The notes under the pieces were generated by a model that was not told where the DNA came from, ran no database searches, and was given only the letters and a program-made list of their open reading frames with translations. This document shows positions 1 through 64,000 of a stretch of 64,000 bases of DNA, piece after piece; position 1 is the stretch's first letter, and each line of letters starts with the position of its first letter. The stretch is from Opitutus sp. GAS368 (GTDB taxonomy: Bacteria > Verrucomicrobiota > Verrucomicrobiia > Opitutales > Opitutaceae): the NCBI RefSeq assembly GCF_900104925.1, contig NZ_LT629735.1:3021001-3085000 (forward strand), given 5' to 3'. The position numbers and the translations under genes were made by a program.

Positions 1-1
1 G

Positions 2-940
2 GGGGGCGCCGCCATGCACGCCGAGCTATCCGGCACGGTCGACTTCAAGGAGAAGAGCGACGAGGCCTGCCTGAAGCGCCTGCGCAGCCTGGTCGCGTTG
101 CTGCCGGCTGAGACGCCCGCGGCGCTGCCACCGCCGGCCGAGCCCGAGTTTCCCGCGACCAAGATGCTCGATATTGTCTCCCTCGACGGCCGCCGGGAAT
201 ACGATGTGCGCGATTTGCTGCGCTGTCTGGTCGATGCCGGCACGATGGACGAATACAAGGCCGACTACGGCAAGACGCTCGTCACCACCTTTGCGCGGCT
301 GGGTGGGCGGCCGATCGGCATTGTGGCCAACCAGCGGATGCGCGTGCAGTCGAAGGCGAGCGGGCTGCAGATGCCCGGCGTCATCTACGCCGACTCCGCC
401 GACAAGGCCGCGCGCTTCATCATGGACTGCAACCAGACGCGGCTGCCGCTGCTGTTCCTGCAGGATGTGTCGGGTTTCATGGTCGGCAAGGACGCCGAGC
501 AGAGCGGCATCATCCGTTCCGGCGCCAAGATGGTCAGCGCCCTCAGCAATTCGACCGTGCCGAAGATCACCGTCATCACGGGCGGTTCCTACGGGGCCGG
601 CAACTACGCGATGTGCGGCAAGGCCTTTGATCCGCGCTTCATCTTCGCCTGGCCGAACGCCAAGTATGCCGTGATGGGCGCCGCGCAGGCGAGCGACGTG
701 GTCTACAACATCCTCGCCAAGGCGGCCAAGGACCGGCCCAAGGAGGAACTCGACCGCTTGCGCCAGCAGGTGAAGGAAAACTATGTCGAGCAGGCCGATA
801 TCCGCTACGCCGCGGCGCGCGGCTGGGTCGATGCCGTCATCCAGCCGCACGAAACGCGGGCGACGCTGCTGCGGACGTTTGCGCTGGCGACGCGGCCGGC
901 CGCCAAGGCGTCGTTCCACACCGGCGTGCTGCAGGTCTGA
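2..940 (+). CDS. Acyl-CoA carboxylase carboxyltransferase (beta) subunit, 5' end cut by window
   Basis: The frame is open from the left edge, so the N-terminal half is missing. The visible residues are the C-terminal half of a biotin-dependent carboxyltransferase. The edge residues GGAAMHAELSGTVDF match the mid-protein GGA-H-SG-D segment of propionyl-, methylcrotonyl- and geranyl-CoA carboxylase beta subunits. Next come FLQDVSGFMVG, the glycine-rich GGSYGAGNYAM segment and FAWPNAKYAVMG, all family hallmarks. These subunits move CO2 from carboxybiotin to an acyl-CoA. The following AtuA-type genes and crotonase are almost contiguous, which favours a methylcrotonyl- or geranyl-CoA type enzyme (leucine or acyclic terpene breakdown) over propionyl-CoA carboxylase; the substrate is inference. 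Confidence 0.9.
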   Translation, partial: GGAAMHAELSGTVDFKEKSDEACLKRLRSLVALLPAETPAALPPPAEPEFPATKMLDIVSLDGRREYDVRDLLRCLVDAGTMDEYKADYGKTLVTTFARLGGRPIGIVANQRMRVQSKASGLQMPGVIYADSADKAARFIMDCNQTRLPLLFLQDVSGFMVGKDAEQSGIIRSGAKMVSALSNSTVPKITVITGGSYGAGNYAMCGKAFDPRFIFAWPNAKYAVMGAAQASDVVYNILAKAAKDRPKEELDRLRQQVKENYVEQADIRYAAARGWVDAVIQPHETRATLLRTFALATRPAAKASFHTGVLQV

Positions 941-943
941 GCC

Positions 944-2299
944 ATGTCCCGCCCGCTCAAGATCGCCAATGCGTCCGGTTTCTGGGGCGACCAGCCCGAT
1001 GCCGCGGTGCGCCTTGTGGCGCAGCAGCCGGACCTCGATTTCATCACGCTCGATTATCTCGCGGAGGTATCGCTTTCCATCATGGCGATCACGCGCGCCA
1101 AGGATCCCGCGGCGAGTTATGCCCGGGACTTCATCGAGGTCGTGCAGTCACTGGTAAAATTCTGGCAGGGCGGCGGCCGGACCCGGATCGTCACCAATGC
1201 CGGTGGACTCGACCCGCGGGCTTGCGGCGCGGCCGTGCGCGCCGAGCTGGCCAAGGCGGGACTGGCGCAACTGAAGGTCGCCGTGGTTTCCGGCGACGAC
1301 GTGCTGGCCTTGGTCCGCGCCGGCGGGCCGGACTTTCGCAACCTCGAGACCGGCGCGGAACCGGCCACCGTGGCGGACCGATTGGTCACGGCCAACGCCT
1401 ACCTCGGCGCCGAGGGCATCACCGCGGCGTTGCTGGCCGGCGCGCATATCGTCATCACCGGCCGGGTGGCCGATCCCTCGCTGACCGTGGGACCGTGCTG
1501 TGCGCACTTTGGTTGGGCGGCGACCGATCATGACCGCCTCGCCGGCGCGACCGTGGCCGGTCATTTGCTGGAGTGCGGCGCGCAGGCCTGCGGGGGATTT
1601 TCCACCGACTGGCTCGATCTGCCCGGCTCGCACGACATCGGGTTTCCCGTGGCCGAAATTTCGGGCGACGGCTCATGCGTGCTGACCAAACCCGCGGGCA
1701 CAGGCGGTGCGGTGACGGTGCAGACCGTCAAGGAGCAGCTGCTCTATGAGATCGGCGATCCCGGCAATTATCTTTCACCCGACGTGATCGTTTCGTTCCT
1801 GACTTTACGCGTGGAGCAAGCCGGGCCGGACCGCGTGCGCATTTCGGGCGCGACCGGTCGTCCGCCTCCGGCCACTTACAAGGTCAGCACCACCTACCGG
1901 CATGGTTACAAGGCCCACGGGATGCTCACGGTGTTCGGTGACCAAGCTGTCGCCAAGGCGCGGCGGGCGGGCGAGGGGGTCCTGCGCCGATTGAAGGAGG
2001 CCGGGTGTGTCTACCGCGAAACACTGGTCGAATGCCTCGGCACGGGAGCCAGCGTTGGTGGCATCGTCAGACGGGTGCCGGAGGGCGATTTGATCGAAAC
2101 CGTGCTGCGCATCAGTGTGGCCGCCGACACGCAGGAGCCGGTGAAGCGCTTCACCCGCGAGATCGCGCCGCTCGTCACCTGCGGGCCGCAGGGCGTCACG
2201 GGTTACGCCTCGGGCCGCCCGAAAGTCCTGCCGGTTTTCGGCTACTGGCCATGCCTGATTGCGCGCACGGCCGTGAAGTCCACCTGGCAGATGCTATGA
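944..2299 (+). CDS. AtuA family protein (DUF1446), acyclic terpene utilisation type
   Basis: This 451-residue protein starts with the family signature IANASGFWGDQPDAA and carries the glycine-rich GGL and GAHIVITGRVADPSL segments typical of AtuA/DUF1446 proteins. AtuA is genetically required for citronellol and geraniol catabolism in Pseudomonas, but its biochemical activity is not established. It begins 3 nt after the carboxyltransferase stop, so the two are almost certainly co-transcribed. The next gene starts inside its stop codon (ATGA). In many AtuA proteins the small C-terminal domain is fused; here that domain is the separate following gene. Family assignment is firm, the reaction is unknown. 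Confidence 0.88.
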   Translation: MSRPLKIANASGFWGDQPDAAVRLVAQQPDLDFITLDYLAEVSLSIMAITRAKDPAASYARDFIEVVQSLVKFWQGGGRTRIVTNAGGLDPRACGAAVRAELAKAGLAQLKVAVVSGDDVLALVRAGGPDFRNLETGAEPATVADRLVTANAYLGAEGITAALLAGAHIVITGRVADPSLTVGPCCAHFGWAATDHDRLAGATVAGHLLECGAQACGGFSTDWLDLPGSHDIGFPVAEISGDGSCVLTKPAGTGGAVTVQTVKEQLLYEIGDPGNYLSPDVIVSFLTLRVEQAGPDRVRISGATGRPPPATYKVSTTYRHGYKAHGMLTVFGDQAVAKARRAGEGVLRRLKEAGCVYRETLVECLGTGASVGGIVRRVPEGDLIETVLRISVAADTQEPVKRFTREIAPLVTCGPQGVTGYASGRPKVLPVFGYWPCLIARTAVKSTWQML

Positions 2300-2631
2300 A
2301 GACCCTTCGCACCATCGCCTATGCGCGCAGCGGCGACAAAGGTTCCTCGGCCAACATCGCCGTCTTCGGCCGCACGCCGGCGGATTATGCCTGGCTGCAG
2401 CGGCATCTGACCGCGGCGCAGGTCGAGGCGTGGTTCACGCCGCTCGGCACCGGCACGGTCGTCCGCTACGACGTGCCCAACCTCGAGGCGCTCAACTTCG
2501 TCCTGCCCGGGGTGCTCGTCGGCGGCGGCAGTTGCTCGTTGCGCATCGACGCCCAGGGCAAGACGCTCGGGCAGGCCCTGCTGGCGATGCCCCTGGGCCT
2601 GCTGCCGGAATCTTCCTCTTCAACCGACTGA
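2296..2631 (+). CDS. AtuA-like C-terminal domain protein
   Basis: A 111-residue protein starting at an ATG that overlaps the previous stop (ATGA), which indicates translational coupling. The opening IAYARSGDKGSSANIAVFGR and the later LNFVLPGVLVGGGSCSLRID are the conserved segments of the small domain usually found at the C-terminus of AtuA/DUF1446 proteins. A longer reading from further upstream would lie wholly inside the preceding gene and is not credible. It probably forms a complex with the upstream DUF1446 protein. A role in acyl-CoA metabolism is inferred from the neighbours only. Confidence 0.82.
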   Translation: MKTLRTIAYARSGDKGSSANIAVFGRTPADYAWLQRHLTAAQVEAWFTPLGTGTVVRYDVPNLEALNFVLPGVLVGGGSCSLRIDAQGKTLGQALLAMPLGLLPESSSSTD

Positions 2632-2635
2632 CCCC

Positions 2636-3412
2636 ATGGCTGCCTCCCTTGTGCTTGCGGAAAGTGCCGGTCCCGGCATCACGCTTCTGACGCTGAACCA
2701 CGCCGAGAAACGCAATGCGCTCTCCATCGAGCTGGTGCAGGCGCTCCTGGCGGCTCTGACCGCCGTGGAAAAGGATCCGGCGCAACGCGTGCTGGTCCTC
2801 ACCGGGGCCGGCCCGGTGTTTTGCGCCGGCCTGGATCTGGCCGAGGCGGCCGACCCGGCCCGGGCGCACCAGTCGGCCGAGTTGATCGGCCAGGTGCTGC
2901 GCCGGTTGAGCGAGAGCCGCCTGGTGACCATCGCGGTGGTGCGCGGCGCCGCCGTCGCCGGTGGCGCGGGCCTGATGTCAGCGTGTGATTTTGCGTTCGC
3001 CGAGGAAACGGCCCGGATCGGCTATCCCGAGACCCGGCGCGGCCTGGTGGCGGCCTTGGTGATGACTTTCCTGCGCCGCCAGCTGCGCGAGCGCGATGCC
3101 CGGCGGATCCTGCTGACGGGCGAGCTGTTCTCCGCGCACCACGCCGAGGTGATCGGCTTGGTCAACGAGGCGCTCAGGGGTGAGCAGCTGATGCCGGCGG
3201 CCCTGCACATCGCGGCGGAAGTGATGCAAGGCGGCCCCGAGGCGGTGGGGCGCACGAAGCAGTTGCTTGCCCAACTTTGGCCCGCCTCCCTCCCGGCGGA
3301 CCTCGAGCGGGCGATGGCGACCCACCTCGAAACCCGCCAGTCGGCCGAGATCCAGGAAGGTCTGGCCGCGTTCCGTGAAAAGCGTCCGCCCAAGTGGGTG
3401 CCCGGCAAGTGA
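2636..3412 (+). CDS. Enoyl-CoA hydratase/isomerase family protein (crotonase fold)
   Basis: 258 residues, the usual crotonase length. The N-terminal LNHAEKRNALS segment and VLVLTGAGPVFCAGLDL form the CoA-binding and first oxyanion-hole region. AVAGGAGLMSACD forms the second. The glutamate in YPETRRG corresponds to the catalytic Glu164 of rat crotonase. The position of Glu144 is occupied by Gly, as in several methylglutaconyl-CoA and carboxygeranyl-CoA hydratase-like bacterial members. It starts 4 nt after the AtuA-like small protein and closes the cluster. Together with the carboxyltransferase it would carboxylate and then hydrate a methyl-branched enoyl-CoA; this pathway assignment is inferred. 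Confidence 0.85.
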   Translation: MAASLVLAESAGPGITLLTLNHAEKRNALSIELVQALLAALTAVEKDPAQRVLVLTGAGPVFCAGLDLAEAADPARAHQSAELIGQVLRRLSESRLVTIAVVRGAAVAGGAGLMSACDFAFAEETARIGYPETRRGLVAALVMTFLRRQLRERDARRILLTGELFSAHHAEVIGLVNEALRGEQLMPAALHIAAEVMQGGPEAVGRTKQLLAQLWPASLPADLERAMATHLETRQSAEIQEGLAAFREKRPPKWVPGK

Positions 3413-3479
3413 TTTAACCGGGCGATCGGGGATACTTTTCCTTGGAATAAGCCGCGGACCGGCAGACTCTTATCGGCGC

Positions 3480-4031
3480 ATGGCCAGTGAGATTTTCAAC
3501 CAGTTGGTGGACGCGCACTACACGCCGCTGTTCCGCTTTGCCCTCAGCCTGACGAGGAACTCGTCAGACGCGGGCGACCTTACCCAGCAGACCTTCTTCA
3601 TCTGGGCCAAGCAAGGACATGCGCTGCGCGAGGCCGGCAAGGCCAAGTCGTGGCTCTTCACCACGCTCTATCGCGAGTTTCTCCGCAGCCGGCGCCGCGC
3701 CGAGCGCGTCACGGCGCTCGAGGACCTGGGCCCCGTCGAATCCGACCCGCCGGCGCCGGAAGTGGATATCGTCACCGGGATGGATGCCGGTCTCGTGGTC
3801 GAAGCCCTGCAGGAGGTGGACGAGGTCTACCGCGCCCCCCTGACCCTTTTCTACATGCAGGATTTCTCCTACAAGGAGATTGCCGAGATGCTCGCGGTGC
3901 CGATCGGCACCGTCATGTCCCGCCTGTCGCGCGGGAAGGCCCAGCTCCGCACGACCCTGGCCCGCAAGGAATCCGCCGGGCGCGGCAAGGTCGTGCCCTT
4001 CAACACTCCGTCTGCGAGGAAACTCTCATGA
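3480..4031 (+). CDS. ECF-type RNA polymerase sigma factor
   Basis: 183 residues. Region 2 is seen as YTPLFRFALSLTRNSSDAGDLTQQTFFIWAKQ, with the AGDLTQQTF helix that binds core and the -10 element. Region 4 is seen as YRAPLTLFYMQDFSYKEIAEMLAVPIGTVMSRLSRGKAQLR, a classic helix-turn-helix for -35 recognition. Regions 1 and 3 are absent, as expected for ECF factors. The chosen ATG fits the N-terminus of region 2; upstream in-frame sequence runs into the previous gene. Its stop overlaps the next start (ATGA), and the next gene looks like its anti-sigma factor, so the two form a regulatory pair. Target promoters are unknown. Confidence 0.93.
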   Translation: MASEIFNQLVDAHYTPLFRFALSLTRNSSDAGDLTQQTFFIWAKQGHALREAGKAKSWLFTTLYREFLRSRRRAERVTALEDLGPVESDPPAPEVDIVTGMDAGLVVEALQEVDEVYRAPLTLFYMQDFSYKEIAEMLAVPIGTVMSRLSRGKAQLRTTLARKESAGRGKVVPFNTPSARKLS

Positions 4032-4756
4032 ACAACGCCGAGGCAAAATTTATCCTGCAGGGCTACCGGCCCAATGGGGCCGATGCCAGCGATGCGACCT
4101 TTCAGACTGCGCTGGGACAGGTCCAGCGCGACCCGGCGCTGCACGAGTGGTTCGCCCGCCAGCAGGCCTTCGATGGGGCCGTCAGCGCGAAACTCAACGA
4201 GGTGCCGGTCCCCGCAGGCCTGCGGGAGGCGATCCTCGCCGGCGGCCGCGTGACCGAAGCCGGCCCGACCCAGACCCGCTGGTGGCGTTCGCCCGCCATG
4301 CTGGCCGCCGCCGCTGCCATTGCCGTGATTTTCAGCGCCGCGCTCGCCCTCTGGCCCAAGCAGGTGTTGGCGGACACCGCGCTGGCCAGCTACGTGATGA
4401 CGGATGCGGCGCACGGTGAACTTCATGGCGGGCACGGCACAGGTTCGTTGCAGGCCATGCTGGCTGATCCCACGACCCGGCTGGGTCGCGGCCTGCCGGT
4501 CAGCTTTGAAGCCCTGCGCAAGGGCGGCTGCCGCACCGTGAGCTATGAGGGCCACGATGTCCTCGAGGTGTGCTTTAACCGCGAGGGTGTGTGGTTCCAT
4601 TGCTACATCGGCCAGCGCGCCGATTTTCCCGCGGTGGCGGCGGCCCCGGCCTTTCTGGACCGCGACGGCATGAGCGTCGCGGCCTGGGCCGACGAGGCGC
4701 ATGTCTATCTGGTGGCGGGCAAGGCGGGCCGCGCGGCCCTGCAGCGGTTGCTGTAA
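4028..4756 (+). CDS. Probable membrane anti-sigma factor partner of the ECF sigma factor
   Basis: 242 residues, start overlapping the sigma-factor stop by four bases. The N-terminal ~85 residues are a soluble helical region, followed by one membrane segment (MLAAAAAIAVIFSAALALW) around residues 94-112 and a C-terminal domain that would lie in the periplasm. This is the topology of transmembrane anti-sigma factors. No zinc-binding HxxxCxxC motif is present, so it is not a ZAS-type anti-sigma. The C-terminal part contains two cysteines (GGCRTVSY and LEVCFNREG). The function is inferred from position and topology. Confidence 0.7.
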   Translation: MNNAEAKFILQGYRPNGADASDATFQTALGQVQRDPALHEWFARQQAFDGAVSAKLNEVPVPAGLREAILAGGRVTEAGPTQTRWWRSPAMLAAAAAIAVIFSAALALWPKQVLADTALASYVMTDAAHGELHGGHGTGSLQAMLADPTTRLGRGLPVSFEALRKGGCRTVSYEGHDVLEVCFNREGVWFHCYIGQRADFPAVAAAPAFLDRDGMSVAAWADEAHVYLVAGKAGRAALQRLL

Positions 4757-4810
4757 GGCGCGGCGGTTTTGCCGTGCCAAGCAAGCCACGGCCTGTAGCA
4801 TCCCCCGCCA

Positions 4811-7471
4811 ATGAAGCCCGTCCCGTCCACTGCGGAACACGCGCGTCTGGCCGAGGACGCCGACCGCGGGAAGAACTGGAAGCGCTGGGGCCCGTATCTG
4901 GCCGAGCGGCAGTGGGGGACGGTGCGGGAGGATTACTCCGCGGACGGCGAGGCGTGGAAGTATTTCACCTTTGAGCAGGCCGAGAGCCGCGCCTACCGCT
5001 GGGGCGAGGACGGCCTGCTGGGCATCACGGACCGCGAATGCCGGCTGTGCTTCGCACTGGCGCTGTGGAATGGACGCGACCCGCGCCTGAAGGAGCGGCT
5101 GTTCGGCCTGACGGGTCCGGAAGGCAACCACGGCGAGGACGTGAAGGAGGCGTATTTCTACACGGCCAGCACGCCGACGCACAGCCACATGCGGGCGGTG
5201 TATCACTACCCGCAGGCCGAGTTCCCCTACGCGCGCCTGCGCGAGGAGAACGCCCGCCGCGGCCGGAACGTGCCCGAGTTCGAGCTGGAGGACACGGGGG
5301 TGTTTGCCGAGAACCGCTACTTCGAGGTGACGGTCGAATACGCCAAGGGCGGACCGAACGACATCCTGATCGAGATTTCCGCGAAGAACTGCGGGCCCGA
5401 CCGCGCGCCGCTGCACCTCCTGCCGACGCTGTGGTTCCGCAATTCCTGGTCGTGGGGCTGCAAGCACGACGGCTGCGAACTCAAGCCGCGGATGCAGCAG
5501 CTGGCGCCGGGTCATGTGCAGACGCACCATGAATCGCTGGGGCGGTTCTTCTGGGAAATCGAGTCGGCGCCCGGCCGGCCCGACCCGCTGCTCTTCACCG
5601 ACAACGAGACCAATGCGACCAGGCTCTTCGAAGCGGAGAATGCCGGGCCGTTCGTCAAGGACGCCTTCCACGACTACGTGGTGCGCGGTCAAACCGGCGC
5701 GGTGAACGCCAAGCGCGTCGGCACCAAGGTCGCGGCGCACCGGGTGCTCGACCTGGCCCCGGGCGAAACGGCGGTCATGCGCCTGCGGTTGAGCGCCGAG
5801 GCCGAGGCGCCCGGCCGGCCGTTTGGCGAGGGGTTTGCCCAGGTCTTCGCCGCCCGCCGGGCGGAGGCGGAAGAATTCTATGCCAGCGTCCTGCCGGCGG
5901 GCGTGAGCGCGGAGGAGCGCAACGTGGCGCGGCAGGCCTTCGCCGGATTGCTCTGGTCGAAGCAGTTCTATCACTTCGTGGTGGCGGACTGGCTCGAGGG
6001 TGACGCGAAGCAGCCGCCCCCGCCGGCGGCGCGGCGCCAGGGCCGCAACAGCGACTGGCCGCACCTGTTCAACCGTGACATCATCTCGATGCCGGACAAG
6101 TGGGAGTATCCGTGGTTCGCGGCGTGGGACCTGGCGTTCCACATGATCCCGTTTGCGCGGATCGATCCGCATTTCGCCAAGGAGCAGCTGAACCTGTTCC
6201 TGCGCGAATGGTATATGCACCCGAACGGCCAGATCCCGGCCTACGAGTGGAATTTCTCCGATGTGAACCCGCCGGTGCACGCGTGGGCCTGCTGGCGCGT
6301 CTACAAGATGACCGGGCCGCGCGGCGGACGCGACCGGTTGTTCCTGGCGCGGGTGTTCCAGAAACTCGTCGTCAATTTCACCTGGTGGGTGAACCGCAAG
6401 GATCCGGGCGGGCGGCACCTGTTCTCGGGCGGTTTCCTGGGGCTCGACAACATCGGCGTGTTCGACCGCTCGAAGCCGCTGCCGACCGGCGGGCAGCTCG
6501 AGCAGGCGGACGGCACGGCGTGGATGGCGTTTTATTGCAGCACGATGCTTGCGATGGCGCTCGAGCTGGCCGAGGAGGATCCGGCCTACGAGGACATCGC
6601 CTCGAAATTCTTCGAGCACTTTGTGGCGATCGCCGATGCGATGAACAACCTTGGCGGCGCCGGCCTGTGGCACGAGGAGGACGGGTTTTATTACGACCAG
6701 CTCTTGATTGACGGAAAAACCTTCCCGCTGCGGTTGCGGTCGGCCGTGGGCATCATCCCGCTGTTCGCGGTGGAGTTCATCGACGAGGCGCGGCTGGACC
6801 GTCTGCCGGGCTTTGCCAAACGGACCCGGTGGTTTCTGAAAAACCGCAAGGACCTGTCGGCGCACATTTCCTATCTTACCCAGGGCAAATCGGGCACCGG
6901 GCTGCGGCTGCTGGCGATACCGTCGAAGGAGCGGCTCCAGCGCATGCTGCGTTACGTTTTCGACGAAAAGGAATTTCTCTCGCCCTACGGCGTGCGGTCG
7001 TTGTCCCGGATTTACCAGGAACAGCCGTTTGTGCTGCAGGCCGGCGGTCAGGAATACCGCGTGGATTACGTGCCCGGCGAGTCGGACTCCGGTTTGTTCG
7101 GGGGTAACTCGAACTGGCGCGGGCCGGTGTGGTTTCCGACCAACTTCCTTCTAATCGAGGCCCTCGAGCGCTATCACCACTTCTACGGGGACAGTCTTAC
7201 CGTTGAGTTTCCGACCGGAAGTGGCCGGCAGGTGACCCTCCAGGTAGCAGCCCAGGAACTGTCCAAGCGACTTGTAAAACTCTTCCTACCAGGTGCAGCG
7301 GGCGAGAGGGCTTGCCATGGGGCGGGAGGGTCAAAGACCGAAGCGGATCGGCTGCAGGGCATGGTCCTTTTCCATGAGTATTTCCATGGCGAGACCGGGC
7401 AGGGTCTCGGGGCCAGTCACCAGACTGGATGGACGGCATTGGTTGCGCGGCTCATCGAAGGCATTTCCTAA
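4811..7471 (+). CDS. GH63-like / MGH1-type glucosidase
   Basis: An 886-residue cytosolic protein without a signal peptide. The C-terminal two thirds show the (alpha/alpha)6 barrel of the GH63 and mannosylglycerate hydrolase-like group: [54 protein letters not shown] and [20 protein letters not shown] are its conserved blocks. The acidic residues in the DLAF and YEWNFSD blocks are the likely catalytic region. Bacterial members hydrolyse alpha-glucosides or glucosylglycerate-type compatible solutes; the substrate here cannot be read from sequence. It stands alone, 54 nt after the anti-sigma gene. Confidence 0.85.
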
Positions 7472-7651
7472 AAAAACGGGTAGTTTTGAGCAAAAATTTT
7501 TGGGCAAGAACGGCGCGTAAAAATCTGCCGCTCCAATGGGTTAAGAAATCAGCTGGTAAAACTAGGGACAGTGCGTCCCATGTGAAATAGTTGGGATAAA
7601 AACATGCTTGAGGGTGTCGTGAAGTTGGCCTTTTTCCCGGCCACTTAGGCT

Positions 7652-8215
7652 ATGAAAAGACACCTCCTCAAGTTCGTCCTGTTGGTCAGCACCCTCGGCT
7701 TTACAACCATCGCCGGGGCGTCTGATCGTTGGGAAACCTTGCGCGCCATCAATTGGGTGGAGAACCCGACCAACCAGACCCACGTGGGCCGGTTTGGTGA
7801 GCTGGGGCCGTATCAGTTTCGCCCGGCCACCTGGCGCATGCATACCGACAAACCTTTCCGTCAGGCCATTGACCGCACGGTGGCCGATGAGGTCGCGGTG
7901 AAGCACTACGAGTGGATCAAGCGCACTTTTGAGCAGGCCGGCATCGAGCCGAACGCGTTCAATATCGCCATGGCTTGGAATTGCGGCGTGGACGCCGTGC
8001 TTTCCGGCCGGGCGCCCAGCGTCAGCTACAACTACGCCGAGCGCGTGAGCAACCTCGTCCAGACCCTCAAGGAACGCGTCCAGCCCGCCGTGGCGGAGGA
8101 ATCGCGCTCCACCGAACGCCGGGAGCAATTGATCATCGAGGAACGTAGTGACGAGCAGGTGCGCTTTCGTATCCTGCAGGATACCCCGCGCTTCGTGCTC
8201 GCCGCGACCGAATAA
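7652..8215 (+). CDS. Secreted lytic-transglycosylase-like protein
   Basis: 187 residues with an N-terminal signal peptide (basic MKRH, hydrophobic LLKFVLLVSTLGFTTIAG, then ASD). The mature part has WVENP, GELGPYQFRPATWR and FNIAMAWNCGVDAV, which resemble the lysozyme/transglycosylase E...GxYQ...A-WN-G pattern, with a candidate catalytic Glu in WVENP. The C-terminal third is charged and has no recognisable domain. It may act on peptidoglycan, but the family match is by motif only. A 180-bp intergenic region precedes it and it ends opposite the convergent HAD gene. Confidence 0.6.
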   Translation: MKRHLLKFVLLVSTLGFTTIAGASDRWETLRAINWVENPTNQTHVGRFGELGPYQFRPATWRMHTDKPFRQAIDRTVADEVAVKHYEWIKRTFEQAGIEPNAFNIAMAWNCGVDAVLSGRAPSVSYNYAERVSNLVQTLKERVQPAVAEESRSTERREQLIIEERSDEQVRFRILQDTPRFVLAATE

Positions 8216-8239
8216 CCGGTCGGACGACGCAGTCACCCG

Positions 8240-9265
8240 TTATTCCAGGAACGACGACTGCTTGGGCTGATTGGCGGTCTTGCGGGCCGCCTCTTCCTCC
8301 GGAGTGGCGTTCAGGTGCCGCGGCGGCCGGATCATGCGCGAAGCGACCGCCGCCTCGCGGTCCGTCACGATGCGATCGCAAATCTTCTCAATCTGGAGGT
8401 GGAGCCAGTTCGTCGTGGCGCTGTTCTCGGTGTAGTCGGCGGGGCCGTAGTGATCGATGCGCCCCGTGTGGCGCAGGCGGTCGTTTTGCTCGAACTCGGC
8501 GCGCACGGCGGGATTGTAGACCGCGTAGGTCTTGCCGCCGCCCTTCTTGACCACGGAGAAGCTGGGCACGTCGCTCGGGCCGTCGGCGATGTAGATCATG
8601 TTCTGCAGCGGAATCCGGCGGTCCTCCGGCGTGACCTTGGCGTTGACGTCGATGGCCGGGTTCCGGTTGGTGCCCTTGTTGATCTCGAAGATGGCGCGGG
8701 TCTTCGTCGTGTTGTCGATCATGACGCCGATCTGGGCGATCTCATTGGCGGCTTCGAGGGGGAATTCGTTCTGCTTGAGGAAGCCGGGTTGCAGCGGGTT
8801 CTCGATGAACTCGCAGGCCCAGGTCGCGTCGATGTAAGGGGCGAGGGCGCTGCCGCGGATCATCTCCGCCAGGCCCGTGCTGACGACATAGTGCTCGAGC
8901 TGGATCTCGTGCTTGACGTATTCCGGCTTGGCCCGGGCCCACGCCCGGGAGGATTCGAAGAACTTCGGCAGGCCGGGGTAGAACTTGATCTCGGCGCCGC
9001 ACTCCCGGAGCACCTTGTTGCCGAGGCCCGGCATCTTGCCGGCCAGCACGTAGGTCAGCAGGTGGTTGAGGTAGCTGATCTCCGGAGCGATGCTGTAGCC
9101 GCGCTTCCGATAGTTCTCCGCCAGGGCGTTCGTCTCGGCCCAGAACGTCGGCTCGTCGATGCCGTAGCGCCGGAACAGCGGCGCCTGCATGTAGTCGGGA
9201 ATCAATGTCTTGTCAAAATCCCAGACGCAGGCGATGATGTTCTGTGTGAAGAGTGTGGAAGCCAT
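8240..9265 (-). CDS. HAD-superfamily hydrolase
   Basis: 341 residues. Motif I is WDFDKTLIPDY near the N-terminus, with the two catalytic aspartates of a HAD phosphatase. The distal motif is IADGPSDVPSFSVVK, providing the acidic Mg2+ ligands. The central stretch carries VVSTGLAEMIRGS, matching motif II (S/T). A GGGKTYAVYNP segment follows motif IV. The protein lies convergent to the secreted protein before it and divergent from prfA with 105 nt between starts. The substrate is unknown. Confidence 0.82.
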   Translation of the reverse strand: MASTLFTQNIIACVWDFDKTLIPDYMQAPLFRRYGIDEPTFWAETNALAENYRKRGYSIAPEISYLNHLLTYVLAGKMPGLGNKVLRECGAEIKFYPGLPKFFESSRAWARAKPEYVKHEIQLEHYVVSTGLAEMIRGSALAPYIDATWACEFIENPLQPGFLKQNEFPLEAANEIAQIGVMIDNTTKTRAIFEINKGTNRNPAIDVNAKVTPEDRRIPLQNMIYIADGPSDVPSFSVVKKGGGKTYAVYNPAVRAEFEQNDRLRHTGRIDHYGPADYTENSATTNWLHLQIEKICDRIVTDREAAVASRMIRPPRHLNATPEEEAARKTANQPKQSSFLE

Positions 9266-9370
9266 CGCGGATAAATTCTACTAGACGGCAGCTGCTGCCG
9301 TTGGTTTGGCCCTTGATAAAGCCGCGTGCCGCGGCTGAAGCAATTCACAATTTCCCGCCCGCTCTCCCGC

Positions 9371-10489
9371 ATGGACCTTTTGCCCGACATCACCCTCTTT
9401 CAACGCCGCCTCGACGAGCTCGACGCGCAGATGGCGGCGCCGTCCTTCTACGCCAACCCGCGCAAGGCGACGGAGGTTTCCCGGGAACAGCAGTCGCTCC
9501 GCCGGCTCGTGGAAACCCATGCCGACTATGAACGGGCCGGGCGGGAACTGGCCGAGCATGCCGCCATCCTGAAGGACCCGGCGGCCGACGCCGAGCTGCG
9601 GGCGCTGGCCCAGCAGGAGTTGCCTGAATTGCAGGCCCGGCGCGACCGGTTGCACCAGGCGGTGTTGCTGGCCATGATCCCGCCCGAGCCGTCGGATTCC
9701 CGCAACACGGTGTTCGAAATCCGCGCCGGCACGGGGGGCGACGAAGCCAGCCTGTTTGCCGCCGAGCTCTATCGGGCCTATGTCCGGTATGCCGAGGGGC
9801 GCGGCTGGAAAATCCAACCGATGAGCTCCAGTTCGTCCGACCGGGGCGGGTTGAAGGAGGTCATCTTCCTCATCACCGGCTCGGAAGTCTACAAGCAGCT
9901 GAAATACGAAAGCGGCGTGCACCGGGTGCAGCGCATTCCCGTGACCGAGGCCAACGGCCGCATCCACACCTCCACGATCACGGTCGCCGTGCTGCCCGAG
10001 GCCGAGGAGGTCGACGTGCAGATCGATCCGCAGGACCTCGACATCAGCGTCATGCGGGCCAGCGGCCCGGGCGGGCAGGGGGTCAACACGACCGACTCCG
10101 CGGTGCGCATCGTGCACAAGCCGAGCGGGCTGATGGTCTATTGCGCCGACGACCGCTCCCAGATCAAGAACAAGGCCCGGGCCATGGCCGTGCTGCGTTC
10201 CCGCCTGCTCAAGCTCAAGGAGGATGAGGAGCAGGCCAAATACGCCGCCCAGCGCCGCGGCCAGATCGGCACCGGCGGACGCAGCGAGCGCATCCGCACC
10301 TACAATTTTCCCCAGAACCGCATGACCGACCACCGCATCGGCCTGACGCTTTACAGCCTGCCCGCCATCATGGAGGGCCAGCTCGACCCGATCATCGCGG
10401 CGCTGCAGCGGGCGGATTTTGAGGAGAAGCTGGCGGCCCTGACCGGGGGGCCGGTCCCGGTGCGCGCCCGGACCTCCGACGACGACTGA
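9371..10489 (+). CDS. prfA: Peptide chain release factor 1
   Basis: 372 residues, close to the usual 360. The PxT stop-codon recognition motif is PVT in QRIPVTEANGRIHTS (about residues 189-191), which assigns it to RF1 (UAA/UAG) and not RF2 (which has SPF). The catalytic GGQ is in GPGGQGVN (about 233-235), the same place as in E. coli RF1. The start at MDLLPDITLFQRRL gives a normal N-terminal domain. prmC follows one base after the stop, so the factor and the enzyme that methylates its GGQ glutamine are made together. Confidence 0.97.
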   Translation: MDLLPDITLFQRRLDELDAQMAAPSFYANPRKATEVSREQQSLRRLVETHADYERAGRELAEHAAILKDPAADAELRALAQQELPELQARRDRLHQAVLLAMIPPEPSDSRNTVFEIRAGTGGDEASLFAAELYRAYVRYAEGRGWKIQPMSSSSSDRGGLKEVIFLITGSEVYKQLKYESGVHRVQRIPVTEANGRIHTSTITVAVLPEAEEVDVQIDPQDLDISVMRASGPGGQGVNTTDSAVRIVHKPSGLMVYCADDRSQIKNKARAMAVLRSRLLKLKEDEEQAKYAAQRRGQIGTGGRSERIRTYNFPQNRMTDHRIGLTLYSLPAIMEGQLDPIIAALQRADFEEKLAALTGGPVPVRARTSDDD

Positions 10490-10490
10490 G

Positions 10491-11336
10491 ATGCTCAGCG
10501 TGCTCGAAATCATCAAGCGGACGACCGGCTTCTTCGAGCAGCGCGGGGTGGAGTCACCGCGCCTGAACGCGGAGCTGCTCATCGGGCACGCGCTGGGCCT
10601 GAAGCGCATGCAGCTCTACCTGCAATTCGAACGGCCGCTGACCGAGACCGAGTTGGAAAAGATCCGGCCGCTGGTGAAGCGCCGTGGCGGCCGCGAGCCG
10701 CTGCAATACATCATGGGGGAGGCGGAATTTTCCGGCTTGAAACTGAAAGTGGACCGACGGGCGCTCATTCCGCGGCCCGAAACGGAGCGGCTGATCGAGC
10801 TGGTGACGCAGCGGGTGACGACCCCGCCGGCAAGGGTGCTTGACCTCGGCACCGGCAGCGGGGCCATTGCACTGGCCCTGGCGAAAGCCTGGCCCGAGGC
10901 CGTCGTGACCGCCGTGGACAGGAGCGCGGAAGCCCTGGCGTTGGCGCGCGAGAACGCCGAGGTCGTCGGCTTCGCGGGGCGGGTGACGTTCCTGGTTTCC
11001 GACTGGTTTTCCGGCGTGCCGGCGGGAGAGAGCTTCCAGCTGATCGTGGCGAACCCGCCTTACCTTTCCGATGCGGAGACGGCGGCGGCCCAGCCGGAAG
11101 TGAAGGATTTCGAGCCGCACCTGGCCCTTTCCGCCGGGGTCAACGGCGCGGCGGATCTGGAGAAGATCATCCGGGCGGCGCGCCCCTACCTGGCGGCCGG
11201 CGGGCTGCTGGCGTGCGAGACGGGCATTGCGCAGCATCAACACCTGCTGGCCCTGGCGACGGCCCAGCGGTATGTCCGGGCGGAATCGCTGCGCGACCTC
11301 ACCGGCCGCGAGCGCTACTTATTAGCCTTTGTGTAA
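10491..11336 (+). CDS. prmC: Release factor glutamine methyltransferase PrmC (HemK)
   Basis: 281 residues. The N-terminal helical domain (about 1-85) binds the release factor. The Rossmann methyltransferase domain has VLDLGTGSGAIALALA for SAM binding and VANPPYLSD, the NPPY motif that holds the substrate glutamine amide. RALIPRPETERL is a further family block. Its last 15 bases overlap the end of the convergent protease gene. Confidence 0.96.
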   Translation: MLSVLEIIKRTTGFFEQRGVESPRLNAELLIGHALGLKRMQLYLQFERPLTETELEKIRPLVKRRGGREPLQYIMGEAEFSGLKLKVDRRALIPRPETERLIELVTQRVTTPPARVLDLGTGSGAIALALAKAWPEAVVTAVDRSAEALALARENAEVVGFAGRVTFLVSDWFSGVPAGESFQLIVANPPYLSDAETAAAQPEVKDFEPHLALSAGVNGAADLEKIIRAARPYLAAGGLLACETGIAQHQHLLALATAQRYVRAESLRDLTGRERYLLAFV

Positions 11337-13529
11337 GGCGGTGATCGGGGCCCGGCCGTCGGCCCAGTATTGCGGGTCCTTGTTCAGCCGCAGGGCGTCG
11401 GTGACCACGCGCAGGGCTTCGCGGAGATGCACGTCCAGCTTGGCCTGGGTGTCCTCATCGAGCGCATCGGTGTCGCCGTCGTCGCCTCCCGGAGCGGGCT
11501 TCTCCTTGGGCGTGGCGACCGCGGTCTTCAGCACGGAATCGAGTTTGATTTCCCGGCTGGCGTAATTGTTTTTGGCGAGCCGGTCGCGTTCGGCATCCAT
11601 CGTCTTCTTGAAATCGTCGTCCGCCTGCTTGAGGGCCTGGCGCTGGCTGAGGTTGAGCGAGATGTTCTTCTGCTCGAGGCGTTCCTTGGACCAGTCGATA
11701 TTCTTCTTCCAGTAGGCGAATTCCTCGAGCGATTGCTGCCGTTCGTGGCTGGCTTCCAGCAGGGGCTGGACGAAGGCCTTGGCGAGGGCATGGCCCTCGA
11801 AGGGCGTCGACTTGATCTCGTCCCACATGAGCGCATGCGGCAGGTCGGCCTCGCCGATCGGGAGGAAATCATCGATCGAGGGGAGGGTGATATCGGGGAT
11901 CACACCCTTCTTCTGGGTGGAGGAGCCGTTGGGCAGGTAGAACTTCTGGTAGGTGAGCTTGGCTGCGCCGGTGTTGGTGATGTTCTGGCTGAGACGGGGC
12001 AGGAAGTTCTTCATCTCCAGCACGGCTTGGACGGTGCCCTTGCCGTGGGTGGAGCTGTCGCCGATGATGACGGCGCGGCCGTAGTTTTGCAGCGCACCCG
12101 CGAAAATCTCGGAGGCCGAGGCGCTGAAACGGGAGGTCAGGACGGCAAGCGGGCCGTCGTAGGTGACCGACGCGTTGGTATCGCTGTCCACCTGGAGGCG
12201 CCCCATGGAGTCGCGCACCTGCACGACCGGGCCCTGCTCGATGAAGAGGCCGGTCAGGTCCACGGCCTCGGAGAGCAGGCCGCCGCCGTTGCGCCGCAGG
12301 TCGACGACGAGGGCCTTGATGCCCTGCGCCTTCAGCTTGCCGATGAGCTCGGCGACGTCCTGCGTCGCGGCGTTCTTGTTGGCCGCCGTGTCGGCGGTGT
12401 CTTCCGAGGGGCCGTAGAAGGAGTTGAGCGAGATCACGCCGACCGGCACCGTCTGGTTGTTCTCGCCGGGCAGATCGTAGATGGCGGCGGTGGCGCGCGC
12501 CTCGTCCAGCTTGATCACGTCGCGGACGATGTGGACCTCCTTGGTCTTGGTCGCGTCGACGGCGTCATGCGGCAGGACGGTCAGCGTGACCTTGGTGCCC
12601 TTGGCTCCGCGGATCATGTCGACGATCCGGCGCAGCTTCATGCCGATGACCTCGATGGCCTCGCCGCCCTGCTGCCGCACGGCGACGATCTTGTCGTTGG
12701 TGCGGATCTGGCCGCTGAGGTCGGCGGGGCTGCCGGCCTTGACCTCCTTCACCACGCAGTTCCCGTCGTCCTCGATGCTCAGCACGGCACCGATGCCGAT
12801 GAGCGAGAGTTTCATCTGGATGCTGAAGTCCTGCAGCGTGTCGGAGGAAAGATAGGAGGAATGCGGGTCATACATCCGGGTAAAGGCGGAGAGAAACAGC
12901 TCCTGGATGTCGAGCGGCTCGATGTCGCCGACGTTTTTGAGCATGCGCTCGTAGCGCTTGTGGATGCTGGCCTTGGCCTCCTCCTGGGTCTTCTTGCCCA
13001 GCACGTCCTGGAGGATTTCGAATTTGATGCGGCGGCGCCACAGTTCGTCCGCCTCGGCCGCATTGGCCGGAAACTCGCTCTTGCTGCGGTCGGGGGCGTA
13101 AACCTCCTGGGTGGTGAAATCGTAGTTCTTTTTCAGCTCCTCAAAGATCCAGGCGGTGCGCGCCTTCACGCGCTCCTCGTAGGTCTGGAAGATGGTGAAC
13201 GCGGTGTCGATGTTGCCGAGGTAGGCGAGGTCCGTCTCGATGCGCGGGCCGAATTGGGTGCGGAAGTTTTTTTCGTCCTCGGCGGTGAAGAACAGGCGCT
13301 GGGGATCGAGTCCCTCCTTCATGTAGTCGGTGATCAGGTCCGGGTAATCCTTCGCCGTGACGGCGTCCTTGTTGTAATGGTAGACCTCGAGCAACTGCAC
13401 CAGGGTGCGTGTCTCCAGGCGCATTACGGGCGTCGTCTTGAATTCGCGATCCGGCACCGCGCGGGCGGCGGTGAGGAGGAGCAGGGCGAGGGCGAGAAAC
13501 TTGGCGGCGGAACGGGAAGGTAGATTCAC
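11322..13529 (-). CDS. Carboxy-terminal processing protease (Tsp/Prc type, S41)
   Basis: 735 residues with an N-terminal signal peptide (MNLPSRSAAKFLALALLLLTAARA), so it acts in the periplasm. Order: long helical N-terminal region, PDZ domain (IGIGAVLSIEDDGNCVVKEVKAGSPADL), then the S41 peptidase core. The catalytic Ser/Lys dyad is visible as RFSASASEIFAGAL and THGKGTVQ. DLRRNGGGLLSEAVDL is another S41 block. The C-terminal ~200 residues resemble the DUF3340 tail of E. coli Tsp. It degrades or trims periplasmic proteins by their C-termini. Start chosen because it gives an intact signal peptide. Confidence 0.93.
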   Translation of the reverse strand: MNLPSRSAAKFLALALLLLTAARAVPDREFKTTPVMRLETRTLVQLLEVYHYNKDAVTAKDYPDLITDYMKEGLDPQRLFFTAEDEKNFRTQFGPRIETDLAYLGNIDTAFTIFQTYEERVKARTAWIFEELKKNYDFTTQEVYAPDRSKSEFPANAAEADELWRRRIKFEILQDVLGKKTQEEAKASIHKRYERMLKNVGDIEPLDIQELFLSAFTRMYDPHSSYLSSDTLQDFSIQMKLSLIGIGAVLSIEDDGNCVVKEVKAGSPADLSGQIRTNDKIVAVRQQGGEAIEVIGMKLRRIVDMIRGAKGTKVTLTVLPHDAVDATKTKEVHIVRDVIKLDEARATAAIYDLPGENNQTVPVGVISLNSFYGPSEDTADTAANKNAATQDVAELIGKLKAQGIKALVVDLRRNGGGLLSEAVDLTGLFIEQGPVVQVRDSMGRLQVDSDTNASVTYDGPLAVLTSRFSASASEIFAGALQNYGRAVIIGDSSTHGKGTVQAVLEMKNFLPRLSQNITNTGAAKLTYQKFYLPNGSSTQKKGVIPDITLPSIDDFLPIGEADLPHALMWDEIKSTPFEGHALAKAFVQPLLEASHERQQSLEEFAYWKKNIDWSKERLEQKNISLNLSQRQALKQADDDFKKTMDAERDRLAKNNYASREIKLDSVLKTAVATPKEKPAPGGDDGDTDALDEDTQAKLDVHLREALRVVTDALRLNKDPQYWADGRAPITALHKG

Positions 13530-13621
13530 AGCGGGGGGATGAGCAAATGGGTAGCGATTAGAGGACTTTAAACGAGATTTGTTTCCGCAAAAACGGCAAA
13601 CCGCTTTTCCGGCTATTTCAG

Positions 13622-13646
13622 GCGGCCGGATTTCGCGTCCGGCCGC
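13622..13646. repeat. GC-rich hairpin in the gap between protease and rhomboid genes
   Basis: A perfect 9-bp inverted repeat (GCGGCCGGA / TCCGGCCGC) with a 7-base loop, downstream of the minus-strand rhomboid gene. No T-run follows on either strand, so it is not a canonical intrinsic terminator, although it may still slow transcription leaving the rhomboid gene. Confidence 0.5.
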
Positions 13647-13671
13647 GGTCGGGTCCTGGGCCGGACTGTCA

Positions 13672-14547
13672 TTAATGACGGCTCAACAAGTCCTTCGCCT
13701 CGTCGAGCACGCGTTTTTCCTGGTCGGTCAGGGCCCCGAAACCCTGGCTGTTGATCTTGTCCAGGATCCGGTCCACTTCCGCCCGAAGGTTGGGGGAGGG
13801 AATGCGGGGCGAACTGCCGGCGGAGGACGCCCGCCATTTCGGCCAGCGCCGCAGCCAGGCGGGCAGTTGCAGTCCCCCGGCCCGGTCCAAACCATGGCTG
13901 GCGTGCAGGTAGCGGAAGTAGATCCAGCCGGCCAGCATGCCGCCCAGGTGCGCCGACGGCGTCATGCCGAGGGGCAGCAAGGTTCCGGGAATCTCATACA
14001 GGAGCAGCCCGAGCGCATTCGCGGCAATCAGGACGTAGACGATGTGCCGGATGTTGAATTGAACCGGGAAGAGGAAAAAACTCATCTCCATCTGCGGGTG
14101 CACACACGCCAGCACGACCAGCAGCCCGAACACCGCGCTGCCCGCCCCGATATGCCCGGTGCCATGGGTCCAGTTGACCGCCGTCCAGACGAGTCCGCCG
14201 AGCAGCACCATGCCCGCATACAACCAGAGAAAGCGCTTCGCGCCCAGCAGCGGCTCGAGCTCGCGGCCGGCAAAAATCAGCCCCGACACCGTGAACAGGA
14301 TGTGCCAGGGGCTGCTCGTGCTGTGCAGGAAACTGTGGGTCAGCAGCGCCCACAGGTGCCACTCCCGCACGCCTTCCACGGTGAGCGACAGTTCTTGGAC
14401 CAGGATCGCGGCCCCGCCCAGTTTTGGAGACAGGACCACGAGTTCCAGGACGAACATCGCCACGATGGCGCAGATCAGCCAGACATAGGCGGGGGTGGTT
14501 CCTCCCCTTGAATATTCACTGCGCATATAAGAGCGGTCTGACAGCAT
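13672..14547 (-). CDS. Rhomboid family intramembrane protease with atypical serine motif
   Basis: About 291 residues from the ATG at 14547; an alternative ATG lies at 14526. About six membrane segments are visible, with HSFLHSTSSPWHILF at the L1/TM2 position (the usual HxxxN is replaced) and PSAHLGGMLAGW carrying the catalytic His of TM6. The serine segment reads HIGAGSAVFG: the family consensus is GASGxxxG, so the serine is one residue later and followed by Ala. The C-terminal ~50 residues are a charged helical tail. Rhomboids cut membrane proteins within the bilayer; whether this one is active is uncertain. Confidence 0.8.
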   Translation of the reverse strand: MLSDRSYMRSEYSRGGTTPAYVWLICAIVAMFVLELVVLSPKLGGAAILVQELSLTVEGVREWHLWALLTHSFLHSTSSPWHILFTVSGLIFAGRELEPLLGAKRFLWLYAGMVLLGGLVWTAVNWTHGTGHIGAGSAVFGLLVVLACVHPQMEMSFFLFPVQFNIRHIVYVLIAANALGLLLYEIPGTLLPLGMTPSAHLGGMLAGWIYFRYLHASHGLDRAGGLQLPAWLRRWPKWRASSAGSSPRIPSPNLRAEVDRILDKINSQGFGALTDQEKRVLDEAKDLLSRH

Positions 14548-14675
14548 CGCTGCGCAACTTATCTCGCTTGTCCGCAAAGACAAGCCCCGGTGTCTGCGGC
14601 AACGACTCACACCGCGACATATGGCCGTGCGACTTCTTGACAGCCGGGGGAATTCCCCTTCAGTCAGCCTTCGAA

Positions 14676-14912
14676 ATGGCCAACAAAGCTGAAAAATGGA
14701 AGGACAACGCCGGCGGCAAATTCTATGTCGATCAGCAGTGCATTGACTGCGATCTTTGCCGCGAGACCGCGCCGGCGTTTTTCAAGCGCCATGAAGAAGG
14801 CGGCTATTCCTTCGTCCATACCCAGCCCGCCACCGAAGAAGATGTGCAGCTTTGCATGGAGGCGCTGGAAGGCTGCCCCGTCGAGGCCATCGGCAACGAC
14901 GGCGAGGAATAA
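14676..14912 (+). CDS. Single-cluster 4Fe-4S ferredoxin
   Basis: 78 residues. Cysteines CIDCDLC near the N-terminus plus a distant C in GCPVEAIG give the four ligands of one 4Fe-4S cluster; MEALEGCP matches the Fer4_13-type ferredoxins. The start ATG gives a short polar N-terminus and the acidic C-terminus DGEE is typical. A small cytosolic electron carrier; the redox partner is unknown because neither neighbour is an oxidoreductase. Confidence 0.9.
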   Translation: MANKAEKWKDNAGGKFYVDQQCIDCDLCRETAPAFFKRHEEGGYSFVHTQPATEEDVQLCMEALEGCPVEAIGNDGEE

Positions 14913-14932
14913 GCCGCCCGCCCGCACCCCTC

Positions 14933-14956
14933 AGCCGCTCCCGGGCGGCTTTATTT
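14933..14956 (+). terminator. Intrinsic terminator of the ferredoxin gene
   Basis: Stem AGCCGC / GCGGCT with a 6-base loop, directly followed by TTATTT, 20 nt after the ferredoxin stop and 43 nt before the receptor start. Confidence 0.7.
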
Positions 14957-14998
14957 GGCCGATCTTGGTTAAGCACAACAATCATTCCTTTTAACCCA

Positions 14999-16846
14999 AT
15001 GTTCCAATCCCATCGTTCCCCGTCCCGCCTCGTGTGTGTTCTTGCTGGCCTGGCCTGGCTGTCGTCCCCGGCCCGCGCCGATGAGCCGGCGTATGAATTG
15101 CCGAATTTTGCGACCTATTCGGTGCAGGTGGCCAACCAGACGCCCGAGGCGACCTTTGCCATGCCGGTCTCCGGTTTGCGTTTCGAACCGCGGGTGGATG
15201 TGCAGGCCCGCAACCTGGCCGAGGCGCAGGCGGACGTGACCATTCGCGGCGGCGTGTTCGAGAACACCGGCTTCAAGGTCGGCGCCCTGTCGCTCTATGA
15301 TCCGCAGACCGGCCACTACTTCGCGGAGATTCCCATCGCACCGGCCATGTTGATTTCGCCCAAGGTTCTCACCGGGGCGGACAATGCGCTCGGCGGTTTC
15401 AACGCCGGGGTGGGCACCGTGGCTTACGGCTGGCGGCCCATCGAACAGCGCGGCGAGGCGTCCATCGCCTTTGGTGACTATGGCACCAACCGCCAGAGTC
15501 TTTATCAGGGCTATGTCTCCTCGGTTGGCGGCCGTCTGACCCTGGGCGCGGACGTGGAACTGTCGCGCTCCGAGTCTGACGGCTCGGTGCCGTTCGGCGA
15601 CCACAACTTCAAGCGTGGCGCCGCCCGCGTCCAGTTGCGCGGGGCCAACAGCCAGACCGATCTCTTTGCGGGCACGCAGAGCAAGTTCTTCGGCTGGCCG
15701 GATCTCTACACGCCCTTCGGCGTCGATGAAACCGAGGACCTGCACACGCAGCTTTACGTCATCAACCACCGGCAGTGGACCTCGCCGGACAATTATTGGG
15801 AAGTCGGCGCCTACTCGCGGCGCAACTACGACGACTATGAGTTCAACCGTTTTATACCGGGCGAGTTCAATCCCTACCAACACACCACCTACGTGCAGTC
15901 GGCCGCCGTCGACGGCCACGCCACCTTCGACGCCTTCGCGCTTTCCTACAGCGCCCAGGCCATGCGCGACAGCCTGGAGTCCACCGCGCTGGTCTTCGGC
16001 CGTTTCCACACCCGCAGCTACCTCAAGCTCTCCGCCGTGCCGGAAGTCCGCCTCCCGACGCCGGCCGGCGAACTCAAACTCGCGGCCGGCGCCACCTATG
16101 ATGAGACCAACCGTGACGGCTCGGCCGTTTCCCCGGTCGTCACCGCCGGGCTGACCCAACCGGACGGCACGCGGTTTTACGCCCAATACGCGGAGAGCAC
16201 TCAGGTGCCGACCTACACCGCCCTCAATTCCAGTCCCACCGGCGGCCTGTTCCGGGGCAATCCCAACCTCGGTCGCGAGACCAGCCGCAATCTCGAGGGC
16301 GGCGTGGAATTCAAGTCCGGCGGCTGGGCCGTCGGGAGCGCGGTGTTCTATCGCCGCGACGACCACCTCGTTGACTGGACCTTCACCCGCGCGAGCACGG
16401 CCGCCCGCACGGCCAGCGCCGTCAACACCGGCACGTTCGGCGTGCAGGTCGTCGCCACGCACAAGACCGCCCGCTGCGACCTCGTGCTGGGCTACACCTA
16501 CCTCGACAAGACCGCCGATTACGGCGGCGCGCTTGTTGACGCCAGCTTCTACGCGCTCAACTTTGCCCGCCAACGCCTGACCGCGGCGGTAACCGCGCGG
16601 CTGGGGCACGGCTTCGAGGTGCGCATGGACAACGAATTTCGCGTGCAGGAGAAGAACCTGTTGCGGACGACCGGGGGCAACAACGCCGTGCGGTCATCGC
16701 TGGGGCTCTACTACCTGCCGTCCGCGATCCGCGGCCTCGAACTCTCGGCGCTGGTCGAGAACCTGTGGGACGCCGCTTTCCAGGAGGTGCCGGCGGTGCC
16801 GGCCGCCCGGCGCCAATACTCCGTGGGCGCCGCCTACCGTTGGTAG
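14999..16846 (+). CDS. TonB-dependent outer-membrane receptor
   Basis: 615 residues with a signal peptide (VCVLAGLAWLSSPARA-DE). The plug region has DVTIRGGVFENTGFKVGALSLYDPQTGHY and IPI, similar to the BtuB/siderophore receptor plug, ending in NAGVGTVAYGW. The rest is a beta-barrel of alternating strands with TQVPTYTALNSSP, FRGNPNLGRETSRNLEGGVEF and a terminal aromatic W. It would import a ligand through the outer membrane using TonB-ExbBD energy. No obvious TonB box is seen near the mature N-terminus and no cobalamin riboswitch is recognisable in the short leader, so the ligand is unknown. Confidence 0.85.
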   Translation: MFQSHRSPSRLVCVLAGLAWLSSPARADEPAYELPNFATYSVQVANQTPEATFAMPVSGLRFEPRVDVQARNLAEAQADVTIRGGVFENTGFKVGALSLYDPQTGHYFAEIPIAPAMLISPKVLTGADNALGGFNAGVGTVAYGWRPIEQRGEASIAFGDYGTNRQSLYQGYVSSVGGRLTLGADVELSRSESDGSVPFGDHNFKRGAARVQLRGANSQTDLFAGTQSKFFGWPDLYTPFGVDETEDLHTQLYVINHRQWTSPDNYWEVGAYSRRNYDDYEFNRFIPGEFNPYQHTTYVQSAAVDGHATFDAFALSYSAQAMRDSLESTALVFGRFHTRSYLKLSAVPEVRLPTPAGELKLAAGATYDETNRDGSAVSPVVTAGLTQPDGTRFYAQYAESTQVPTYTALNSSPTGGLFRGNPNLGRETSRNLEGGVEFKSGGWAVGSAVFYRRDDHLVDWTFTRASTAARTASAVNTGTFGVQVVATHKTARCDLVLGYTYLDKTADYGGALVDASFYALNFARQRLTAAVTARLGHGFEVRMDNEFRVQEKNLLRTTGGNNAVRSSLGLYYLPSAIRGLELSALVENLWDAAFQEVPAVPAARRQYSVGAAYRW

Positions 16847-16900
16847 GACCGGCCCAATTCGTTTGACAGGTCTCCGCCCGGCGCGGTCATTACGCGCCTG

Positions 16901-18961
16901 ATGATGGACAATCCCTTTCTCAACCGGTCTTTTGAGATTCCCTGGACGCAACTCACCGCGGATCGCGTGGGACCGGCGATCGAGGCCGTGCTCACGGACG
17001 CCGAGGCCGCCCTCGCGCGGATCGCCGCCGGGCCCGTCGCCCAGGCGGACTATGCGAACAGCTTTGTCGCGCTGGAGCACGCCACGGAGCCGCTGAACGA
17101 GTCCTGGGCGAAGGTCACCCATCTCATGTCGGTGGCCGATTCCGCGCCGTTGCGCGAGGCGCACAACGCCATGCTGCCGAAAGTCTCGGCCTTCTTCGCC
17201 AAGATCCCGCTCAATGCCGGGGTCTGGTTGCGGTTGAAATCCGCCGCCGCGCATCCCTCGGTGATCGCGCTGCAGGGGGAGCACCGGCGCTTCGTCGACG
17301 AGACCATGGCGGACTTCCGTCAGCAGGGCGCCGATCTGCCCGCCGACCAGAAGGCCCGGCTCGAGGCGGTGCAGAGCGAACTCGCCCAGCTGACGCAGAA
17401 ATATTCCGAGAACGTCCTTGATGCGACCAATGCCTGGGAACTGCTGGTCACCGACCCGGTCCGGCTCGCCGGCCTGCCGGCGTCCGCCCGCGAAGCCGCC
17501 CGGCAGAGTGCGTTGAAGAAGGGACAGGGCACCGCGGCCGCGCCCCTCTGGCGCTTCACTTTGCACGCCCCGTCGCAGGAACCGGTCATGCTTTACGCCG
17601 AGGATGCGGAGTTGCGCCGGCAGGTCTGGTCGGCGTCGGCCGCCGTCGGCCGTCAGGCGCCGCACGACAACCGCGAACTCATCAAGCGCATCCTCACCCT
17701 GCGCCAGGAGAAGGCCGCGCTGCTCGGCCAGCCGCACTTCGCCGACCTGGTCTTGCAGCGCCGCATGGCGAAGAGCGGCGCGGCGGCGCTTGGCTTCATC
17801 GAGGATCTGCACCGACGTGTGACCACGGCCTTTGCGCGCGAATGTCGCGAGCTTGAGGCGTTCAAGGCGGATCAGGCCAAGGCCCCGGCCGCCGCGCTCG
17901 CGCCGTGGGAGACCGGTTTCTGGGCCGAGCGGCTGCGCCGGACGCGCTACGATTTCGACGAGGAGCAGCTGCGCCCGTATTTCCCCATGCCGGGTGTGCT
18001 CGCGGGCATGTTCGGGATCGCCGGCCGCGTGTTCGGCGTTCGGGTGAGCGAGCGCCCCGCCGGGGCGGTCGAGACCTGGCATCCCGAGGTGAAGTTCTAC
18101 GACGTGCACGATCGCGCCGGCCGGCACATCGGCTCCTTCTACGCCGACTGGCATCCGCGCGAGTCCAAGCGCGGCGGCGCCTGGATGAACTCCTTGATCA
18201 CGGGCGGCCCCGGCGCCGACGGCACGCGGGCCCCGCATCTCGGGCTGATGTGCGGCAACATGACGCCGCCGCTCGACGGCAAGCCGGCGTTGCTCACCCA
18301 CCGCGAGGTCGAGACGGTCTTCCACGAGTTCGGCCACCTGCTGCACCACCTGTTCGGCGAGGTGGAGATCAAGTCGCTCAACGGCACCAACGTCGCGTGG
18401 GATTTCGTCGAGCTGCCCTCGCAGATCATGGAGAACTGGTGCTGGGAGCGGGCCAGCCTCGACCTTTTCGCCCGCCACCACGAGACCGGCGCGACCATTC
18501 CTGACGCGCTCTATGAGCGGATGATCGCGGCGAAGAATTTCCGCAGTGCCAGCGCCACCATGCGCCAGCTGGCGTTCGCCCGGCTGGACCTCGAGCTGCA
18601 CCTCAACGCCGCCGGCTACGCGGAGGGCGACGTATCATCCAGGCTGCAGGCCCTGCTCCGTGATTACCTCATGCCCACCGAGCCGCCTTCACCGACCATC
18701 GAGAACCGCTTCACCCACATCTTCGCCGATCCCACGGGCTACGCCGCCGGCTACTATTCCTACAAGTGGGCGGAGGTGCTCGATGCCGACGCCTTCACGC
18801 GCTTCAAGCGCGAAGGCATCTTCAACGCGGAGGTCGGCGCCGAGTTTGTGGCCAAGGTCCTCAGCCGGGGCAACTCGGCCGATCCGATGCAGCTCTTCAC
18901 CAGCTTCATGGGCCGCCCGCCCGACCTGTCGGCCCTGCTGCTCCGGGCGGGTTTGGCGTGA
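16901..18961 (+). CDS. M3 family zinc oligopeptidase (oligopeptidase A type)
   Basis: 686 residues, the usual length for OpdA/Dcp-type peptidases. The zinc site HEFGH is at about residues 475-479 in TVFHEFGHLLHHLFG. The third ligand Glu is in the downstream segment FVELPSQIMENW, a second M3 hallmark. No signal peptide, so cytosolic; it degrades short peptides. Two adjacent ATGs (16901 and 16904) are possible starts. It is monocistronic, followed by a repeat-filled gap. Confidence 0.94.
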   Translation: MMDNPFLNRSFEIPWTQLTADRVGPAIEAVLTDAEAALARIAAGPVAQADYANSFVALEHATEPLNESWAKVTHLMSVADSAPLREAHNAMLPKVSAFFAKIPLNAGVWLRLKSAAAHPSVIALQGEHRRFVDETMADFRQQGADLPADQKARLEAVQSELAQLTQKYSENVLDATNAWELLVTDPVRLAGLPASAREAARQSALKKGQGTAAAPLWRFTLHAPSQEPVMLYAEDAELRRQVWSASAAVGRQAPHDNRELIKRILTLRQEKAALLGQPHFADLVLQRRMAKSGAAALGFIEDLHRRVTTAFARECRELEAFKADQAKAPAAALAPWETGFWAERLRRTRYDFDEEQLRPYFPMPGVLAGMFGIAGRVFGVRVSERPAGAVETWHPEVKFYDVHDRAGRHIGSFYADWHPRESKRGGAWMNSLITGGPGADGTRAPHLGLMCGNMTPPLDGKPALLTHREVETVFHEFGHLLHHLFGEVEIKSLNGTNVAWDFVELPSQIMENWCWERASLDLFARHHETGATIPDALYERMIAAKNFRSASATMRQLAFARLDLELHLNAAGYAEGDVSSRLQALLRDYLMPTEPPSPTIENRFTHIFADPTGYAAGYYSYKWAEVLDADAFTRFKREGIFNAEVGAEFVAKVLSRGNSADPMQLFTSFMGRPPDLSALLLRAGLA

Positions 18962-18975
18962 GGCCGTGCAGTTGC

Positions 18976-19046
18976 CTTGGACTGGAGCTGCAGCGACCTC
19001 GCTGCAGTCTCTCGCGGGCGGGGTCGCCCGCGCTCCAGAATCCAAG
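18976..19046. repeat. REP-like inverted pair, GGAG type
   Basis: Outer arms CTTGGA...TCCAAG enclose CTGGAGC...GCTCCAG, with two internal GC-rich hairpins. The same sequence type (CTGGAGCTGC-GCGAC) is found inside the DUF2851 gene at 53506-53571. It starts with GGAG and ends with CTCC, as REP elements handled by RAYT transposases do. Confidence 0.75.
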
Positions 19047-19055
19047 CGGCTTGGT

Positions 19056-19080
19056 GGAGGGCCCGGCTCCCGCCGGGCCG
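19056..19080. repeat. Short palindromic repeat GTGGAGGGCCCGGC type
   Basis: Hairpin GGCCCGGC-tcccGCCGGGCC preceded by GTGGAG. A near-identical copy is at 29611-29637. Confidence 0.6.
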
Positions 19081-19099
19081 CGGCTCGCGCTATTTACCA

Positions 19100-19128
19100 G
19101 TAGGGGCGTCGCTTGCCGACGCCCCTAC
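19100..19128. repeat. Single REP hairpin, GTAG type
   Basis: Perfect 12-bp arms GTAGGGGCGTCG / CGACGCCCCTAC with a 5-base loop. Same GTAG...CTAC ends as the elements at 25434, 28479, 37838, 59205 and 61344. Confidence 0.75.
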
Positions 19129-19133
19129 ACACC

Positions 19134-19198
19134 AGTCATCCTGAACGATGCCCGAGGCGGTCGTTATACTGGATTCTTCGCTGCGCTCAGAATGACAG
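19134..19198. repeat. TCATTCTGAACG dispersed repeat, short copy
   Basis: Inverted ends TCATCCTGAACGA and TTCGCTGCGCTCAGAATGA enclose a short core. Related to the longer copies at 21251-21363 and 34371-34479. With the previous three elements it fills most of the 359-bp gap between the peptidase and the YugP-type gene; I see no gene there. Confidence 0.65.
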
Positions 19199-19320
19199 AT
19201 CGATGGTGGACAGGGGGCGGCTTATAACGCTTCGGGGCTTTTCCAGCCGGACATTTTCCGCTGGTAAAACGGTCCCGGCTGGCAACCTTCTGCACCGTCA
19301 ACGTCCAACCCATTTCCACC

Positions 19321-20028
19321 ATGCTCATCTGGTTCATCCTCATCATCGTCCCGCTCCTGTTCGGCCTCTATGCGCAGTATCGCGTGCACAGCGCCTACGG
19401 CAAAAACATCCAGATCCCGTCGCGGGGTCACATCACCGGCCGTGAGGCCGCCGCCGCCGTCATGGAGGGCGCGGGCATCCACGACGTCGAGATCGTGCGC
19501 GTGGAGGGGCAGCTGTCCGATCACTACGATCCCACGAACAAGCGGCTCGCACTGTCCGAGCAGAACTACGACGGCACGAGCCTCGCGGCGCTGGGGGTTT
19601 CCGCGCACGAGGCCGGCCACGCCATCCAGGACAAGGAAGGCTACGCCATGATGAATTTCCGCCAGGTGCTGGTGCCGGCCGCGCAGTTCGCCCAGCCCAT
19701 CGCCTGGGGCATCCTGAGCTTCGGCATCCTCTTGGCCTCTCTCCTAGGCGCGAAGGCCCTCGGCATCATCATGCTCCAGATCGGCGTCGTGGCGCTCACC
19801 GTCATCGCGCTCTTCCAGCTGGTCACCCTGCCGGTCGAGTTCGACGCCAGCCGCCGGGCCAAGGTGCAGCTCGTCAACCTCGGCATCCTCGGTCGCGATG
19901 AGATGGAGGGCGTCAACGAGACCCTTGATGCCGCCGCGCTGACCTATGTCGCCGCGTTCGTCGCGACCCTCGGCAACCTGCTTTACCTGCTGCTCATGCT
20001 CAGCGGGGGCGGCCGCAGCCGGGATTAA
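19321..20028 (+). CDS. Zinc metallopeptidase, YugP family membrane protein
   Basis: 235 residues. N-terminal membrane segment (MLIWFILIIVPLLFGLYAQY), then SAYGKNI, GREAAAAVMEGAGI and the zinc motif HEAGH at about residues 96-100 in VSAHEAGHAIQDKEGY. Two or three further membrane segments follow, and FDASRRAKVQL and LDAAALTYVAA close the family pattern of DUF2268/YugP-type (COG2738) proteases. It sits in the inner membrane with its active site probably on the cytosolic face. The physiological substrate of the family is not known. Confidence 0.9.
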   Translation: MLIWFILIIVPLLFGLYAQYRVHSAYGKNIQIPSRGHITGREAAAAVMEGAGIHDVEIVRVEGQLSDHYDPTNKRLALSEQNYDGTSLAALGVSAHEAGHAIQDKEGYAMMNFRQVLVPAAQFAQPIAWGILSFGILLASLLGAKALGIIMLQIGVVALTVIALFQLVTLPVEFDASRRAKVQLVNLGILGRDEMEGVNETLDAAALTYVAAFVATLGNLLYLLLMLSGGGRSRD

Positions 20029-20047
20029 TTTGTCTGTCCGGTTCCGT

Positions 20048-20082
20048 TTGACCACGGATTACACGGATAAACACGGATCAAG
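20048..20082. repeat. ACCACGGATTACACGGAT dispersed repeat, one arm
   Basis: One arm of the family whose paired forms flank genes of the rhamnose cluster (22199-22361 and 24612-24752). Here the matching inverted arm is missing. A separate hairpin GGCTGGTC-tccc-GACCAGCC follows at 20100-20119. Confidence 0.6.
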
Positions 20083-20172
20083 ACAGATTGGAATTGGAGG
20101 GCTGGTCTCCCGACCAGCCACGGACAACGCCTTCTGGGTATAAGGTTCAGCCTGAGGGTCGCCCGATGCTGG

Positions 20173-20271
20173 CAAGAAGGCAGCAAGGGAGGAAGTGACG
20201 GGAAGGTATAGGGATGGTGTAAGGATGCCGTAAGGATCTAAGGAGGAGTTAAGGAGGAATAAAGGAGGGAA
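20173..20271 (+). repeat. Degenerate purine-rich tandem repeat
   Basis: About 100 bases in which G and A make up most of the plus strand, built from variants of GTAAGGAT and AAGGAGGA. No coding frame fits it. It lies in the 437-bp gap upstream of the DeoR-type regulator. Function unknown. Confidence 0.5.
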
Positions 20272-20419
20272 CCCGAAGCTTCCCTATGGGACCCTGTCAT
20301 TATGGCATCGGCATGAAGGCGGAGTTCGGCCCGGCCTCCGGCTGGCCGGCGCACGCCGCGGCTTGCTCGCCCCCGCCAGACGGTGATCCCGCGCCCATGG
20401 CAGGGGGAAACAGCCTCTT

Positions 20420-20449
20420 ATTTATATGATTGACCCCAATCATATAAAT
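20420..20449 (+). promoter_or_regulatory. AT-rich perfect palindrome, probable operator of the rhamnose regulator
   Basis: Perfect 13-bp arms ATTTATATGATTG / CAATCATATAAAT around a 4-base centre, 16 bp before the regulator start, in otherwise GC-rich DNA. The right arm contains TATAAA, which could be part of a -10 element, so a bound dimer would block transcription. Its position fits autoregulation by the DeoR-type protein. I see no second copy in front of the other rhamnose genes. Confidence 0.65.
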
Positions 20450-20465
20450 TTCATACGGTCCTGCC

Positions 20466-21245
20466 ATGCGCGTGCCCCAGCACATCGTCGACCTCCGCCG
20501 CGAGGAACTCCGCAGCCTGATCCGGCGCGACGGGTTCCTGCCGGTGAACGAGATCTGCCGGCGGCTGGGGGTCTCCGAGGCCACGGCCCGGCGCGACCTG
20601 GTGGCGGTCGAGGCCAACGGCCACATCACCCGCACCTACGGGGGCGCCCTGGCGGACTATAACAGCGCCTTTGCCTCGCACGACGAGCGTTCCGGCCGCG
20701 CCCGGCCGGCCAAGGCGCGCATCGCCGGGCGGGCGGTGGCGCAGATGCCGCGCACCGGCACCATCTTTCTCGACGCCGGCACGACCATCCAGGCGACGGC
20801 CCGCGCGCTGACCCAGCGCAAGGACCTGTCCGGCCTCGTGGTCGTGACCAACAGCCTCGCGGCCGCTTCCGTCCTCGGCGGGACCGCCGGGGTGGAGCTG
20901 CATGTCGTGGGCGGCGAGTTTCTCAGCCGCCAGGCGGCCCTCATGGGCCCGCGCGCCATCAAGGCGCTGGGCGACTGGTCCTTCGACGCGGCCTTCCTCG
21001 GCGGCGAGGGCATGGACGCCGCGGGCATCAGCAACTCGCACGCGAGCGTCGCCGCTTTCCAGCAATCCGTCCTGCGCCGCGCCCAACAGGTTTACTTCTG
21101 CCTCGACGCGTCCAAGCTCGGGCGCGCCACCCCGCACCGCGTCGCCGACTGGTCCCGGCCTTCCGCCTTGATTTCCGACGCCCCGCCCAAGCGCCTCGCG
21201 GCGCACGGCATCGTGCTGCCCCCGTCCAAACTTCTCCGCGCCTGA
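20466..21245 (+). CDS. DeoR/GlpR family transcriptional regulator, probably of rhamnose genes
   Basis: 259 residues. The N-terminal helix-turn-helix is NEICRRLGVSEATARRDLVAVEANGHITRTYGGAL, the DeoR signature. The C-terminal sugar-phosphate sensor domain shows FLDAGTTIQATA and VVTNSLAAASVL, the loops that bind phosphosugars. Such proteins usually repress until a pathway phosphosugar binds. Upstream is an AT-rich palindrome, downstream the aldolase, fusion enzyme, kinase and isomerase of rhamnose breakdown, so rhamnulose-1-phosphate is the likely ligand (inference). Confidence 0.9.
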   Translation: MRVPQHIVDLRREELRSLIRRDGFLPVNEICRRLGVSEATARRDLVAVEANGHITRTYGGALADYNSAFASHDERSGRARPAKARIAGRAVAQMPRTGTIFLDAGTTIQATARALTQRKDLSGLVVVTNSLAAASVLGGTAGVELHVVGGEFLSRQAALMGPRAIKALGDWSFDAAFLGGEGMDAAGISNSHASVAAFQQSVLRRAQQVYFCLDASKLGRATPHRVADWSRPSALISDAPPKRLAAHGIVLPPSKLLRA

Positions 21246-21250
21246 GCATG

Positions 21251-21363
21251 ATTGTCATTCTGAACGAAGTGAAGTTCCGAGCGCAGCGACATCCTCATCC
21301 ATGCATTCGTTCGCGGTATCACGTTCGTTGCCATGGATCCTTCGCTGCACTCAGGATGACAAT
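21251..21363. repeat. TGTCATTCTGAACGAAGTGAAG dispersed inverted repeat, full copy
   Basis: 113 bp with ends ATTGTCATTC / GGATGACAAT and subterminal GAACGAAGTGAAG / CTTCGCTGCACTC. The internal part is nearly the same as 34371-34479 and as the truncated copy near 37429. It fills the gap between regulator and aldolase genes. Confidence 0.75.
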
Positions 21364-21390
21364 GCCTTTGAGGAGCGCCCGCACTAATCA

Positions 21391-22158
21391 ATGAGCACGA
21401 CCACCACAGCCGGCATCATCTCCCGGATGCTCGACCTCTCGCACCAGCTTGGTCGCGAGGACCGCCAGCTGGCCATCCTGGGTGAGGGCAACACCTCCGC
21501 CCGGCTCGCGCCTGACACCTTCGTCGTCAAGGCCAGCGGCTCGAACCTCGGCACGCTCAACGAGGCCGGCACCGCCGTGTGCCGCTTCGACCGGCTGCTG
21601 CCGCTGCTCGACCGCAAGGCGATGACCGATGCGGCGATCGACGAGGCGCTCTTTGCCGCCCGCGTGGATGCGAATTCCCGGAAGCCCTCGGTCGAGGCGA
21701 TGTTCCATGCGTGGCTGCTGACCCTGCCGGGCGTGAACTTCGTCGGCCACACGCATCCCGTGGCGGTGAACAAGATTCTCTGCACCAAACACGCGCGGGC
21801 CTTCGCCACCAAGCGCGGCTGTCCCGACGAGATCGTGTGCTGTGGCGCCGAGTTCGTGCTGGTGCCCTACATCGACCCCGGCCTGAAGCTGGCGCAGGGC
21901 ATCCGCCGCGCCGTCGTCGCCTACATCAAGCGCCTCTCGCGTCCGCCGCGTGTCATCCTCCTCGAGAACCACGGCCTGATCGCCCTCGGCGCCACGCCCG
22001 AGGCTGTGCTCGCGGCGACCCTGATGGCCAACAAGGCCGCCGAGATCTTCGCCGGCGCCGTGACGCTCGGTTCGCCGCGTTTCCTTTCCGCCGCCGTCGC
22101 CGCCCGCATCGCCGGCCGGCCGGACGAGCACTACCGCCAGCAGGCGCTCGGCCTCTGA
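21391..22158 (+). CDS. Class II aldolase/adducin family protein
   Basis: 255 residues. LGEGNTSARL and KASGSNLG bind the substrate phosphate, and the zinc ligands are seen in FVGHTHPVAVNK (two His) and ENHGLIALG (third His). These are the hallmarks of fuculose/rhamnulose-phosphate aldolases and ribulose-phosphate epimerases. Its place between the regulator and the rhamnulose-1-phosphate aldolase/dehydrogenase fusion suggests a role with deoxysugar phosphates or a related branch. The fusion already supplies a rhamnulose-1-phosphate aldolase domain, so the exact role of this second aldolase is open. Confidence 0.85.
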   Translation: MSTTTTAGIISRMLDLSHQLGREDRQLAILGEGNTSARLAPDTFVVKASGSNLGTLNEAGTAVCRFDRLLPLLDRKAMTDAAIDEALFAARVDANSRKPSVEAMFHAWLLTLPGVNFVGHTHPVAVNKILCTKHARAFATKRGCPDEIVCCGAEFVLVPYIDPGLKLAQGIRRAVVAYIKRLSRPPRVILLENHGLIALGATPEAVLAATLMANKAAEIFAGAVTLGSPRFLSAAVAARIAGRPDEHYRQQALGL

Positions 22159-22198
22159 TTTTTCTTTATCCGAACCATCTCAAACCAGGACCTAAATT

Positions 22199-22361
22199 CA
22201 TTGACCACGGATTACACAGATATTCACGGATGAAAAACGACCCAAACCTTTCACAGGAGATCGCAGAGGAAACAGAGATTTCACCCTCCTGCCTTTTCTC
22301 TGCGTGCTCCTGTAGAATTCGCCTTGGTCTTTATCCGCGTTCATCCGCGTAATCCGCGGGA
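22199..22361. repeat. Nested dispersed repeat: CCACGGATTACACAGAT pair enclosing CACAGGAG pair
   Basis: Outer arms 22199-22233 (CCACGGATTACACAGAT) and 22327-22361 (ATCCGCGTAATCCGCGG); inner arms 22252-22283 (CACAGGAGATCGCAGAGG) and 22289-22317 (TCTCTGCGTGCTCCTGT). The element ends about 13 bp before the next start codon and fills the gap. No gene is seen in it. Confidence 0.7.
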
Positions 22362-22374
22362 AATGCCTTTCTCC

Positions 22375-24567
22375 ATGAATACCTACAGATTCGTCAACTT
22401 CGGCTGGGACGACGCCAAGGCCGCGTCGCTCGATCCGGTTGGCCGCCTCATCTACCGCTCGAACCTGCTCGGCAGTGACCAGCGCATCACCAACACCGGC
22501 GGCGGCAACACGTCGTCGAAGATCACCGAGAAGGACCCGCTCAACGGCCTCCCGACCGAGGTGCTCTGGGTCAAGGGCTCCGGCGGCGACCTCCGCACCA
22601 GCACACGCGAGAACTTCTCGTCGCTCTACCAGCTGAAGCTGCTCGACCTCCAGCAGCTCTACGCCGCCCGCACCGACAAGGGCCTCAAGGCCCCGGCCGA
22701 GGACGACATGGTGGGCATGTATAACCATACCACCTTCAACCTGAACCCGCGCCCGTCGTCGATCGACACCCCGCTGCATTCCTTCCTGCCGGGCAAGCAC
22801 GTCGACCACATGCACCCGAACGCGATCATCGCGATCGCCGCCTCGCAGAACTGCGAGAAGCTCACCCAGGAGATCTTCGGCGGCGAGATGGCCTACGTGC
22901 CTTGGATGCGCCCGGGCTTCGAACTCGGCCTCGCCATGCAGGAGATCGCGAAGAAGCACCCGAAAACGCAGGCCATCATGATGGGCCAGCACGGCTTCAT
23001 CTCCTGGGACAGCGACGACAAGGCCTGCTACACGCTCACGCTGAACTTCATCGAGAAGGCCGCGGCCTACATCGACGCGAAATACCAGGCCAAGGGCGGC
23101 GACGCCACGGCCTTCGGCGGCGCGAAATACCAGACGCTCGACGCCGCGAAGCGCAGCGAGGTCTTCGCCGCGATCCTGCCCTGGCTGCGCGGCCAGGTCT
23201 CCCAGCAGAAGCGTTTCATCGGCACGGTGCAGGACGACGAGAAGATCCTGCGCTTCGTCAACTCGAAGGACGCCGCCCGCCTCGCCGAGCTCGGCACGAG
23301 CTGCCCCGACCATTTCCTCCGGACAAAAATCAAACCCCTATACGTCCCATGGGACCCATCCGTCTCATCCATTGCGGACCTGAAGAAACTCCTCGCCGAC
23401 GGCATCGCCAAATACCGGGATGACTACCGCGCCTACTATGATCGCTGCAAACATGCCAACTCGCCGGCCATGCGCGACCCGAACCCGACCGTCGTGCTCA
23501 TCCCGGGCGTCGGCCTGGTCGCGTGGGGCAAGGACAAGTCCGAGAGCCGCGTCACCGCCGAGTTCTACAACTGCGCCGTCGAGGTCATGCGCGGCGCCGA
23601 GGCGATCGACCAATACATCGCCCTGCCGCAGCAGGAAGCGTTCGACATCGAGTATTGGCTCCTCGAGGAGGCCAAGCTCAAGCGCATGCCCGCCGAAAAG
23701 GAACTCGCCCGCCAGGTCATCATCGTCATCGGCGCCGGCTCCGGCATCGGCAGGGAGACCGCCCACCGTCTCGTCAGGGAGGGCGCGCACATCGTCTGCG
23801 TCGACCTCAACGAGGGCGCGGCCCAGGCCACCGCCAAGGAAATCGAGGCCAAATACGGTGTCGGCATCGGCGTCGCCGGCACCGGCCTCTCGAATTGCGG
23901 CCCGGCGCTCGGCCTCGCCGCCAACATCACCGACCGCGCCAGCATCCGGAAGATGCTCGACCAGGTTGCGCTGGCCTACGGCGGCTTCGACTCGATCTGC
24001 GTGACCGCCGGCATCTTCGTGCCGAGCGACACCTCCGGCCACATCCCCGACGACAAGTGGGCCGTCACCTTCGCCATCAACGTCACGGGCAGCTACCTCG
24101 TCGGCGACGAGGCGTTCAAGACGTGGAAGGAGCAGGGCCTCAAGGGCCAGCTCGTCCTCACGACCAGCGCCAACGCGGCGGTCGCGAAGAAAGGCTCCGT
24201 CGCCTACGATGTTTCCAAGGCCGCCGGCAACCACCTCGTGCGCGAGCTCGCCATCGAGCTGTCGCCGCTGGTCCGCGTCAACGGCGTGGCCCCGGCCACC
24301 GTCGTGCAGGGCAGTGCGATGTTCCCGCGCGACCGCGTCATCGGCTCGCTCGCGAAATACAACATTCCCTACCAGGACGACGAGGCCACCGAGTCGCTGG
24401 TCGGCAAGCTGGCGCAATTCTACGCCGACCGCACGCTGACCAAGGCGCCCATCACGCCGGCGGACCAGGCCGAGGCCTACTTCCTCCTGGTGAGCCAGCG
24501 CCTCAGCAAGACGACCGGCCAGGTCGTCACGGTCGACGGCGGCCTGCACGAAGCCTTCCTGCGCTGA
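22375..24567 (+). CDS. rhaD: Bifunctional rhamnulose-1-phosphate aldolase / short-chain alcohol dehydrogenase
   Basis: 730 residues in two parts. Residues about 1-430 are a class II aldolase: NTGGGNTSSKI, VDHMHPNAIIAI and MGQHGFISWD give the phosphate-binding and zinc sites. Residues about 450-730 are an SDR: GAGSGIGRETAHRLV binds NAD(P), YDVSKAAGNHL holds the YxxxK catalytic pair, and VTVDGGLHEAFLR ends it. The family cleaves rhamnulose-1-phosphate to dihydroxyacetone phosphate and L-lactaldehyde and oxidises the lactaldehyde. The ATG at 22375 was preferred; another in-frame ATG is four codons upstream inside the repeat. Kinase and isomerase genes follow. Confidence 0.93.
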   Translation: MNTYRFVNFGWDDAKAASLDPVGRLIYRSNLLGSDQRITNTGGGNTSSKITEKDPLNGLPTEVLWVKGSGGDLRTSTRENFSSLYQLKLLDLQQLYAARTDKGLKAPAEDDMVGMYNHTTFNLNPRPSSIDTPLHSFLPGKHVDHMHPNAIIAIAASQNCEKLTQEIFGGEMAYVPWMRPGFELGLAMQEIAKKHPKTQAIMMGQHGFISWDSDDKACYTLTLNFIEKAAAYIDAKYQAKGGDATAFGGAKYQTLDAAKRSEVFAAILPWLRGQVSQQKRFIGTVQDDEKILRFVNSKDAARLAELGTSCPDHFLRTKIKPLYVPWDPSVSSIADLKKLLADGIAKYRDDYRAYYDRCKHANSPAMRDPNPTVVLIPGVGLVAWGKDKSESRVTAEFYNCAVEVMRGAEAIDQYIALPQQEAFDIEYWLLEEAKLKRMPAEKELARQVIIVIGAGSGIGRETAHRLVREGAHIVCVDLNEGAAQATAKEIEAKYGVGIGVAGTGLSNCGPALGLAANITDRASIRKMLDQVALAYGGFDSICVTAGIFVPSDTSGHIPDDKWAVTFAINVTGSYLVGDEAFKTWKEQGLKGQLVLTTSANAAVAKKGSVAYDVSKAAGNHLVRELAIELSPLVRVNGVAPATVVQGSAMFPRDRVIGSLAKYNIPYQDDEATESLVGKLAQFYADRTLTKAPITPADQAEAYFLLVSQRLSKTTGQVVTVDGGLHEAFLR

Positions 24568-24570
24568 GGT

Positions 24571-24752
24571 TCACCACTAATCCACACTAATGCTTCACTA
24601 ATCCCTGAGATTTTGACCACGGATAACACGGATTATCACGGATGGATTTCAGACAATACAGGTTCAGTTTCTTCATTAGTGCCCAATTAGTGTGCATTAG
24701 TGGTGACCAAAGCTCCTGCCTTTATCCGTGTTAATCCGTGCAATCCGTGGTT
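24571..24752. repeat. Interleaved dispersed repeats between rhaD and rhaB
   Basis: Four tracts in the order A-B-A'-B': CACTAATCC type (24571-24606), CCACGGATAACACGGAT (24612-24642), CATTAGTGGTGACC type (24673-24711) and TTTATCCGTGTTAATCCGTG (24718-24752). Each primed tract is the inverted complement of its partner, so the two families are crossed rather than nested. They fill the gap and end 10 bp before the rhaB start. Confidence 0.7.
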
Positions 24753-24762
24753 AAAAAACAAC

Positions 24763-26256
24763 ATGGCTTCTAAAACCATCCACTGTGCCGCCGTGGACCT
24801 CGGCGCGACCAGCGGTCGCGTCATCGTCGGCACGTGGGCGAAGAACCGCCTCACGCTGACGGAGGTGCACCGCTTTCCGAACGGGTTCCGTTCGGTCGGC
24901 GGCCACGATTACTGGGACATCCCCGGCCTGTGGACCGAGATCGCCACCGGCCTGCGCCTCGCGAAAAAGCGCTTCCCGCAGCTCGCCTCCGTCGGCGTGG
25001 ACACCTGGGGCGTGGACCACGTGCTCGTCAACGACGCGGGCCGCATGGTGTTTCCCACGCACGCCTACCGCGACGCCCGCACGCAGCCCGGCCTGACGCG
25101 CCTCGCCAACACCCGCGCGGCGCTGGAGCGCATCTACGCCGCGACCGGCATCCCCAACGTCTTCTACAACTCCAGCCTGCAGCTGGAGGAGACCGTCGCG
25201 CACAATCCGGCCGTGGCCGACCTGGCTACGCGCTGCCTCTTCCTGCCGGACTACTTCAACTTCCTGCTCTCGGGTCGCATGGAGAACGAGATCTCCTTTG
25301 CCAGCACCTCGCAGCTCCTTGCCGTGCACGGTCGGGACTGGTCGCGCGCCACGCTCGACCATTTTCATATTCCCGCGACGTGGTTCACGCCGCCGATCCT
25401 CGCCAACACCGTGCTCGGCCCGATTCTGCCCGAGGTAGGGCGAGTCCTCCGGACGAGCCGTGAATCCGCGAAATCCGGTGCAAAGCGCGGCTCGTCGGGA
25501 CGACGCGCCCTACCTGACATCAAGGTTGTCGCCGTGCCCGGCCACGACACCGCCTGCGCCTACGACGCCATGCCGGCCAATCCGACGGGCGGCGACCTCT
25601 ACATCAGCTCCGGCACCTGGTCGCTCGTCGGCTTCGAGAGCGACACGCCGCTGCTCGGTCACGAGGCGCTCACCGCGCGCATCTCCAACGAGCGCACCGG
25701 CGACGGCCGCTACCGCCCGCTGACGAACGTCATCGGCCTGTGGCTGCTGGAGCAGACGCTCAAGGATTTCACGGCCCGGCCGAAGAACGACGCGGAGTGG
25801 GTGAAGCTCATTAATGCTAGCTCTAAGCTTACAGCTTTAAGCTTTAAGCTGGATTGCACCGACCCCGCCTTCGTGAACCCGTCTTCCATGCGGGCCGCGA
25901 TCGACGCGCAGCTGAAGCGCCGGAAACTGCCGCGGCCAAAGAACCTCGCCGGCTATGTCCGCCTGATCTGCGACTCGCTGGGGCAGGGGCATGCCGACGC
26001 CCTCCGCGCCTTCGAGAAACTCGCCGGCCGGAAGTTCCAGCGCATCCTCATCGTGGGCGGTGGCTCGAAGAACCGTCTGCTTTGCCAGGCGACAGCCGAT
26101 GCCAGCGGGCTGCCGGTCCACGCCTTCACCCTCGAGGGCACCGCGGTCGGCAACATCGCCTCCCAGCTTGTCGCGCTGCGCGCCGTGCGTAACCTGAAGT
26201 CCTTCCGCGAGCACTTCGCCAAGCAAATCAAAGCCACCGTTTATCAACCTGGTTGA
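24763..26256 (+). CDS. rhaB: Rhamnulokinase with in-frame palindromic insert
   Basis: 497 residues of the FGGY/ASKHA sugar kinase fold. AAVDLGATSGRVIVG is the N-terminal phosphate loop, GVDTWGVDHVLVN and PDYFNFLLSGRMENE are rhamnulokinase blocks, VVAVPGHDTACAYDAMP starts the second lobe and ILIVGGGSKNRLLCQ closes the adenosine site. It phosphorylates L-rhamnulose. About residues 225-251 are encoded by an 81-bp REP-type palindrome (25434-25514) placed exactly between LGPILPEV and the VVAVPGHD block. A second odd stretch (25810-25855) has AT-rich codons. Both leave the frame open, so the protein is probably functional with a long surface loop. Confidence 0.92.
   Translation: MASKTIHCAAVDLGATSGRVIVGTWAKNRLTLTEVHRFPNGFRSVGGHDYWDIPGLWTEIATGLRLAKKRFPQLASVGVDTWGVDHVLVNDAGRMVFPTHAYRDARTQPGLTRLANTRAALERIYAATGIPNVFYNSSLQLEETVAHNPAVADLATRCLFLPDYFNFLLSGRMENEISFASTSQLLAVHGRDWSRATLDHFHIPATWFTPPILANTVLGPILPEVGRVLRTSRESAKSGAKRGSSGRRALPDIKVVAVPGHDTACAYDAMPANPTGGDLYISSGTWSLVGFESDTPLLGHEALTARISNERTGDGRYRPLTNVIGLWLLEQTLKDFTARPKNDAEWVKLINASSKLTALSFKLDCTDPAFVNPSSMRAAIDAQLKRRKLPRPKNLAGYVRLICDSLGQGHADALRAFEKLAGRKFQRILIVGGGSKNRLLCQATADASGLPVHAFTLEGTAVGNIASQLVALRAVRNLKSFREHFAKQIKATVYQPG
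25434..25514. repeat. REP-like inverted pair inserted in frame in rhaB
   Basis: 81 bp beginning GGTAGGGCGAGTC and ending GACGCGCCCTACC, with inner arms GACGAGCC / GGCTCGTC. An intergenic relative with the same ends is at 33652-33715. The length is a multiple of three and the reading frame GTA-GGG avoids the TAG in the element. Confidence 0.88.
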
Positions 26257-26269
26257 AATGCATTTTCTT

Positions 26270-26374
26270 ACACCAAGAGCGCGAAGAGAGCGGAGCGATG
26301 CTCAATCAAGCGTATCCCACTTGGCTAACTTTGCTTCCTTTGTGTAAAACTGCCTTGGTGCATTTCCAAGAAAC
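26270..26374. repeat. CACCAAGAGCGCGAAG dispersed inverted repeat between rhaB and rhaA
   Basis: Arms TACACCAAGAGCGCGAAG (26270) and CTAACTTTGCTTCC...CTTGGTGCA (26330-26374). A related pair lies downstream of rhaA at 27690-27765. It fills the 125-bp gap. Confidence 0.6.
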
Positions 26375-26381
26375 TTTCCCC

Positions 26382-27644
26382 ATGAAATCTTCCGCCGCCT
26401 ACAAACTCGCCCGCTCGGCCTACGCCGGCTACGGCGTCGACACCGAGGCCGCCATCCGCCACGCGCTCCGCGTGCCCGTCTCGCTGCATTGCTGGCAGGC
26501 GGACGATGTTCGCGGCCTCGAGACGCCCAAGGACGGCGTCGCCGGCGGCGGCATCATGTCGACCGGCGGCTATCCCGGCCGCGCCCGCAACGGCGACGAG
26601 ATGCGCGCCGACCTCGACCTCGTCTTGAAACTGCTCCCCGGCAAGCAGCGCCTCAACCTCCACGCGTTTTACGCCGAGACCGGGGCCAAGGCCGTCGACC
26701 GCGACGACCTGCGGCCCGAGCACTTCGCCCGCTGGCTCGGCTGGGCCAAGTCCCGCCGCATCGGCCTCGACTTCAACCCGACTTACTTCGCCCACGAGAA
26801 GGCGAACTCCGGCTTCACGCTCTCCAGCGCCGATCCGGGCATCCGCCGCTTCTGGATCAACCACGGCAAGGCCTGCCGGCACATCGCGCAGCATTTTGCC
26901 AAGGAGCTGGGCAAGCCGGTCGTGCACAACCACTGGGTGCCGGACGGCGCCAAGGACGCGCCGGCCGACCGCTGGGCGCCGCGCGAGCGGCTCAAGGAGT
27001 CCTACGACGCCATCTTCGCCGACAAGACCGTGAACCGGAAGCTCTGCGTCGACGCCGTCGAGGGCAAGTTGTTTGGTCTCGGTTCCGAGGACTACGTCGT
27101 CGGCTCGCAGGAATTCTACTCGAGCTACGCCCAGAGCCGCGACCTGGTGCTCTGCCTCGACCTCGGCCACTACCACCCGACCGAGTCGGTGGCGGACAAG
27201 GTCTCGGCGCTGATGCAGTTCCATAAACGCCTGCTGCTGCACACCAGCCGGCCGGTCCGCTGGGACAGCGACCACGTCGTCATCCTCGACGACGCCGTGC
27301 GCAACCTCTTCCTCGAGATCGCCCGCGGCGACGCGTGGGACCGGGTGTTCGTGGCCCTCGATTTTTTCGACGCCTCCATCAACCGCATCGCCGCCTACGT
27401 CATCGGCGCCCGGGCTACGCGCCAGGCCATCCTCTGCGGCCTGCTCGACCCGACGGCGAAGATCCAGGCGGCCGAGACCGCCGGCCGCGGCCACGAACGC
27501 CTGGCGCTCATGGAACAGGCCCGCGCATTGCCCTGGGGGGCAGTGTGGGACGAGCTCTGCGAGCGCGACGGCGTGCCGCCGGCGGCGAAGTGGCTCGCCG
27601 ACGTGGCCCGCTACGAAAAAACGGTCCTCTCCAAACGCGGCTGA
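26382..27644 (+). CDS. rhaA: L-rhamnose isomerase
   Basis: 420 residues, the E. coli RhaA length. VPVSLHCWQADDVRG, GGIMSTGGYPGRARN, RLNLHAFYAET and GLDFNPTYFAHEKAN are RhaA blocks. The metal site is built from residues in the VDAVEGKLFGLG, CLDLGHYHPTES and RPVRWDSDHVV segments. It converts L-rhamnose to L-rhamnulose, the first step before RhaB and RhaD. The start at MKSSAAYKLARSAYAGYGVDTE matches the family N-terminus; upstream in-frame sequence is repeat DNA. Confidence 0.95.
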   Translation: MKSSAAYKLARSAYAGYGVDTEAAIRHALRVPVSLHCWQADDVRGLETPKDGVAGGGIMSTGGYPGRARNGDEMRADLDLVLKLLPGKQRLNLHAFYAETGAKAVDRDDLRPEHFARWLGWAKSRRIGLDFNPTYFAHEKANSGFTLSSADPGIRRFWINHGKACRHIAQHFAKELGKPVVHNHWVPDGAKDAPADRWAPRERLKESYDAIFADKTVNRKLCVDAVEGKLFGLGSEDYVVGSQEFYSSYAQSRDLVLCLDLGHYHPTESVADKVSALMQFHKRLLLHTSRPVRWDSDHVVILDDAVRNLFLEIARGDAWDRVFVALDFFDASINRIAAYVIGARATRQAILCGLLDPTAKIQAAETAGRGHERLALMEQARALPWGAVWDELCERDGVPPAAKWLADVARYEKTVLSKRG

Positions 27645-27653
27645 CCAAACAGT

Positions 27654-27813
27654 TGCACAGGAGGAAACAGAGAGAACTGAGAAACCGAACTATGATTTCA
27701 CACCAAGAACGCGAAGTTAGCAAAGGGTGCGATCTCTTCTTCGCTACCTTTGCTGCCTTGGTGTAATAATCAGGTTTGGGTCTCTCCTCTGTTAACTCCG
27801 TTACCTCCTGTAA
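27654..27813. repeat. Nested dispersed repeats between rhaA and mqo
   Basis: Outer arms CACAGGAGGAAACAGAG (27658 region) and TGTTAACTCCGTTACCTCCTGT (27791-27812) enclose inner arms CACACCAAGAACGCGAAG (27692 region) and TTTGCTGCCTTGGTG (about 27750-27764). This is the reverse nesting logic of 22199-22361, where the CACAGGAG pair is the inner one. The element ends about 10 bp before the mqo start. Confidence 0.65.
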
Positions 27814-27822
27814 GAATCATTC

Positions 27823-29394
27823 ATGAACACCTGCATCGAGAATCCCGACGTCGTCCTGATTGGCAGCGGCGTGATGTCGGCCAACCTCGGCGCCCTGCTC
27901 AAGCGCCTCGACCCGGCGCTGCGCATCCAGGTGTTCGAGGCGGCGGACGAACTGGCCTTCGAGAGCTCGAACGGCTGGAACAACGCCGGCACCGGCCACG
28001 CCGGCATCTGCGAATTGAGCTACACGCCGAAGCGCGAGGCCGACGGCACGGTCAAGGTCCAGAAGGTCATCGATATCTTCCAGGAGTTCGAGCAGTCGCT
28101 CCAGTTCTGGGCGCACGCCGTGGCGAGCGGCATGATCGACAACCCCAAGGAGTTCATCAACCCGGTCCAGCACATCAGTTTTGTGCAGGGCGCGGACGAG
28201 GTGGATTACCTCAAGGCCCGCTACGCCGGCATGTCGAAGCACCACTTCTTCGCCGCGATGGAGTTCGCCACCGACCGCGCGAAAATCGGCGCGTGGGCGC
28301 CGCTGCTTACCGAGGGCCGCGATCCGGCCGTGCCGATCGCCGCCACCAAGATGGACGGCGGCACGGACGTGAATTTCGGCAACGTCTCCCGCAAGCTCCT
28401 CGCCTGGCTCGGTTCGCAGGAAGGCTGTTCCGTGCTGGCTAGCACGAAGGTCGTCGGCCTCCGCCGCGCGGAGGGCGGTGTAGGGCGGGGTCACCGCACC
28501 CCGCCTTCCCTCGAAAAGCAGGCGGGATACGGTGATCCCGCCCTACAAAAGACCCAAAGCGCCAGCTGGCACGTCACCACCCGCAATTCGAAAACCGGCG
28601 AAGAGCGCACCGTTACCACGAAGTTCGTCTTCGTCGGCGCCGGCGGCGGCAGCATCCTGCTCCTGCAGATGGCCGGCCTGCCCGAGGCGAAGGGCCTCGG
28701 CGGTTTCCCCATCGGCGGCCACTGGCTGGTGTGCGACAAGCCCGAGATCGTCGCCCGGCACCAGGCCAAGGTTTACGGTCAGAACCTGCCCGAGGCGCCC
28801 ACCATGGCCGTGCCGCACCTCGACACCCGCATCCTCGACGGCAAGAAGACGCTCCTCTTCGGCCCGTTCGCCGCGTGGACGACGCGCTTCCTGCACCGGA
28901 CCGGCAGTTGGACGGACCTGCCGCGCTCCGTGAAGCCGCACAATCTGGCGACGCTGCTCAAGATCGCCGCCACCAATTTTCCCCTCGTGAAGTATCTGCT
29001 GCAGCAAGGCACGCAGAGCATGGCCGACCGCATGAAGGTGATGCACATCTTCTACCCCAACGCGAAGGCCGAGGACTGGAAGCTGGTGGACGGCGGCATC
29101 CGGGTGCAGGCCATCAAGAAAACCGACGGCGAAGCCGGCATCGTCCACTTCGGCACGGAGGTCCTCACCAGCGCCGACAAATCCATGTCCGCCCTCCTCG
29201 GCGCCAGCCCCGGTGCCTCGGTCTCCGTGGATATCGTCCTCAAAGTGATCAAGGAGAGCTTCCCGCATTTGATCACCAGCCCCCGCATGGCCGAGATCGT
29301 TCCGACCTATGGAACCGACTATCGTGCTCCGGAGAACGCCGCGGTCTTTGCCAAACTAGCACTCGAGGCACGGCGGCGTCTGCAGTTGGTTTGA
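27823..29394 (+). CDS. mqo: Malate:quinone oxidoreductase with in-frame palindromic insert
   Basis: 523 residues. DVVLIGSGVMSANLGALLKRL binds FAD; SSNGWNNAGTGHAGICELSYTP, FVFVGAGGGSILLLQMAGLPE and FPIGGHWLVCDKPE are Mqo-specific blocks; the C-terminal LGASPGASVSVDIVLKVI is also conserved. This peripheral membrane flavoenzyme oxidises malate to oxaloacetate and passes electrons to quinone. About residues 219-242 derive from a 69-bp REP-type palindrome (28479-28547) lying between VVGLRRAEGG and the SASWHVTTRNSKTGEE strand. It follows the rhamnose genes, perhaps because lactaldehyde and DHAP carbon enters the citric cycle; that link is inference. Confidence 0.93.
   Translation: MNTCIENPDVVLIGSGVMSANLGALLKRLDPALRIQVFEAADELAFESSNGWNNAGTGHAGICELSYTPKREADGTVKVQKVIDIFQEFEQSLQFWAHAVASGMIDNPKEFINPVQHISFVQGADEVDYLKARYAGMSKHHFFAAMEFATDRAKIGAWAPLLTEGRDPAVPIAATKMDGGTDVNFGNVSRKLLAWLGSQEGCSVLASTKVVGLRRAEGGVGRGHRTPPSLEKQAGYGDPALQKTQSASWHVTTRNSKTGEERTVTTKFVFVGAGGGSILLLQMAGLPEAKGLGGFPIGGHWLVCDKPEIVARHQAKVYGQNLPEAPTMAVPHLDTRILDGKKTLLFGPFAAWTTRFLHRTGSWTDLPRSVKPHNLATLLKIAATNFPLVKYLLQQGTQSMADRMKVMHIFYPNAKAEDWKLVDGGIRVQAIKKTDGEAGIVHFGTEVLTSADKSMSALLGASPGASVSVDIVLKVIKESFPHLITSPRMAEIVPTYGTDYRAPENAAVFAKLALEARRRLQLV
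28479..28547. repeat. REP-like inverted pair inserted in frame in mqo
   Basis: 69 bp beginning TGTAGGGCGGGGTCACCG and ending CGGTGATCCCGCCCTACA. The intergenic element 37838-37925 has nearly the same ends, and 40284-40310 is a half copy. Length divisible by three, no stop in the mqo frame. Confidence 0.9.
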
Positions 29395-29558
29395 AGGTCA
29401 ACGACGAAGCGCGGGTAGCGCGGAGATGGTCGCAACGAAGGTGCGGCCCCGGATCCCGCAGCCGCGGGAGTAGGGGTGAGTTGAGTGGGCGCCCTTAGGG
29501 CGACGAAGCTCACAACTGGCTTTGCATGCACGCCGGCACCTGAAGCTGATTTGAGGGG

Positions 29559-29637
29559 CAGGGGCGGTTGCCCCAACCGCCCGGGCCGTTGAGGGCAACG
29601 ACCCCTACCAGGTGGAGGGCCCAGCTCCCGCTGGGCC
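29559..29637. repeat. REP-like pair plus GTGGAGGGCCC palindrome after mqo
   Basis: Arms CAGGGGCGGTTGCCCCAAC (29559) and GTTGAGGGCAACGACCCCTACC (ending 29610), followed at 29611-29637 by the GTGGAGGGCCCAGC-tcccGCTGGGCC copy of the element at 19056. These lie in the 496-bp gap after mqo, in which I see no gene. Confidence 0.6.
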
Positions 29638-29652
29638 ATGTCTTGCGGATCG

Positions 29653-29828
29653 AATGTGGGAGGGGCTTTATGCCCCGACAGACCAGGCCCAACACGTTGC
29701 ATCTCCCGATCTATTTTTTGGCCACAAAAAGGCACAAAAGGGCGCAAAAAAGGTAGGGCGCGGATTCCGCTCCGCGCCGTGTCTCTGGGTCGCTTCCCTT
29801 TCGTGTCTCTTCGTGACTTTTTGTGGCA
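29653..29828. repeat. Half REP, GCCACAAAAAGGCACAAAAG pair and a GTAGGGCGCGG half element
   Basis: 29653-29678 matches one arm of the 40205-40276 element (GGAGGGGCTTTAtGCCCC). GGCCACAAAAAGGCACAAAAG near 29719 is inverted as CTTTCGTG...GTGACTTTTTGTGGC at about 29797-29826. Between them GGTAGGGCGCGGATTCCGCTCCGCGCC (29751-29778) is a GTAG-type hairpin nested in the pair. Confidence 0.55.
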
Positions 29829-29890
29829 CCCTCATCGGGTGACTCAGTCAGCCGGTTGACGTTTTTGACTGTCTGGCCATATCTGCGTGC

Positions 29891-30415
29891 ATGCCATTGC
29901 TGACGATTGTTCCGCCGATGCCTGGCGCCGAGCGCCGCTTCAAGCCCTTTGTCGATTTTGTGCGCGCCGCCGGGTGGGAGACCGAGTTCGTCCGACTAGA
30001 ATGGCCCGGCCGGGTGCCGCCCTTCGGCTCGACCGAGCTCTTTCCCCAGGTCGACGCCCAGACGGTAGGCAAGGTTGTGATGGGCTTTTCCCTTGGCGGG
30101 CTCTACTCGCACCTTGGCGCTTTGCGCGCCCGGCACCTGATCCTTGGTTCGATCTCGCCCTTCTTCCTCGAGGATGACGAGGAGCCGCAGCGCTGGATGG
30201 TCTCCTACCGCGCCGGCAACGCGGACACCCCCGCGGACATCCTGGTGGGCGGCAAGGAAGACGAGCAGATGCACCGCCGCGCCACGGCTCTGCGCGACTT
30301 CTACCGCCAGCACACCTACACCGTCGTCCCCGACGCCGAGCACGAGCTCTGGCACCCGAACTATCTGCAAGCGATCAAAACGGCCCTAGACCGCCTCAAG
30401 CCCCAGGCAGCTTAG
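29891..30415 (+). CDS. Small alpha/beta-hydrolase-like protein
   Basis: 174 residues, short for the fold. VVMGFSLGGLYSHLGAL is a GxSxG nucleophile elbow preceded by a beta strand; LILGSISPFFLED, ADILVGGKEDEQM (possible acid) and DAEHELWHPNY (possible catalytic His) follow in the right order for an esterase-type triad. No lid domain and no signal peptide. The gene is isolated by repeat-rich DNA on both sides. The substrate is unknown. Confidence 0.65.
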   Translation: MPLLTIVPPMPGAERRFKPFVDFVRAAGWETEFVRLEWPGRVPPFGSTELFPQVDAQTVGKVVMGFSLGGLYSHLGALRARHLILGSISPFFLEDDEEPQRWMVSYRAGNADTPADILVGGKEDEQMHRRATALRDFYRQHTYTVVPDAEHELWHPNYLQAIKTALDRLKPQAA

Positions 30416-30540
30416 TCAGGTAGTGGGGGCGCGCCGTCTGAACGACTCCTTTCAACGCTGGCTTTTCAGGCCCGACGGCGCCTGAAGTTGATCTGAGGCT
30501 TTTCAACGCAAAGGCGCAAAGACGCCAGGGAACTGCAAAT

Positions 30541-30586
30541 GGGTCAGGTCGCGGATGTTGATATCACGACCCGCAACCTGACCCTG
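30541..30586. repeat. Palindromic repeat GGGTCAGGTCGCGGATG type, left copy
   Basis: GGTCAGGTCGCGGATG and its near-inverse CGACCCGCAACCTGACC around TTGATATCA. A diverged copy in the same orientation is at 31479-31518, so the pair brackets the trypsin-like gene. Confidence 0.7.
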
Positions 30587-31324
30587 CTATGGGGAGGCCG
30601 GATCCCGCGTATCAATGCCGACTGAGCGCAGGAATCGGAGCAGCAAGTCAATCCTCGTTCCTAACAGAAGCGATTTGCTGCTGTAATATTGCGCGACAAT
30701 TCCGGCAAGTTTTAGCCGTTCGCCGTCTACTTGCCAGATTGGACCCCCGCTCATGCATTCCGGCCATAATTCACGTGGAGGTTCGCCCGCATTGCGCAGA
30801 GTATGTTGAAACCTTAGACCCACGAATTTCTGAGTATCATAGCCAAATCTCCATAAGATTTTATCCGTAAAAAACGGAAAGGCAATCAGAGCGCTAACCG
30901 CATGTGGGCTCTGTTCGTTTTCAGCTCTTGGAAAGCCCTCAACAGCACCAATCTTTCCGGAAAAAGACTCTCCGTCAGTTGTGAACGAGGCCGGGCACAC
31001 GACTAGGAAGCTCCAGCCAGCCAGCATCAGCCGGTCGCGGAGCTGAGTGGTTAATACCATGTAACCAAGATCCGGCCGGGATTCGTTTTGAGCACCTTCC
31101 AAAGACTCGGAGGAGATCGTGAATGATTGGTTCAATGCCCAATAATTAGTTCCGCCGATTGGCACACACAGGGTGTTGCTGGCTTTCAAAGCAAGAACGT
31201 GAGCCGCGGTTACAAGCAATTCGACATTACGGGCTCTGAGAAGAATGCCCGATCCGATCAGGTCTACGCCGCCATCCGGTTTCGTGGCAAAAATGGGTAG
31301 CACAACTTTCGGCCTTTCCTCCAT
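30587..31324 (-). CDS. Trypsin-like serine protease of lower GC than its surroundings
   Basis: 245 residues from the ATG at 31324; sequence upstream in the same frame reads through repeat-like DNA. VDLIGSGILLRARNVELLVTAAHVL carries the catalytic His (about residue 42), SRPDLGYMVL the Asp (about 85) and ECMSGGPIW the Ser (about 192), in the order and context of a chymotrypsin-fold protease with the GG-P oxyanion loop. No signal peptide is seen, so it may act in the cytosol. Codon use is visibly more AT-rich than in neighbouring genes, and it lies between two copies of one palindromic repeat, which suggests acquisition. Confidence 0.65.
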   Translation of the reverse strand: MEERPKVVLPIFATKPDGGVDLIGSGILLRARNVELLVTAAHVLALKASNTLCVPIGGTNYWALNQSFTISSESLEGAQNESRPDLGYMVLTTQLRDRLMLAGWSFLVVCPASFTTDGESFSGKIGAVEGFPRAENEQSPHAVSALIAFPFFTDKILWRFGYDTQKFVGLRFQHTLRNAGEPPRELWPECMSGGPIWQVDGERLKLAGIVAQYYSSKSLLLGTRIDLLLRFLRSVGIDTRDPASP

Positions 31325-31478
31325 AGCGTTTATTACCTTCGAGTGAGCGGAAATCACCCGGGCTGCAAGACAGCAAAAGGGAGCTGCAAGGGGGGCAGGC
31401 CACAGATGTGGAGCGAGCCAAAGAGGCCGTGGTTTGGGGATCCGAGCGTTGGTCAAGCAAAGTGGCTGCAAAAGAGTC

Positions 31479-31518
31479 ATGTCGCGGATGTGATATCACA
31501 ATCCGCGAGCTGTCCCAC
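31479..31518. repeat. Palindromic repeat GTCGCGGATG type, right copy
   Basis: GTCATGTCGCGGATGTGATATCACAATCCGCGAGCTG region: same element and orientation as 30541-30586, with several substitutions. Confidence 0.7.
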
Positions 31519-31538
31519 TTTACTCATTCTAAGCAGGG

Positions 31539-31653
31539 TTATCTCCTCGTGGCGGTCGCCGCGGCCAAGGGCGAGAAGCCGCCCTTGTCGTTCACGTGCA
31601 CGGTGCGGGCGAGCAGGATGCTGAGCAGCCCGGCGGCGACGGCGTAGAAGCTG
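31539..31653 (-). pseudogene. C-terminal remnant of an unidentified membrane protein
   Basis: Read on the minus strand, this stretch is open and ends in TAA at 31539. It encodes SFYAVAAGLLSILLARTV, a membrane-helix-like run, then VHVNDKGGFSPLAAA. There is no start, and the sequence upstream in this frame is unrelated, so it looks like the tail of a deleted gene. I cannot name the family. Confidence 0.35.
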
Positions 31654-31797
31654 ACAGGGTCAGGGTTTGGGGCTAGGGGTGAGCTGACGTTCTCGGTCTG
31701 GTCTTCAGGAATCAATTGTGGGCGAAAAACGAACTCGTGTCCGGCGGGGTGGGTGTTGTTCGTTGAGATACGGAACCACTAATCTGGAGGCTAAACC

Positions 31798-32358
31798 ATG
31801 CGACCACTGCGGTATTCACTCAATGTCACCTTGGACGGGTGTTATGATCACCGGGCCGGAATCCCGGATGAGGAGACCCATCGACACGCGACGGAAAGCC
31901 TCGCTGCGGCCGACGCCCTCCTGTTTGGGCGCGTGACTTACCAGCTGATGGAGTCGGCCTGGCGGGAGCCGGGGCGGACGGGCGTGCTGGCCGACTGGAT
32001 GGCGCCTTGGACGATGCCGTTTGCCCGGACCGTCCACGCGGCGAGGAAGTTCGTCGTGTCGGGCACCTTGGCCCAGGTGGACTGGAACGCGGAACTCCTG
32101 CGTGGGGATCTCGGGCTGGCCGTCCAAAAGCTGAAGCAACAGCCGGGCAGGGGATTGTTCGTGGGCGGCGTGAAACTGGCCCAGGCCCTGACCGAACTGG
32201 GCCTCATCGATGAATACGAGTTCATCGTGCACCCCCGCCTGGCGGGACACGGCCCGACGTTGTTCGCGGGGCTTTCAAAGCATGTCGACCTGAAGCTGGT
32301 GAGCCGGCTGGAGTTCAAGTCGGGGGCGGTGGCGTTGCGATACGAACCGAAAAGGTAA
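31798..32358 (+). CDS. Dihydrofolate reductase-like protein (RibD C-terminal domain family)
   Basis: 186 residues. YSLNVTLDGCYDH and ADALLFGRVTYQLM are the first strand and NADPH-binding helix of the RibD-C/DHFR-like family; RGLFVGGVKLAQALTELGLIDEYEFIVHPRLAGHGPTLF is the characteristic C-terminal half. A CTGGAGG ribosome site stands 6 bases before the ATG. Members reduce pteridine- or pyrimidine-type substrates, but most stand-alone ones are uncharacterised. A second copy of its last 40 codons lies at 34598-34720 and a copy of its leader at 36132-36178. Confidence 0.88.
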   Translation: MRPLRYSLNVTLDGCYDHRAGIPDEETHRHATESLAAADALLFGRVTYQLMESAWREPGRTGVLADWMAPWTMPFARTVHAARKFVVSGTLAQVDWNAELLRGDLGLAVQKLKQQPGRGLFVGGVKLAQALTELGLIDEYEFIVHPRLAGHGPTLFAGLSKHVDLKLVSRLEFKSGAVALRYEPKR

Positions 32359-32475
32359 CCACCCGGACCGAGCGTTAACGCAAAGGCGCAGAGTCGAAAA
32401 AAGACGGAGATTAGGATCAATGCCGAAGGCTCTTTGGCCACGAAGAGTCACCAATTAGTGACCAGTTAGTGAAGA

Positions 32476-32727
32476 TTAGGGAGTGTCTTCAAACCTTCAA
32501 AAGAACCACTAATGAGATTTCACCAAGGGTGAAATCCACAGAAACCGCTCCGGCTGATCGCCTGCGCGGTGGGTTTCAGGGGCCCGCTAATCGCGGGCGG
32601 AAAGGGCGGCGATCAGCCGCCCCCTGAACCTGGCGGCGGAGGCGATCAGCCGGAGCGGTGAAAGTAGATTCCGCCGTTGGCGGAATCCTTTTAGTGGTCC
32701 CCTTCCGGGCTTTGAAACCACTCCCTA
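32476..32727. mobile_element. MITE-like element with TAGGGAGTG ends, core type A
   Basis: Terminal inverted repeats TAGGGAGTGTCTTCAAACC and its inverse (GGCTTTGAAACCACTCCCTA). Inside are further inverted blocks CCACTAATGAG...TTTTAGTGG and CCGCTCCGGCTGATCGCC...GGCGATCAGCCGGAGCGG. A roughly 92% identical core is at 36254-36479. TA at both ends is what IS630/mariner-type MITEs show. No coding capacity. Confidence 0.8.
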
Positions 32728-32821
32728 GTGGTGAAGAGAATGGTTTCTTGGCGTCTTTGCGCCTTTGCGTTAAAAATATCTGACGGATTGCGAAAGGCGG
32801 TTCGATAGCAACGATGGTCAC

Positions 32822-33589
32822 ATGAGTCGCATGCCCCGGGCGGTCGCCGCCCTGTTGATCCTGAACATCGTGCTCTTTGCCGCGGGTGTCCTGCTGCCGA
32901 ACGGTCGCGAACAGTTGGTCGATACCGGCGCGCTCTGGTATCCGGCCAACGATCACTTCGGCTGGTGGCAGCTGGTGACGCACATGTTCCTGCATGGGAG
33001 CCTGAGCCATATTTTCTTCAACATGTTCGCGCTCGTTTCCTTCGGCAGCATCCTGGAGCGGGAGTGGGGCGCGGGGCGCTTCCTGCTTTTCTACTTCCTC
33101 TGCGGCGTGGGGGCCGGGCTGGTCCAGACGGGGATCAGCTGGCAGGAGTTTCACGGCCTGCACGCCCGCCTGGTCGCGGCGGGACTGACGCCGTCCGCCA
33201 TCAGTGATCTGTTGGTGCACGGAGGCGGCCAGCTGCCCCGGGATCCGGCGGTCAAGGCGGTGCTCGTCGAGCTCTACCAGATCTACGCCACGCCCATGCT
33301 CGGCGCCTCCGGGGCGATTTACGGACTGCTGGTGGCCTTTGGATTTCTCCATCCCAACGCCAAGCTGGCGATGATGTTCGTGCCGGTCCCGGTCGCGGCG
33401 AAGTTCTTCATTCCCGGTCTGCTGCTGCTCGATCTGTTCTCCGGCGTCACCGGGTTTTCCCTCTTCGGCGCCGGCATCGCCCATTTCGCCCATCTCGGCG
33501 GCGCTTTAATTGGCTTCCTGCTGATGTTGCTCTGGCGCCACCGCCACGCGCCGGACGAGCCCGATCCGATGACCGAAAGTAAAGGGTAA
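32822..33589 (+). CDS. Rhomboid family intramembrane serine protease
   Basis: 255 residues with six membrane segments. HMFLHGSLSHIFFNMFAL holds the conserved His and HxxxN of TM2, MLGASGAIYGLLVAFG the nucleophile Ser in canonical GASG, and FAHLGGALIGFLLM the catalytic His. LEREWGAGRFLLFYF is the conserved L1/TM3 block. Unlike the rhomboid at 13672-14547 all key residues are standard. It cleaves membrane substrates in the bilayer; the substrates are unknown. It begins just after a repeat-filled region and is monocistronic. Confidence 0.93.
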   Translation: MSRMPRAVAALLILNIVLFAAGVLLPNGREQLVDTGALWYPANDHFGWWQLVTHMFLHGSLSHIFFNMFALVSFGSILEREWGAGRFLLFYFLCGVGAGLVQTGISWQEFHGLHARLVAAGLTPSAISDLLVHGGGQLPRDPAVKAVLVELYQIYATPMLGASGAIYGLLVAFGFLHPNAKLAMMFVPVPVAAKFFIPGLLLLDLFSGVTGFSLFGAGIAHFAHLGGALIGFLLMLLWRHRHAPDEPDPMTESKG

Positions 33590-33651
33590 GCATAGGGTTC
33601 ACCTCTTACCTAATGAGGATTACCTATTGAAGTTAGATCGATCAGCTAGCG

Positions 33652-33715
33652 GGTAGGGCGAGTCGTCCCGACGAGCCGCTCCGTGCCACGGCTCATCCGG
33701 AGGATTCGCCCTACC
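33652..33715. repeat. REP-like inverted pair, GGTAGGGCGAGTC type
   Basis: 64 bp, ends GGTAGGGCGAGTCGTC and GGATTCGCCCTACC, with inner GACGAGCCG / CGGCTCATC arms. This is the intergenic relative of the element inside rhaB. Confidence 0.8.
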
Positions 33716-33883
33716 TGGCCTCGCGTCTCATCTTTAGGTAATGCTCAATAATGGTAGAAAACCAAACAGACCAGGGCGCCGATAGTGATGCCGGCTTGGC
33801 GTTTGACCTCGCGCAGGGAATGCCCAGTCTGCGGTCACTCCGGGGCCACGGGGTGCGGCAGTTCAACTCAACCCACATCCGTC

Positions 33884-34336
33884 ATGGCAAACCTAGGCCC
33901 CCAGCAGTTCGAGATTCCGGTCAGCGATCAGCTTTTCCAAACCTTGAATCCGGCCGATCCCATCATCGGCATCGCCCCCGACGTCCACGTGCCCGTCACC
34001 ATCCCTTGGAACGCCAACGGAACCGACCTGGCCAAGGACAAGGACAACAACGACAAGCCGGTCGTCTTCGGCAAAGCGAAATGGGCCGGAGCCGGGCCCG
34101 AGCCGCACGACATCTACGAGGAGCAGATCGGCGGACAACGGGTGAAGGTCGGCACGGTGACGTGGTCGGTCGACACGGAGGTCTATCAGGACTGGCTCCC
34201 GCAGGGTAACATGAAGCGGCTGCGGGTCACCCCGTGCGCGATCCTGAACCGGACCACGGTCCTGCACGGCACGACCGAGACCACCGAGGTCGCCAGGAAT
34301 CCCCAGCCCTGCTTCGGCCAATGGGTCCCGGTGTAG
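33884..34336 (+). CDS. Hypothetical protein whose stop codon lies in a MITE end
   Basis: 150 residues from the ATG at MANLGPQQFEIPVSD; earlier in-frame codons look non-coding. The protein is hydrophilic, without signal or membrane segment. It has IIGIAPDVHVPVTIPWNANG and VKVGTVTWSVDTEVYQDW, and I recognise no family. The last codon GTG is followed by TAG, and that TAG is the first three bases of the TAGGGAGTG element, so the original C-terminus was probably different. Likely coding by composition and absence of stops. Confidence 0.5.
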   Translation: MANLGPQQFEIPVSDQLFQTLNPADPIIGIAPDVHVPVTIPWNANGTDLAKDKDNNDKPVVFGKAKWAGAGPEPHDIYEEQIGGQRVKVGTVTWSVDTEVYQDWLPQGNMKRLRVTPCAILNRTTVLHGTTETTEVARNPQPCFGQWVPV

Positions 34337-34503
34337 GGAGTGTCTTCAAACCCAACAAATACTCGTTTCCTGTCATTCTGAACGAAGTGAAGTTCCGAGC
34401 GAAGCGACATCCTCATCCATGCTTTCGCTCGCGATATGGTTTTCGCTGCCGTGGATCCTTCGCTTCGCTCAGGATGACAAACCGGGTTTGAAAACACTCC
34501 CTA
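34334..34503. mobile_element. MITE-like element with TAGGGAGTG ends, core type B
   Basis: Terminal repeats TAGGGAGTGTCTTCAAACCC / GGGTTTGAAAACACTCCCTA differ at one position over 20 bp. The core (34371-34479) is the TGTCATTCTGAACG repeat also found on its own at 21251-21363, so one repeat is carried inside another. The element is 170 bp. Confidence 0.85.
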
Positions 34504-34597
34504 ACCGTTGAGCGCGCGGCCGGCGCCTGGCCGCGTTGGATTTTCCGAAGTCGCCAAGATATTGGCGCAGTGGCCGCATTCTCCCTTTGCGACCTTG

Positions 34598-34720
34598 CGT
34601 CTGGCAGGGCACGGGCCGACGTTGTTCGCAGGGCTGTCGAAGCCGGTCGACTTGAAGCTGGTGAGCCGGCTGGAGTTCAAGTCGGGGGCGGTGGCGATGC
34701 GGTATGAATCCAGGAGATAG
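34598..34720 (+). pseudogene. Fragment duplicating the C-terminus of the RibD-C family gene
   Basis: The last 40 codons (RLAGHGPTLFAGLSK to MRYESRR, with stop TAG) match the end of the gene at 31798-32358 at about 36 of 40 residues. Upstream of 34598 the similarity stops and no start fits, so this is a truncated paralogue. It lies just after the MITE at 34334-34503. Confidence 0.8.
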
Positions 34721-34813
34721 CAGGGAGCGGGAAGCACCTGGAATCGTCCGGCGTTCAATTTTCAACGTTCATTGGCTTCAAACCGGTGAACAACGAACAA
34801 TGCACAGTTCTCG

Positions 34814-35476
34814 CTATTCGAACTTCTTCCGGAAGGCGTCGAAATCGGCGCGGAGCTTCCCCAGGTCGGCGCGGAGGGATTTGTTGTCTTCCTCGAGCTG
34901 CTGCATCCGCTGCGTGTCGGACGACAGGTGCCTGACGACCGGCGCCGACTCGACCGGCTTTGATTCCACGGTTCCGGATAGGAGCTCGACGTAGCGGGCT
35001 TCCTTGGTGCCGGGTTGCTTGAGCTGCAAGGCAACGAGCGGAGCAGGGCGGTCGGCCAGCCGGCCCAGGGTGGCCACGACATCCGCCGGATCGGCAAACG
35101 CGTGCATCCGCTCCGTGCGGCCGCGCAGTTCGCCGGGGGTCTGCGGTCCGCGCAGGAGCAGCACGCACAGCAACGCGATCTCCGGCCCGGTCAGCTCCAG
35201 CGTCTCCGTCGCCTTGTGCCTGAACTTAAACACCTTGTTTTCCCCTCCGGAAATCACCACCGCCAGTTTCCGGTCCCGCAATTTATCCAACGCCCGGTTC
35301 ACCTCCGGCTCGCCCAGCGACATGACGGGGTCGCGGTTGTTGCTCTGGTTGCACGCGTTCACCAGCGCATTCAGCGACAGCGGATAATAGGCCGGCGTCG
35401 TAAGCTCCTTCTCGATCAGCGAGCCGAGCACGCGGGCGTCAATGGCGTCCAGTTTGGGCAAGTCCATGCGCTCCAT
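34814..35476 (-). CDS. YceH family protein (UPF0502/DUF480)
   Basis: 220 residues. LDAIDARVLGSLIEKELTTPAYYPLSLNALVNACNQ and NRDPVMSLGEPEVNRALDKL make the first winged helix, and LTGPEIALLCVLLLRGPQTPGELRGRTERMHAF the second; both are YceH hallmarks. The C-terminal QRMQQLEEDNKSLRADLGKLRADFDAF is a short coiled coil. A DNA-binding role is plausible from the fold, but the family's function is not established. Confidence 0.92.
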   Translation of the reverse strand: MERMDLPKLDAIDARVLGSLIEKELTTPAYYPLSLNALVNACNQSNNRDPVMSLGEPEVNRALDKLRDRKLAVVISGGENKVFKFRHKATETLELTGPEIALLCVLLLRGPQTPGELRGRTERMHAFADPADVVATLGRLADRPAPLVALQLKQPGTKEARYVELLSGTVESKPVESAPVVRHLSSDTQRMQQLEEDNKSLRADLGKLRADFDAFRKKFE

Positions 35477-35658
35477 TGAATCACGCGATTCATTTAACGC
35501 AAAGGCGCAAAGCCGCCAAGGTGGTGGTGCGGATCCACCCTTTGCGGCACCACGCCTTTGTGTTTATCGTTTCTTTCACCGTTACGGAATGTCTGTTTTG
35601 GGGTCTTCCAATCGTTGGAGCGGTGACGGTCCAAACTCAAAACCACAGGAGAAATCGT

Positions 35659-36111
35659 ATGCAATTCATGGTGTTCATGATCCCAGCAGTGTATCAGCCG
35701 AAAAACGGAAAACAGCAGCCGGGGCCCGATTTTAAGCCGGATCCGAAGATGATGACGGAGATGGGCAGGTTCAACGACGAGTTGCGGAAAGCGGGCGCGC
35801 TGCTTTCGCTGGACGGACTGCTGCCGCTGTCGACCGGCGCGCGCCTGGCGTTTGCGAAGCGGAAGGCCACCGTGACGGATGGCCCGGCGGTCGATTCCAA
35901 GGAAGTGGTCGGCGGCTATTGGTTGATAGAAGCCAAGTCCAAGCAGCAGGTCGTCGATTGGTGGCAGCGCTGCCCGGCGCAGGATGGCGATGTGATCGAG
36001 ATCCGGCAGGTCGCCGGGATGGCGGATTTCCCCGCGGACGTGCAGAAGGCGCTGCGCGAGAGCGGAACAGCGGGCAGGGGGCAGAGAGCGCGGAGCAAGG
36101 AGCAGGATTAA
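35659..36111 (+). CDS. YCII-related domain protein
   Basis: 150 residues. MQFMVFMIPAVYQP, FNDELRKAGALLSLDGLLPLSTG and TDGPAVDSKEVVGGYWLIEAKSKQQ are the strands and the DGP-KE-GGYW motif of the YCII/DGPF family, which is often found with ECF sigma factors and DHFR-like genes in small clusters. An AGGAG stands 8 bases before the ATG and sets the start. The C-terminal ~20 residues are charged and low in complexity. The enzymatic role is unknown. Confidence 0.88.
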   Translation: MQFMVFMIPAVYQPKNGKQQPGPDFKPDPKMMTEMGRFNDELRKAGALLSLDGLLPLSTGARLAFAKRKATVTDGPAVDSKEVVGGYWLIEAKSKQQVVDWWQRCPAQDGDVIEIRQVAGMADFPADVQKALRESGTAGRGQRARSKEQD

Positions 36112-36131
36112 GTCGGGGCCCCGAGATTGCC

Positions 36132-36187
36132 CGTTGTCCGTTGAGATACGGAACCCCAAACCGGAGGACAAATCATGAGAAAGTGAG
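36132..36187 (+). pseudogene. Orphan leader: copy of the RibD-C gene's upstream region with an aborted start
   Basis: CGTTGAGATACGGAACC, a GGAGG site and an ATG repeat the 47 bases before the RibD-C gene (31754-31800). Here ATG is followed by AGA AAG TGA. It looks like the remaining 5' end of a deleted paralogue. Confidence 0.6.
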
Positions 36188-36225
36188 GTTACCCCGATTT
36201 GACGGACACGGGTTGGGTCACCATA

Positions 36226-36479
36226 GCAGGGGGTGTCTTCCAACCTCCTAAAGGACCACTAATGAGATTTCACCAATGCTGAAATCCACGGAGACCGCTC
36301 CGGCTGATCGCCTGCGCGGTGGGTTTCGGGGGGCCCGCTAATCGCGGGCAGAGAGGGCGGCGATCAGCCGCCCCCTGAACCTGTCGGCGGAGGCGATCAG
36401 CCGGAGCAGTGAAAGTAGATTCCGCCGTTGGCGGAATCCTTTTAGTGGTCCCCCTTCCGAGCTTAGAAAACACTCCCTA
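36226..36479. mobile_element. MITE-like element, core type A, second copy
   Basis: The right end AAAACACTCCCTA is intact; the left end is degenerate (GCAGGGGGTGTCTTCCAACC). The core is about 92% identical to 32510-32720, including the CCGCTCCGGCTGATCGCC palindrome. Confidence 0.75.
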
Positions 36480-36480
36480 A

Positions 36481-36634
36481 CACTACTCCGTTAGGTTCCG
36501 ACACACCCCGTCGCTACGCGCCACCCCTCTCCAGAGGGGATTATCGCCGGCGTTGATTTGGGTCCCCTCTGGAGAGGGGTGCCCGGCAGGGCGGGGTGTG
36601 TCGCTCGGGGTATTCTATACCTGACGGAGTAGTG
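36481..36634. mobile_element. 154-bp palindromic element with CACTACTCCGT ends
   Basis: Ends CACTACTCCGT / ACGGAGTAGTG are perfect inverted repeats. Inner arms GACACACCCCG / CGGGGTGTGTC and CCACCCCTCTCCAGAGGGG / CCCCTCTGGAGAGGGGTG form a long hairpin. CTAA stands on both outer sides and may be a target duplication. It abuts the previous MITE and has no coding capacity. Confidence 0.75.
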
Positions 36635-36654
36635 CTAATGCTCGCTAATTGGGC

Positions 36655-36760
36655 ACTAATCAGGAGACGAGGTTTGTAGGGTTCGGAAAACCATCCGTGA
36701 TAATCCGTGCAATCGTGGTCAAACCCTCCGGGATTGGGAGGCCTTCGTGGACATTAGTGG
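36655..36760. repeat. Fragments of CACTAAT and ATCCGTG dispersed repeats
   Basis: GGGCACTAATCAG, CCGTGATAATCCGTGC and ACATTAGTGGTGACCAG are loose arms of the families paired at 24571-24752. They fill the rest of the 724-bp gap before the receiver gene, and I see no gene there. Confidence 0.5.
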
Positions 36761-36835
36761 TGACCAGAACCAACCCGTCCGGAGGCCGGGTTCCACCTTC
36801 GCAGCTTTCGCGCCTTCGCGTGAGGCTCTCTCCGC

Positions 36836-37222
36836 CTATGGCTTCGCTTCCTCGTGCAGTTTCAGGATCTTCTCGATCAGCTTAGCCTGCGGGGTGTTGT
36901 GCTTCTGGCAAATCTCGTCGGCGCCGGCCTTCGCGGCCTGCTCCATCAGCTCCAGGTTGCCGCCGGAGGTGAAGACCAGGATCGGAATGTGCTGCGTGTG
37001 CGGCGCGGCCCGCACGGCCTCGATCAGGTCCACCCCGTTGTAGCCCGGCATCATGAGGTCGGTGACAATGACGTCGATCGACTGCTCCGCCAGGATGCCG
37101 GAGGCCTCCTCGGGCGAGCTCGCGATATGCAGCGGGATGCCCGCCATCGCCATGCTCCCGGTGAAGACCTTGCGGGTCGTCGGGTCGTCTTCGATGATCA
37201 GGACAGTGGGCTTGGATTTCAT
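36836..37222 (-). CDS. Single-domain response regulator (CheY-like receiver)
   Basis: 128 residues, a receiver domain alone. IIEDDPTTRK has the acidic Mg2+ pocket, VIVTDLMMPGYNG the phospho-acceptor Asp, LVFTSGGNLE the switch Ser/Thr position and ICQKHN the conserved Lys. No output domain, so it must act by protein contact. No kinase gene is in the window. Confidence 0.93.
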   Translation of the reverse strand: MKSKPTVLIIEDDPTTRKVFTGSMAMAGIPLHIASSPEEASGILAEQSIDVIVTDLMMPGYNGVDLIEAVRAAPHTQHIPILVFTSGGNLELMEQAAKAGADEICQKHNTPQAKLIEKILKLHEEAKP

Positions 37223-37294
37223 ACGGATAGGAAGACAGCCCGCAGGATGCGGGGCTCAGGGCATTTTGCAGCTCAAAACTCCGAGCCGGAGAAT

Positions 37295-37385
37295 TTACCG
37301 CGGATACCGCGGATTGACACGGATAAAGCCAAGACAGGATCACCACTCATTCACACCAAGCACCCACTAATGGGTGATCCATGAG
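37295..37385. repeat. CCGCGGATTGACACGGATAAAG and CACTAATGGGTGATCC repeat fragments
   Basis: Arms of the CCACGGAT and CACTAAT families again lie side by side between the receiver gene and the next MITE fragment. Confidence 0.5.
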
Positions 37386-37392
37386 TGAAGAA

Positions 37393-37500
37393 TAGGGAGT
37401 GTTTTCAAACCCAACAAATATCCGTTTCCTGTCATTCTGAACGAAGTGAAGTTCCGAGCGCAGCGACATCCTCATCCATGCGTTCGCTCGCGATAGCACA
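37393..37500. mobile_element. Truncated MITE-like element, core type B
   Basis: Left end TAGGGAGTGTTTTCAAACCC and the TGTCATTCTGAACG core match 34334-34503, but the similarity stops near 37490 and no right end is found. It lies 66 bp before tRNA-Ser. Confidence 0.75.
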
Positions 37501-37566
37501 ATCAATTTCCCTGTTATCTGCGTCGTTGACCTGACGGGGTAAGTTCGCAAGTTGGGCCTCCACTCA

Positions 37567-37654
37567 GGAGAGGTGGCAGAGTGGTCTATCGCGGCGGTCT
37601 TGAAAACCGCTGAACCGCAAGGTTCCGGGGGTTCGAATCCCTCCCTCTCCGCCA
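37567..37654 (+). tRNA. tRNA-Ser (UGA)
   Basis: Acceptor stem GGAGAGG / CCTCTCC, discriminator G, encoded CCA. The anticodon stem GCGGT / ACCGC holds the loop CTTGAAA with anticodon TGA (37601-37603), and a long variable arm follows, as in class II tRNAs. The T-loop is GTTCGAATCC. Confidence 0.97.
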
Positions 37655-37790
37655 ATAACTGCAGGTTATTGGCTGGCGATGCGAAGCAGCGCCTCAATCG
37701 CGCAGCGATTGCGAAGGAGGGATATGGGCAAAGCCGCAGGCTTTGGGGCGAAGCCCTGAGCGAAGCGAATCAATCCCTCCCTCTCCGCCA
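37636..37790. repeat. 19-bp direct repeat of the tRNA-Ser 3' end (attachment-site-like)
   Basis: The last 19 bases of the tRNA, AATCCCTCCCTCTCCGCCA (37636-37654), are repeated exactly at 37772-37790. The 117 bp between contain no gene. Such duplications mark sites of tyrosine integrase insertion at tRNA 3' ends. Confidence 0.75.
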
Positions 37791-37837
37791 TGCTTCGCTC
37801 AGTAAAGCGAAAGCGAAGCAATGTCCTAATTTATCAT

Positions 37838-37925
37838 TGTAGGGCGGGATCACCGCATCCCGCCTTCTGCGCCTTGAGGTCAAGTCGCTCGACCCTAAGG
37901 CGGGATACGGTGATCCCGCCCTACA
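37838..37925. repeat. REP-like inverted pair, TGTAGGGCGGG type
   Basis: 88 bp, ends TGTAGGGCGGGATCACCG / CGGTGATCCCGCCCTACA, each end with an inner hairpin. Intergenic counterpart of the insert in mqo. Confidence 0.85.
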
Positions 37926-38081
37926 ACAGAATGCCGCGCCCGATGTCGGGCACCAGCCGTCGCCAAGCCTATGGCTGGCAGGTAAAGCCCGACCTATACC
38001 AAACTGATCCATTACCTGATTTTCCCGATCGCCCGCCGCAATATCGTTGTCGTTCATCCGACCGGCTGACGCAATGACCGC

Positions 38082-40187
38082 ATGGTTTTGAACGGATTCA
38101 AGCGCTTGCTTGGGGATGCGAGTTGGGCGGAGGGCAGGAAGTCCTCCGCCTGGCTGGTGGGCCTGACCACCTTTGGCATCCTCGTGCTGGAGCTGGCGCT
38201 GATCCGGTGGACCTCCGGGCAGGTGCGGGTTTTTGCGTATGTGAACAACATCGTGCTCATCGCGGCGTTTCTCGGCATGGGCCTGGGCGTGGCCTTGGGC
38301 AAACGGTATCCCGGGCTGGTGCATGGCGTGCTGCCGGCGCTGTTGCTGGTGGCGCTGCCCGTGGCGTCGGCGGAATCGCTGGGGCTCGTGCACCTGACCT
38401 TTCCCGACCAGAGCATCACCCTGTGGGGGGCCGAGACGGTGCAGGCGGACATGGCGACGTTTGTCCGCAACCTGGCGATATTCCTCACGCTGCTCTCCGG
38501 GGTGGGAACGATTTTCGTCTGTGCCGGTGCGCCGCTGGGGTATCTGTTCGGGCGTCTGCCCGTGCTGCGGGCCTACAGCGCGGACCTGGCCGGTTCGCTC
38601 ACGGGCGTGCTGGTTTTCACGGCGCTCTCCTGGGTGGAGGCCGGTCCCGTGCTTTGGCTGGCCTTGGGCGTGCTGCCCTTCCTCTGGCTCGTGCGCCGCT
38701 GGTGGGCGGTGCCGGTGGCTGCGGTCATCGTCGGGCTCGGCTGGTATTCGGGGCAGGGCGCCATCTTTTCCCCTTACAACCGGATTGTCCTGATCACCGA
38801 TCCGCTCTTCCTGCGGCTGGAGGTCAACCGGGATTTCCACCAATACCTGCATGATGTGTCGGACGCCCGCTTGGTCGACGCGCGGCTCACGGCCGACGAT
38901 CGCAGCCGGCTGCGGAATGTCCGGCAACTCTACGACCTGCCCTTCATCCTGAATCCGCAGAAGGGCACGGCCCTGGTGGTGGGCGCGGGCACGGGCAACG
39001 ATGTGCAGGCGGCCTTGCGGAACGGCTACCAGAACGTGACCAGCGTGGATATCGACGCCGAGATCATCGCGATCGGTCGGCGGCTGCATCCCGAACAGCC
39101 GTATAGTCACCCGGGGGTGAGCACGGTGGTGGACGATGCCCGGTCGTTTTTCGGCAAGCACGACGAGTCCTATTACGACGTGGTGTGCTATGGGTTGCTC
39201 GACTCCCACGCGATGGCGTCGGCAATGTCGACGCTGCGGCTGGACAACTACGTCTACACCGAGGAGGGCATCCGGGCGGCGTGGCGGCATGTGGCGCCGG
39301 GCGGCCACCTGTCCTTGTCGATGGCCTGCAATTCCGGGCAGTGGTTCTTCGACCGCCTCTACTGGACCATCACCAAGGCCACGGGCCGGAAGCCCATCCC
39401 GGTCTACAATTCCATGCACGGGGGCACGGTGACTTTCCTCGTGCCGACCGACGGGGCGCAACTTTCCCTGCCGGAACTGGCCAAGCACGTCGTGACCCTC
39501 CCGAGCAAGACCATGGCGCAAACGCCCACGCTGTCCGATGACTGGCCCTTTCTCTATCTGCGGCCCGGGGTTTTCCCGTGGGGTTACCTGACCGTGCTGG
39601 CGTTTATCCTCGGCGTCGCGGTGCTGACGGTGCGCCCGGTGTTCGGATTGGGGCGCGAAGGGAACGCCTTTGATTGGGTTCTCTTCCTGATGGGCGCGGC
39701 CTTCCTGCTGATCGAGACCCGCGGCGTCACGAGCCTTTCGTTGCTGTTCGGCTCCACCTGGGTGGTGAACTCCGCCGTCTTTGGCGGCATCCTGGTGATG
39801 GTGCTGCTCGCCAATCTCGCCGTCGAGCGCTGGCAGTGGCGCAATCCCTCGCCGTGGTTCGTGGCGCTGTTTGCCGCCGTGGCGCTGCTGTGGTGGTTTC
39901 CCCTCGACTGGCTCAACACGCTGCCGCTGCTCGTCCGCGGCGTGCTGGGCGGCCTGCTCACCGGCCTGCCGGTCGGGCTGGCCGGTGTGATCGTGCCGAT
40001 GCTGCTGTCGCGCTCGGCGCAACCGGCGGCGGCGCTCGGCTCCAACCTGCTGGGCGCGGTGCTGGGCGGCTGCCTGGAATATTACTCGATGGTCGGCGGC
40101 CTCCGCTCGGCGGCGCTGATGGCGCTCGTGCTTTACCTGGCGGCCTTCCTTCTGCTGCGGCGGAGCGCCGGCGGTGCGAAGGCCTAG
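38082..40187 (+). CDS. Polytopic membrane protein with spermidine-synthase-like methyltransferase fold
   Basis: 701 residues. N-terminal block of about six or seven membrane segments (from LVGLTTFGILVLELALIRW), a soluble central domain with TALVVGAGTGNDVQAALRNG, VTSVDIDAEIIAIGR and VVDDARSFF, the nucleotide-binding motifs of the spermidine synthase fold, then a second block of about six membrane segments. Such fused proteins are common but their substrate is unknown. It is unlikely to be a plain polyamine synthase because the aminopropyl-transfer motifs are not clear. It ends convergent to the secretin gene. Confidence 0.8.
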   Translation: MVLNGFKRLLGDASWAEGRKSSAWLVGLTTFGILVLELALIRWTSGQVRVFAYVNNIVLIAAFLGMGLGVALGKRYPGLVHGVLPALLLVALPVASAESLGLVHLTFPDQSITLWGAETVQADMATFVRNLAIFLTLLSGVGTIFVCAGAPLGYLFGRLPVLRAYSADLAGSLTGVLVFTALSWVEAGPVLWLALGVLPFLWLVRRWWAVPVAAVIVGLGWYSGQGAIFSPYNRIVLITDPLFLRLEVNRDFHQYLHDVSDARLVDARLTADDRSRLRNVRQLYDLPFILNPQKGTALVVGAGTGNDVQAALRNGYQNVTSVDIDAEIIAIGRRLHPEQPYSHPGVSTVVDDARSFFGKHDESYYDVVCYGLLDSHAMASAMSTLRLDNYVYTEEGIRAAWRHVAPGGHLSLSMACNSGQWFFDRLYWTITKATGRKPIPVYNSMHGGTVTFLVPTDGAQLSLPELAKHVVTLPSKTMAQTPTLSDDWPFLYLRPGVFPWGYLTVLAFILGVAVLTVRPVFGLGREGNAFDWVLFLMGAAFLLIETRGVTSLSLLFGSTWVVNSAVFGGILVMVLLANLAVERWQWRNPSPWFVALFAAVALLWWFPLDWLNTLPLLVRGVLGGLLTGLPVGLAGVIVPMLLSRSAQPAAALGSNLLGAVLGGCLEYYSMVGGLRSAALMALVLYLAAFLLLRRSAGGAKA

Positions 40188-40204
40188 GGCGTGGTGGCCA
40201 AAAC

Positions 40205-40276
40205 TGTAGGAGGGGCTTTACGCCCCGATGGGATGATTCTTCGCCGGCAGAATCGGGGCATAAAGCCCCTCCTACA
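40205..40276. repeat. REP-like inverted pair, TGTAGGAGGGGC type
   Basis: 72 bp, ends TGTAGGAGGGGCTTTACGCCCC / GGGGCATAAAGCCCCTCCTACA. It lies between two convergent genes and may serve as a bidirectional terminator. Confidence 0.8.
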
Positions 40277-40283
40277 GCCGGAA

Positions 40284-40310
40284 GGCGGGATGCGGCGATC
40301 CCGCCCTACA
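40284..40310. repeat. Half REP, TGTAGGGCGGG type
   Basis: GGCGGGATGCGGCGATCCCGCCCTACA is one arm of the 37838-37925 element, 10 bp before the secretin stop. Confidence 0.75.
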
Positions 40311-40319
40311 ACAAAACGT

Positions 40320-41465
40320 TCAGCGGTTGCTCATGAGCTTGTCCGGGGCGTCCTTGTCGGTCGACTTGGGCAGCAGCTCCGCCTTGCCGCGTTCCTCCTG
40401 GCTCAGCTTGGCGAGGTCGGCCGGATGGGTGACGACGTGCGGCGTGAGGAAGATCAGGAGCTCGCTCTTGGAGTTGCCGGTGACCGTGTGCTTGAAGAGA
40501 TTGCCGACGAGCGGGAGGTCGCCGAGGAGCGGCACCTTGTTGACCGTGTCGTTCTTCTGGTTGGAGATGAGGCCGCCGATGATGACGGTCTGGTCGCTCG
40601 GGGTGATCACCACGGTGTCGGCCGAGGTCTTGTTGATGATGGGGGAGTTCACGCCGTTCGAGATCGGCACGGTCTGCGAGCTCAGGGACGAGGTTTGCGG
40701 CGACACGATCATCTCCACGTTGCCGTCGGCGGTGATGAACGGGGTCACGGTCAGGATGATGCCGATGTCCTGGTAGGTGACGGTGTTGGTGATCGCGTTG
40801 GTGACGGAGCTGATCTGCGAGTTGGTGATGATCGGGATGGACTGGCCGACCATGACCGAGGCCTGCTGGCCGCTGCGGGTGAGGATCGAGGGGCGGGAGA
40901 GGATCTGGGTCTTGTTGTTGGTGGCGAGCAGGTGGATCGTCGCGTTGAGCTTGCTGTTCGCGATGCTGTAGAAGCCGCCGTAGGTCGTGGCCAGGGCCTG
41001 CGCCGCGGCGACGCCGAAGTTCGTGGTGGCCTTGCCGGTGGTGGGCGACGAGTTCAGCGAAACCGGCGCGGTGTAGGTCGCCTCGGCCCCGAGATCGAGG
41101 TCCTTGGCGTGGTCCACCTGCAGGAAGATGACGTCGATCTGCACCTGCGGCTTGGGCTGGTCGAGATCGGCGAGGATGGCCTTGATGCTCTCGTTGGTCA
41201 CGTCGTCGGTGACGACGATGATGCGCCGCGTGTCGATGTCGCTCGTGATCATGGCGTCGCCCATCATGGTGGAATTAGTGTATTGGCGGGTGGACTGCGC
41301 GGAGGTGCCGCCGCTGCCCTGGCCGCCGCCGACGAAGCCGCCGGGGTTGATGCTGACAGGCCGGTTCTGGACGCCGACCTGCGCGAGGCCCGGGGCGGCG
41401 CCGAGCAGGAGCAGGGCGAGGGGGAGGAGACTCCGGCGGAGGAATCTGAAAGTGGATGGGTTCAT
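40320..41465 (-). CDS. gspD: Secretin pore subunit carrying half an N3-like domain (C-terminal part of split GspD)
   Basis: 381 residues from the ATG at 41465, with its own signal peptide (LRRSLLPLALLLLGAAPGLAQ). After a Gly/Ser-rich linker come TSDIDTRRIIVVTDDVTNESIKAILADLDQ, the second half of an N3-type domain, and PQVQIDVIFLQV, the start of the secretin core. The core has VMVGQSIPIITN, YQDIGIILTVTPFI, VIIGGLISNQ and VPLLGDLPLVGNLF, all GspD/PilQ hallmarks. The first half of N3 is at the end of the upstream gene, 28 bp away. It forms the outer-membrane channel of the type II secretion system. Confidence 0.92.
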   Translation of the reverse strand: MNPSTFRFLRRSLLPLALLLLGAAPGLAQVGVQNRPVSINPGGFVGGGQGSGGTSAQSTRQYTNSTMMGDAMITSDIDTRRIIVVTDDVTNESIKAILADLDQPKPQVQIDVIFLQVDHAKDLDLGAEATYTAPVSLNSSPTTGKATTNFGVAAAQALATTYGGFYSIANSKLNATIHLLATNNKTQILSRPSILTRSGQQASVMVGQSIPIITNSQISSVTNAITNTVTYQDIGIILTVTPFITADGNVEMIVSPQTSSLSSQTVPISNGVNSPIINKTSADTVVITPSDQTVIIGGLISNQKNDTVNKVPLLGDLPLVGNLFKHTVTGNSKSELLIFLTPHVVTHPADLAKLSQEERGKAELLPKSTDKDAPDKLMSNR

Positions 41466-41493
41466 GGGAGTGATCGTTGAGGTTGGGCGGGGC

Positions 41494-42711
41494 TCAGCGG
41501 TTGCGGTTTCCGTTGCCATTGCCGATCGTGAGAGAGGGGGTCGTGGCCGTGGTCTGGCTGTTGTTGTTGGCGCGGGTGCCCAGCGGGTCGGCCTGCGTCG
41601 AGGTCGAGCTGCGGTTGTTCGTGCTCTGGAAAAGATTCTTCAGGATGGCCTCGGTCTGCTTCACGTCGGCGTTGGCCATCGTGTAGACGAAGACCTTCTG
41701 CTTGCGGCCCGAGGTGGTGTCGAGCTGGGCGACCATCTCGGCGATGGCCGGCATCTGGGTCTTCGAGGCCGTGACGACGACCGAAAAGGTGCGCGGGTCC
41801 GCGATGGCGACCACCGGGGTGGGCCGGCCGCCGCCGGTCGCGCCGTTGCGGTTCCCATTGCCGCCGTTGTTGCCCCCGCCACCCTGGCCGGGACCGCCAC
41901 CGCCGCCGCCAAAAAACCGCGCGAGGCCGCCACCGCCGAAGGGCAGGCCATTCACGATGCCGTTGTTGGCCGGCGTCATGCCTGTGGTGGTGGCGAAGAG
42001 GTTGGTCAGCAGCTGGGCCATCTCCACCGGGTCGGCGTTGCGCAGCGGGAAGACGCGCACGGTGGAGGCGCTGTCGGCCGAGCCGTCCAGGGCGGCGACG
42101 ATCTCGACGATGTGGTGGACGTTGATCTGGGTGTCGGTGACGACGAGTGAGTTGCTGTCCGCGTTGGCCGTCACGGTGGCGGAGCCCGGCAGCAGGGTGC
42201 CGAGGTCGCGCGCCGCCGCCGCGGCGTCGATGTGGCGCAACGGGATGATCTGCATGACCATCTCCGCGGTCTGCGGGATCTCCGCGGGGTCGTTGCCGGT
42301 GTGGATGGGCAGGTTCTGCTTCCGGGCGTCCTCCTTGGAGGAGACGATCAGGTTGCGGCCCTGCACGCGGGCGGTGTAGCCGTTCTTGTTGAGCGCCAGG
42401 TTGAGCAGCTGCAGCGCCTCGTCCTTCGAGACGGCCTGCGAGCTCCACATGTCCACCGTGCCGCGCACGGGGGTCTCGAGCACGATGATGTAGCCGGCGG
42501 CGTCGCTCATGTAGTTGAGCACCGTTTCCAGCGGGGCGCCGCGGAAATTGAAGCGCAGGCCCGCGGGCTCGGGCGCGCCAGCCTGCGCCAAGGCTGCGGC
42601 TGGTTCGTTCCGCGGCTGCGCCGCGGGCGAAGCGGGCGTGGTATCCTGCGCGAACGCGGCCACGCGCAGTGCGGCGAGGCCGAGGCAGGGAAGAAGGTGG
42701 GAGGTTTTCAT
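41494..42711 (-). CDS. gspD: Periplasmic N0-N1-N2 secretin domains as a separate protein (N-terminal part of split GspD)
   Basis: 405 residues, signal peptide at the N-terminus. Domains in order: N0-like (LRFNFRGAPLETVLNYMSD to RVQGRNLIVS), N1 (IIPLRHIDAAAAARDLGTLL to NSLVVTDTQ), N2 (VRVFPLRNADPVEMAQLLTNLF, a Gly/Asn-rich loop, then FSVVVTASKTQMPAI) and the first half of N3 (VFVYTMANADVKQTEAILKNLF), ending in an Asn/Thr-rich tail. No pore domain. In other bacteria these domains are the N-terminal half of GspD. Its start overlaps the GspC-like stop (ATGA). Confidence 0.88.
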   Translation of the reverse strand: MKTSHLLPCLGLAALRVAAFAQDTTPASPAAQPRNEPAAALAQAGAPEPAGLRFNFRGAPLETVLNYMSDAAGYIIVLETPVRGTVDMWSSQAVSKDEALQLLNLALNKNGYTARVQGRNLIVSSKEDARKQNLPIHTGNDPAEIPQTAEMVMQIIPLRHIDAAAAARDLGTLLPGSATVTANADSNSLVVTDTQINVHHIVEIVAALDGSADSASTVRVFPLRNADPVEMAQLLTNLFATTTGMTPANNGIVNGLPFGGGGLARFFGGGGGGPGQGGGGNNGGNGNRNGATGGGRPTPVVAIADPRTFSVVVTASKTQMPAIAEMVAQLDTTSGRKQKVFVYTMANADVKQTEAILKNLFQSTNNRSSTSTQADPLGTRANNNSQTTATTPSLTIGNGNGNRNR

Positions 42712-43334
42712 GGTTTTAATTGCTGCTGTCGTTTTTCCATCAGCCGCTTGAGAGTTTCGGAGGCGTCGGCCGCAACGACCGGAGAAGCGGAAGCGGGCTG
42801 GTCGGCGGGGCGGGACGCCTCGGGTGCGGGCGCCACGGCGACCACCGGCGTGGTGACGGTCCAGTCGCCGCCGGGCGGACGCTGCAGAGCCTGCCCGATG
42901 GCCAGCGTGAGCTTCTGCCCGTCGCGGGTCAGATCCACGCTGTCCTTGGCAATCCGTGTCACGGTGTATTGCGCGATCAGCTCCCCTTCATGCAGGGCCT
43001 TCTGGTAGGTCGGGCTGGAGCCGGCGAAGAAGGCGAAGAGGCCCTTCTCATAGTGCATGGTGCCGACCAGCGCGATGGTGTCGTTTTGCGGGCCGGGTGT
43101 GTCGGTTCCCGCGACGGTCCGGCCGACCCGGTTCGGGTTGAAGATATTCCGTTCCTCGATGATCCGGAAGGCGGCGAGACCGGTGACGGGCCCGGTGCTC
43201 GTGGCCCGGACCGCGGGGGCGGGAACGGGAGCAGGCGCGGCCACCGCCGGCTTGGCGGGGGCGTCGTCGGCCCGGCCGCCGGCCAAGACGGCGAGAATCG
43301 CGAGGAGCACGGTGATGTAGCGACGGGCGTTCAT
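42708..43334 (-). CDS. GspC/PilP-like inner-membrane or periplasmic linker protein
   Basis: 208 residues. An N-terminal hydrophobic stretch (YITVLLAILAVLAG), an Ala/Pro-rich linker, then a small beta domain: RNIFNPNRVGR, TIALVGTMHYEKGLFAFF and SVDLTRDGQKLTLAIGQ resemble the homology region of GspC and PilP, which binds the secretin N0 domain. The C-terminus ends in a short charged helix. Position between the GspM/PilO-like and secretin genes matches pilP. Four-base overlaps on both sides show coupling. Confidence 0.7.
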   Translation of the reverse strand: MNARRYITVLLAILAVLAGGRADDAPAKPAVAAPAPVPAPAVRATSTGPVTGLAAFRIIEERNIFNPNRVGRTVAGTDTPGPQNDTIALVGTMHYEKGLFAFFAGSSPTYQKALHEGELIAQYTVTRIAKDSVDLTRDGQKLTLAIGQALQRPPGGDWTVTTPVVAVAPAPEASRPADQPASASPVVAADASETLKRLMEKRQQQLKP

Positions 43335-43879
43335 TGGCGGCCCTCCGCGGGGCTCAGGCGCAGGCCGGTCACGACCAGGGTGAGCCCGAGTTTCTGCCCG
43401 TTGTCGTCGCGGGCGGTCAGGGCGACCGATTCGACGCGGAGCGCGAGCGGCGATCCTTCCAGTTCATGCAGGAAACGGGTCAGCGCCGGCAGCGTGCCGC
43501 TGGCGTCCACGCGGCACTCGAGCAGCGAATAGCGCGAGGTGGCGCCGCGTTTCCACAGCGGCTTGATCGAGCCGAGCTCGATGTTGCCGGTGCGGCCCCA
43601 GCGGTCGAAGGCCGTGATGAGATCCTGCTCGGCCTGCGCCGCGTCCTTCGGCAGGGCGCCGGCCTGCATTTCCGCCCAGGCCCGTTGCGTATGCGCGGCC
43701 CGGTCGATCACGGCGTGGCCGTTGGCGACGGTCTGACGGAGCTGCACGGTCTCGGTTGCATGGGTCTGCCACATCCGGCCGAGGGGCGTGAAGACGATGC
43801 GGTCCAGCGCCAGGAGGAGCAGACCGCCGGCGGCGACGAGCATCAGGAGGCGTTGGCGGTTGACGGGTTTTGCGCTCAT
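43331..43879 (-). CDS. GspM/PilO-like inner-membrane protein
   Basis: 182 residues with one N-terminal membrane helix (LLMLVAAGGLLLLALDRIVF), a coiled-coil stretch and a C-terminal ferredoxin-like domain (SRYSLLECRVDASGTLPALTRFLHELEGSPLALRVESVAL), which is the PilO/GspM pattern. It would pair with the GspL-like protein to form the assembly platform. Both ends overlap their neighbours by four bases. Confidence 0.75.
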   Translation of the reverse strand: MSAKPVNRQRLLMLVAAGGLLLLALDRIVFTPLGRMWQTHATETVQLRQTVANGHAVIDRAAHTQRAWAEMQAGALPKDAAQAEQDLITAFDRWGRTGNIELGSIKPLWKRGATSRYSLLECRVDASGTLPALTRFLHELEGSPLALRVESVALTARDDNGQKLGLTLVVTGLRLSPAEGRQ

Positions 43880-45258
43880 GGGCCGGTCGGGTTGCTCCAG
43901 TGGAAGGAGACGGTGAATTGCAGGGGGGCCTTGCCCCGGATCTGCTCGACCTTGAGGTCGCGGATTTCCCGGGTTTTCCGCAGCTGGTCGAGGGTGCGCA
44001 GCAGGGCGGGATTGTCCCGGGCCGTGCCGCTGATGCTGACGTCGGTCGCGCCGTGGACCTCGAACGACTTCGCGGTCACGCTGCCGTTGTCGGGGAAACT
44101 CTCGGTGACGCGCCGCAGGATGCTGAGGGTGTGGAAGGAGGTGTCATACCACGGGCGGTATTCGCGGATGAGCGACTGCACCGCCTCGAGCCCGGTCACC
44201 TGCTGCTGCATCGCACCCCATTCGGACTGGAGGGACCAGCGGCGGTATTCCTGCCAGCCGAACGCGCCGATCGCGAGCACCGCGGCGGCGGCCACCGCGA
44301 ATCCGGCGACGGCCAGCCGCTTCGAGTCGTAGCGCGCCAGCCAGGCGGTCCAGCGGCTCGGGCGCGGCGGCAGGAATTCGAGGGCGGGGGCACCGGCCTC
44401 CAGCCAGCGCTGCGCCATGTGATCCGCCATCAGGCCGCCGAGCGGCTGGTCGCCGGCGCCGGGCTGCCCCGCGGCCAGGCCGGCCGCGCGGGCCCAGGCG
44501 GCCACGCGGTCGGCCAACGGGCGCTGGCCCGCCGTGCCGCCGCTGAATTCCAGGCGTTTCACGCCGGCGCGCAACGCGGCCGGGACCTGCTCCCAAGTGA
44601 TGCGCAGCTCGCGGATCAAGCCCGCGGCGGCCGCGTCGCCCGGCGCAACTTCGCAGGTACGGAGCGCGGCGATGCCGCCGCCCGCGGCCACCAGCAGCGT
44701 CGCCTGGCCCGGCTCGAGGGCGACGGTGATGCGGCCCTCGCCGGGCGGCACCACGTCGGGCAGCGCCGCCAGCCCCGGCGTGAAGCTCACGGGCTTGAGT
44801 CCGGCCGCGAGGAGCACGGCGGTCAGCCGGTCGATCGGCTCCGTGCGCACGGCGATCAGGGTGGCGTAGGTCACGCCGCCGGCGTGGCACAGCGAGTGGA
44901 CGAGCCGCACCTGCGAAGGATCGCAGGGCAGGCCCTTCTCGGCCTCGAGCTGCAGATAACTGGCGAGGTCCTCGGGCGAAAGGGCGGGGAGCTGCGTCTG
45001 CCGGCTGATGATCCAGGGCGCGGGGATCGCGACCACGCAGTGCCGCTCGCGCAGGCCGGCGGCGGCCAGGTGCTGCTTGATTTCCCGGCCGGCCTCCTCG
45101 ACCGGCGCCGACCAGGGATCGAGCGACAGGGCGGCCGTGAAGGACCGGGCGGGCGCGACGGCGCCCTTGGCCCGCGTCACCTGCGCAGCGCTCAGGCGGC
45201 CGCCGGTGAGGTCAAGGCCGAGCACGGAGTTCAGGCGCTGGGAAGTGAGCCATTTCAT
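43876..45258 (-). CDS. gspL: GspL-like protein (PilM-type actin fold joined to PilN-like domain)
   Basis: 460 residues. The first ~290 are an actin-like cytoplasmic domain (VLGLDLTGGRLSAAQV, CVVAIPAPWIISRQTQLPAL, LASYLQLEAEKGLPCDP), then one membrane helix (AVAGFAVAAAAVLAIGAFGW) and a periplasmic PilN-like domain (ILRRVTESFPDNGSVTAKSFEVHG). This is the GspL architecture, equal to PilM plus PilN. It recruits the GspE ATPase to the membrane. The ATG at 45258 overlaps the gspK stop. Confidence 0.85.
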   Translation of the reverse strand: MKWLTSQRLNSVLGLDLTGGRLSAAQVTRAKGAVAPARSFTAALSLDPWSAPVEEAGREIKQHLAAAGLRERHCVVAIPAPWIISRQTQLPALSPEDLASYLQLEAEKGLPCDPSQVRLVHSLCHAGGVTYATLIAVRTEPIDRLTAVLLAAGLKPVSFTPGLAALPDVVPPGEGRITVALEPGQATLLVAAGGGIAALRTCEVAPGDAAAAGLIRELRITWEQVPAALRAGVKRLEFSGGTAGQRPLADRVAAWARAAGLAAGQPGAGDQPLGGLMADHMAQRWLEAGAPALEFLPPRPSRWTAWLARYDSKRLAVAGFAVAAAAVLAIGAFGWQEYRRWSLQSEWGAMQQQVTGLEAVQSLIREYRPWYDTSFHTLSILRRVTESFPDNGSVTAKSFEVHGATDVSISGTARDNPALLRTLDQLRKTREIRDLKVEQIRGKAPLQFTVSFHWSNPTGP

Positions 45259-46613
45259 GAGTTGGTGCCCGAAGGCTGGGTGGCGGAGTAGGTCTGCCGG
45301 ACGCTGGCGCCGAGGGCCCAGCCGGCGGAGCTGAGGTCCTGCCGGTTGACGATGCGCGGGGTGCCGCGGCTGAGGTCGAACACGACGCGCTCGCGGCAAT
45401 AGCCGCGCCCGTTGCCGCCCACGGCGGCGACATCGGCGGAAAACTGGTAGGACTGGTCGGTGATGTAGGGTCCGGCGCGGCGGAAGGCGGGGTCGCCGAT
45501 GACCCCGCTGAGCCAGACGAAGGTGGTGAGCGTCTCCGGATGGGCCGTGCGGTAGGCCACAATCTGGGCGGCGGTGGCGGCGTCGATGCCGGGGATGCAG
45601 GCGAGCACCGTGGCGCTGGCGGTGTTGACGTTGACGAGGCCGGGCGAGGAGGCGCCGGCGGTGGCGGTCAGGTCCGTGTGAATCTTGGCGAACTCGGCGT
45701 CGCTCATGTCGCTGGCGATGAAAAACGCCGCCACACTGTCAAAATTGCTGTTGCCGATGCGATTCAGGATGGCGGTGGAGCGGTCGGCGCTGAGCCGGCG
45801 CTGCAGGAGCGGCCCGAGTTGGGTGCGCGTCTGCGGCGTGGCGATGTTGACGCGGCGCGTGCCGTCGGGGCGCGTGTTGGGCTGGGCGCTGTAGACGGTG
45901 ACATACTCGAGCAGGCCGGGTTGCAGCTGACCGTCTTGGTTGTCGTGCGGCGGCGACTGGTCCCCGTCGTCCTCGTTCGCGTCGAGCGCGCCGTTGCGGT
46001 TGGTGTCCTCGCCGAACAGGAGGTCGAGCGTGGCGCCGTAGACCAGGCGGAGCTCGTCCACGGTTTCGAAGGGCGCGCCCTTGTTGAGGCGGGGCGGCGT
46101 GAGGCTCGCGTAGGTGTTGCCGGAGGTGTCGGCGGTGCCGGCCGGGCTGCGCCAGGTGACGATGGCCGCGGCCAGGTCGGGCGTCATGTTGGGCAGCTTT
46201 TCCAGCATGGCGCGGGTCGCGGTATTGAGGTTCAGCTTCGAGGCTTCGTCCACGAGGCCGAAAACGGGCTCGGTGGAGGGCGCGAGGTTGGGGTCGCGGC
46301 CGATGAACCAGAAGTGCGCGTCGCCCACGGCGAGGTTCTCGGCCTGATAGGGGAAGCCCGCGGTGGCGGAAGTCGCGGGGGGCACCGTGCCGTCGCTCAT
46401 GTAGGTGGTCAGGACGTGGGCGGCGTAGCGCTCCGCGCCGGCGACGGCCTGTCGCGCGGCGATTTCCATGGCGCGGTTGTCCGCGGCCCGGAGCTCGGAG
46501 CTCATGGAGTTGGCGAAGTAGAGCGTGAGCGCCACGAGGCCGAGGCAGATCCAGAGCACGATGATCAGGATCGAACCGTGCGGATGCCGGGAGGATGACG
46601 GGTGCGACCTCAT
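45255..46613 (-). CDS. gspK: Type II secretion minor pseudopilin GspK
   Basis: 452 residues. Prepilin-type N-terminus with Gly before SILIIVLWICLGLVAL and no Glu at +5, as known for GspK. SKLNLNTATRAMLEKLPNMTPDLAAAIVTWR and GLVNVNTASATVLACIPGI are two helix-hairpin-helix repeats typical of the family. DTNRNGALDANEDDGD (about residues 203-218) looks like an EF-hand/dockerin calcium loop in the inserted domain. GspK caps the pseudopilus tip with GspI and GspJ. Confidence 0.9.
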   Translation of the reverse strand: MRSHPSSSRHPHGSILIIVLWICLGLVALTLYFANSMSSELRAADNRAMEIAARQAVAGAERYAAHVLTTYMSDGTVPPATSATAGFPYQAENLAVGDAHFWFIGRDPNLAPSTEPVFGLVDEASKLNLNTATRAMLEKLPNMTPDLAAAIVTWRSPAGTADTSGNTYASLTPPRLNKGAPFETVDELRLVYGATLDLLFGEDTNRNGALDANEDDGDQSPPHDNQDGQLQPGLLEYVTVYSAQPNTRPDGTRRVNIATPQTRTQLGPLLQRRLSADRSTAILNRIGNSNFDSVAAFFIASDMSDAEFAKIHTDLTATAGASSPGLVNVNTASATVLACIPGIDAATAAQIVAYRTAHPETLTTFVWLSGVIGDPAFRRAGPYITDQSYQFSADVAAVGGNGRGYCRERVVFDLSRGTPRIVNRQDLSSAGWALGASVRQTYSATQPSGTNS

Positions 46614-47323
46614 GTGCCGGTTTCTCCGGAAGCGGCGGCGGCCTGACTGGCGTTGGTGGTCACGAGGACCGGCACCAAAAGCTCGATGGGGGCGGGCGCG
46701 GGTTGCTGCGGATCCGCGCGGGCCAGGGTGACCTGAAACCGGATCGCGGTGGGCATCGTGGAGGTGACCGTCGAATCCCAGCTGTCGGTCCAGGCGGTGC
46801 CGTCGTAGTAATCCATCGTGACGTCCGCCACCCCGGTGAGGAGCGTCTGCACGTCCGTGGTCGCCGTCTGGACGGGCAGGAGGTTGCGCGTCACGACGCG
46901 CAGCAGGTTCCGGCGGTTGGTGCCGTCGTTGGCCGGGGCGAGGTAGTATTCCACCATCTGAACCTCGGAAAACGGATTCCAGCCGTCGATCGTGCCGGAG
47001 TTGGTGAAGAGGCTGGCGCCCACCTGGTCCCCGTAGGTGCCGCCCGACAGCGAGCTGGCCAGCGTGGTCTGGAGCGGACCCGCGAGGCCGTTGCCCGGCA
47101 GCATCACGCCGCCGAGGTCGCGCCGGACGATGCCGAGTGCGCGGTCCAGTTCCAGGCCCGACGCGATGCTAGCCTCGGTCGTGTTGCTGAGGCGCAGCGC
47201 GCCGAAGAACGTGCCGTTGATGACCAGCAGCACGATCGCGCCCACCAGCGTGGCGAGCAGGATCTCGATCAGCGTGAAGCCGGCGGCGGGGGAGCGCGGC
47301 GACGAGGAACGGCGGAAGGTCAT
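46610..47323 (-). CDS. gspJ: Type II secretion minor pseudopilin GspJ
   Basis: 237 residues. AAGFTLIEILLATLVGAIVLLVI is a standard prepilin peptidase site (G|F, Glu at +5) plus the hydrophobic helix. The length, the LDRALGIVRRDLGGVMLPG block and the position between gspI and gspK indicate GspJ. The C-terminal ~20 residues are Ala-rich. Overlaps of four bases with both neighbours. Confidence 0.85.
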   Translation of the reverse strand: MTFRRSSSPRSPAAGFTLIEILLATLVGAIVLLVINGTFFGALRLSNTTEASIASGLELDRALGIVRRDLGGVMLPGNGLAGPLQTTLASSLSGGTYGDQVGASLFTNSGTIDGWNPFSEVQMVEYYLAPANDGTNRRNLLRVVTRNLLPVQTATTDVQTLLTGVADVTMDYYDGTAWTDSWDSTVTSTMPTAIRFQVTLARADPQQPAPAPIELLVPVLVTTNASQAAAASGETGT

Positions 47324-47751
47324 GGGCTGGCGGTGCCGGTGGCGAGCGCGGCCGCCGGGTCGAAGAGGGTGCTGAGGCTCACCGAGTAATCATTGCCCTG
47401 CACCGTGAAGGTGACCTGCACGGTGACCTGGGTCATGGCATCCGACGGCCACGTCACCGACTGCATGGTCCACGCATAGGTCGTGTCGCCCTCGGTGATG
47501 CTGCCGCCGGTCGCGCCCTGATTCCACCCGCCGGTGATCGCGAGGTCGTTGAGCACGCGCTCGCCGACGCGCATCGCGGCGGCCTTGCGCTGGCCCAGGA
47601 CACCGGCGCGGCTGGCGACGCTCATGCCGTGCAGGGCGACCGGGACGACGATCGCCATGAAGAGCAGCGCCGCCAGCACCTCGGCCAGCGTGAATCCACC
47701 TCCGCCGGGCCTACGGCGGACAGGCGCACGGCTATGGCTGGGTGGGCGCAT
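47320..47751 (-). CDS. gspI: Type II secretion minor pseudopilin GspI
   Basis: 143 residues from the ATG at 47751. PGGGGFTLAEVLAALLFMAIVVPVAL contains the cleavage site (G|FTLAE) and helix. The following ASRAGVLGQRKAAAMRVGERVLNDLA matches GspI. The start lies 20 bp inside the end of gspH, a longer overlap than elsewhere in the operon. Confidence 0.85.
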   Translation of the reverse strand: MRPPSHSRAPVRRRPGGGGFTLAEVLAALLFMAIVVPVALHGMSVASRAGVLGQRKAAAMRVGERVLNDLAITGGWNQGATGGSITEGDTTYAWTMQSVTWPSDAMTQVTVQVTFTVQGNDYSVSLSTLFDPAAALATGTASP

Positions 47752-48289
47752 AAGGCAGGATTTCGTAAGCGAGCCGGTTGGCGGCGGGCGCGATTTGCAG
47801 CGCGGTCTCCGTCCCCTGGCGCAGGACAAAACGCGGCACGCTGGCGTAGTCGAAATAACCGTCGGGCGTGAAGCGGATCACGGGCCGGCCCTCCGGCAGG
47901 CCGAGGAGCTCGTCGCCCAGTTCCGAGACGGGCGGCGCGTCGCCGGTGGGCACCTCGAGGGTGAGGCTGGATTCGAGCGAGAAGGTCGAGGCGCGGTCGT
48001 CGTGTGCGGTGAAGCCGGGCTGGATGTTCTGGCCGTAGGTGCCGGTGGCGGGATCGAGCCACAGGACGACGGGCACGCCCTCGGCCACCGCGCGGCTTTG
48101 CGCGTAGTGGGTCAGGGCGAGCAGGCGGCGGCCTTCCTCATTGAGCGCGCGGCCGCGGAAAAACGAGATCATCCGCGGCGCGGCCAGGGCGGTGACGATC
48201 GCCAGGAGGGCCAGCACCAGCAGGAGCTCGATGAGGGTGAACGCACCCTCGCCGGGTCGGCGGGGGTTATTTTGCCGTGTAGCTGGCAT
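47732..48289 (-). CDS. gspH: Type II secretion minor pseudopilin GspH
   Basis: 185 residues. GEGAFTLIELLLVLALLAIVTALAAP is a prepilin leader and helix, but the residue before the cleaved Phe is Ala where Gly is almost invariant. RRLLALTHYAQSRAVAEGVPVVLWLD is the GspH/FimT block. It bridges the major pseudopilin and the tip complex. It follows gspG with a 23-bp overlap. Confidence 0.87.
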   Translation of the reverse strand: MPATRQNNPRRPGEGAFTLIELLLVLALLAIVTALAAPRMISFFRGRALNEEGRRLLALTHYAQSRAVAEGVPVVLWLDPATGTYGQNIQPGFTAHDDRASTFSLESSLTLEVPTGDAPPVSELGDELLGLPEGRPVIRFTPDGYFDYASVPRFVLRQGTETALQIAPAANRLAYEILPYAPTQP

Positions 48290-48731
48290 TGACGATGTCG
48301 TCGGCCGTGCCGACCTGGCCGTCGGGGCCGGCGGAGCGGATGTCGTAACCGTTGGGGTTCACCTTGCCGGGATACTCATAGATGTAGGGATGGCCCCACG
48401 GGTCGACGGGGATGTCGCTCTTCAGGTAGGGCCCGCGCCAGTTGGTGACGTCAGAGGGCCGCACGACGAGCTGCGTGAGGCCGTCCTGGCCGCGCGGGTA
48501 GCTGCCGGTGTCGACCTCGAAGGAGTCCAGCGCGGTGCCGAAGGCGGCGATCTGGGTCTGCGCCGCGGTGACGCGGGCCTCCTCGGTGCGGCCGCTGAAC
48601 TTGGGCAGCACGAGGGCGGCGAGGATGCCGAGGATGACGAGGACCGTCAGGAGCTCGACGAGGGTGAAGCCGCGGGAGGAGCGCAGCCGGGCGCGGCGGG
48701 AGGCGGGGGCGAGGTTCATGGGAGAAATCAT
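48267..48731 (-). CDS. gspG: Type II secretion major pseudopilin GspG
   Basis: 154 residues. SSRGFTLVELLTVLVILGILAALVLPKF is the leader site and helix. The C-terminal LDSFEVDTGSYPRGQDGL, NWRGPYLKSDIPVDPWGHPY and YDIRSAGPDGQVGTADDIVN are the conserved GspG blocks, the last being the calcium-binding loop. An ATG at 48731 overlaps the gspF stop and has AGGA 11 bases upstream; a second ATG at 48719 is possible. Confidence 0.95.
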   Translation of the reverse strand: MISPMNLAPASRRARLRSSRGFTLVELLTVLVILGILAALVLPKFSGRTEEARVTAAQTQIAAFGTALDSFEVDTGSYPRGQDGLTQLVVRPSDVTNWRGPYLKSDIPVDPWGHPYIYEYPGKVNPNGYDIRSAGPDGQVGTADDIVNASYTAK

Positions 48732-50002
48732 TTGATGTGATCCTGCAGGGAGAAAATGGGATAGACCATGCCGATGAAGATCGTGCCGATGAAGGCCGCG
48801 ATCAGGAACAGCATCAGCGGCTCGAGGAAGGCGACGACGGTCTTGAGCTGCCGGTCGAGGTCGGACTCGGTGACCGTGGCGAGGCGCAGCAGCTCCTGGT
48901 CGAGGCGCCCGCTCTCCTCGGCGACGGTGATCATCTCGATGACCGCGCCGGGGAACAGCACGCGGTTCGGCGCGAGGCTCCGGCCGAGCGGCTTGCCCTC
49001 CTTGACGCGGTCGATCGACGTGGAGACGGCGTCGACGAGGATCTGGTTGCCGATGGAGCGGCGGGCGACATTGAGGGCATTGATCACCGGGACGCCGGCG
49101 CCGAGCAGCGTGCCGAGCATGCGGCAGAAGCGGGCCATGGCGAATTTCGCGAGCAGCGGGCCGATCCGGGGCACGCGGAGGACGAAGCCCTCCCACGCCC
49201 GGCGGCCGGCCGGCGAGGTGAACCAGGTGCGCAGGGAAAAGATGACAACGGCCGCCGCCGCGCCGAGGAACAGCCCGTAGCTGCGGACCGCGTCGCTCGC
49301 GGCGATGATCATCTGCGTGAGCAGCGGCAGGGTGGCGTTGAAGCCCTTGAAGATGAGCTGGAATCGCGGGATGAAGAAGACCAGCAGGAAGACGAGCACC
49401 CCGAGCGAGAGCACCAGCAGGATGGCCGGGTAGAGCAGGGCGGTCAGCACCTTGCCCTTGAGGTCCTTTTCCCGCGCCTGGAAATCGGCGATCTGCGCGA
49501 GCACCACGTCGAGGAAGCCGCCGGTCTCGCCCGCCTCGACCATGGCCACGTAGACCTTGGGGAAAATCTGCGGCGAGCGCGCCATCGCGGCGGACAGCGG
49601 CAGGCCGTCGACCACCAGGTCGTGGATCTCCTTCCACTTGGCCTTCGCCGCCGGCTCGGTGGCCTCGCGGTGGAGGATCACCAGCGCGCGGCTGAAAGGC
49701 ACGCCGGCCGCGAGCAGGCTGGAGAGAAGGCGAGTGAAATTTTCCAGCGTGCGGGCCGAGATGCGGCCGGAGCTTCCCGCCGAGGACAGCCGCCAGAACG
49801 GAACCGTGGTCGCAGCCGTCGCGGGCGTGCCGTTGGCGGCGGGAGCGTGCGCGCCGTTGCCGTTGGCGGTTTCCGTCAGGCGGATGGGCCGGAAGCCGAG
49901 CCCCTCGACCTGCCGCATCGCCTCGGCGCGGTTGCTGGCGTCGAGAAGTCCCTCGGTCAGGACCCCGTCGGGCTGCAGGGCTTTGTAGGAGAACCGGGAC
50001 AT
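48728..50002 (-). CDS. gspF: Type II secretion inner-membrane platform protein GspF
   Basis: 424 residues. Two GspF domains: the first has LENFTRLLSSLLAAGVPFSRAL and EAGETGGFLDVVLAQIADF; the second has FCRMLGTLLGAGVPVINALN and AEESGRLDQELLRLATVTE. Three membrane helices, the last near the C-terminus (PLMLFLIAAFIGTIFIGMVYP). The ATG at MSRFSYKALQPDG is the family start. It holds the ATPase and moves pseudopilins out of the membrane. Confidence 0.95.
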   Translation of the reverse strand: MSRFSYKALQPDGVLTEGLLDASNRAEAMRQVEGLGFRPIRLTETANGNGAHAPAANGTPATAATTVPFWRLSSAGSSGRISARTLENFTRLLSSLLAAGVPFSRALVILHREATEPAAKAKWKEIHDLVVDGLPLSAAMARSPQIFPKVYVAMVEAGETGGFLDVVLAQIADFQAREKDLKGKVLTALLYPAILLVLSLGVLVFLLVFFIPRFQLIFKGFNATLPLLTQMIIAASDAVRSYGLFLGAAAAVVIFSLRTWFTSPAGRRAWEGFVLRVPRIGPLLAKFAMARFCRMLGTLLGAGVPVINALNVARRSIGNQILVDAVSTSIDRVKEGKPLGRSLAPNRVLFPGAVIEMITVAEESGRLDQELLRLATVTESDLDRQLKTVVAFLEPLMLFLIAAFIGTIFIGMVYPIFSLQDHIK

Positions 50003-50013
50003 GGGCGGGAGCC

Positions 50014-51729
50014 TCAGGTGGTGGCGCCGGGCTTCGGGCCGGGCGCGGGCGTCTCGGGCATGGTCGTGGCGCCGAGGACCTCCTCGATGGTGGTGACGCC
50101 CTCCCGCACCAGGCGGGCGCCGTCCTCGCCGAGCGTCGTCATGCCGGCGCGGGCGGCGGCGGCGCGGATGAGGTCGGTCGAGGCCTGCTGCAGGATCAGC
50201 TGGCGGATTTCCGAGTCGATATCCATCCACTCGAAGATGGCGCGGCGGCCGTGATAGCCGGTCTGGCGGCAGGCGGGGCAGCCGACCGCGTGGTAGAGGA
50301 CCGTCTCCTGCGGGAGGGCGAGCCGGGTCCGGAAGGCGCGCGTCTCGGGTCGCGTGTCGGCCGTCTTGCACTGGGGGCACAGCAGGCGCACCAGGCGCTG
50401 GGCGAGGACCGCCTCGAGCGAGGAGGCCACCAGGTAGGGCTCGATGCCCATGTCCACCAGGCGCGTGACGGCGCCGGCCGCATCGTTGGTGTGCAGCGTC
50501 GAGAAAACCAGGTGGCCGGTGAGCGAGGCCTGCACCGCGATCTGCGCCGTCTCCTGGTCGCGGATTTCGCCGATGAGGATGACGTCGGGGTCGTGGCGCA
50601 GGATCGAGCGCAGGCCGCGGGCGAAGGTCAGGCCGGATTTTTCCGACACCTGGATCTGGTTGACGCCCTTGAGCTGGTATTCGATCGGGTCCTCGATGGT
50701 GATGATCTTGCGCTCGGAATCGTTGATCTCGTGCAGCGCGGTGTAGAGGGTCGAGGTCTTGCCGCTGCCGGTCGGGCCGGTGACGAGCACGATGCCGTGC
50801 GGCAGCTGGAGCACGCGGCGGAGGCAGGCGAACTCGCGGGCGTTCATGCCCAGCTCCTTCGCCCCGAGCAGGGTCTGGTTCTGGCGGAGGAGGCGCATCA
50901 CCACCGCCTCGCCGTGGAGCATCGGGATCACGGAGACGCGGATGTCCACCTCGGCGCCGTCGATGCGGACCTTGATGCGGCCGTCCTGCGGCAGGCGCTT
51001 CTCGGCGATGTTGAGGTGGCTGAGAATCTTCACGCGGGCGCCGATCGCCGGCTGGAAGCGCTTCACCTGCGCCGGCACGGGAATCTCCTGGAGCACGCCG
51101 TCGATGCGGTAGCGGATGCGCAGTTCGTCCTCGAAGGGCTCGAGGTGGATGTCCGAGGCGCGCAGGTCGATCGCGTCCTTCAGGACCTGGTTGACGAAGC
51201 GGATGATCGACGCGTCCTCGGCCGCCTCGTCGAGGTTCGTGTCGTCGGTACCGCCGCTGTCGTCCACGACCTGCAGGCCGCTGGCCTCGTCGAGGGTGTC
51301 GATGGTGTCGGCGCCGACGCCGAGGCGTTCCTTCAGTTCACGGCGGATGGTCGCGGCCGGGGCCAGCACCGGGCGCAAGCGCAGCCCCGTGAGATTCTTC
51401 AGGCCGTCGAGGCCGTGCGTGTCGAAGAGGCGGCTCGTGGCGATCTCGATCCGGCCGGCCGTGCGCCGCAGCGGCAGGAGTTCATCGCGCAACAACAACC
51501 GCGCGGGGAAAAGGGCGAGCACCTGCTTGTCCGGCTCGAGTTCGTCGAGGGCCGTGTAGTCCAGGCCGTATTCCTGCGCCAGCCAGCGCAGCGTGTCCTC
51601 CTCCGTCAGGCTGGCCGCGGCGGGCTGCCGGGCGAGAAAGGCGCGGGCGTCGGTCGGCGTGAGCTGCCGGTCCGCAATCATCCGGGTCAGCAAGGGCGGC
51701 AGGATCCCGTCGTCGAGAGCGGTGGACAT
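50014..51729 (-). CDS. gspE: Type II secretion ATPase GspE
   Basis: 571 residues. N-terminal GspE N-domain (about 1-150), then the ATPase core: LVTGPTGSGKTSTLYTAL is Walker A, IITIEDPIEYQLKGVNQIQV the Asp box, LRHDPDVILIGEIRDQETA Walker B and STLHTNDAAGAVTRL the His box. The zinc-binding CM domain shows CPQC and CPAC near residues 455-500. It powers pseudopilus assembly from the cytoplasm, in contact with GspL and GspF. Confidence 0.96.
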   Translation of the reverse strand: MSTALDDGILPPLLTRMIADRQLTPTDARAFLARQPAAASLTEEDTLRWLAQEYGLDYTALDELEPDKQVLALFPARLLLRDELLPLRRTAGRIEIATSRLFDTHGLDGLKNLTGLRLRPVLAPAATIRRELKERLGVGADTIDTLDEASGLQVVDDSGGTDDTNLDEAAEDASIIRFVNQVLKDAIDLRASDIHLEPFEDELRIRYRIDGVLQEIPVPAQVKRFQPAIGARVKILSHLNIAEKRLPQDGRIKVRIDGAEVDIRVSVIPMLHGEAVVMRLLRQNQTLLGAKELGMNAREFACLRRVLQLPHGIVLVTGPTGSGKTSTLYTALHEINDSERKIITIEDPIEYQLKGVNQIQVSEKSGLTFARGLRSILRHDPDVILIGEIRDQETAQIAVQASLTGHLVFSTLHTNDAAGAVTRLVDMGIEPYLVASSLEAVLAQRLVRLLCPQCKTADTRPETRAFRTRLALPQETVLYHAVGCPACRQTGYHGRRAIFEWMDIDSEIRQLILQQASTDLIRAAAARAGMTTLGEDGARLVREGVTTIEEVLGATTMPETPAPGPKPGATT

Positions 51730-51748
51730 GGGCGGAATCGGCGGGCGC

Positions 51749-52333
51749 TCAGTTCAACAGGCCCGCCATGACCAGCACCGCTTCCTGGCGGACGCTCAAC
51801 ACGGCGCGCAGCTCCTCGCGGGCCTGGTCCAGCCTGGTCTCGTTCTGTTTGCGGGCATCGCGCAGCCGGGCGAGGCGGGCCTTGATTTCCGTGTCGGGAA
51901 GCTTGTCGGAGATCGCGGTCCGCAGCGCATCCTGCTCCGGGTCGACCTGGCCGCCGAAGCGGCCCGCCAGGCGGCCGCCCGCCAGGCCGGAGATGAGCTG
52001 GTTGCGGCGCATCTCGAAAACCTTCGTGACCCGCTCCGAGATGAGAGCCCATTCGGCGTCGTCCGGAACGTCCAGCTGCGTGCGCAAGGCGGCCAGCATG
52101 CGCGCCTGCATTTCGGCCGGGTTGAAATTGGCGCGACGGTTGTTGCCGTTGTTGTTCGGCTCTCCCGGCGTGCCACCCGCGTCAACCGGCGCCGGCACCA
52201 TGACCGGGGCGGCCGGCGGGGTTTCGGTCGCGGTTTGCGCCGGCAAAGCGGTGGCGATAAAGGTGGCCGTGACACCCAGCACAAGCTGGCGGGCAAATCG
52301 GGAAGAGACGGGGAGGGAAGCGAGGTTTTTCAT
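51749..52333 (-). CDS. Hypothetical exported protein, first gene of the secretion operon
   Basis: 194 residues with a signal peptide (RFARQLVLGVTATFIATALPAQ). A Pro/Asn-rich linker (GGTPGEPNNNGNNRR) leads to a charged helical domain rich in Arg, Glu and Leu (VTKVFEMRRNQLISGLAGG, RLRDARKQNETRLDQAREELRAVLSVRQEAVLVMAGLLN), which resembles small periplasmic helical proteins of the Spy/LTXXQ type in style only. It lies 19 bp before gspE in the same direction, so it is probably part of the system; the role is unknown. Confidence 0.7.
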   Translation of the reverse strand: MKNLASLPVSSRFARQLVLGVTATFIATALPAQTATETPPAAPVMVPAPVDAGGTPGEPNNNGNNRRANFNPAEMQARMLAALRTQLDVPDDAEWALISERVTKVFEMRRNQLISGLAGGRLAGRFGGQVDPEQDALRTAISDKLPDTEIKARLARLRDARKQNETRLDQAREELRAVLSVRQEAVLVMAGLLN

Positions 52334-52631
52334 GGGCTATACCAGTTGGCTATCATCCGGCAGGGGAGAGGCTTGTTAGGGTGGCCGGGTGGGGACCTAC
52401 GACAAGACGGCGCAGGTGCGGCTTAGTTTCATCCGATGGGAGCAAGGTTGGAGGTATTACCGACCAAGGCCGACCCCGCTACAGGCGGCACGGCGCCAAT
52501 CGTCCGGCCGGTGGTCGGGGCCGGGGCGAGCCCGGGCGAAAGAATTTCGGCTCGCCGCCGGCGGGTTTGTTTTCTAGCTCTTGAGGCCAGAAATCGTGCG
52601 TGGGGCCACAGGCGCACCGGAGATTGCAGCC

Positions 52632-53909
52632 ATGGCCATCAACACCGATTCCGTCGCGGAGATGCAGGGTCTCTACGGCCCGTTCACGCTCACCGAAAAG
52701 GTGGTGCAGAAGATCTGGCTGCGCGGGGATTTCGACCGGACGCGGCTGGTGCTGGCCGACGGGCGGCCGCTGGAGATCCGCGCGTTCGGCGCCTGGAATC
52801 TGCTCGGCGGGCCGGATTTTCGCGGCGCGCAGCTGGTGATCGGGGGCGAGAGCATCATAGGTGACATCGAGGTGCACTTCCACGTGGCGGACTGGCGGGC
52901 GCACCAACACGAGACGGACCGGGCTTACAACCATGTCGCCTTGCACGTGGTGCTGTTCCCGCCCAGGGCGGACGAGCGGCCGGCGGTGCGCGGCGACGGC
53001 CGGGAGATCCCGACGCTCGTGCTGTTGCCGCTGTTGCATCGCGACCTGGAGGAATATGCGTCGGACGAGGCGCTGGAGGTCATCACGGCGCGGGATGCGT
53101 GGGAGAAATTCGCCGGGCTGGCCGCCACGCCGCCGGAAAAACTGCCCGGTTTGCTCCGCGAGAAGGCGGCCGATCGCTGGCGGCAGAAGGTGCGCTTCGC
53201 CAAACTGCGCATCGAGCGGGTGGGGTGGACGGCGGCGGCGCATTGCACCGCGCTCGAGATTCTCGGTTACCGTCACAACCGCGCGGCGATGCTGACCGTG
53301 GCGACGAAATATCCGCTGGAGGCGTGGGCCGGCGGCGTCGAGATTGCGCAGGTCTATGCAGGGAGCGGGACGCGGTGGCAGACGCAGGGCGTGCGGCCGG
53401 CGAACCATCCGCGGGCGCGGTTGCGGCAGTATCAGGCCTGGGTTGCGGCGCATCCGGATTGGCCGGGGCGCTTGCGGGAGATGGCGAAGACTCTGCCGAA
53501 CGCTGCCTGGAGCTGCGGCGACCCCGCCGCGGATGGTGCCCGGCTCGCGGCGGGGTCGCCGCGACTCCAGGAATTCGGTGGCCCGACGCCGACCAGGCTG
53601 GCACGCCAGTCCCTGGGCCTGGCGAAACGGCGCGAGGCATTTGCCCGCGACCTCATGGGCGGGGCCGTCGGCGGCACGCGATTGGACAACCTGGTATGCG
53701 ACGGTTTCCTGCCGTTGGCCGCCGCCGAGGCCGGAAATGATCCCGGAATCGTGTGGTTTCACTGGTTTCTCGGGGATGTGCCCGGCCAAATGCGCTCGGC
53801 TCTTCAAAAACTGGGCGTGGCGGGCCGTGGCGCCTCCCCGCTTTGCCATGGTTGGGGGCAGGGATTATTGGGGTGGATTTTGGAGCATGAAGCACGCGCA
53901 AGTCGCTGA
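52632..53909 (+). CDS. DUF2851 family protein with in-frame palindromic insert
   Basis: 425 residues from the ATG at MAINTDSVAEMQG. LTEKVVQKIWLRGDF, EIRAFGAWNLLGGPDFRGAQL and GDIEVHFHVADWRAHQH are the N-terminal DUF2851 blocks; DRWRQKVRFAKLRIERVG and EILGYRHNRAAM follow, and WFLGDVPGQMRS ends it. About residues 292-313 (in AAWSCGDPAADGARLAAGS) are encoded by the 66-bp REP-type palindrome 53506-53571. The family has no established function, though the conserved D-H residues suggest a nuclease-like metal site. It lies divergent from the secretion operon with about 300 bp between. Confidence 0.88.
   Translation: MAINTDSVAEMQGLYGPFTLTEKVVQKIWLRGDFDRTRLVLADGRPLEIRAFGAWNLLGGPDFRGAQLVIGGESIIGDIEVHFHVADWRAHQHETDRAYNHVALHVVLFPPRADERPAVRGDGREIPTLVLLPLLHRDLEEYASDEALEVITARDAWEKFAGLAATPPEKLPGLLREKAADRWRQKVRFAKLRIERVGWTAAAHCTALEILGYRHNRAAMLTVATKYPLEAWAGGVEIAQVYAGSGTRWQTQGVRPANHPRARLRQYQAWVAAHPDWPGRLREMAKTLPNAAWSCGDPAADGARLAAGSPRLQEFGGPTPTRLARQSLGLAKRREAFARDLMGGAVGGTRLDNLVCDGFLPLAAAEAGNDPGIVWFHWFLGDVPGQMRSALQKLGVAGRGASPLCHGWGQGLLGWILEHEARASR
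53506..53571. repeat. REP-like inverted pair inserted in frame in the DUF2851 gene
   Basis: 66 bp, ends CCTGGAGCTGCGGCGACC / GGTCGCCGCGACTCCAGG with inner CCCCGCCGCG / CGCGGCGGGG arms. Same family as the intergenic 18976-19046. Length divisible by three. Confidence 0.88.
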
Positions 53910-53932
53910 CGCAGAGAAATCTGGCCGGGGGC

Positions 53933-53961
53933 TTGACAAGCGTTAAGGCGCTTTCATACCT
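53933..53961 (+). promoter_or_regulatory. Candidate sigma-70 promoter of the nusA operon
   Basis: TTGACA at 53933-53938 is a perfect -35 box. CATACC at 53955-53960, 16 bp further on, is a partial -10 box. Transcription would begin near 53967, before the hairpin at 53992. Confidence 0.55.
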
Positions 53962-53991
53962 TCCACCCCCTATAACTAGTTCACTTTCTAA

Positions 53992-54021
53992 AAGGTGGGC
54001 CCTCGGGTCCGCCTTTTTTTT
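53992..54021 (+). terminator. Intrinsic terminator/attenuator in the nusA leader
   Basis: A 10-bp stem (AAGGTGGGCC / GGTCCGCCTT, two G-U pairs) with a CTCG loop and eight T residues (54014-54021), 22 bp before the nusA ATG and downstream of the candidate promoter. It may end DUF2851 transcription, attenuate the operon, or both. Confidence 0.75.
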
Positions 54022-54042
54022 CCTCATTAATCCAAACACACC

Positions 54043-55269
54043 ATGAGCAGCGAAATCCTGTCCGTCCTCGAATACATGGAGAAGGAGAAGGGCATTCCCC
54101 GTGCCGATATGATCTCCACCATCGTCAACGCGATCAAGACCGCGGCGTTGAAAGGCGTGAACTCGGGCCAGGAGCTCAAGATCGAGATCAACCCGAAGAA
54201 CGGCCAGCTGAACGCCTGGTCCCAGCTCAAGGTGGTCGACTCCGTGTCCGACCCGAAGCTGCAGATCCACGTCGAGAAGGCCCAGGTCTTCAAGCCGGGC
54301 GCCGTCATCGGCGACACCATCGACAAGGAGATCGACCCGTCCTACCTCGGCCGCATCGCCGCGCAGACGGCCCGCCAGGCCATCATGCAGCGCCTCCGCG
54401 CCTTTGAGAAGGAGCGCATCTACGACGACTTCAAGGACTCCGTGGGCGACATCGTCAGCGGCACCGTCCGCCGCCGCGAGCGCAACGACCTCTTCATCGA
54501 CCTCGGCAAGGCCGAGGCCGTCATGCCGGGCAAGGAGCAGGTCCCGGGCGAGGAATACGCCCCGGGCGAGCGCATCCGCTGCATCCTGCTGGAGATCGAG
54601 AACAGCAGCCGCGGCCCCGAGATCATCCTCAGCCGCGCCAGCCCCAAGTTTGTCCGCCGCCTTTTCGAGCTCGAGGTCACCGAGATCGCCGACGGCACCG
54701 TCAAGATCGAGGCCTTCGCCCGCGAGCCGGGCTACCGCACCAAGATCGCCGTCACCAGCACCGACCCGAAGGTCGACCCGGTCGGCGCGTGCGTCGGCGC
54801 CCGCGGCGCCCGCGTGAAGAGCATCGTGCGCGAGCTCGGCGGCGAGAAGATCGACATCATTCCCTACCACGCCGACACGAAGGAAATGCTCATCGAGGCC
54901 CTCAAGCCGGCCGTGCCGCGCGAGATCGTCCTCGACGAGAAAAACAAGCGCATGCTCGTCCGCGTGGTGAACGACGACCTCGCGGTCGCCATCGGCCGCA
55001 AGGGCCAGAACGCCCGCCTGACCTCCCGCCTCGTGGGCTGGCGCCTCGACATCGAGGAGTTCAAGGTCGTCACCGCCGACCCGCGCGCGCAGGCCATCGG
55101 CCTGTTCGTCAACACCTACGGCTTCGACAAGGCCGTCGCCGAGCGCCTGGTCGCCAACGGCATCAATTCACCCGCCGCCTTCGAGGGCGTCGAGGCCGCC
55201 GACCTGGTCGGCTTCGGTTTCACCGAGGAGGAGGCCGCCGGCCTCATCGCCAAGGTTTCCGGTTCCTGA
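54043..55269 (+). CDS. nusA: Transcription termination/antitermination factor NusA
   Basis: 408 residues. The N-terminal RNA-polymerase-binding domain ([17 protein letters not shown]) is followed by the S1 domain ([32 protein letters not shown]) and two KH domains ([26 protein letters not shown] and [24 protein letters not shown]). One C-terminal helix-hairpin-helix region follows ([20 protein letters not shown]). It is shorter than E. coli NusA, which has two acidic repeats. No rimP gene precedes it. It binds RNA polymerase and nascent RNA and may act on the hairpin in its own leader. Confidence 0.96.
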
Positions 55270-55310
55270 GTCGCCACGCCAAATATTTCCTGACCCGCCC
55301 GCACCACTGA

Positions 55311-57743
55311 ATGAGCGCCCGCATCCACGAGATCGCCAAGCAATACAACGTTGAGCCCAAGGACATGCTGTCCTGGCTCAAGGAGCAGGGCTATGTCGCG
55401 GCGGACACGAAGTCGGTGTCGAGCACCGTCAGCAAGATCTACTACGACGAGATCGAGAAGAAATACGGCAAGCCGGCCGCCGCGCCGGCCGTCGCCGTGG
55501 CGGCGCCCGCCCCGGCCGAGGTGCCCGCGCTCAAGCTGCCCGCCGGGGTTTTTGTGAAGTCGGCCGCGGATATCGTGCGCGAGAAGGAAGAGGTGGCCAA
55601 GGCCGCCGCGGCCGCGCGCGCCGCCGCCAATCCCGCGGCCCCGGTCGCCGCGCCCAAGCCGCCGCCGGCGCCCACGATGAAGGCGCCGCCGCTCCCGCCG
55701 ATGGCTGCGGCGCGCCCCGCCGCCCCCGCGCCGCTGCCGCCCCGTCCCGCTGCTGCTCCGGCGCCGGCACCCCGCCCCGCCCCGGTCGCGCCGCCGCCGA
55801 TGAACAAGGCCCCCGTTCTCCCGCCGCCGGTGCCGTCTTTCGCCCGTCCGCCGCTGGCGCCGTCGCCGCAGATTGCCAAGAACCCGCCGCTGACGCCCGT
55901 TGTGCCCACCGCGGCCGCGAGCACCATCAGCGTCACCGAGGAGGGCGGCGTCAAAATCATCCATCTCAAGCCGCCGATCATCGTCCGCGAGTTCGCCGTG
56001 GCGCTCGGCCTCAAGCCCTTCAAGCTGATCTCCGAGCTCATGGAGATGAGCATCTTCGCGTCGATGAACCAGTCCATTGACGAGGCCGTCGCGACCAAGG
56101 TCGCCGAGAAGCACGGCTTCCTGCTCGACATCAAGCACCGCGGCGAGGCCGCGGCGCCCGTCGTCACGCCGGAGAAGGCCAAGATCAACAAGGAGGAGAA
56201 GGCGCGCGAGGAGGACATCAAGAACCTCGCCCCGCGTCCCCCGGTGGTCGTCATCCTCGGCCACGTCGACCACGGCAAGACCTCCCTGCTCGACGCCATC
56301 CGCAAGGCCAATGTCGCCGCCGGCGAGGCGGGCGGCATCACGCAGCACATCGGCGCCTACCAGGTCGAGCACAACGGCCGCAAGATCACCTTCCTCGACA
56401 CGCCCGGCCACGCCGCCTTCACCAAGATGCGCGCGCGCGGCGCCTCCGTTACCGACATCGCCGTGCTCGTGGTCGCGGCGGACGACGGCTTCATGCCGCA
56501 GACCGACGAGGCCCTGCAGCACGCCAAGGACGCCAAGGTCGCCCTCATGGTCGCCGTCAACAAGATGGACGTGAAGGGCGCGAACCTGGACCGCGTGAAG
56601 CAGCAGATGCAGGAGCGCCAGATCGCGCCCGAGGACTGGGGCGGGGAGACCGTCACCGTGCCCGTGGCCGCCATCAAGGGCCAGGGCATCAGCGAACTGC
56701 TCGACATGATTCTGCTCCAGGCCGACGTGCTGGAACTCAAGGCCAACGCCAAGACCGAGGCCAGCGGCGTCGTCATCGAGTCCCAGGTCGACGTGGGTCG
56801 CGGCCCGCTCGCCACCGTCATCGTGCAGCGCGGCACCCTCCGCGTGGGCGACGCCCTCGTGTGCGGCCCGCACTACGCGAAGGTCCGCGCCATGTTCGAC
56901 GACCAGGGCAACACCATCAAGGAAGCCCCGCCGGCCATGCCCGTGCGCGTCATCGGCTGGTCGGGCTCGCCCGATTCCGGCGCCAAGTTTTTCACCGCCA
57001 AGAACGCCCGCGAGGCCGAGCGCCTCGCCGAGGAGGCGGAGGACCTGCTCAAGAAGTCCACCGTCACCGATGACGCGGTGCCGAAGGATATCTCCATCGA
57101 CGCCCTGTTCGCCAACATTGCGGCCACCACGGCCAAGGTCCTGCGCGTCGTGCTCAAGTCCGACGTCTTCGGCTCGCTCGAGGCCGTCCAGAACGTGCTC
57201 GAGGGCATCAAGAGCGCGAAGGTCTCCCTCAACATCGTCGCGGCGGATGTCGGCGTCATCAGCAAGAACGACGTCCTCATGGCCAGCACCGGCAAGGCCG
57301 TCATCATCGGTTTCAACACGAAGCAGGAGAACGGCGTCACGGCCCTGGCCAAGCACCACGGCGTGACGATCGAGAGCTTCGAGATCATCTACGAGCTCGG
57401 CGACCGCGTGAAGGAACTGATGGCCGACCTGCTCGATCCCGACCTCAAGGAAAACAAGCTCGGCGGCGCCGAGGTGCGCCAGGTCTTCCCCGTCGCCAAG
57501 GGTTTCGTCGCGGGCTGCCTCGTCACCGAGGGCAAGATCAACCGCGGCATCACCGCCCGCGTCCGCCGCGGCAAGGAATCCGTCTTCGAGGGCAAGATCG
57601 GCACGCTGCGTCGCTTCAAGGACGACGCCAACGAGGTGCGCGCCGGCCTCGAGTGCGGCATCCGCCTCGACGGCTACGACGGCTACCAGCCCGGCGACAG
57701 GATCGAGTGCTACGAGGTCCAGAAGGTCCGGGCCTCGCTCTGA
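55311..57743 (+). CDS. infB: Translation initiation factor IF-2
   Basis: 810 residues. N-terminal small helical domain ([21 protein letters not shown]), a long Ala/Pro-rich linker (about residues 50-200), then a second IF2-N domain ([20 protein letters not shown]). The G domain has [15 protein letters not shown] (G1), [12 protein letters not shown] (G2), DTPGHAAF (G3) and NKMD (G4), followed by domains II-IV ending in RIECYEVQ. It delivers fMet-tRNA to the 30S subunit. 41 bp after nusA. Confidence 0.97.
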
Positions 57744-57859
57744 GCGCCAGCGGCGCGTTCCAGGCTCTAAGCGACAGGCTTTAAGCTTCCAAAACAACCG
57801 GCAAATGACGCATCCTTTAAAGCGGCTTTCAGCTTAAAGCTCACCGCTTCCCGCTTTCA
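57744..57859. repeat. GCTCTAAGC-GCTTTAAGCTT repeat in the infB-rbfA gap
   Basis: GGCTCTAAGCGACAGGCTTTAAGCTT (57764 region) and the loosely inverted TTTAAAGCGGCTTTCAGCTTAAAGC form an AT-rich island in GC-rich DNA. A close relative lies inside rhaB at 25810-25855. Confidence 0.5.
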
Positions 57860-58213
57860 ATGAGCAGCAACCGCCTTCTCCGCGTCAACGAGCTCCTGCA
57901 GCGCGAAGTCAGCGCCCATTTGCGGAAGAAGCACGCCGCCGAGACGGTGGGCATCACCATCACCGGCGTCGAGATCACCGGCGACCTGCGCGAGGCCAAG
58001 GTGTTTTATTCCGTGCTCGGCGAGGAGGCCGAGGCGGCCAAGGCCGGCAAATGGCTCGTCCGCCACCGCGACGAGATCCGCGAGATGCTGGCGAAGAACG
58101 TCATCATCCGCCACGTGCCGCTGCTGGCCTTTGTGCACGACAACCACGCCCCGCGCACCCTGCGCGTGGAGACCCTGCTGGGGGAAATCGACCGCGAGAC
58201 CAAGTCGACGTGA
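57860..58213 (+). CDS. rbfA: Ribosome-binding factor A
   Basis: 117 residues. LRVNELLQREVSAHLRKKH is the N-terminal helix, VGITITGVEITGDLREAKVFYSVLG the KH-like core and RHVPLLAFVHDN the conserved end, all RbfA features. It assists late 30S maturation. Its stop overlaps the next start (GTGA). Confidence 0.95.
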   Translation: MSSNRLLRVNELLQREVSAHLRKKHAAETVGITITGVEITGDLREAKVFYSVLGEEAEAAKAGKWLVRHRDEIREMLAKNVIIRHVPLLAFVHDNHAPRTLRVETLLGEIDRETKST

Positions 58214-59208
58214 AGCTGTTTTACCCGCAGTTCGCCGCCCAGTTCATCGACCTGCTCAAGGAGCTGAAGGGCAAACGCGTGGTGGTCATCGGCCACCAGC
58301 GCCCCGACGGCGACTGCATCGGCTCGCAGGTGGCCCTCTGCCGCGTGCTCCGGGCCCACGGGATCGACGCGATCGGCGTCAACCCCGACAAGGTGCCGCG
58401 CCGCATCCGCTTCCTGCTCGGGGACACGCCGTTTTTCCAGCGCGACGAGGTCAAGCACGACGGCCGCGTGCCGCTCTACACCGATTGCGCCGACCACGGC
58501 CGGGCGGGGGACCGCATGAAGGAGCTCTACCCGGAGCCGTTCGCCTGCTTCGACCACCACCTCTCCAACGACGGTTTCGGCCGGCATAACTTCGTCGACA
58601 CCGCCTCCGCCGCCACGGCCGAGGTGCTGACCGGCCTCTTCCTCGACGCGGGCCTGCCCATCGACAAGACGACGGCCCAGGCGCTCTACACCGGCATCAT
58701 GACCGACACCGGGCAGTTCCGCTTTGCCTCCACCTCGGTGCGCGTCTTCCACCTGGCCGCCGAGCTCGTGGCCCGCGGCGCCGAGCCCGCGCTGGCCGGC
58801 CAGGAGCTCTACGAGCGCGAGTCCTTCGGCAAGCTGAAGCTCCTGCAATATTACATCGGTTCGCTGAAACTTGAATGCGGCGGCCGGGTCTGCATCGGCG
58901 TGCTCCGCAACGGCATTTTCGAGGAGATCGGCGCGTCGGTCGAGGATACCGAGGGCCTGGTCGACTACGCGCGTTCCATCGAGGGCGTGGAGATCGGCGT
59001 GCTCATCGAGGAGCGCCCCGGGATCATCAAGGCCAGCCTGCGGGCCAAGCACGACGGCCTGCGCATGGATACCCTCGCGGCCCGGTTTCAGGGCGGCGGG
59101 CACGCGAGCGCCGCGGGCCTGAACTGCCCGGACACGCTCGGGGCGTTCTACCCCAAGCTGATCGCCGCGATCACCACGCGCCTGGCCGAGGTCGACGCCA
59201 AGTTGTAG
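58210..59208 (+). CDS. nrnA: DHH/DHHA1 phosphoesterase (NrnA-like nanoRNase/pAp phosphatase)
   Basis: 332 residues from a GTG that overlaps the rbfA stop (GTGA). GHQRPDGDCIGSQVAL and FDHHLSNDGF hold the metal-binding Asp and His residues, GIMTDTGQFRF is a further DHH block and FQGGGHASAAGLNCPD is the DHHA1 substrate motif. NrnA degrades 2-5-nt RNAs and pAp. The stop TAG (59206-59208) is contained in the REP element that starts at 59205, so the last residues may differ from the ancestral end. Confidence 0.9.
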   Translation: MKLFYPQFAAQFIDLLKELKGKRVVVIGHQRPDGDCIGSQVALCRVLRAHGIDAIGVNPDKVPRRIRFLLGDTPFFQRDEVKHDGRVPLYTDCADHGRAGDRMKELYPEPFACFDHHLSNDGFGRHNFVDTASAATAEVLTGLFLDAGLPIDKTTAQALYTGIMTDTGQFRFASTSVRVFHLAAELVARGAEPALAGQELYERESFGKLKLLQYYIGSLKLECGGRVCIGVLRNGIFEEIGASVEDTEGLVDYARSIEGVEIGVLIEERPGIIKASLRAKHDGLRMDTLAARFQGGGHASAAGLNCPDTLGAFYPKLIAAITTRLAEVDAKL

Positions 59209-59282
59209 GAGCTTGCTGGCAAGCGACCTCAGGATTTTCACCGACGAACCCATGTTGAATCGCTTGCCAGCAAGCTCCTACA
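59205..59282. repeat. REP-like inverted pair, TGTAGGAGCTTGC type
   Basis: 78 bp, ends TGTAGGAGCTTGCTGGCAAGCG / CGCTTGCCAGCAAGCTCCTACA, spacer about 34 bp. It fills the gap between nrnA and truB and supplies the nrnA stop codon. Confidence 0.88.
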
Positions 59283-59295
59283 TTCCAATCGCCCC

Positions 59296-60024
59296 ATGAG
59301 CCTCCAGCAGGCCAAGGAAATGGAGGGCGTGTTGCTCGTGGACAAGCCCAGGGGCCTGACGTCGCACGACGTGGTCTACCGGCTGCGGCGCAAGCTGCAG
59401 ATGAAGAAGATCGGCCATGCGGGCACGCTCGACCCGATGGCGACCGGCGTGCTGGTGATGCTCATCGGCAAGGCGACCCGCATTTCCCAATACCTGATGA
59501 GCGTGGACAAGATCTACGAGGGCGAGGCCACGCTGGGCGTCGTCACGGACTCGCAGGACGCCGAGGGCGAGATCATGGAGACGCGCCCGGTGCCGGAGCT
59601 GACCGAGGCGCAGGTGCTCGAGGCGATGAAGACCTTCCTCGGCGACCAATACCAGACGCCCCCGATGCACTCGGCCATCAAGATCGGCGGCGTGAAGCTC
59701 TACCACCTGGCGCGGAAGGGCGAGGAAGTGGAGCGCGAGCCGCGGTTCATCCGCGTGGCGGCGTTCGACCTGCTGTCGTTCGCACGGCCGAAACTGACCT
59801 TTGACCTGCACTGCACCAAGGGCACGTATGTGCGCACCATCGCGCACGACCTCGGGCAGAAACTCGGTTGCGGCGCCCACCTGTCGGCGCTGCGCCGCAC
59901 GGGCAGCGGCCAGTTCAAGATCGCCCAGTGCCTGCCGCTGGACGAGATCGAGAAACTGAGCCTGCCGGAAATCGAAAGGCGCCTGATCCCCGTCTACGAG
60001 GCGGCGCCCCGCGTGGCGCTGTGA
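59296..60024 (+). CDS. truB: tRNA pseudouridine-55 synthase
   Basis: 242 residues. [20 protein letters not shown] and [21 protein letters not shown], the latter with the catalytic Asp; [19 protein letters not shown] and [15 protein letters not shown] are further TruB blocks. The C-terminal PUA domain of E. coli TruB is absent or very short, as in other ~240-residue versions. It makes Psi55 in the T-loop of tRNAs. Its stop overlaps the ribF start (GTGA). Confidence 0.95.
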
Positions 60025-60959
60025 GCGCGTTGCTCCAGTTCGACGGTCTCGAGCGCGCGACGCTGCCGGCGCAGCCGCTGCACCTGGCCATCGGCATGTT
60101 TGACGGCGTGCACCTCGGGCACCAGTCCGTGATCGAGTCCGCCATCCACTCGGCCCGCCGCAGCGGCGGCCTGGCCGGGGTGCTGACGTTCTGGCCGCAC
60201 CCAAGCGTGCTCTTCCGGCCCGACCAACCCGTGCCGCAGCTGATGTCACCGGCGATGAAACGCCGGGTGCTCGGCGGACTGGGGATCGATTTCCTCGTCG
60301 AGCAGGGCTTCACCCGGGAGTTTGCGGGGATCGATGCCCGCGAGTTCGTGGCCTTCCTCCGGCGCTGTCTGCCGCAGCTGGCGGCGGTGTATGTCGGTGA
60401 GAACTGGCGCTTCGGGCGCGACCGGGCCGGTGACGTCACCGTGCTGGTCGAGGAGGCGCGCAAGGCCGGCCTCGCGGTCTTCAGCGCGCCCCGGCTCAAC
60501 CACAACGGTGCGCCGATCAGCAGCTCGCGCATCCGGGAGCTGCTGGCGGCCGGGGCCGTCGCCGAGGCCAACGCCCTGCTGGGCTATTCCTATTTCGCGG
60601 AGGGCGTGGTGGAGCGGGGCAAGCAGCTCGGCCGCACCATCGGGTTTCCGACCCTCAACGTGGCCTGGGAACCCGAACTCAGGCCGGCCTACGGGGTGTA
60701 TGTCGTGGAGGTTTTGACCGGGCAGAAGAAGCCCCTGAAGGGCGTGGCCAACTACGGCCTGCGGCCGACGGTGGAGCAGACCACCCGGCCGTTGCTGGAA
60801 GTCCACCTGCTGGAGACTTCGTCGCTCACTTATGGCGACAAACTGACCGTCAACTGGCTTCATTTCCTCCGGCCGGAGAGCAAGTTCGGCAGCATGGAGG
60901 AACTGCGGCGGCAGATCGAAAAAGACCGCCAGAGTGCCCTGAAATTCTTCCAGAAATGA
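60021..60959 (+). CDS. ribF: Bifunctional riboflavin kinase/FAD synthetase
   Basis: 312 residues from the GTG overlapping the truB stop. The N-terminal FAD synthetase has [16 protein letters not shown] and [17 protein letters not shown], with [13 protein letters not shown] closing it. The C-terminal riboflavin kinase has [11 protein letters not shown] (GxTIGFPTxN), [21 protein letters not shown] and LEVHLLE. It makes FMN and FAD. It closes the nusA-to-ribF operon. Confidence 0.95.
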
Positions 60960-60985
60960 GCCGCCGGATCATTTCCAAAGCACGC

Positions 60986-61016
60986 TTGACAGCCTGCGAA
61001 CGATTCGGCCTCTTAA
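60986..61016 (+). promoter_or_regulatory. Candidate promoter of tRNA-Asp
   Basis: TTGACA at 60986-60991 and TCTTAA at 61011-61016, spacer 19 bp, about 10 bp before the tRNA. The -35 box is perfect, the -10 weak. Confidence 0.5.
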
Positions 61017-61025
61017 CCGTTTTCC

Positions 61026-61102
61026 GGGGTGGTAGCTCAGTTGGTTAGAGCGTCTGCCTGTCACGCAGAAGGTCGCGAGTTCGAGTCTCGTCCATCCCGC
61101 CA
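61026..61102 (+). tRNA. tRNA-Asp (GUC)
   Basis: 77 nt including encoded CCA. Acceptor GGGGTGG / CCATCCC with one G-U pair, D-arm AGCTCAGTTGGTTAGAGC, anticodon stem TCTGC / GCAGA with loop CTGTCAC (anticodon GTC at 61060-61062), T-loop GTTCGAGTC. Confidence 0.97.
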
Positions 61103-61106
61103 GTTT

Positions 61107-61147
61107 AAGCCCCGCAGCCCAAGTGGTTGCAGGGCTTCCTTTTTTTC
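61107..61147 (+). terminator. Intrinsic terminator after tRNA-Asp
   Basis: AAGCCCCGCA pairs with TGCAGGGCTT around a short loop, then CCTTTTTTT, five bases after the tRNA CCA. Confidence 0.8.
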
Positions 61148-61343
61148 ACCGGAGACTGCCGCCGGAAGCCTGGGTGGACATGGTGTAGGCATCTCACGGA
61201 ACGAAACCTTCACAACGCAGGCACCATGGTCTGACAGTCGCTATCGGCAAACTCCGGAAGCTACTTGTGGGGAGGCAGCAACAACAAGGACGATAGTGAC
61301 GAACAGGCAGACCGACACTGTGGTTGCTCCGGCTTGGTCGGAG

Positions 61344-61422
61344 TGTAGGAGCCTGCTTGCAGGCGATCTTGTTTACGGTCCGTCGATGAGCCCCCGGAAT
61401 CGCCTGCAAGCAGGCTCCTACA
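61344..61422. repeat. REP-like inverted pair, TGTAGGAGCCTGC type
   Basis: 79 bp, ends TGTAGGAGCCTGCTTGCAGGCG / CGCCTGCAAGCAGGCTCCTACA. Together with a hairpin CCCCGGAGCttGCTCCGGGG at 61481-61500 it occupies the 486-bp region after tRNA-Asp. I see no convincing gene there. Confidence 0.85.
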
Positions 61423-61588
61423 AGGAACGGAATGGATGGGGATGGGCCCGATGAGTTGGCGGCTGTCTTTATCAAAGGCCCCGGAGCTTGCTCCGGGGAT
61501 CTTCACTGTTTGGAGCCCCGATGGCGTTCGCGCCGGCGGCGGGTCCGGTCGCCGGAAATGTCATCTTTTGACGCCGGGGAAGAGAGCA

Positions 61589-62611
61589 TCAGTCGATCTT
61601 GGCCAGCTCTTCGCGGACGACTTCGGGTGGCAACGGGAGCAGGGGGCTGCGGCGGGTGATGAGTTCCTGTCCCTGCCGGCTCAGGACGACGTGAAGAAAT
61701 TCCCTGACCTTGGCCTCGACCGGCTTCCCGGGCGCACGGTTGATGTAGAGGTAGAGGTAACGGCTTAGCGGGTAGGAGCGATCCAGCACGGTGTCCCGCG
61801 CCAGTTTTACCGCGGGCCGGCCCGCACCGGGTGAGATCGCCAGCATCCGGGTGTGCGGTTGGGTGTTGGCCGCGCCGGCATAGCACAGGCCGTAGCGATC
61901 GCCGCCGACGGCGCCAACCATGCCGCTGAGCGCCCGCACGACCACGACGCCGGAACGGTCCGTCGCCCGGGTGGAGATTCCCGAACGAAACTCGCGCGAG
62001 TGCATGGTGGCTTCCTGGAGGAACGTTGCAATGCCGTTGGGCAGGTTGAGGCCGTAAAGGGCGATGGGTTTGTCGGCCCACTCGCCGGTCAGGCCGAGCT
62101 GGCCCCAAGTGGTGATTTTGCCCCCCTGGGCCCAGATCTCCTCCAGCTGCGCGAGGGTGATCGCCTGCAGGGGATTGTCCTCGTTGACGTAGATCGCGAG
62201 CGCCGGCGAATACCCCACGCGGTCGTAGGCACCACCGCAGACGAGAATCTGGGTGGGCTCGTAGCCGAATTTCTTCACGAACGCCTCCCGCTCGCCGGGA
62301 AAGAGCGCCCGTGACGCGGGTCCGACGTGGCTCTGTCCGCTGATCAGGCCGGTGACCACGGTCGTGTTGGCGCGGGCCTCCATGGTGGTGGCGTCCTCGG
62401 TCTCGGGATGCGCCGCGCGAAATAATTCTATCCACCCGAGGGTGATGGTATCCATGGTGGGCGAACCCATCGCATGGAATTCGCCGGCCAGTTTGCCGCC
62501 GGGGACATATTCCGGGTAGGTGGAGCCGGCCCGGGCCGGACCGGCCGTGCCGGCCAACGCGGCGGTGAGCAGCAGATTTGCGATGCAGGAATGAATGAGG
62601 TGATGTTTCAT
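61589..62611 (-). CDS. PstS-like phosphate-type substrate-binding protein (third of three)
   Basis: 340 residues with a signal peptide (IANLLLTAALAGTAGPARA). FHAMGSPTMDTITLGWIELF and SHVGPASRALFPGE correspond to the two phosphate-contacting loops of PstS (TGST and SR-segments), ALAIYVNEDNPLQAITLAQLEEIW is the hinge block and SGMVGAVGGDRYGLCYAG the third loop. The C-terminal RYLYLYINRAPGKPVEAKVREFLHVVLSRQGQELI is shared with both upstream paralogues. No pstCAB genes are next to it in the window. It probably binds phosphate or a related anion in the periplasm. Confidence 0.82.
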   Translation of the reverse strand: MKHHLIHSCIANLLLTAALAGTAGPARAGSTYPEYVPGGKLAGEFHAMGSPTMDTITLGWIELFRAAHPETEDATTMEARANTTVVTGLISGQSHVGPASRALFPGEREAFVKKFGYEPTQILVCGGAYDRVGYSPALAIYVNEDNPLQAITLAQLEEIWAQGGKITTWGQLGLTGEWADKPIALYGLNLPNGIATFLQEATMHSREFRSGISTRATDRSGVVVVRALSGMVGAVGGDRYGLCYAGAANTQPHTRMLAISPGAGRPAVKLARDTVLDRSYPLSRYLYLYINRAPGKPVEAKVREFLHVVLSRQGQELITRRSPLLPLPPEVVREELAKID

Positions 62612-62651
62612 GGAGATGGGTCGGCCGGGCGCGCGGTTGGTGCGAAGCCGG

Positions 62652-63707
62652 CTAGTTCAATTTGGCGAGCTCGGCGGCGACTTCGCCGGCATCGAGGGGC
62701 AGGAAACCGGCTTCCTGGGCGATAAAGGCTTGCTGGCCTTCCTTCGAAAGCACCATCCGCAGGTATTCCCGGACGAAAGGATCCAGGGGCTGACCCGGCG
62801 CGCGGTTCACGTAGATGTAAATGTCGCGCGTGTAGGGATATTTCCGCGTGCGCACATCCTCCGGCGAGGCGCTGGAATAGTAGCCGTCCTCGCGGTCCGC
62901 GATGGCGACGATCTTCACTTCGGGCAGGTTCTTGCCCTGGATACCGTCAAAGCTCGCGAAACCAATGGCCGAGGTTTCCTCGCTCACCCGTCGATACACT
63001 TCCGCCGTGTTCAGCGCTTCCTCGTAGTTCGCGGCGAGCGGCCGGTCGTCGAAGTGAGTCTGCTTCATGAAAATTGCGACACCCTGGATGTTGCCGTTGG
63101 TCGGGCTCGGCCCGATCGGATGAATCCGGTGACGCGCCCAATCCCCCGTGGCGCCAACCTGGCCCCAAAACGTGATGTCGCCCCGGCCTCCGCCGGTGGA
63201 AAAAATCCGCGCCACCTGCCCGGTGGTGAGTTTGTCGACCGGATTGCGGCGGTTGACGAAGATTGCGATGGGATTGGCCTTGCTGACCGCCGCGAAGGCG
63301 CCGTGCGCCACCTTGAGGGCGATGGGCTCGTAGCCGAACGTCATCCGGAACGCGCCGATCTCAGCGACCCAGAAGGCCCGCACGGTCGGTCCGAACGCCG
63401 ACACTCCGGTGTAAAGCCCGCCGATGGCGGTGGCGGCGCTTTTCAACTCCATCGTGAATTTCACCCCGGGGTGGGACTGCGTGAAAAGGGCGTTGAGATT
63501 CTTGAACGCGACGTCCATGCCCTGCGCCCCGATGATCCGGATCGAGCCATCCGGCAGCAGATAGCCGGCGTTCTTGGCCTGATCATAGGGGTGCGGCTGG
63601 TAGGCCGGCAATGCCGGGTCGACCGGCAACGGCACCGCCGCGAGCGTCACGACGGCCAGCAAGGCGGTCAGGGCGTATGGGGCGACGGGCGAGCGACGGA
63701 GGTTCAT
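62652..63707 (-). CDS. PstS-like substrate-binding protein (second of three)
   Basis: 351 residues, hydrophobic N-terminal signal (YALTALLAVVTLAAVPLPV). IIGAQGMDVAFKNLNALF, PIAIFVNRRNPVDKLTTGQVARIF, GNIQGVAIFMKQ and IGFASFDGIQG correspond to the loops of the PstS fold, and the C-terminal DIYIYVNRAPGQPLDPFVREYLRMVLSKEGQQAFI matches both neighbours. The start overlaps the end of the upstream paralogue by four bases, and the next follows after 40 bp, so all three are one transcription unit. Confidence 0.82.
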   Translation of the reverse strand: MNLRRSPVAPYALTALLAVVTLAAVPLPVDPALPAYQPHPYDQAKNAGYLLPDGSIRIIGAQGMDVAFKNLNALFTQSHPGVKFTMELKSAATAIGGLYTGVSAFGPTVRAFWVAEIGAFRMTFGYEPIALKVAHGAFAAVSKANPIAIFVNRRNPVDKLTTGQVARIFSTGGGRGDITFWGQVGATGDWARHRIHPIGPSPTNGNIQGVAIFMKQTHFDDRPLAANYEEALNTAEVYRRVSEETSAIGFASFDGIQGKNLPEVKIVAIADREDGYYSSASPEDVRTRKYPYTRDIYIYVNRAPGQPLDPFVREYLRMVLSKEGQQAFIAQEAGFLPLDAGEVAAELAKLN

Positions 63708-64000
63708 GGGGAAGGCGGTCTGCCCAGCTTGGCGAGTTCCTCGCGCACAACGGAGGCGGGCAGCGGCAGAAACCCGCTGCGCTCCGCCACCAGATCCTGG
63801 CCCTGGGAGCTGAGCACAATCCGCAGGAATTCCTTCACGTTGGGTTCAAGAGCTGCTCCCGGGGCGCGATTGAGGTAAAGGTAGGTGAAGCGGACCAGCG
63901 GGTAGCGCAGGCTCGCGATGTTTTTCGGCGTGGGGCTGGCGGCCGGGATGCCGGCGGCCGGCGCCAAGGCGAGCATCTTGACCCCGGCCCGATTGTAGCC
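63704..64000 (-). CDS. PstS-like substrate-binding protein (first of three), N-terminus outside window
   Basis: Open to the right edge; 98 C-terminal residues are visible. GYNRAGVKMLALAPAAG opens the visible part, and RFTYLYLNRAPGAALEPNVKEFLRIVLSSQGQDLVAERSGFLPLP is the same C-terminal block as in the two downstream genes. The ATG at 63976 is internal. Confidence 0.8.
   Translation of the reverse strand, partial: GYNRAGVKMLALAPAAGIPAASPTPKNIASLRYPLVRFTYLYLNRAPGAALEPNVKEFLRIVLSSQGQDLVAERSGFLPLPASVVREELAKLGRPPSP

Follow-up and report, generated by a model that had tools for sequence, protein, structure and literature searches.

What is a palindrome of 81 bp doing in frame in the rhamnulokinase gene of Opitutus sp. 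GAS368, and how did it come to lie there? We considered this question in a 64,000-nucleotide stretch of the genome (the window; Table 1), in the genome as a whole (the source genome) and in its relatives. An initial annotation of the window had described a REP-type element, in frame and without a stop codon, lying between two conserved blocks of RhaB and adding about 27 residues, with a relative in an intergenic region nearby.

Table 1. Positions in the window of rhaB, its insert and the other palindromic elements
Feature	Position	Strand	Basis or remark
rhaB, L-rhamnulokinase (FGGY family), host gene	24763..26256	+	PF00370/PF02782; TIGR02627 361 bits; Foldseek
Family A REPIN (inverted pair of GTAG REPs)	25435..25513	+	79 bp, in frame in rhaB
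5' REP arm	25435..25460	+	GTCC/GGAC stem, TCC loop, tandem G-A mismatch; same as REP arm upstream of RAYT gene
Spacer, 27 bp	25461..25487	+	Absent from other copies listed
3' REP arm	25488..25513	-	GTCG/CGAC stem; 1 mismatch to pattern; read on minus strand
Family B REPIN in frame in mqo (27823-29394)	28480..28546	+	Second in-gene REPIN of window
Intergenic family A REPIN	33653..33714	+	Relative of the rhaB copy
Family B REPIN without coding flanks	37839..37924	+	Family B query (span 37836-37928)

The host gene is an intact open reading frame, and the element passes through it in frame without a stop codon, as described. The product has FGGY domains and a RhaB family match, though below the NCBIfam cut-off: the window RhaB scores 361 bits with TIGR02627, against 358-389 bits for four relatives that lack this insert (among which L059 of the congener G037 bears its own insert in a different loop), all under the cut-off of 528. 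A low score as a sign of decay was thus ruled out, because those relatives score alike. The AlphaFold model of RhaB (mean pLDDT 88.3) finds its best Foldseek match in E. coli RhaB (2cgj; TM-score 0.87 by query length). Few stretches of the model are weak, and the sole one below 50 comprises residues 240-249, inside the insert (residues 225-251), which ends about 10 residues ahead of the conserved HD motif.

From NTVLGP to VVAVPGHD, the RhaB loop has 34 residues in the source genome, versus 11-18 in 109 other sequences (11 residues in 65, 13 in 2, 14 in 4, 15 in 1, 16 in 31 and 18 in 6), which come from two overlapping sets with some genes counted twice. Thus, the location given in the initial annotation, between LGPILPEV and VVAVPGHD, is correct in that this is a loop of variable length, but the V of 'LPEV' is encoded by the element itself. 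The gain had also been set too high. Relative to the commonest length of 11, it is about 23 residues, and the same anchors enclose 105 nt in the window versus 36 nt in G037, a net addition of 69 nt for a 79-bp element. These figures imply that some ancestral bases were lost or replaced at the junction, and that the insertion was accompanied by, or came before, small deletions. Among the sequences compared, the extra residues are confined to the source genome (0 of the 109 others), which rules out an ancestral loop that was lost elsewhere. The refuting case named in the initial annotation, close relatives with the same residues, was thus looked for and not found. Since its arms are near the family consensus, the copy is probably young. 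A second loop of rhaB contains a AAGCTTTAAGC-type simple repeat (window 25811-25848); in G037 this loop contains a REP pair, and it is 2-12 residues longer in some other relatives.

The palindrome runs from GGTAG to CTACC (25434-25514, 81 bp) around a core bounded by GTAG and CTAC (79 bp), the outer bases lengthening it by one base per side. A 26-base REP arm is followed by a 27-base spacer and an inverted 26-base arm, forming an inverted pair with a poorly conserved spacer, and the GTAG tag adjoins the hairpin, both as in REPs and REPINs. The family A arm can be written as GTAG + GGC-GA-NNNN-TCC-NNNN-GA-GCC, a hairpin with a tandem G-A mismatch; in the 3' arm of the rhaB copy the first GA is replaced by GC. 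Folded as single-stranded DNA, the element reaches -30.8 kcal/mol (z -5.4), which is equalled by 0 of 200 shuffles. REPs and REPINs are otherwise recognized by an extragenic location, and the rhaB copy is in a gene. However, we do not treat location as defining for membership of the GTAG REPs, because the text of PMC3733652 counts intragenic units too.

An arm-pattern search of the 4.15-Mb source genome (up to 3 mismatches) identified 70 half-elements and 0 with the reversed control. These matches and the fold exclude a chance palindrome, and they establish the REP-type nature first proposed for the element, as a multi-copy family of the GTAG REP/REPIN kind. Among 90 arms extracted with a looser pattern (up to 4 errors) from the stretches examined, stems are ATCC/GGAT in 26, GTCG/CGAC in 19 and GTCC/GGAC in 3, the rest being variants or one-base shifts. 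Both sides of the stem therefore change together, and the TCC loop and the G-A mismatch are kept across the three main stem types. A clean insertion with a fixed target duplication was considered and rejected, given that no consistent junction was found and the only near-constant base is a G before GTAG (84 of the 90 arms). The intergenic relative is also real: it is a family A REPIN, and it has its spacer and an AGCGG flank in common with a copy at L012 (778241-778302), so that these two may be parts of a larger repeat. Other repeats in the window include CCACGGATTACACGGATAAACACGG-type repeats at 20048, 22201, 24613, 37294 and 24716-24755, with one inverted copy directly before the rhaB start, and blocks of 108-124 nt repeated at 85-97% identity (32236-32702 with 34598-34719 and 36228-36453).

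The source genome also encodes a RAYT that is linked to family A. Nine matches to the Y1 transposase family were found, and one of them passes the RAYT model NF047646 (90.4 bits, cut-off 80). Its open frame (L018:1991-2524, stop to stop) sits between two family A REPINs, and the REP arm upstream of it is identical to the 5' arm in rhaB. The stop codon of this gene is the TAG of its own downstream REP. Family B flanks another Y1 match (1775323-1775598). Exact family A matches occur in 11 of 120 genomes of the taxonomic family, these being a sample from a larger group: 48 in the source genome, 8 in G037, 15 in a further congener, G071, and 1 to 65 in each of eight genomes of other genera. In the same search, two other congeners had 0 exact matches.

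The rhaB copy is one of many within genes. Family A is in frame at 15 of 47 sites (covering all 70 half-elements) in 12 conserved genes, which encode MnmA, a DinG-like helicase, an LldD-like protein, a WD40 protein (two sites), TatD, HrpA (three sites), RlmD, RlmM, RhaB, NadE, Mfd and UvrA. Sites were called in-gene where a home-made codon score exceeded 0.1 on both 150-nt flanks, a threshold chosen after viewing the table. This score flags 12 of 41 sites, or 14 with MnmA and the third HrpA site, which lie 35 and 24 codons from the stop and were added by eye; of six further sites, one (UvrA) is in frame. The frame in which the element is read differs between unrelated host proteins. With 90-nt flanks, 0 of the 47 sites have same-strand coding flanks in different phases. 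With 150-nt flanks there is one, a single arm at 3381373 (scores 0.21 and 0.61) where a 427-residue open frame stops; this site is ambiguous, and we favour a gene end over a broken gene.

The family B pattern, which includes single arms and some other families, gave 47 sites, one of them too close to a stretch end, and 4 of the 46 evaluated are in frame: TsaD (the sole TsaD match in the genome), Mqo, a MenE-like ligase and Mfd (a third family). An open frame at 2071337 (L009) was dropped as an in-gene site owing to the lack of a Pfam match and a poor coding score. The mqo gene is the second after rhaB, and its counterpart in G037 bears, close to that position, a lone REP from a different family. 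By eye, genes acting on DNA or RNA appear numerous among those decorated: they are those for UvrA, Mfd, HrpA, the DinG-like protein, TatD, MnmA, RlmD and RlmM, as well as TsaD with family B.

We take Opitutus terrae to be in the same taxonomic family as the source genome. The union of REP-style ends with inserts that encode protein segments, to which the initial annotation drew attention, was already published in 2013, when Di Nocera et al. (PMC3733652) reported in their main text intragenic GTAG REPs, most numerous in O. terrae. More than half of the intragenic inserts described there are dimers or groups, with a coding length of 20 to 30 residues; both uvrA genes of O. terrae contain double inserts, and RNA helicase genes are also struck. 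Family A resembles these REPs, as the paper describes them, in its in-gene dimers, several families per genome, a RAYT link and the same phylum. With respect to the main text of PMC3733652, where the one cross-species case is that of different REPs at about the same site in recB of two Xanthomonas species, the source lineage differs in reusing loops at many sites. What is newer is therefore the way in which unrelated families recur in the same loops, not the kind of insert found in rhaB. In the accessible text of the literature on REPINs, intragenic REPs and Opitutaceae, PMC8049555 included, nothing is nearer on coding REPs than PMC3733652.

Family A also agrees with REPIN/RAYT systems as set out in the relevant sections of PMC3116915 and PMC8266576. 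It shares with them an inverted REP doublet with conserved arms and a less conserved spacer, the GTAG tag, a RAYT gene flanked by the same family, and a stem mismatch as in E. coli REPs. REP pairs are the moving unit proposed in the text of Bertels and Rainey (2011; PMC3116915), and RAYTs are described as binding the GTAG-tagged hairpin of single-stranded REPs and cutting nearby (TnpAREP, PMC8266576). In contrast to those REPINs, which are extragenic in the same accounts, roughly one in three family A sites is intragenic. The comparison with Rickettsia palindromic elements (RPEs) made at the outset is apt as an analogy, because both are short palindromes in frame in many unrelated genes (PMC3733652 and the review PMC10969869, in the parts that treat them). 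However, the text of PMC3733652 gives CGTC as the tag of R. conorii RPEs and states that repeats with this tag seem to have no transposase of their own, whereas family A has GTAG, no CGTC tag, and a RAYT.

To compare the occupied loops between species, 18 in-gene sites of the source genome (UvrA left out) were aligned with G037, G071 and an outgroup, and the classes that follow were assigned by reading the DNA. In G037, the same family is present at 3 of 18 sites (RlmD, NadE and Mfd loop A), a different REP-like element at 6 (MnmA, DinG-like, LldD, TatD, HrpA site 3 and Mqo) and a simple-repeat-like stretch at 2 (both WD40 sites), and 7 are empty (HrpA sites 1 and 2, RlmM, Mfd loop C, TsaD, MenE-like and RhaB). 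In G071, with 15 comparable sites, the same family is found at 2 (MnmA, as a single arm, and HrpA site 3), a different REP-like element at 4 (DinG-like, the second WD40 site, Mfd loop C and, in mixed form, TsaD) and a simple-repeat-like stretch at 3 (the first WD40 site, RlmD and NadE), and 6 are empty (LldD, TatD, HrpA sites 1 and 2, Mfd loop A and MenE-like). The tsaD of G071 (L160) is broken after SGGVANNKTL by about 1 kb that looks nucleotidyltransferase-like by eye.

Insertions of at least 7 residues fall within one residue of a source-genome site in 10 of 13 cases in G037 (6136 aligned residues) and 11 of 13 in G071 (4807 aligned residues), counts that include residual ancestral loop residues (TatD and LldD in G071), inserts shared by descent and one off-site row that is an artefact of the broken tsaD. 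The family to which the G071 elements in the DinG-like gene and in Mfd loop C can be assigned has 0 hits in the source genome, against 103 in G071 and 74 in G037. Another family, found 44 times in G037, 43 times in the source genome and 3 times in G071, accounts for the G037 elements in MnmA, LldD and the second rhaB loop.

A wider survey of Mfd (61 genomes searched, 60 matched, 30 loci examined) gave a REP pair in loop A in at least 3 of 30 (the source genome, G037 and G027) and REP pairs of four types in loop C in at least 4 of 30 (the source genome, G027, G015 and G043); these are minima, as DNA was inspected only where a perfect inverted repeat of at least 7 bases was present. In loop C, G054 has one lone REP arm, of the G071-type family, and G046 a different long inverted repeat. 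In G116, which is of another genus, family A pairs occupy both Mfd loops and LldD at the same places (14 stretches inspected of 65 hits). Close matches to LldD were found in 5 of 61 genomes. Among these five, LldD is decorated in the source genome and in G037, that of G027 contains a family A-like element, that of G040 is empty, and that of G047 was unreadable with the anchor used. The site is also empty in G071, which is not one of the five.

We consider it very probable that the rhaB element is a REPIN insert that survives in a permissive loop and was probably spread by a RAYT. A REPIN would here be a non-autonomous mobile unit of two inverted GTAG REP hairpins, and its probable spreader is the genome's own RAYT, a putative single-strand-DNA tyrosine transposase that would recognize the GTAG-tagged hairpin. 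One copy probably entered rhaB, moved by this RAYT, after the split from the closest sampled relatives. It would have been kept because its net change is a multiple of three, its entry frame avoids the TAG of GTAG, it has no internal stop, and it lies in a loop where the kinase is variable; the decorated RhaB probably works. The same process may have decorated at least 12 genes of the source genome via family A alone. Insertions out of frame or in protein cores were presumably removed by selection, with intergenic copies surviving freely and those within genes persisting only where a permissive loop takes up a net change divisible by three. If selection does remove bad insertions, the visible pattern would be one of insertion followed by survivorship.

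An unlikely alternative, which we nevertheless take seriously, is that in-gene REPs are exchanged for, or re-inserted at, an older REP in a docking loop, given that RAYTs act on GTAG-tagged hairpins. The different REP-like elements at occupied sites in G037 and G071 would fit such exchange, as would the agreement of element positions to about one residue between species, the filling of the DinG-like loop and Mfd loop C in G071 by a family absent from the source genome, and the REP pair types (at least four) and single arm in Mfd loop C among 30 orthologues. However, tolerance alone would also yield reuse of a few permissive loops, some sites are empty in each relative (7 of 18 in G037, 6 of 15 in G071), and a nested intermediate was not seen, except possibly the mixed insert in TsaD of G071. 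Permissiveness is thus favoured over attraction or exchange as the explanation for the reuse of loops by unrelated families. We regard as equally doubtful the broader form of the idea, in which conserved Opitutaceae proteins have fixed docking loops where unrelated REPIN families follow one another in frame by GTAG-guided re-insertion or exchange; if it were true, loop sequence in Opitutaceae orthologues would turn over via mobile DNA, not point change.

Readings that give the insert a function, or the gene none, are less probable still. The initial annotation had called the insert tolerated and perhaps exploited. Tolerance of in-gene REPs in this lineage is supported by the many in-gene copies, whereas we see no sign of exploitation, and it is quite improbable that selection retains the added residues for an effect on activity, oligomer state or regulation. 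The insert is near the conserved HD motif, and action on nucleic acids is common among the decorated genes, a pattern that the authors of PMC3733652 suspect in their text is not fortuitous, while also cautioning that placement in loops may make inserts neutral. Against this, the insert is confined to the source genome among the sequences compared, its sequence is dictated by a DNA palindrome, model confidence in part of it is low, and the same element occurs in unrelated proteins in different frames. Very unlikely, too, is a role for the hairpin in mRNA or DNA (stability, pausing or gyrase binding) with the peptide as a by-product. The stable fold of the rhaB element would suit it, and in the NadE insert common to the source genome and G037 third positions match at 16 of 17 in the arms versus 101 of 139 in the flanks, although these numbers are small. 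In the shared Mfd insert, by contrast, the matches are 16 of 21 for the whole element and 66 of 120 for the flanks, and the two species have different stem types in their arms. HrpA site 3 compared with G071 (15 of 17 third positions in the arms) was set aside, as the flank looks misaligned. That rhaB is decaying, and the insert tolerated since RhaB no longer matters, is extremely unlikely: the open frame is full-length, the kinase family match is intact, RhaB scores like relatives without this insert, and single-copy TsaD, NadE and UvrA are likewise decorated.

The observation of 2013 is extended here to a complete genome, for which family counts, empty sites and a linked transposase are given, and to sister species, in which unrelated palindromes reuse the same loops. 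This reuse offers a direct test of plain survivorship against targeted or serial re-insertion. It is also a warning that protein loops in Opitutaceae can be misread as functional insertions. The decorated proteins constitute a natural experiment on the amount of foreign peptide that a folded protein can accommodate, and on the positions at which it can do so.
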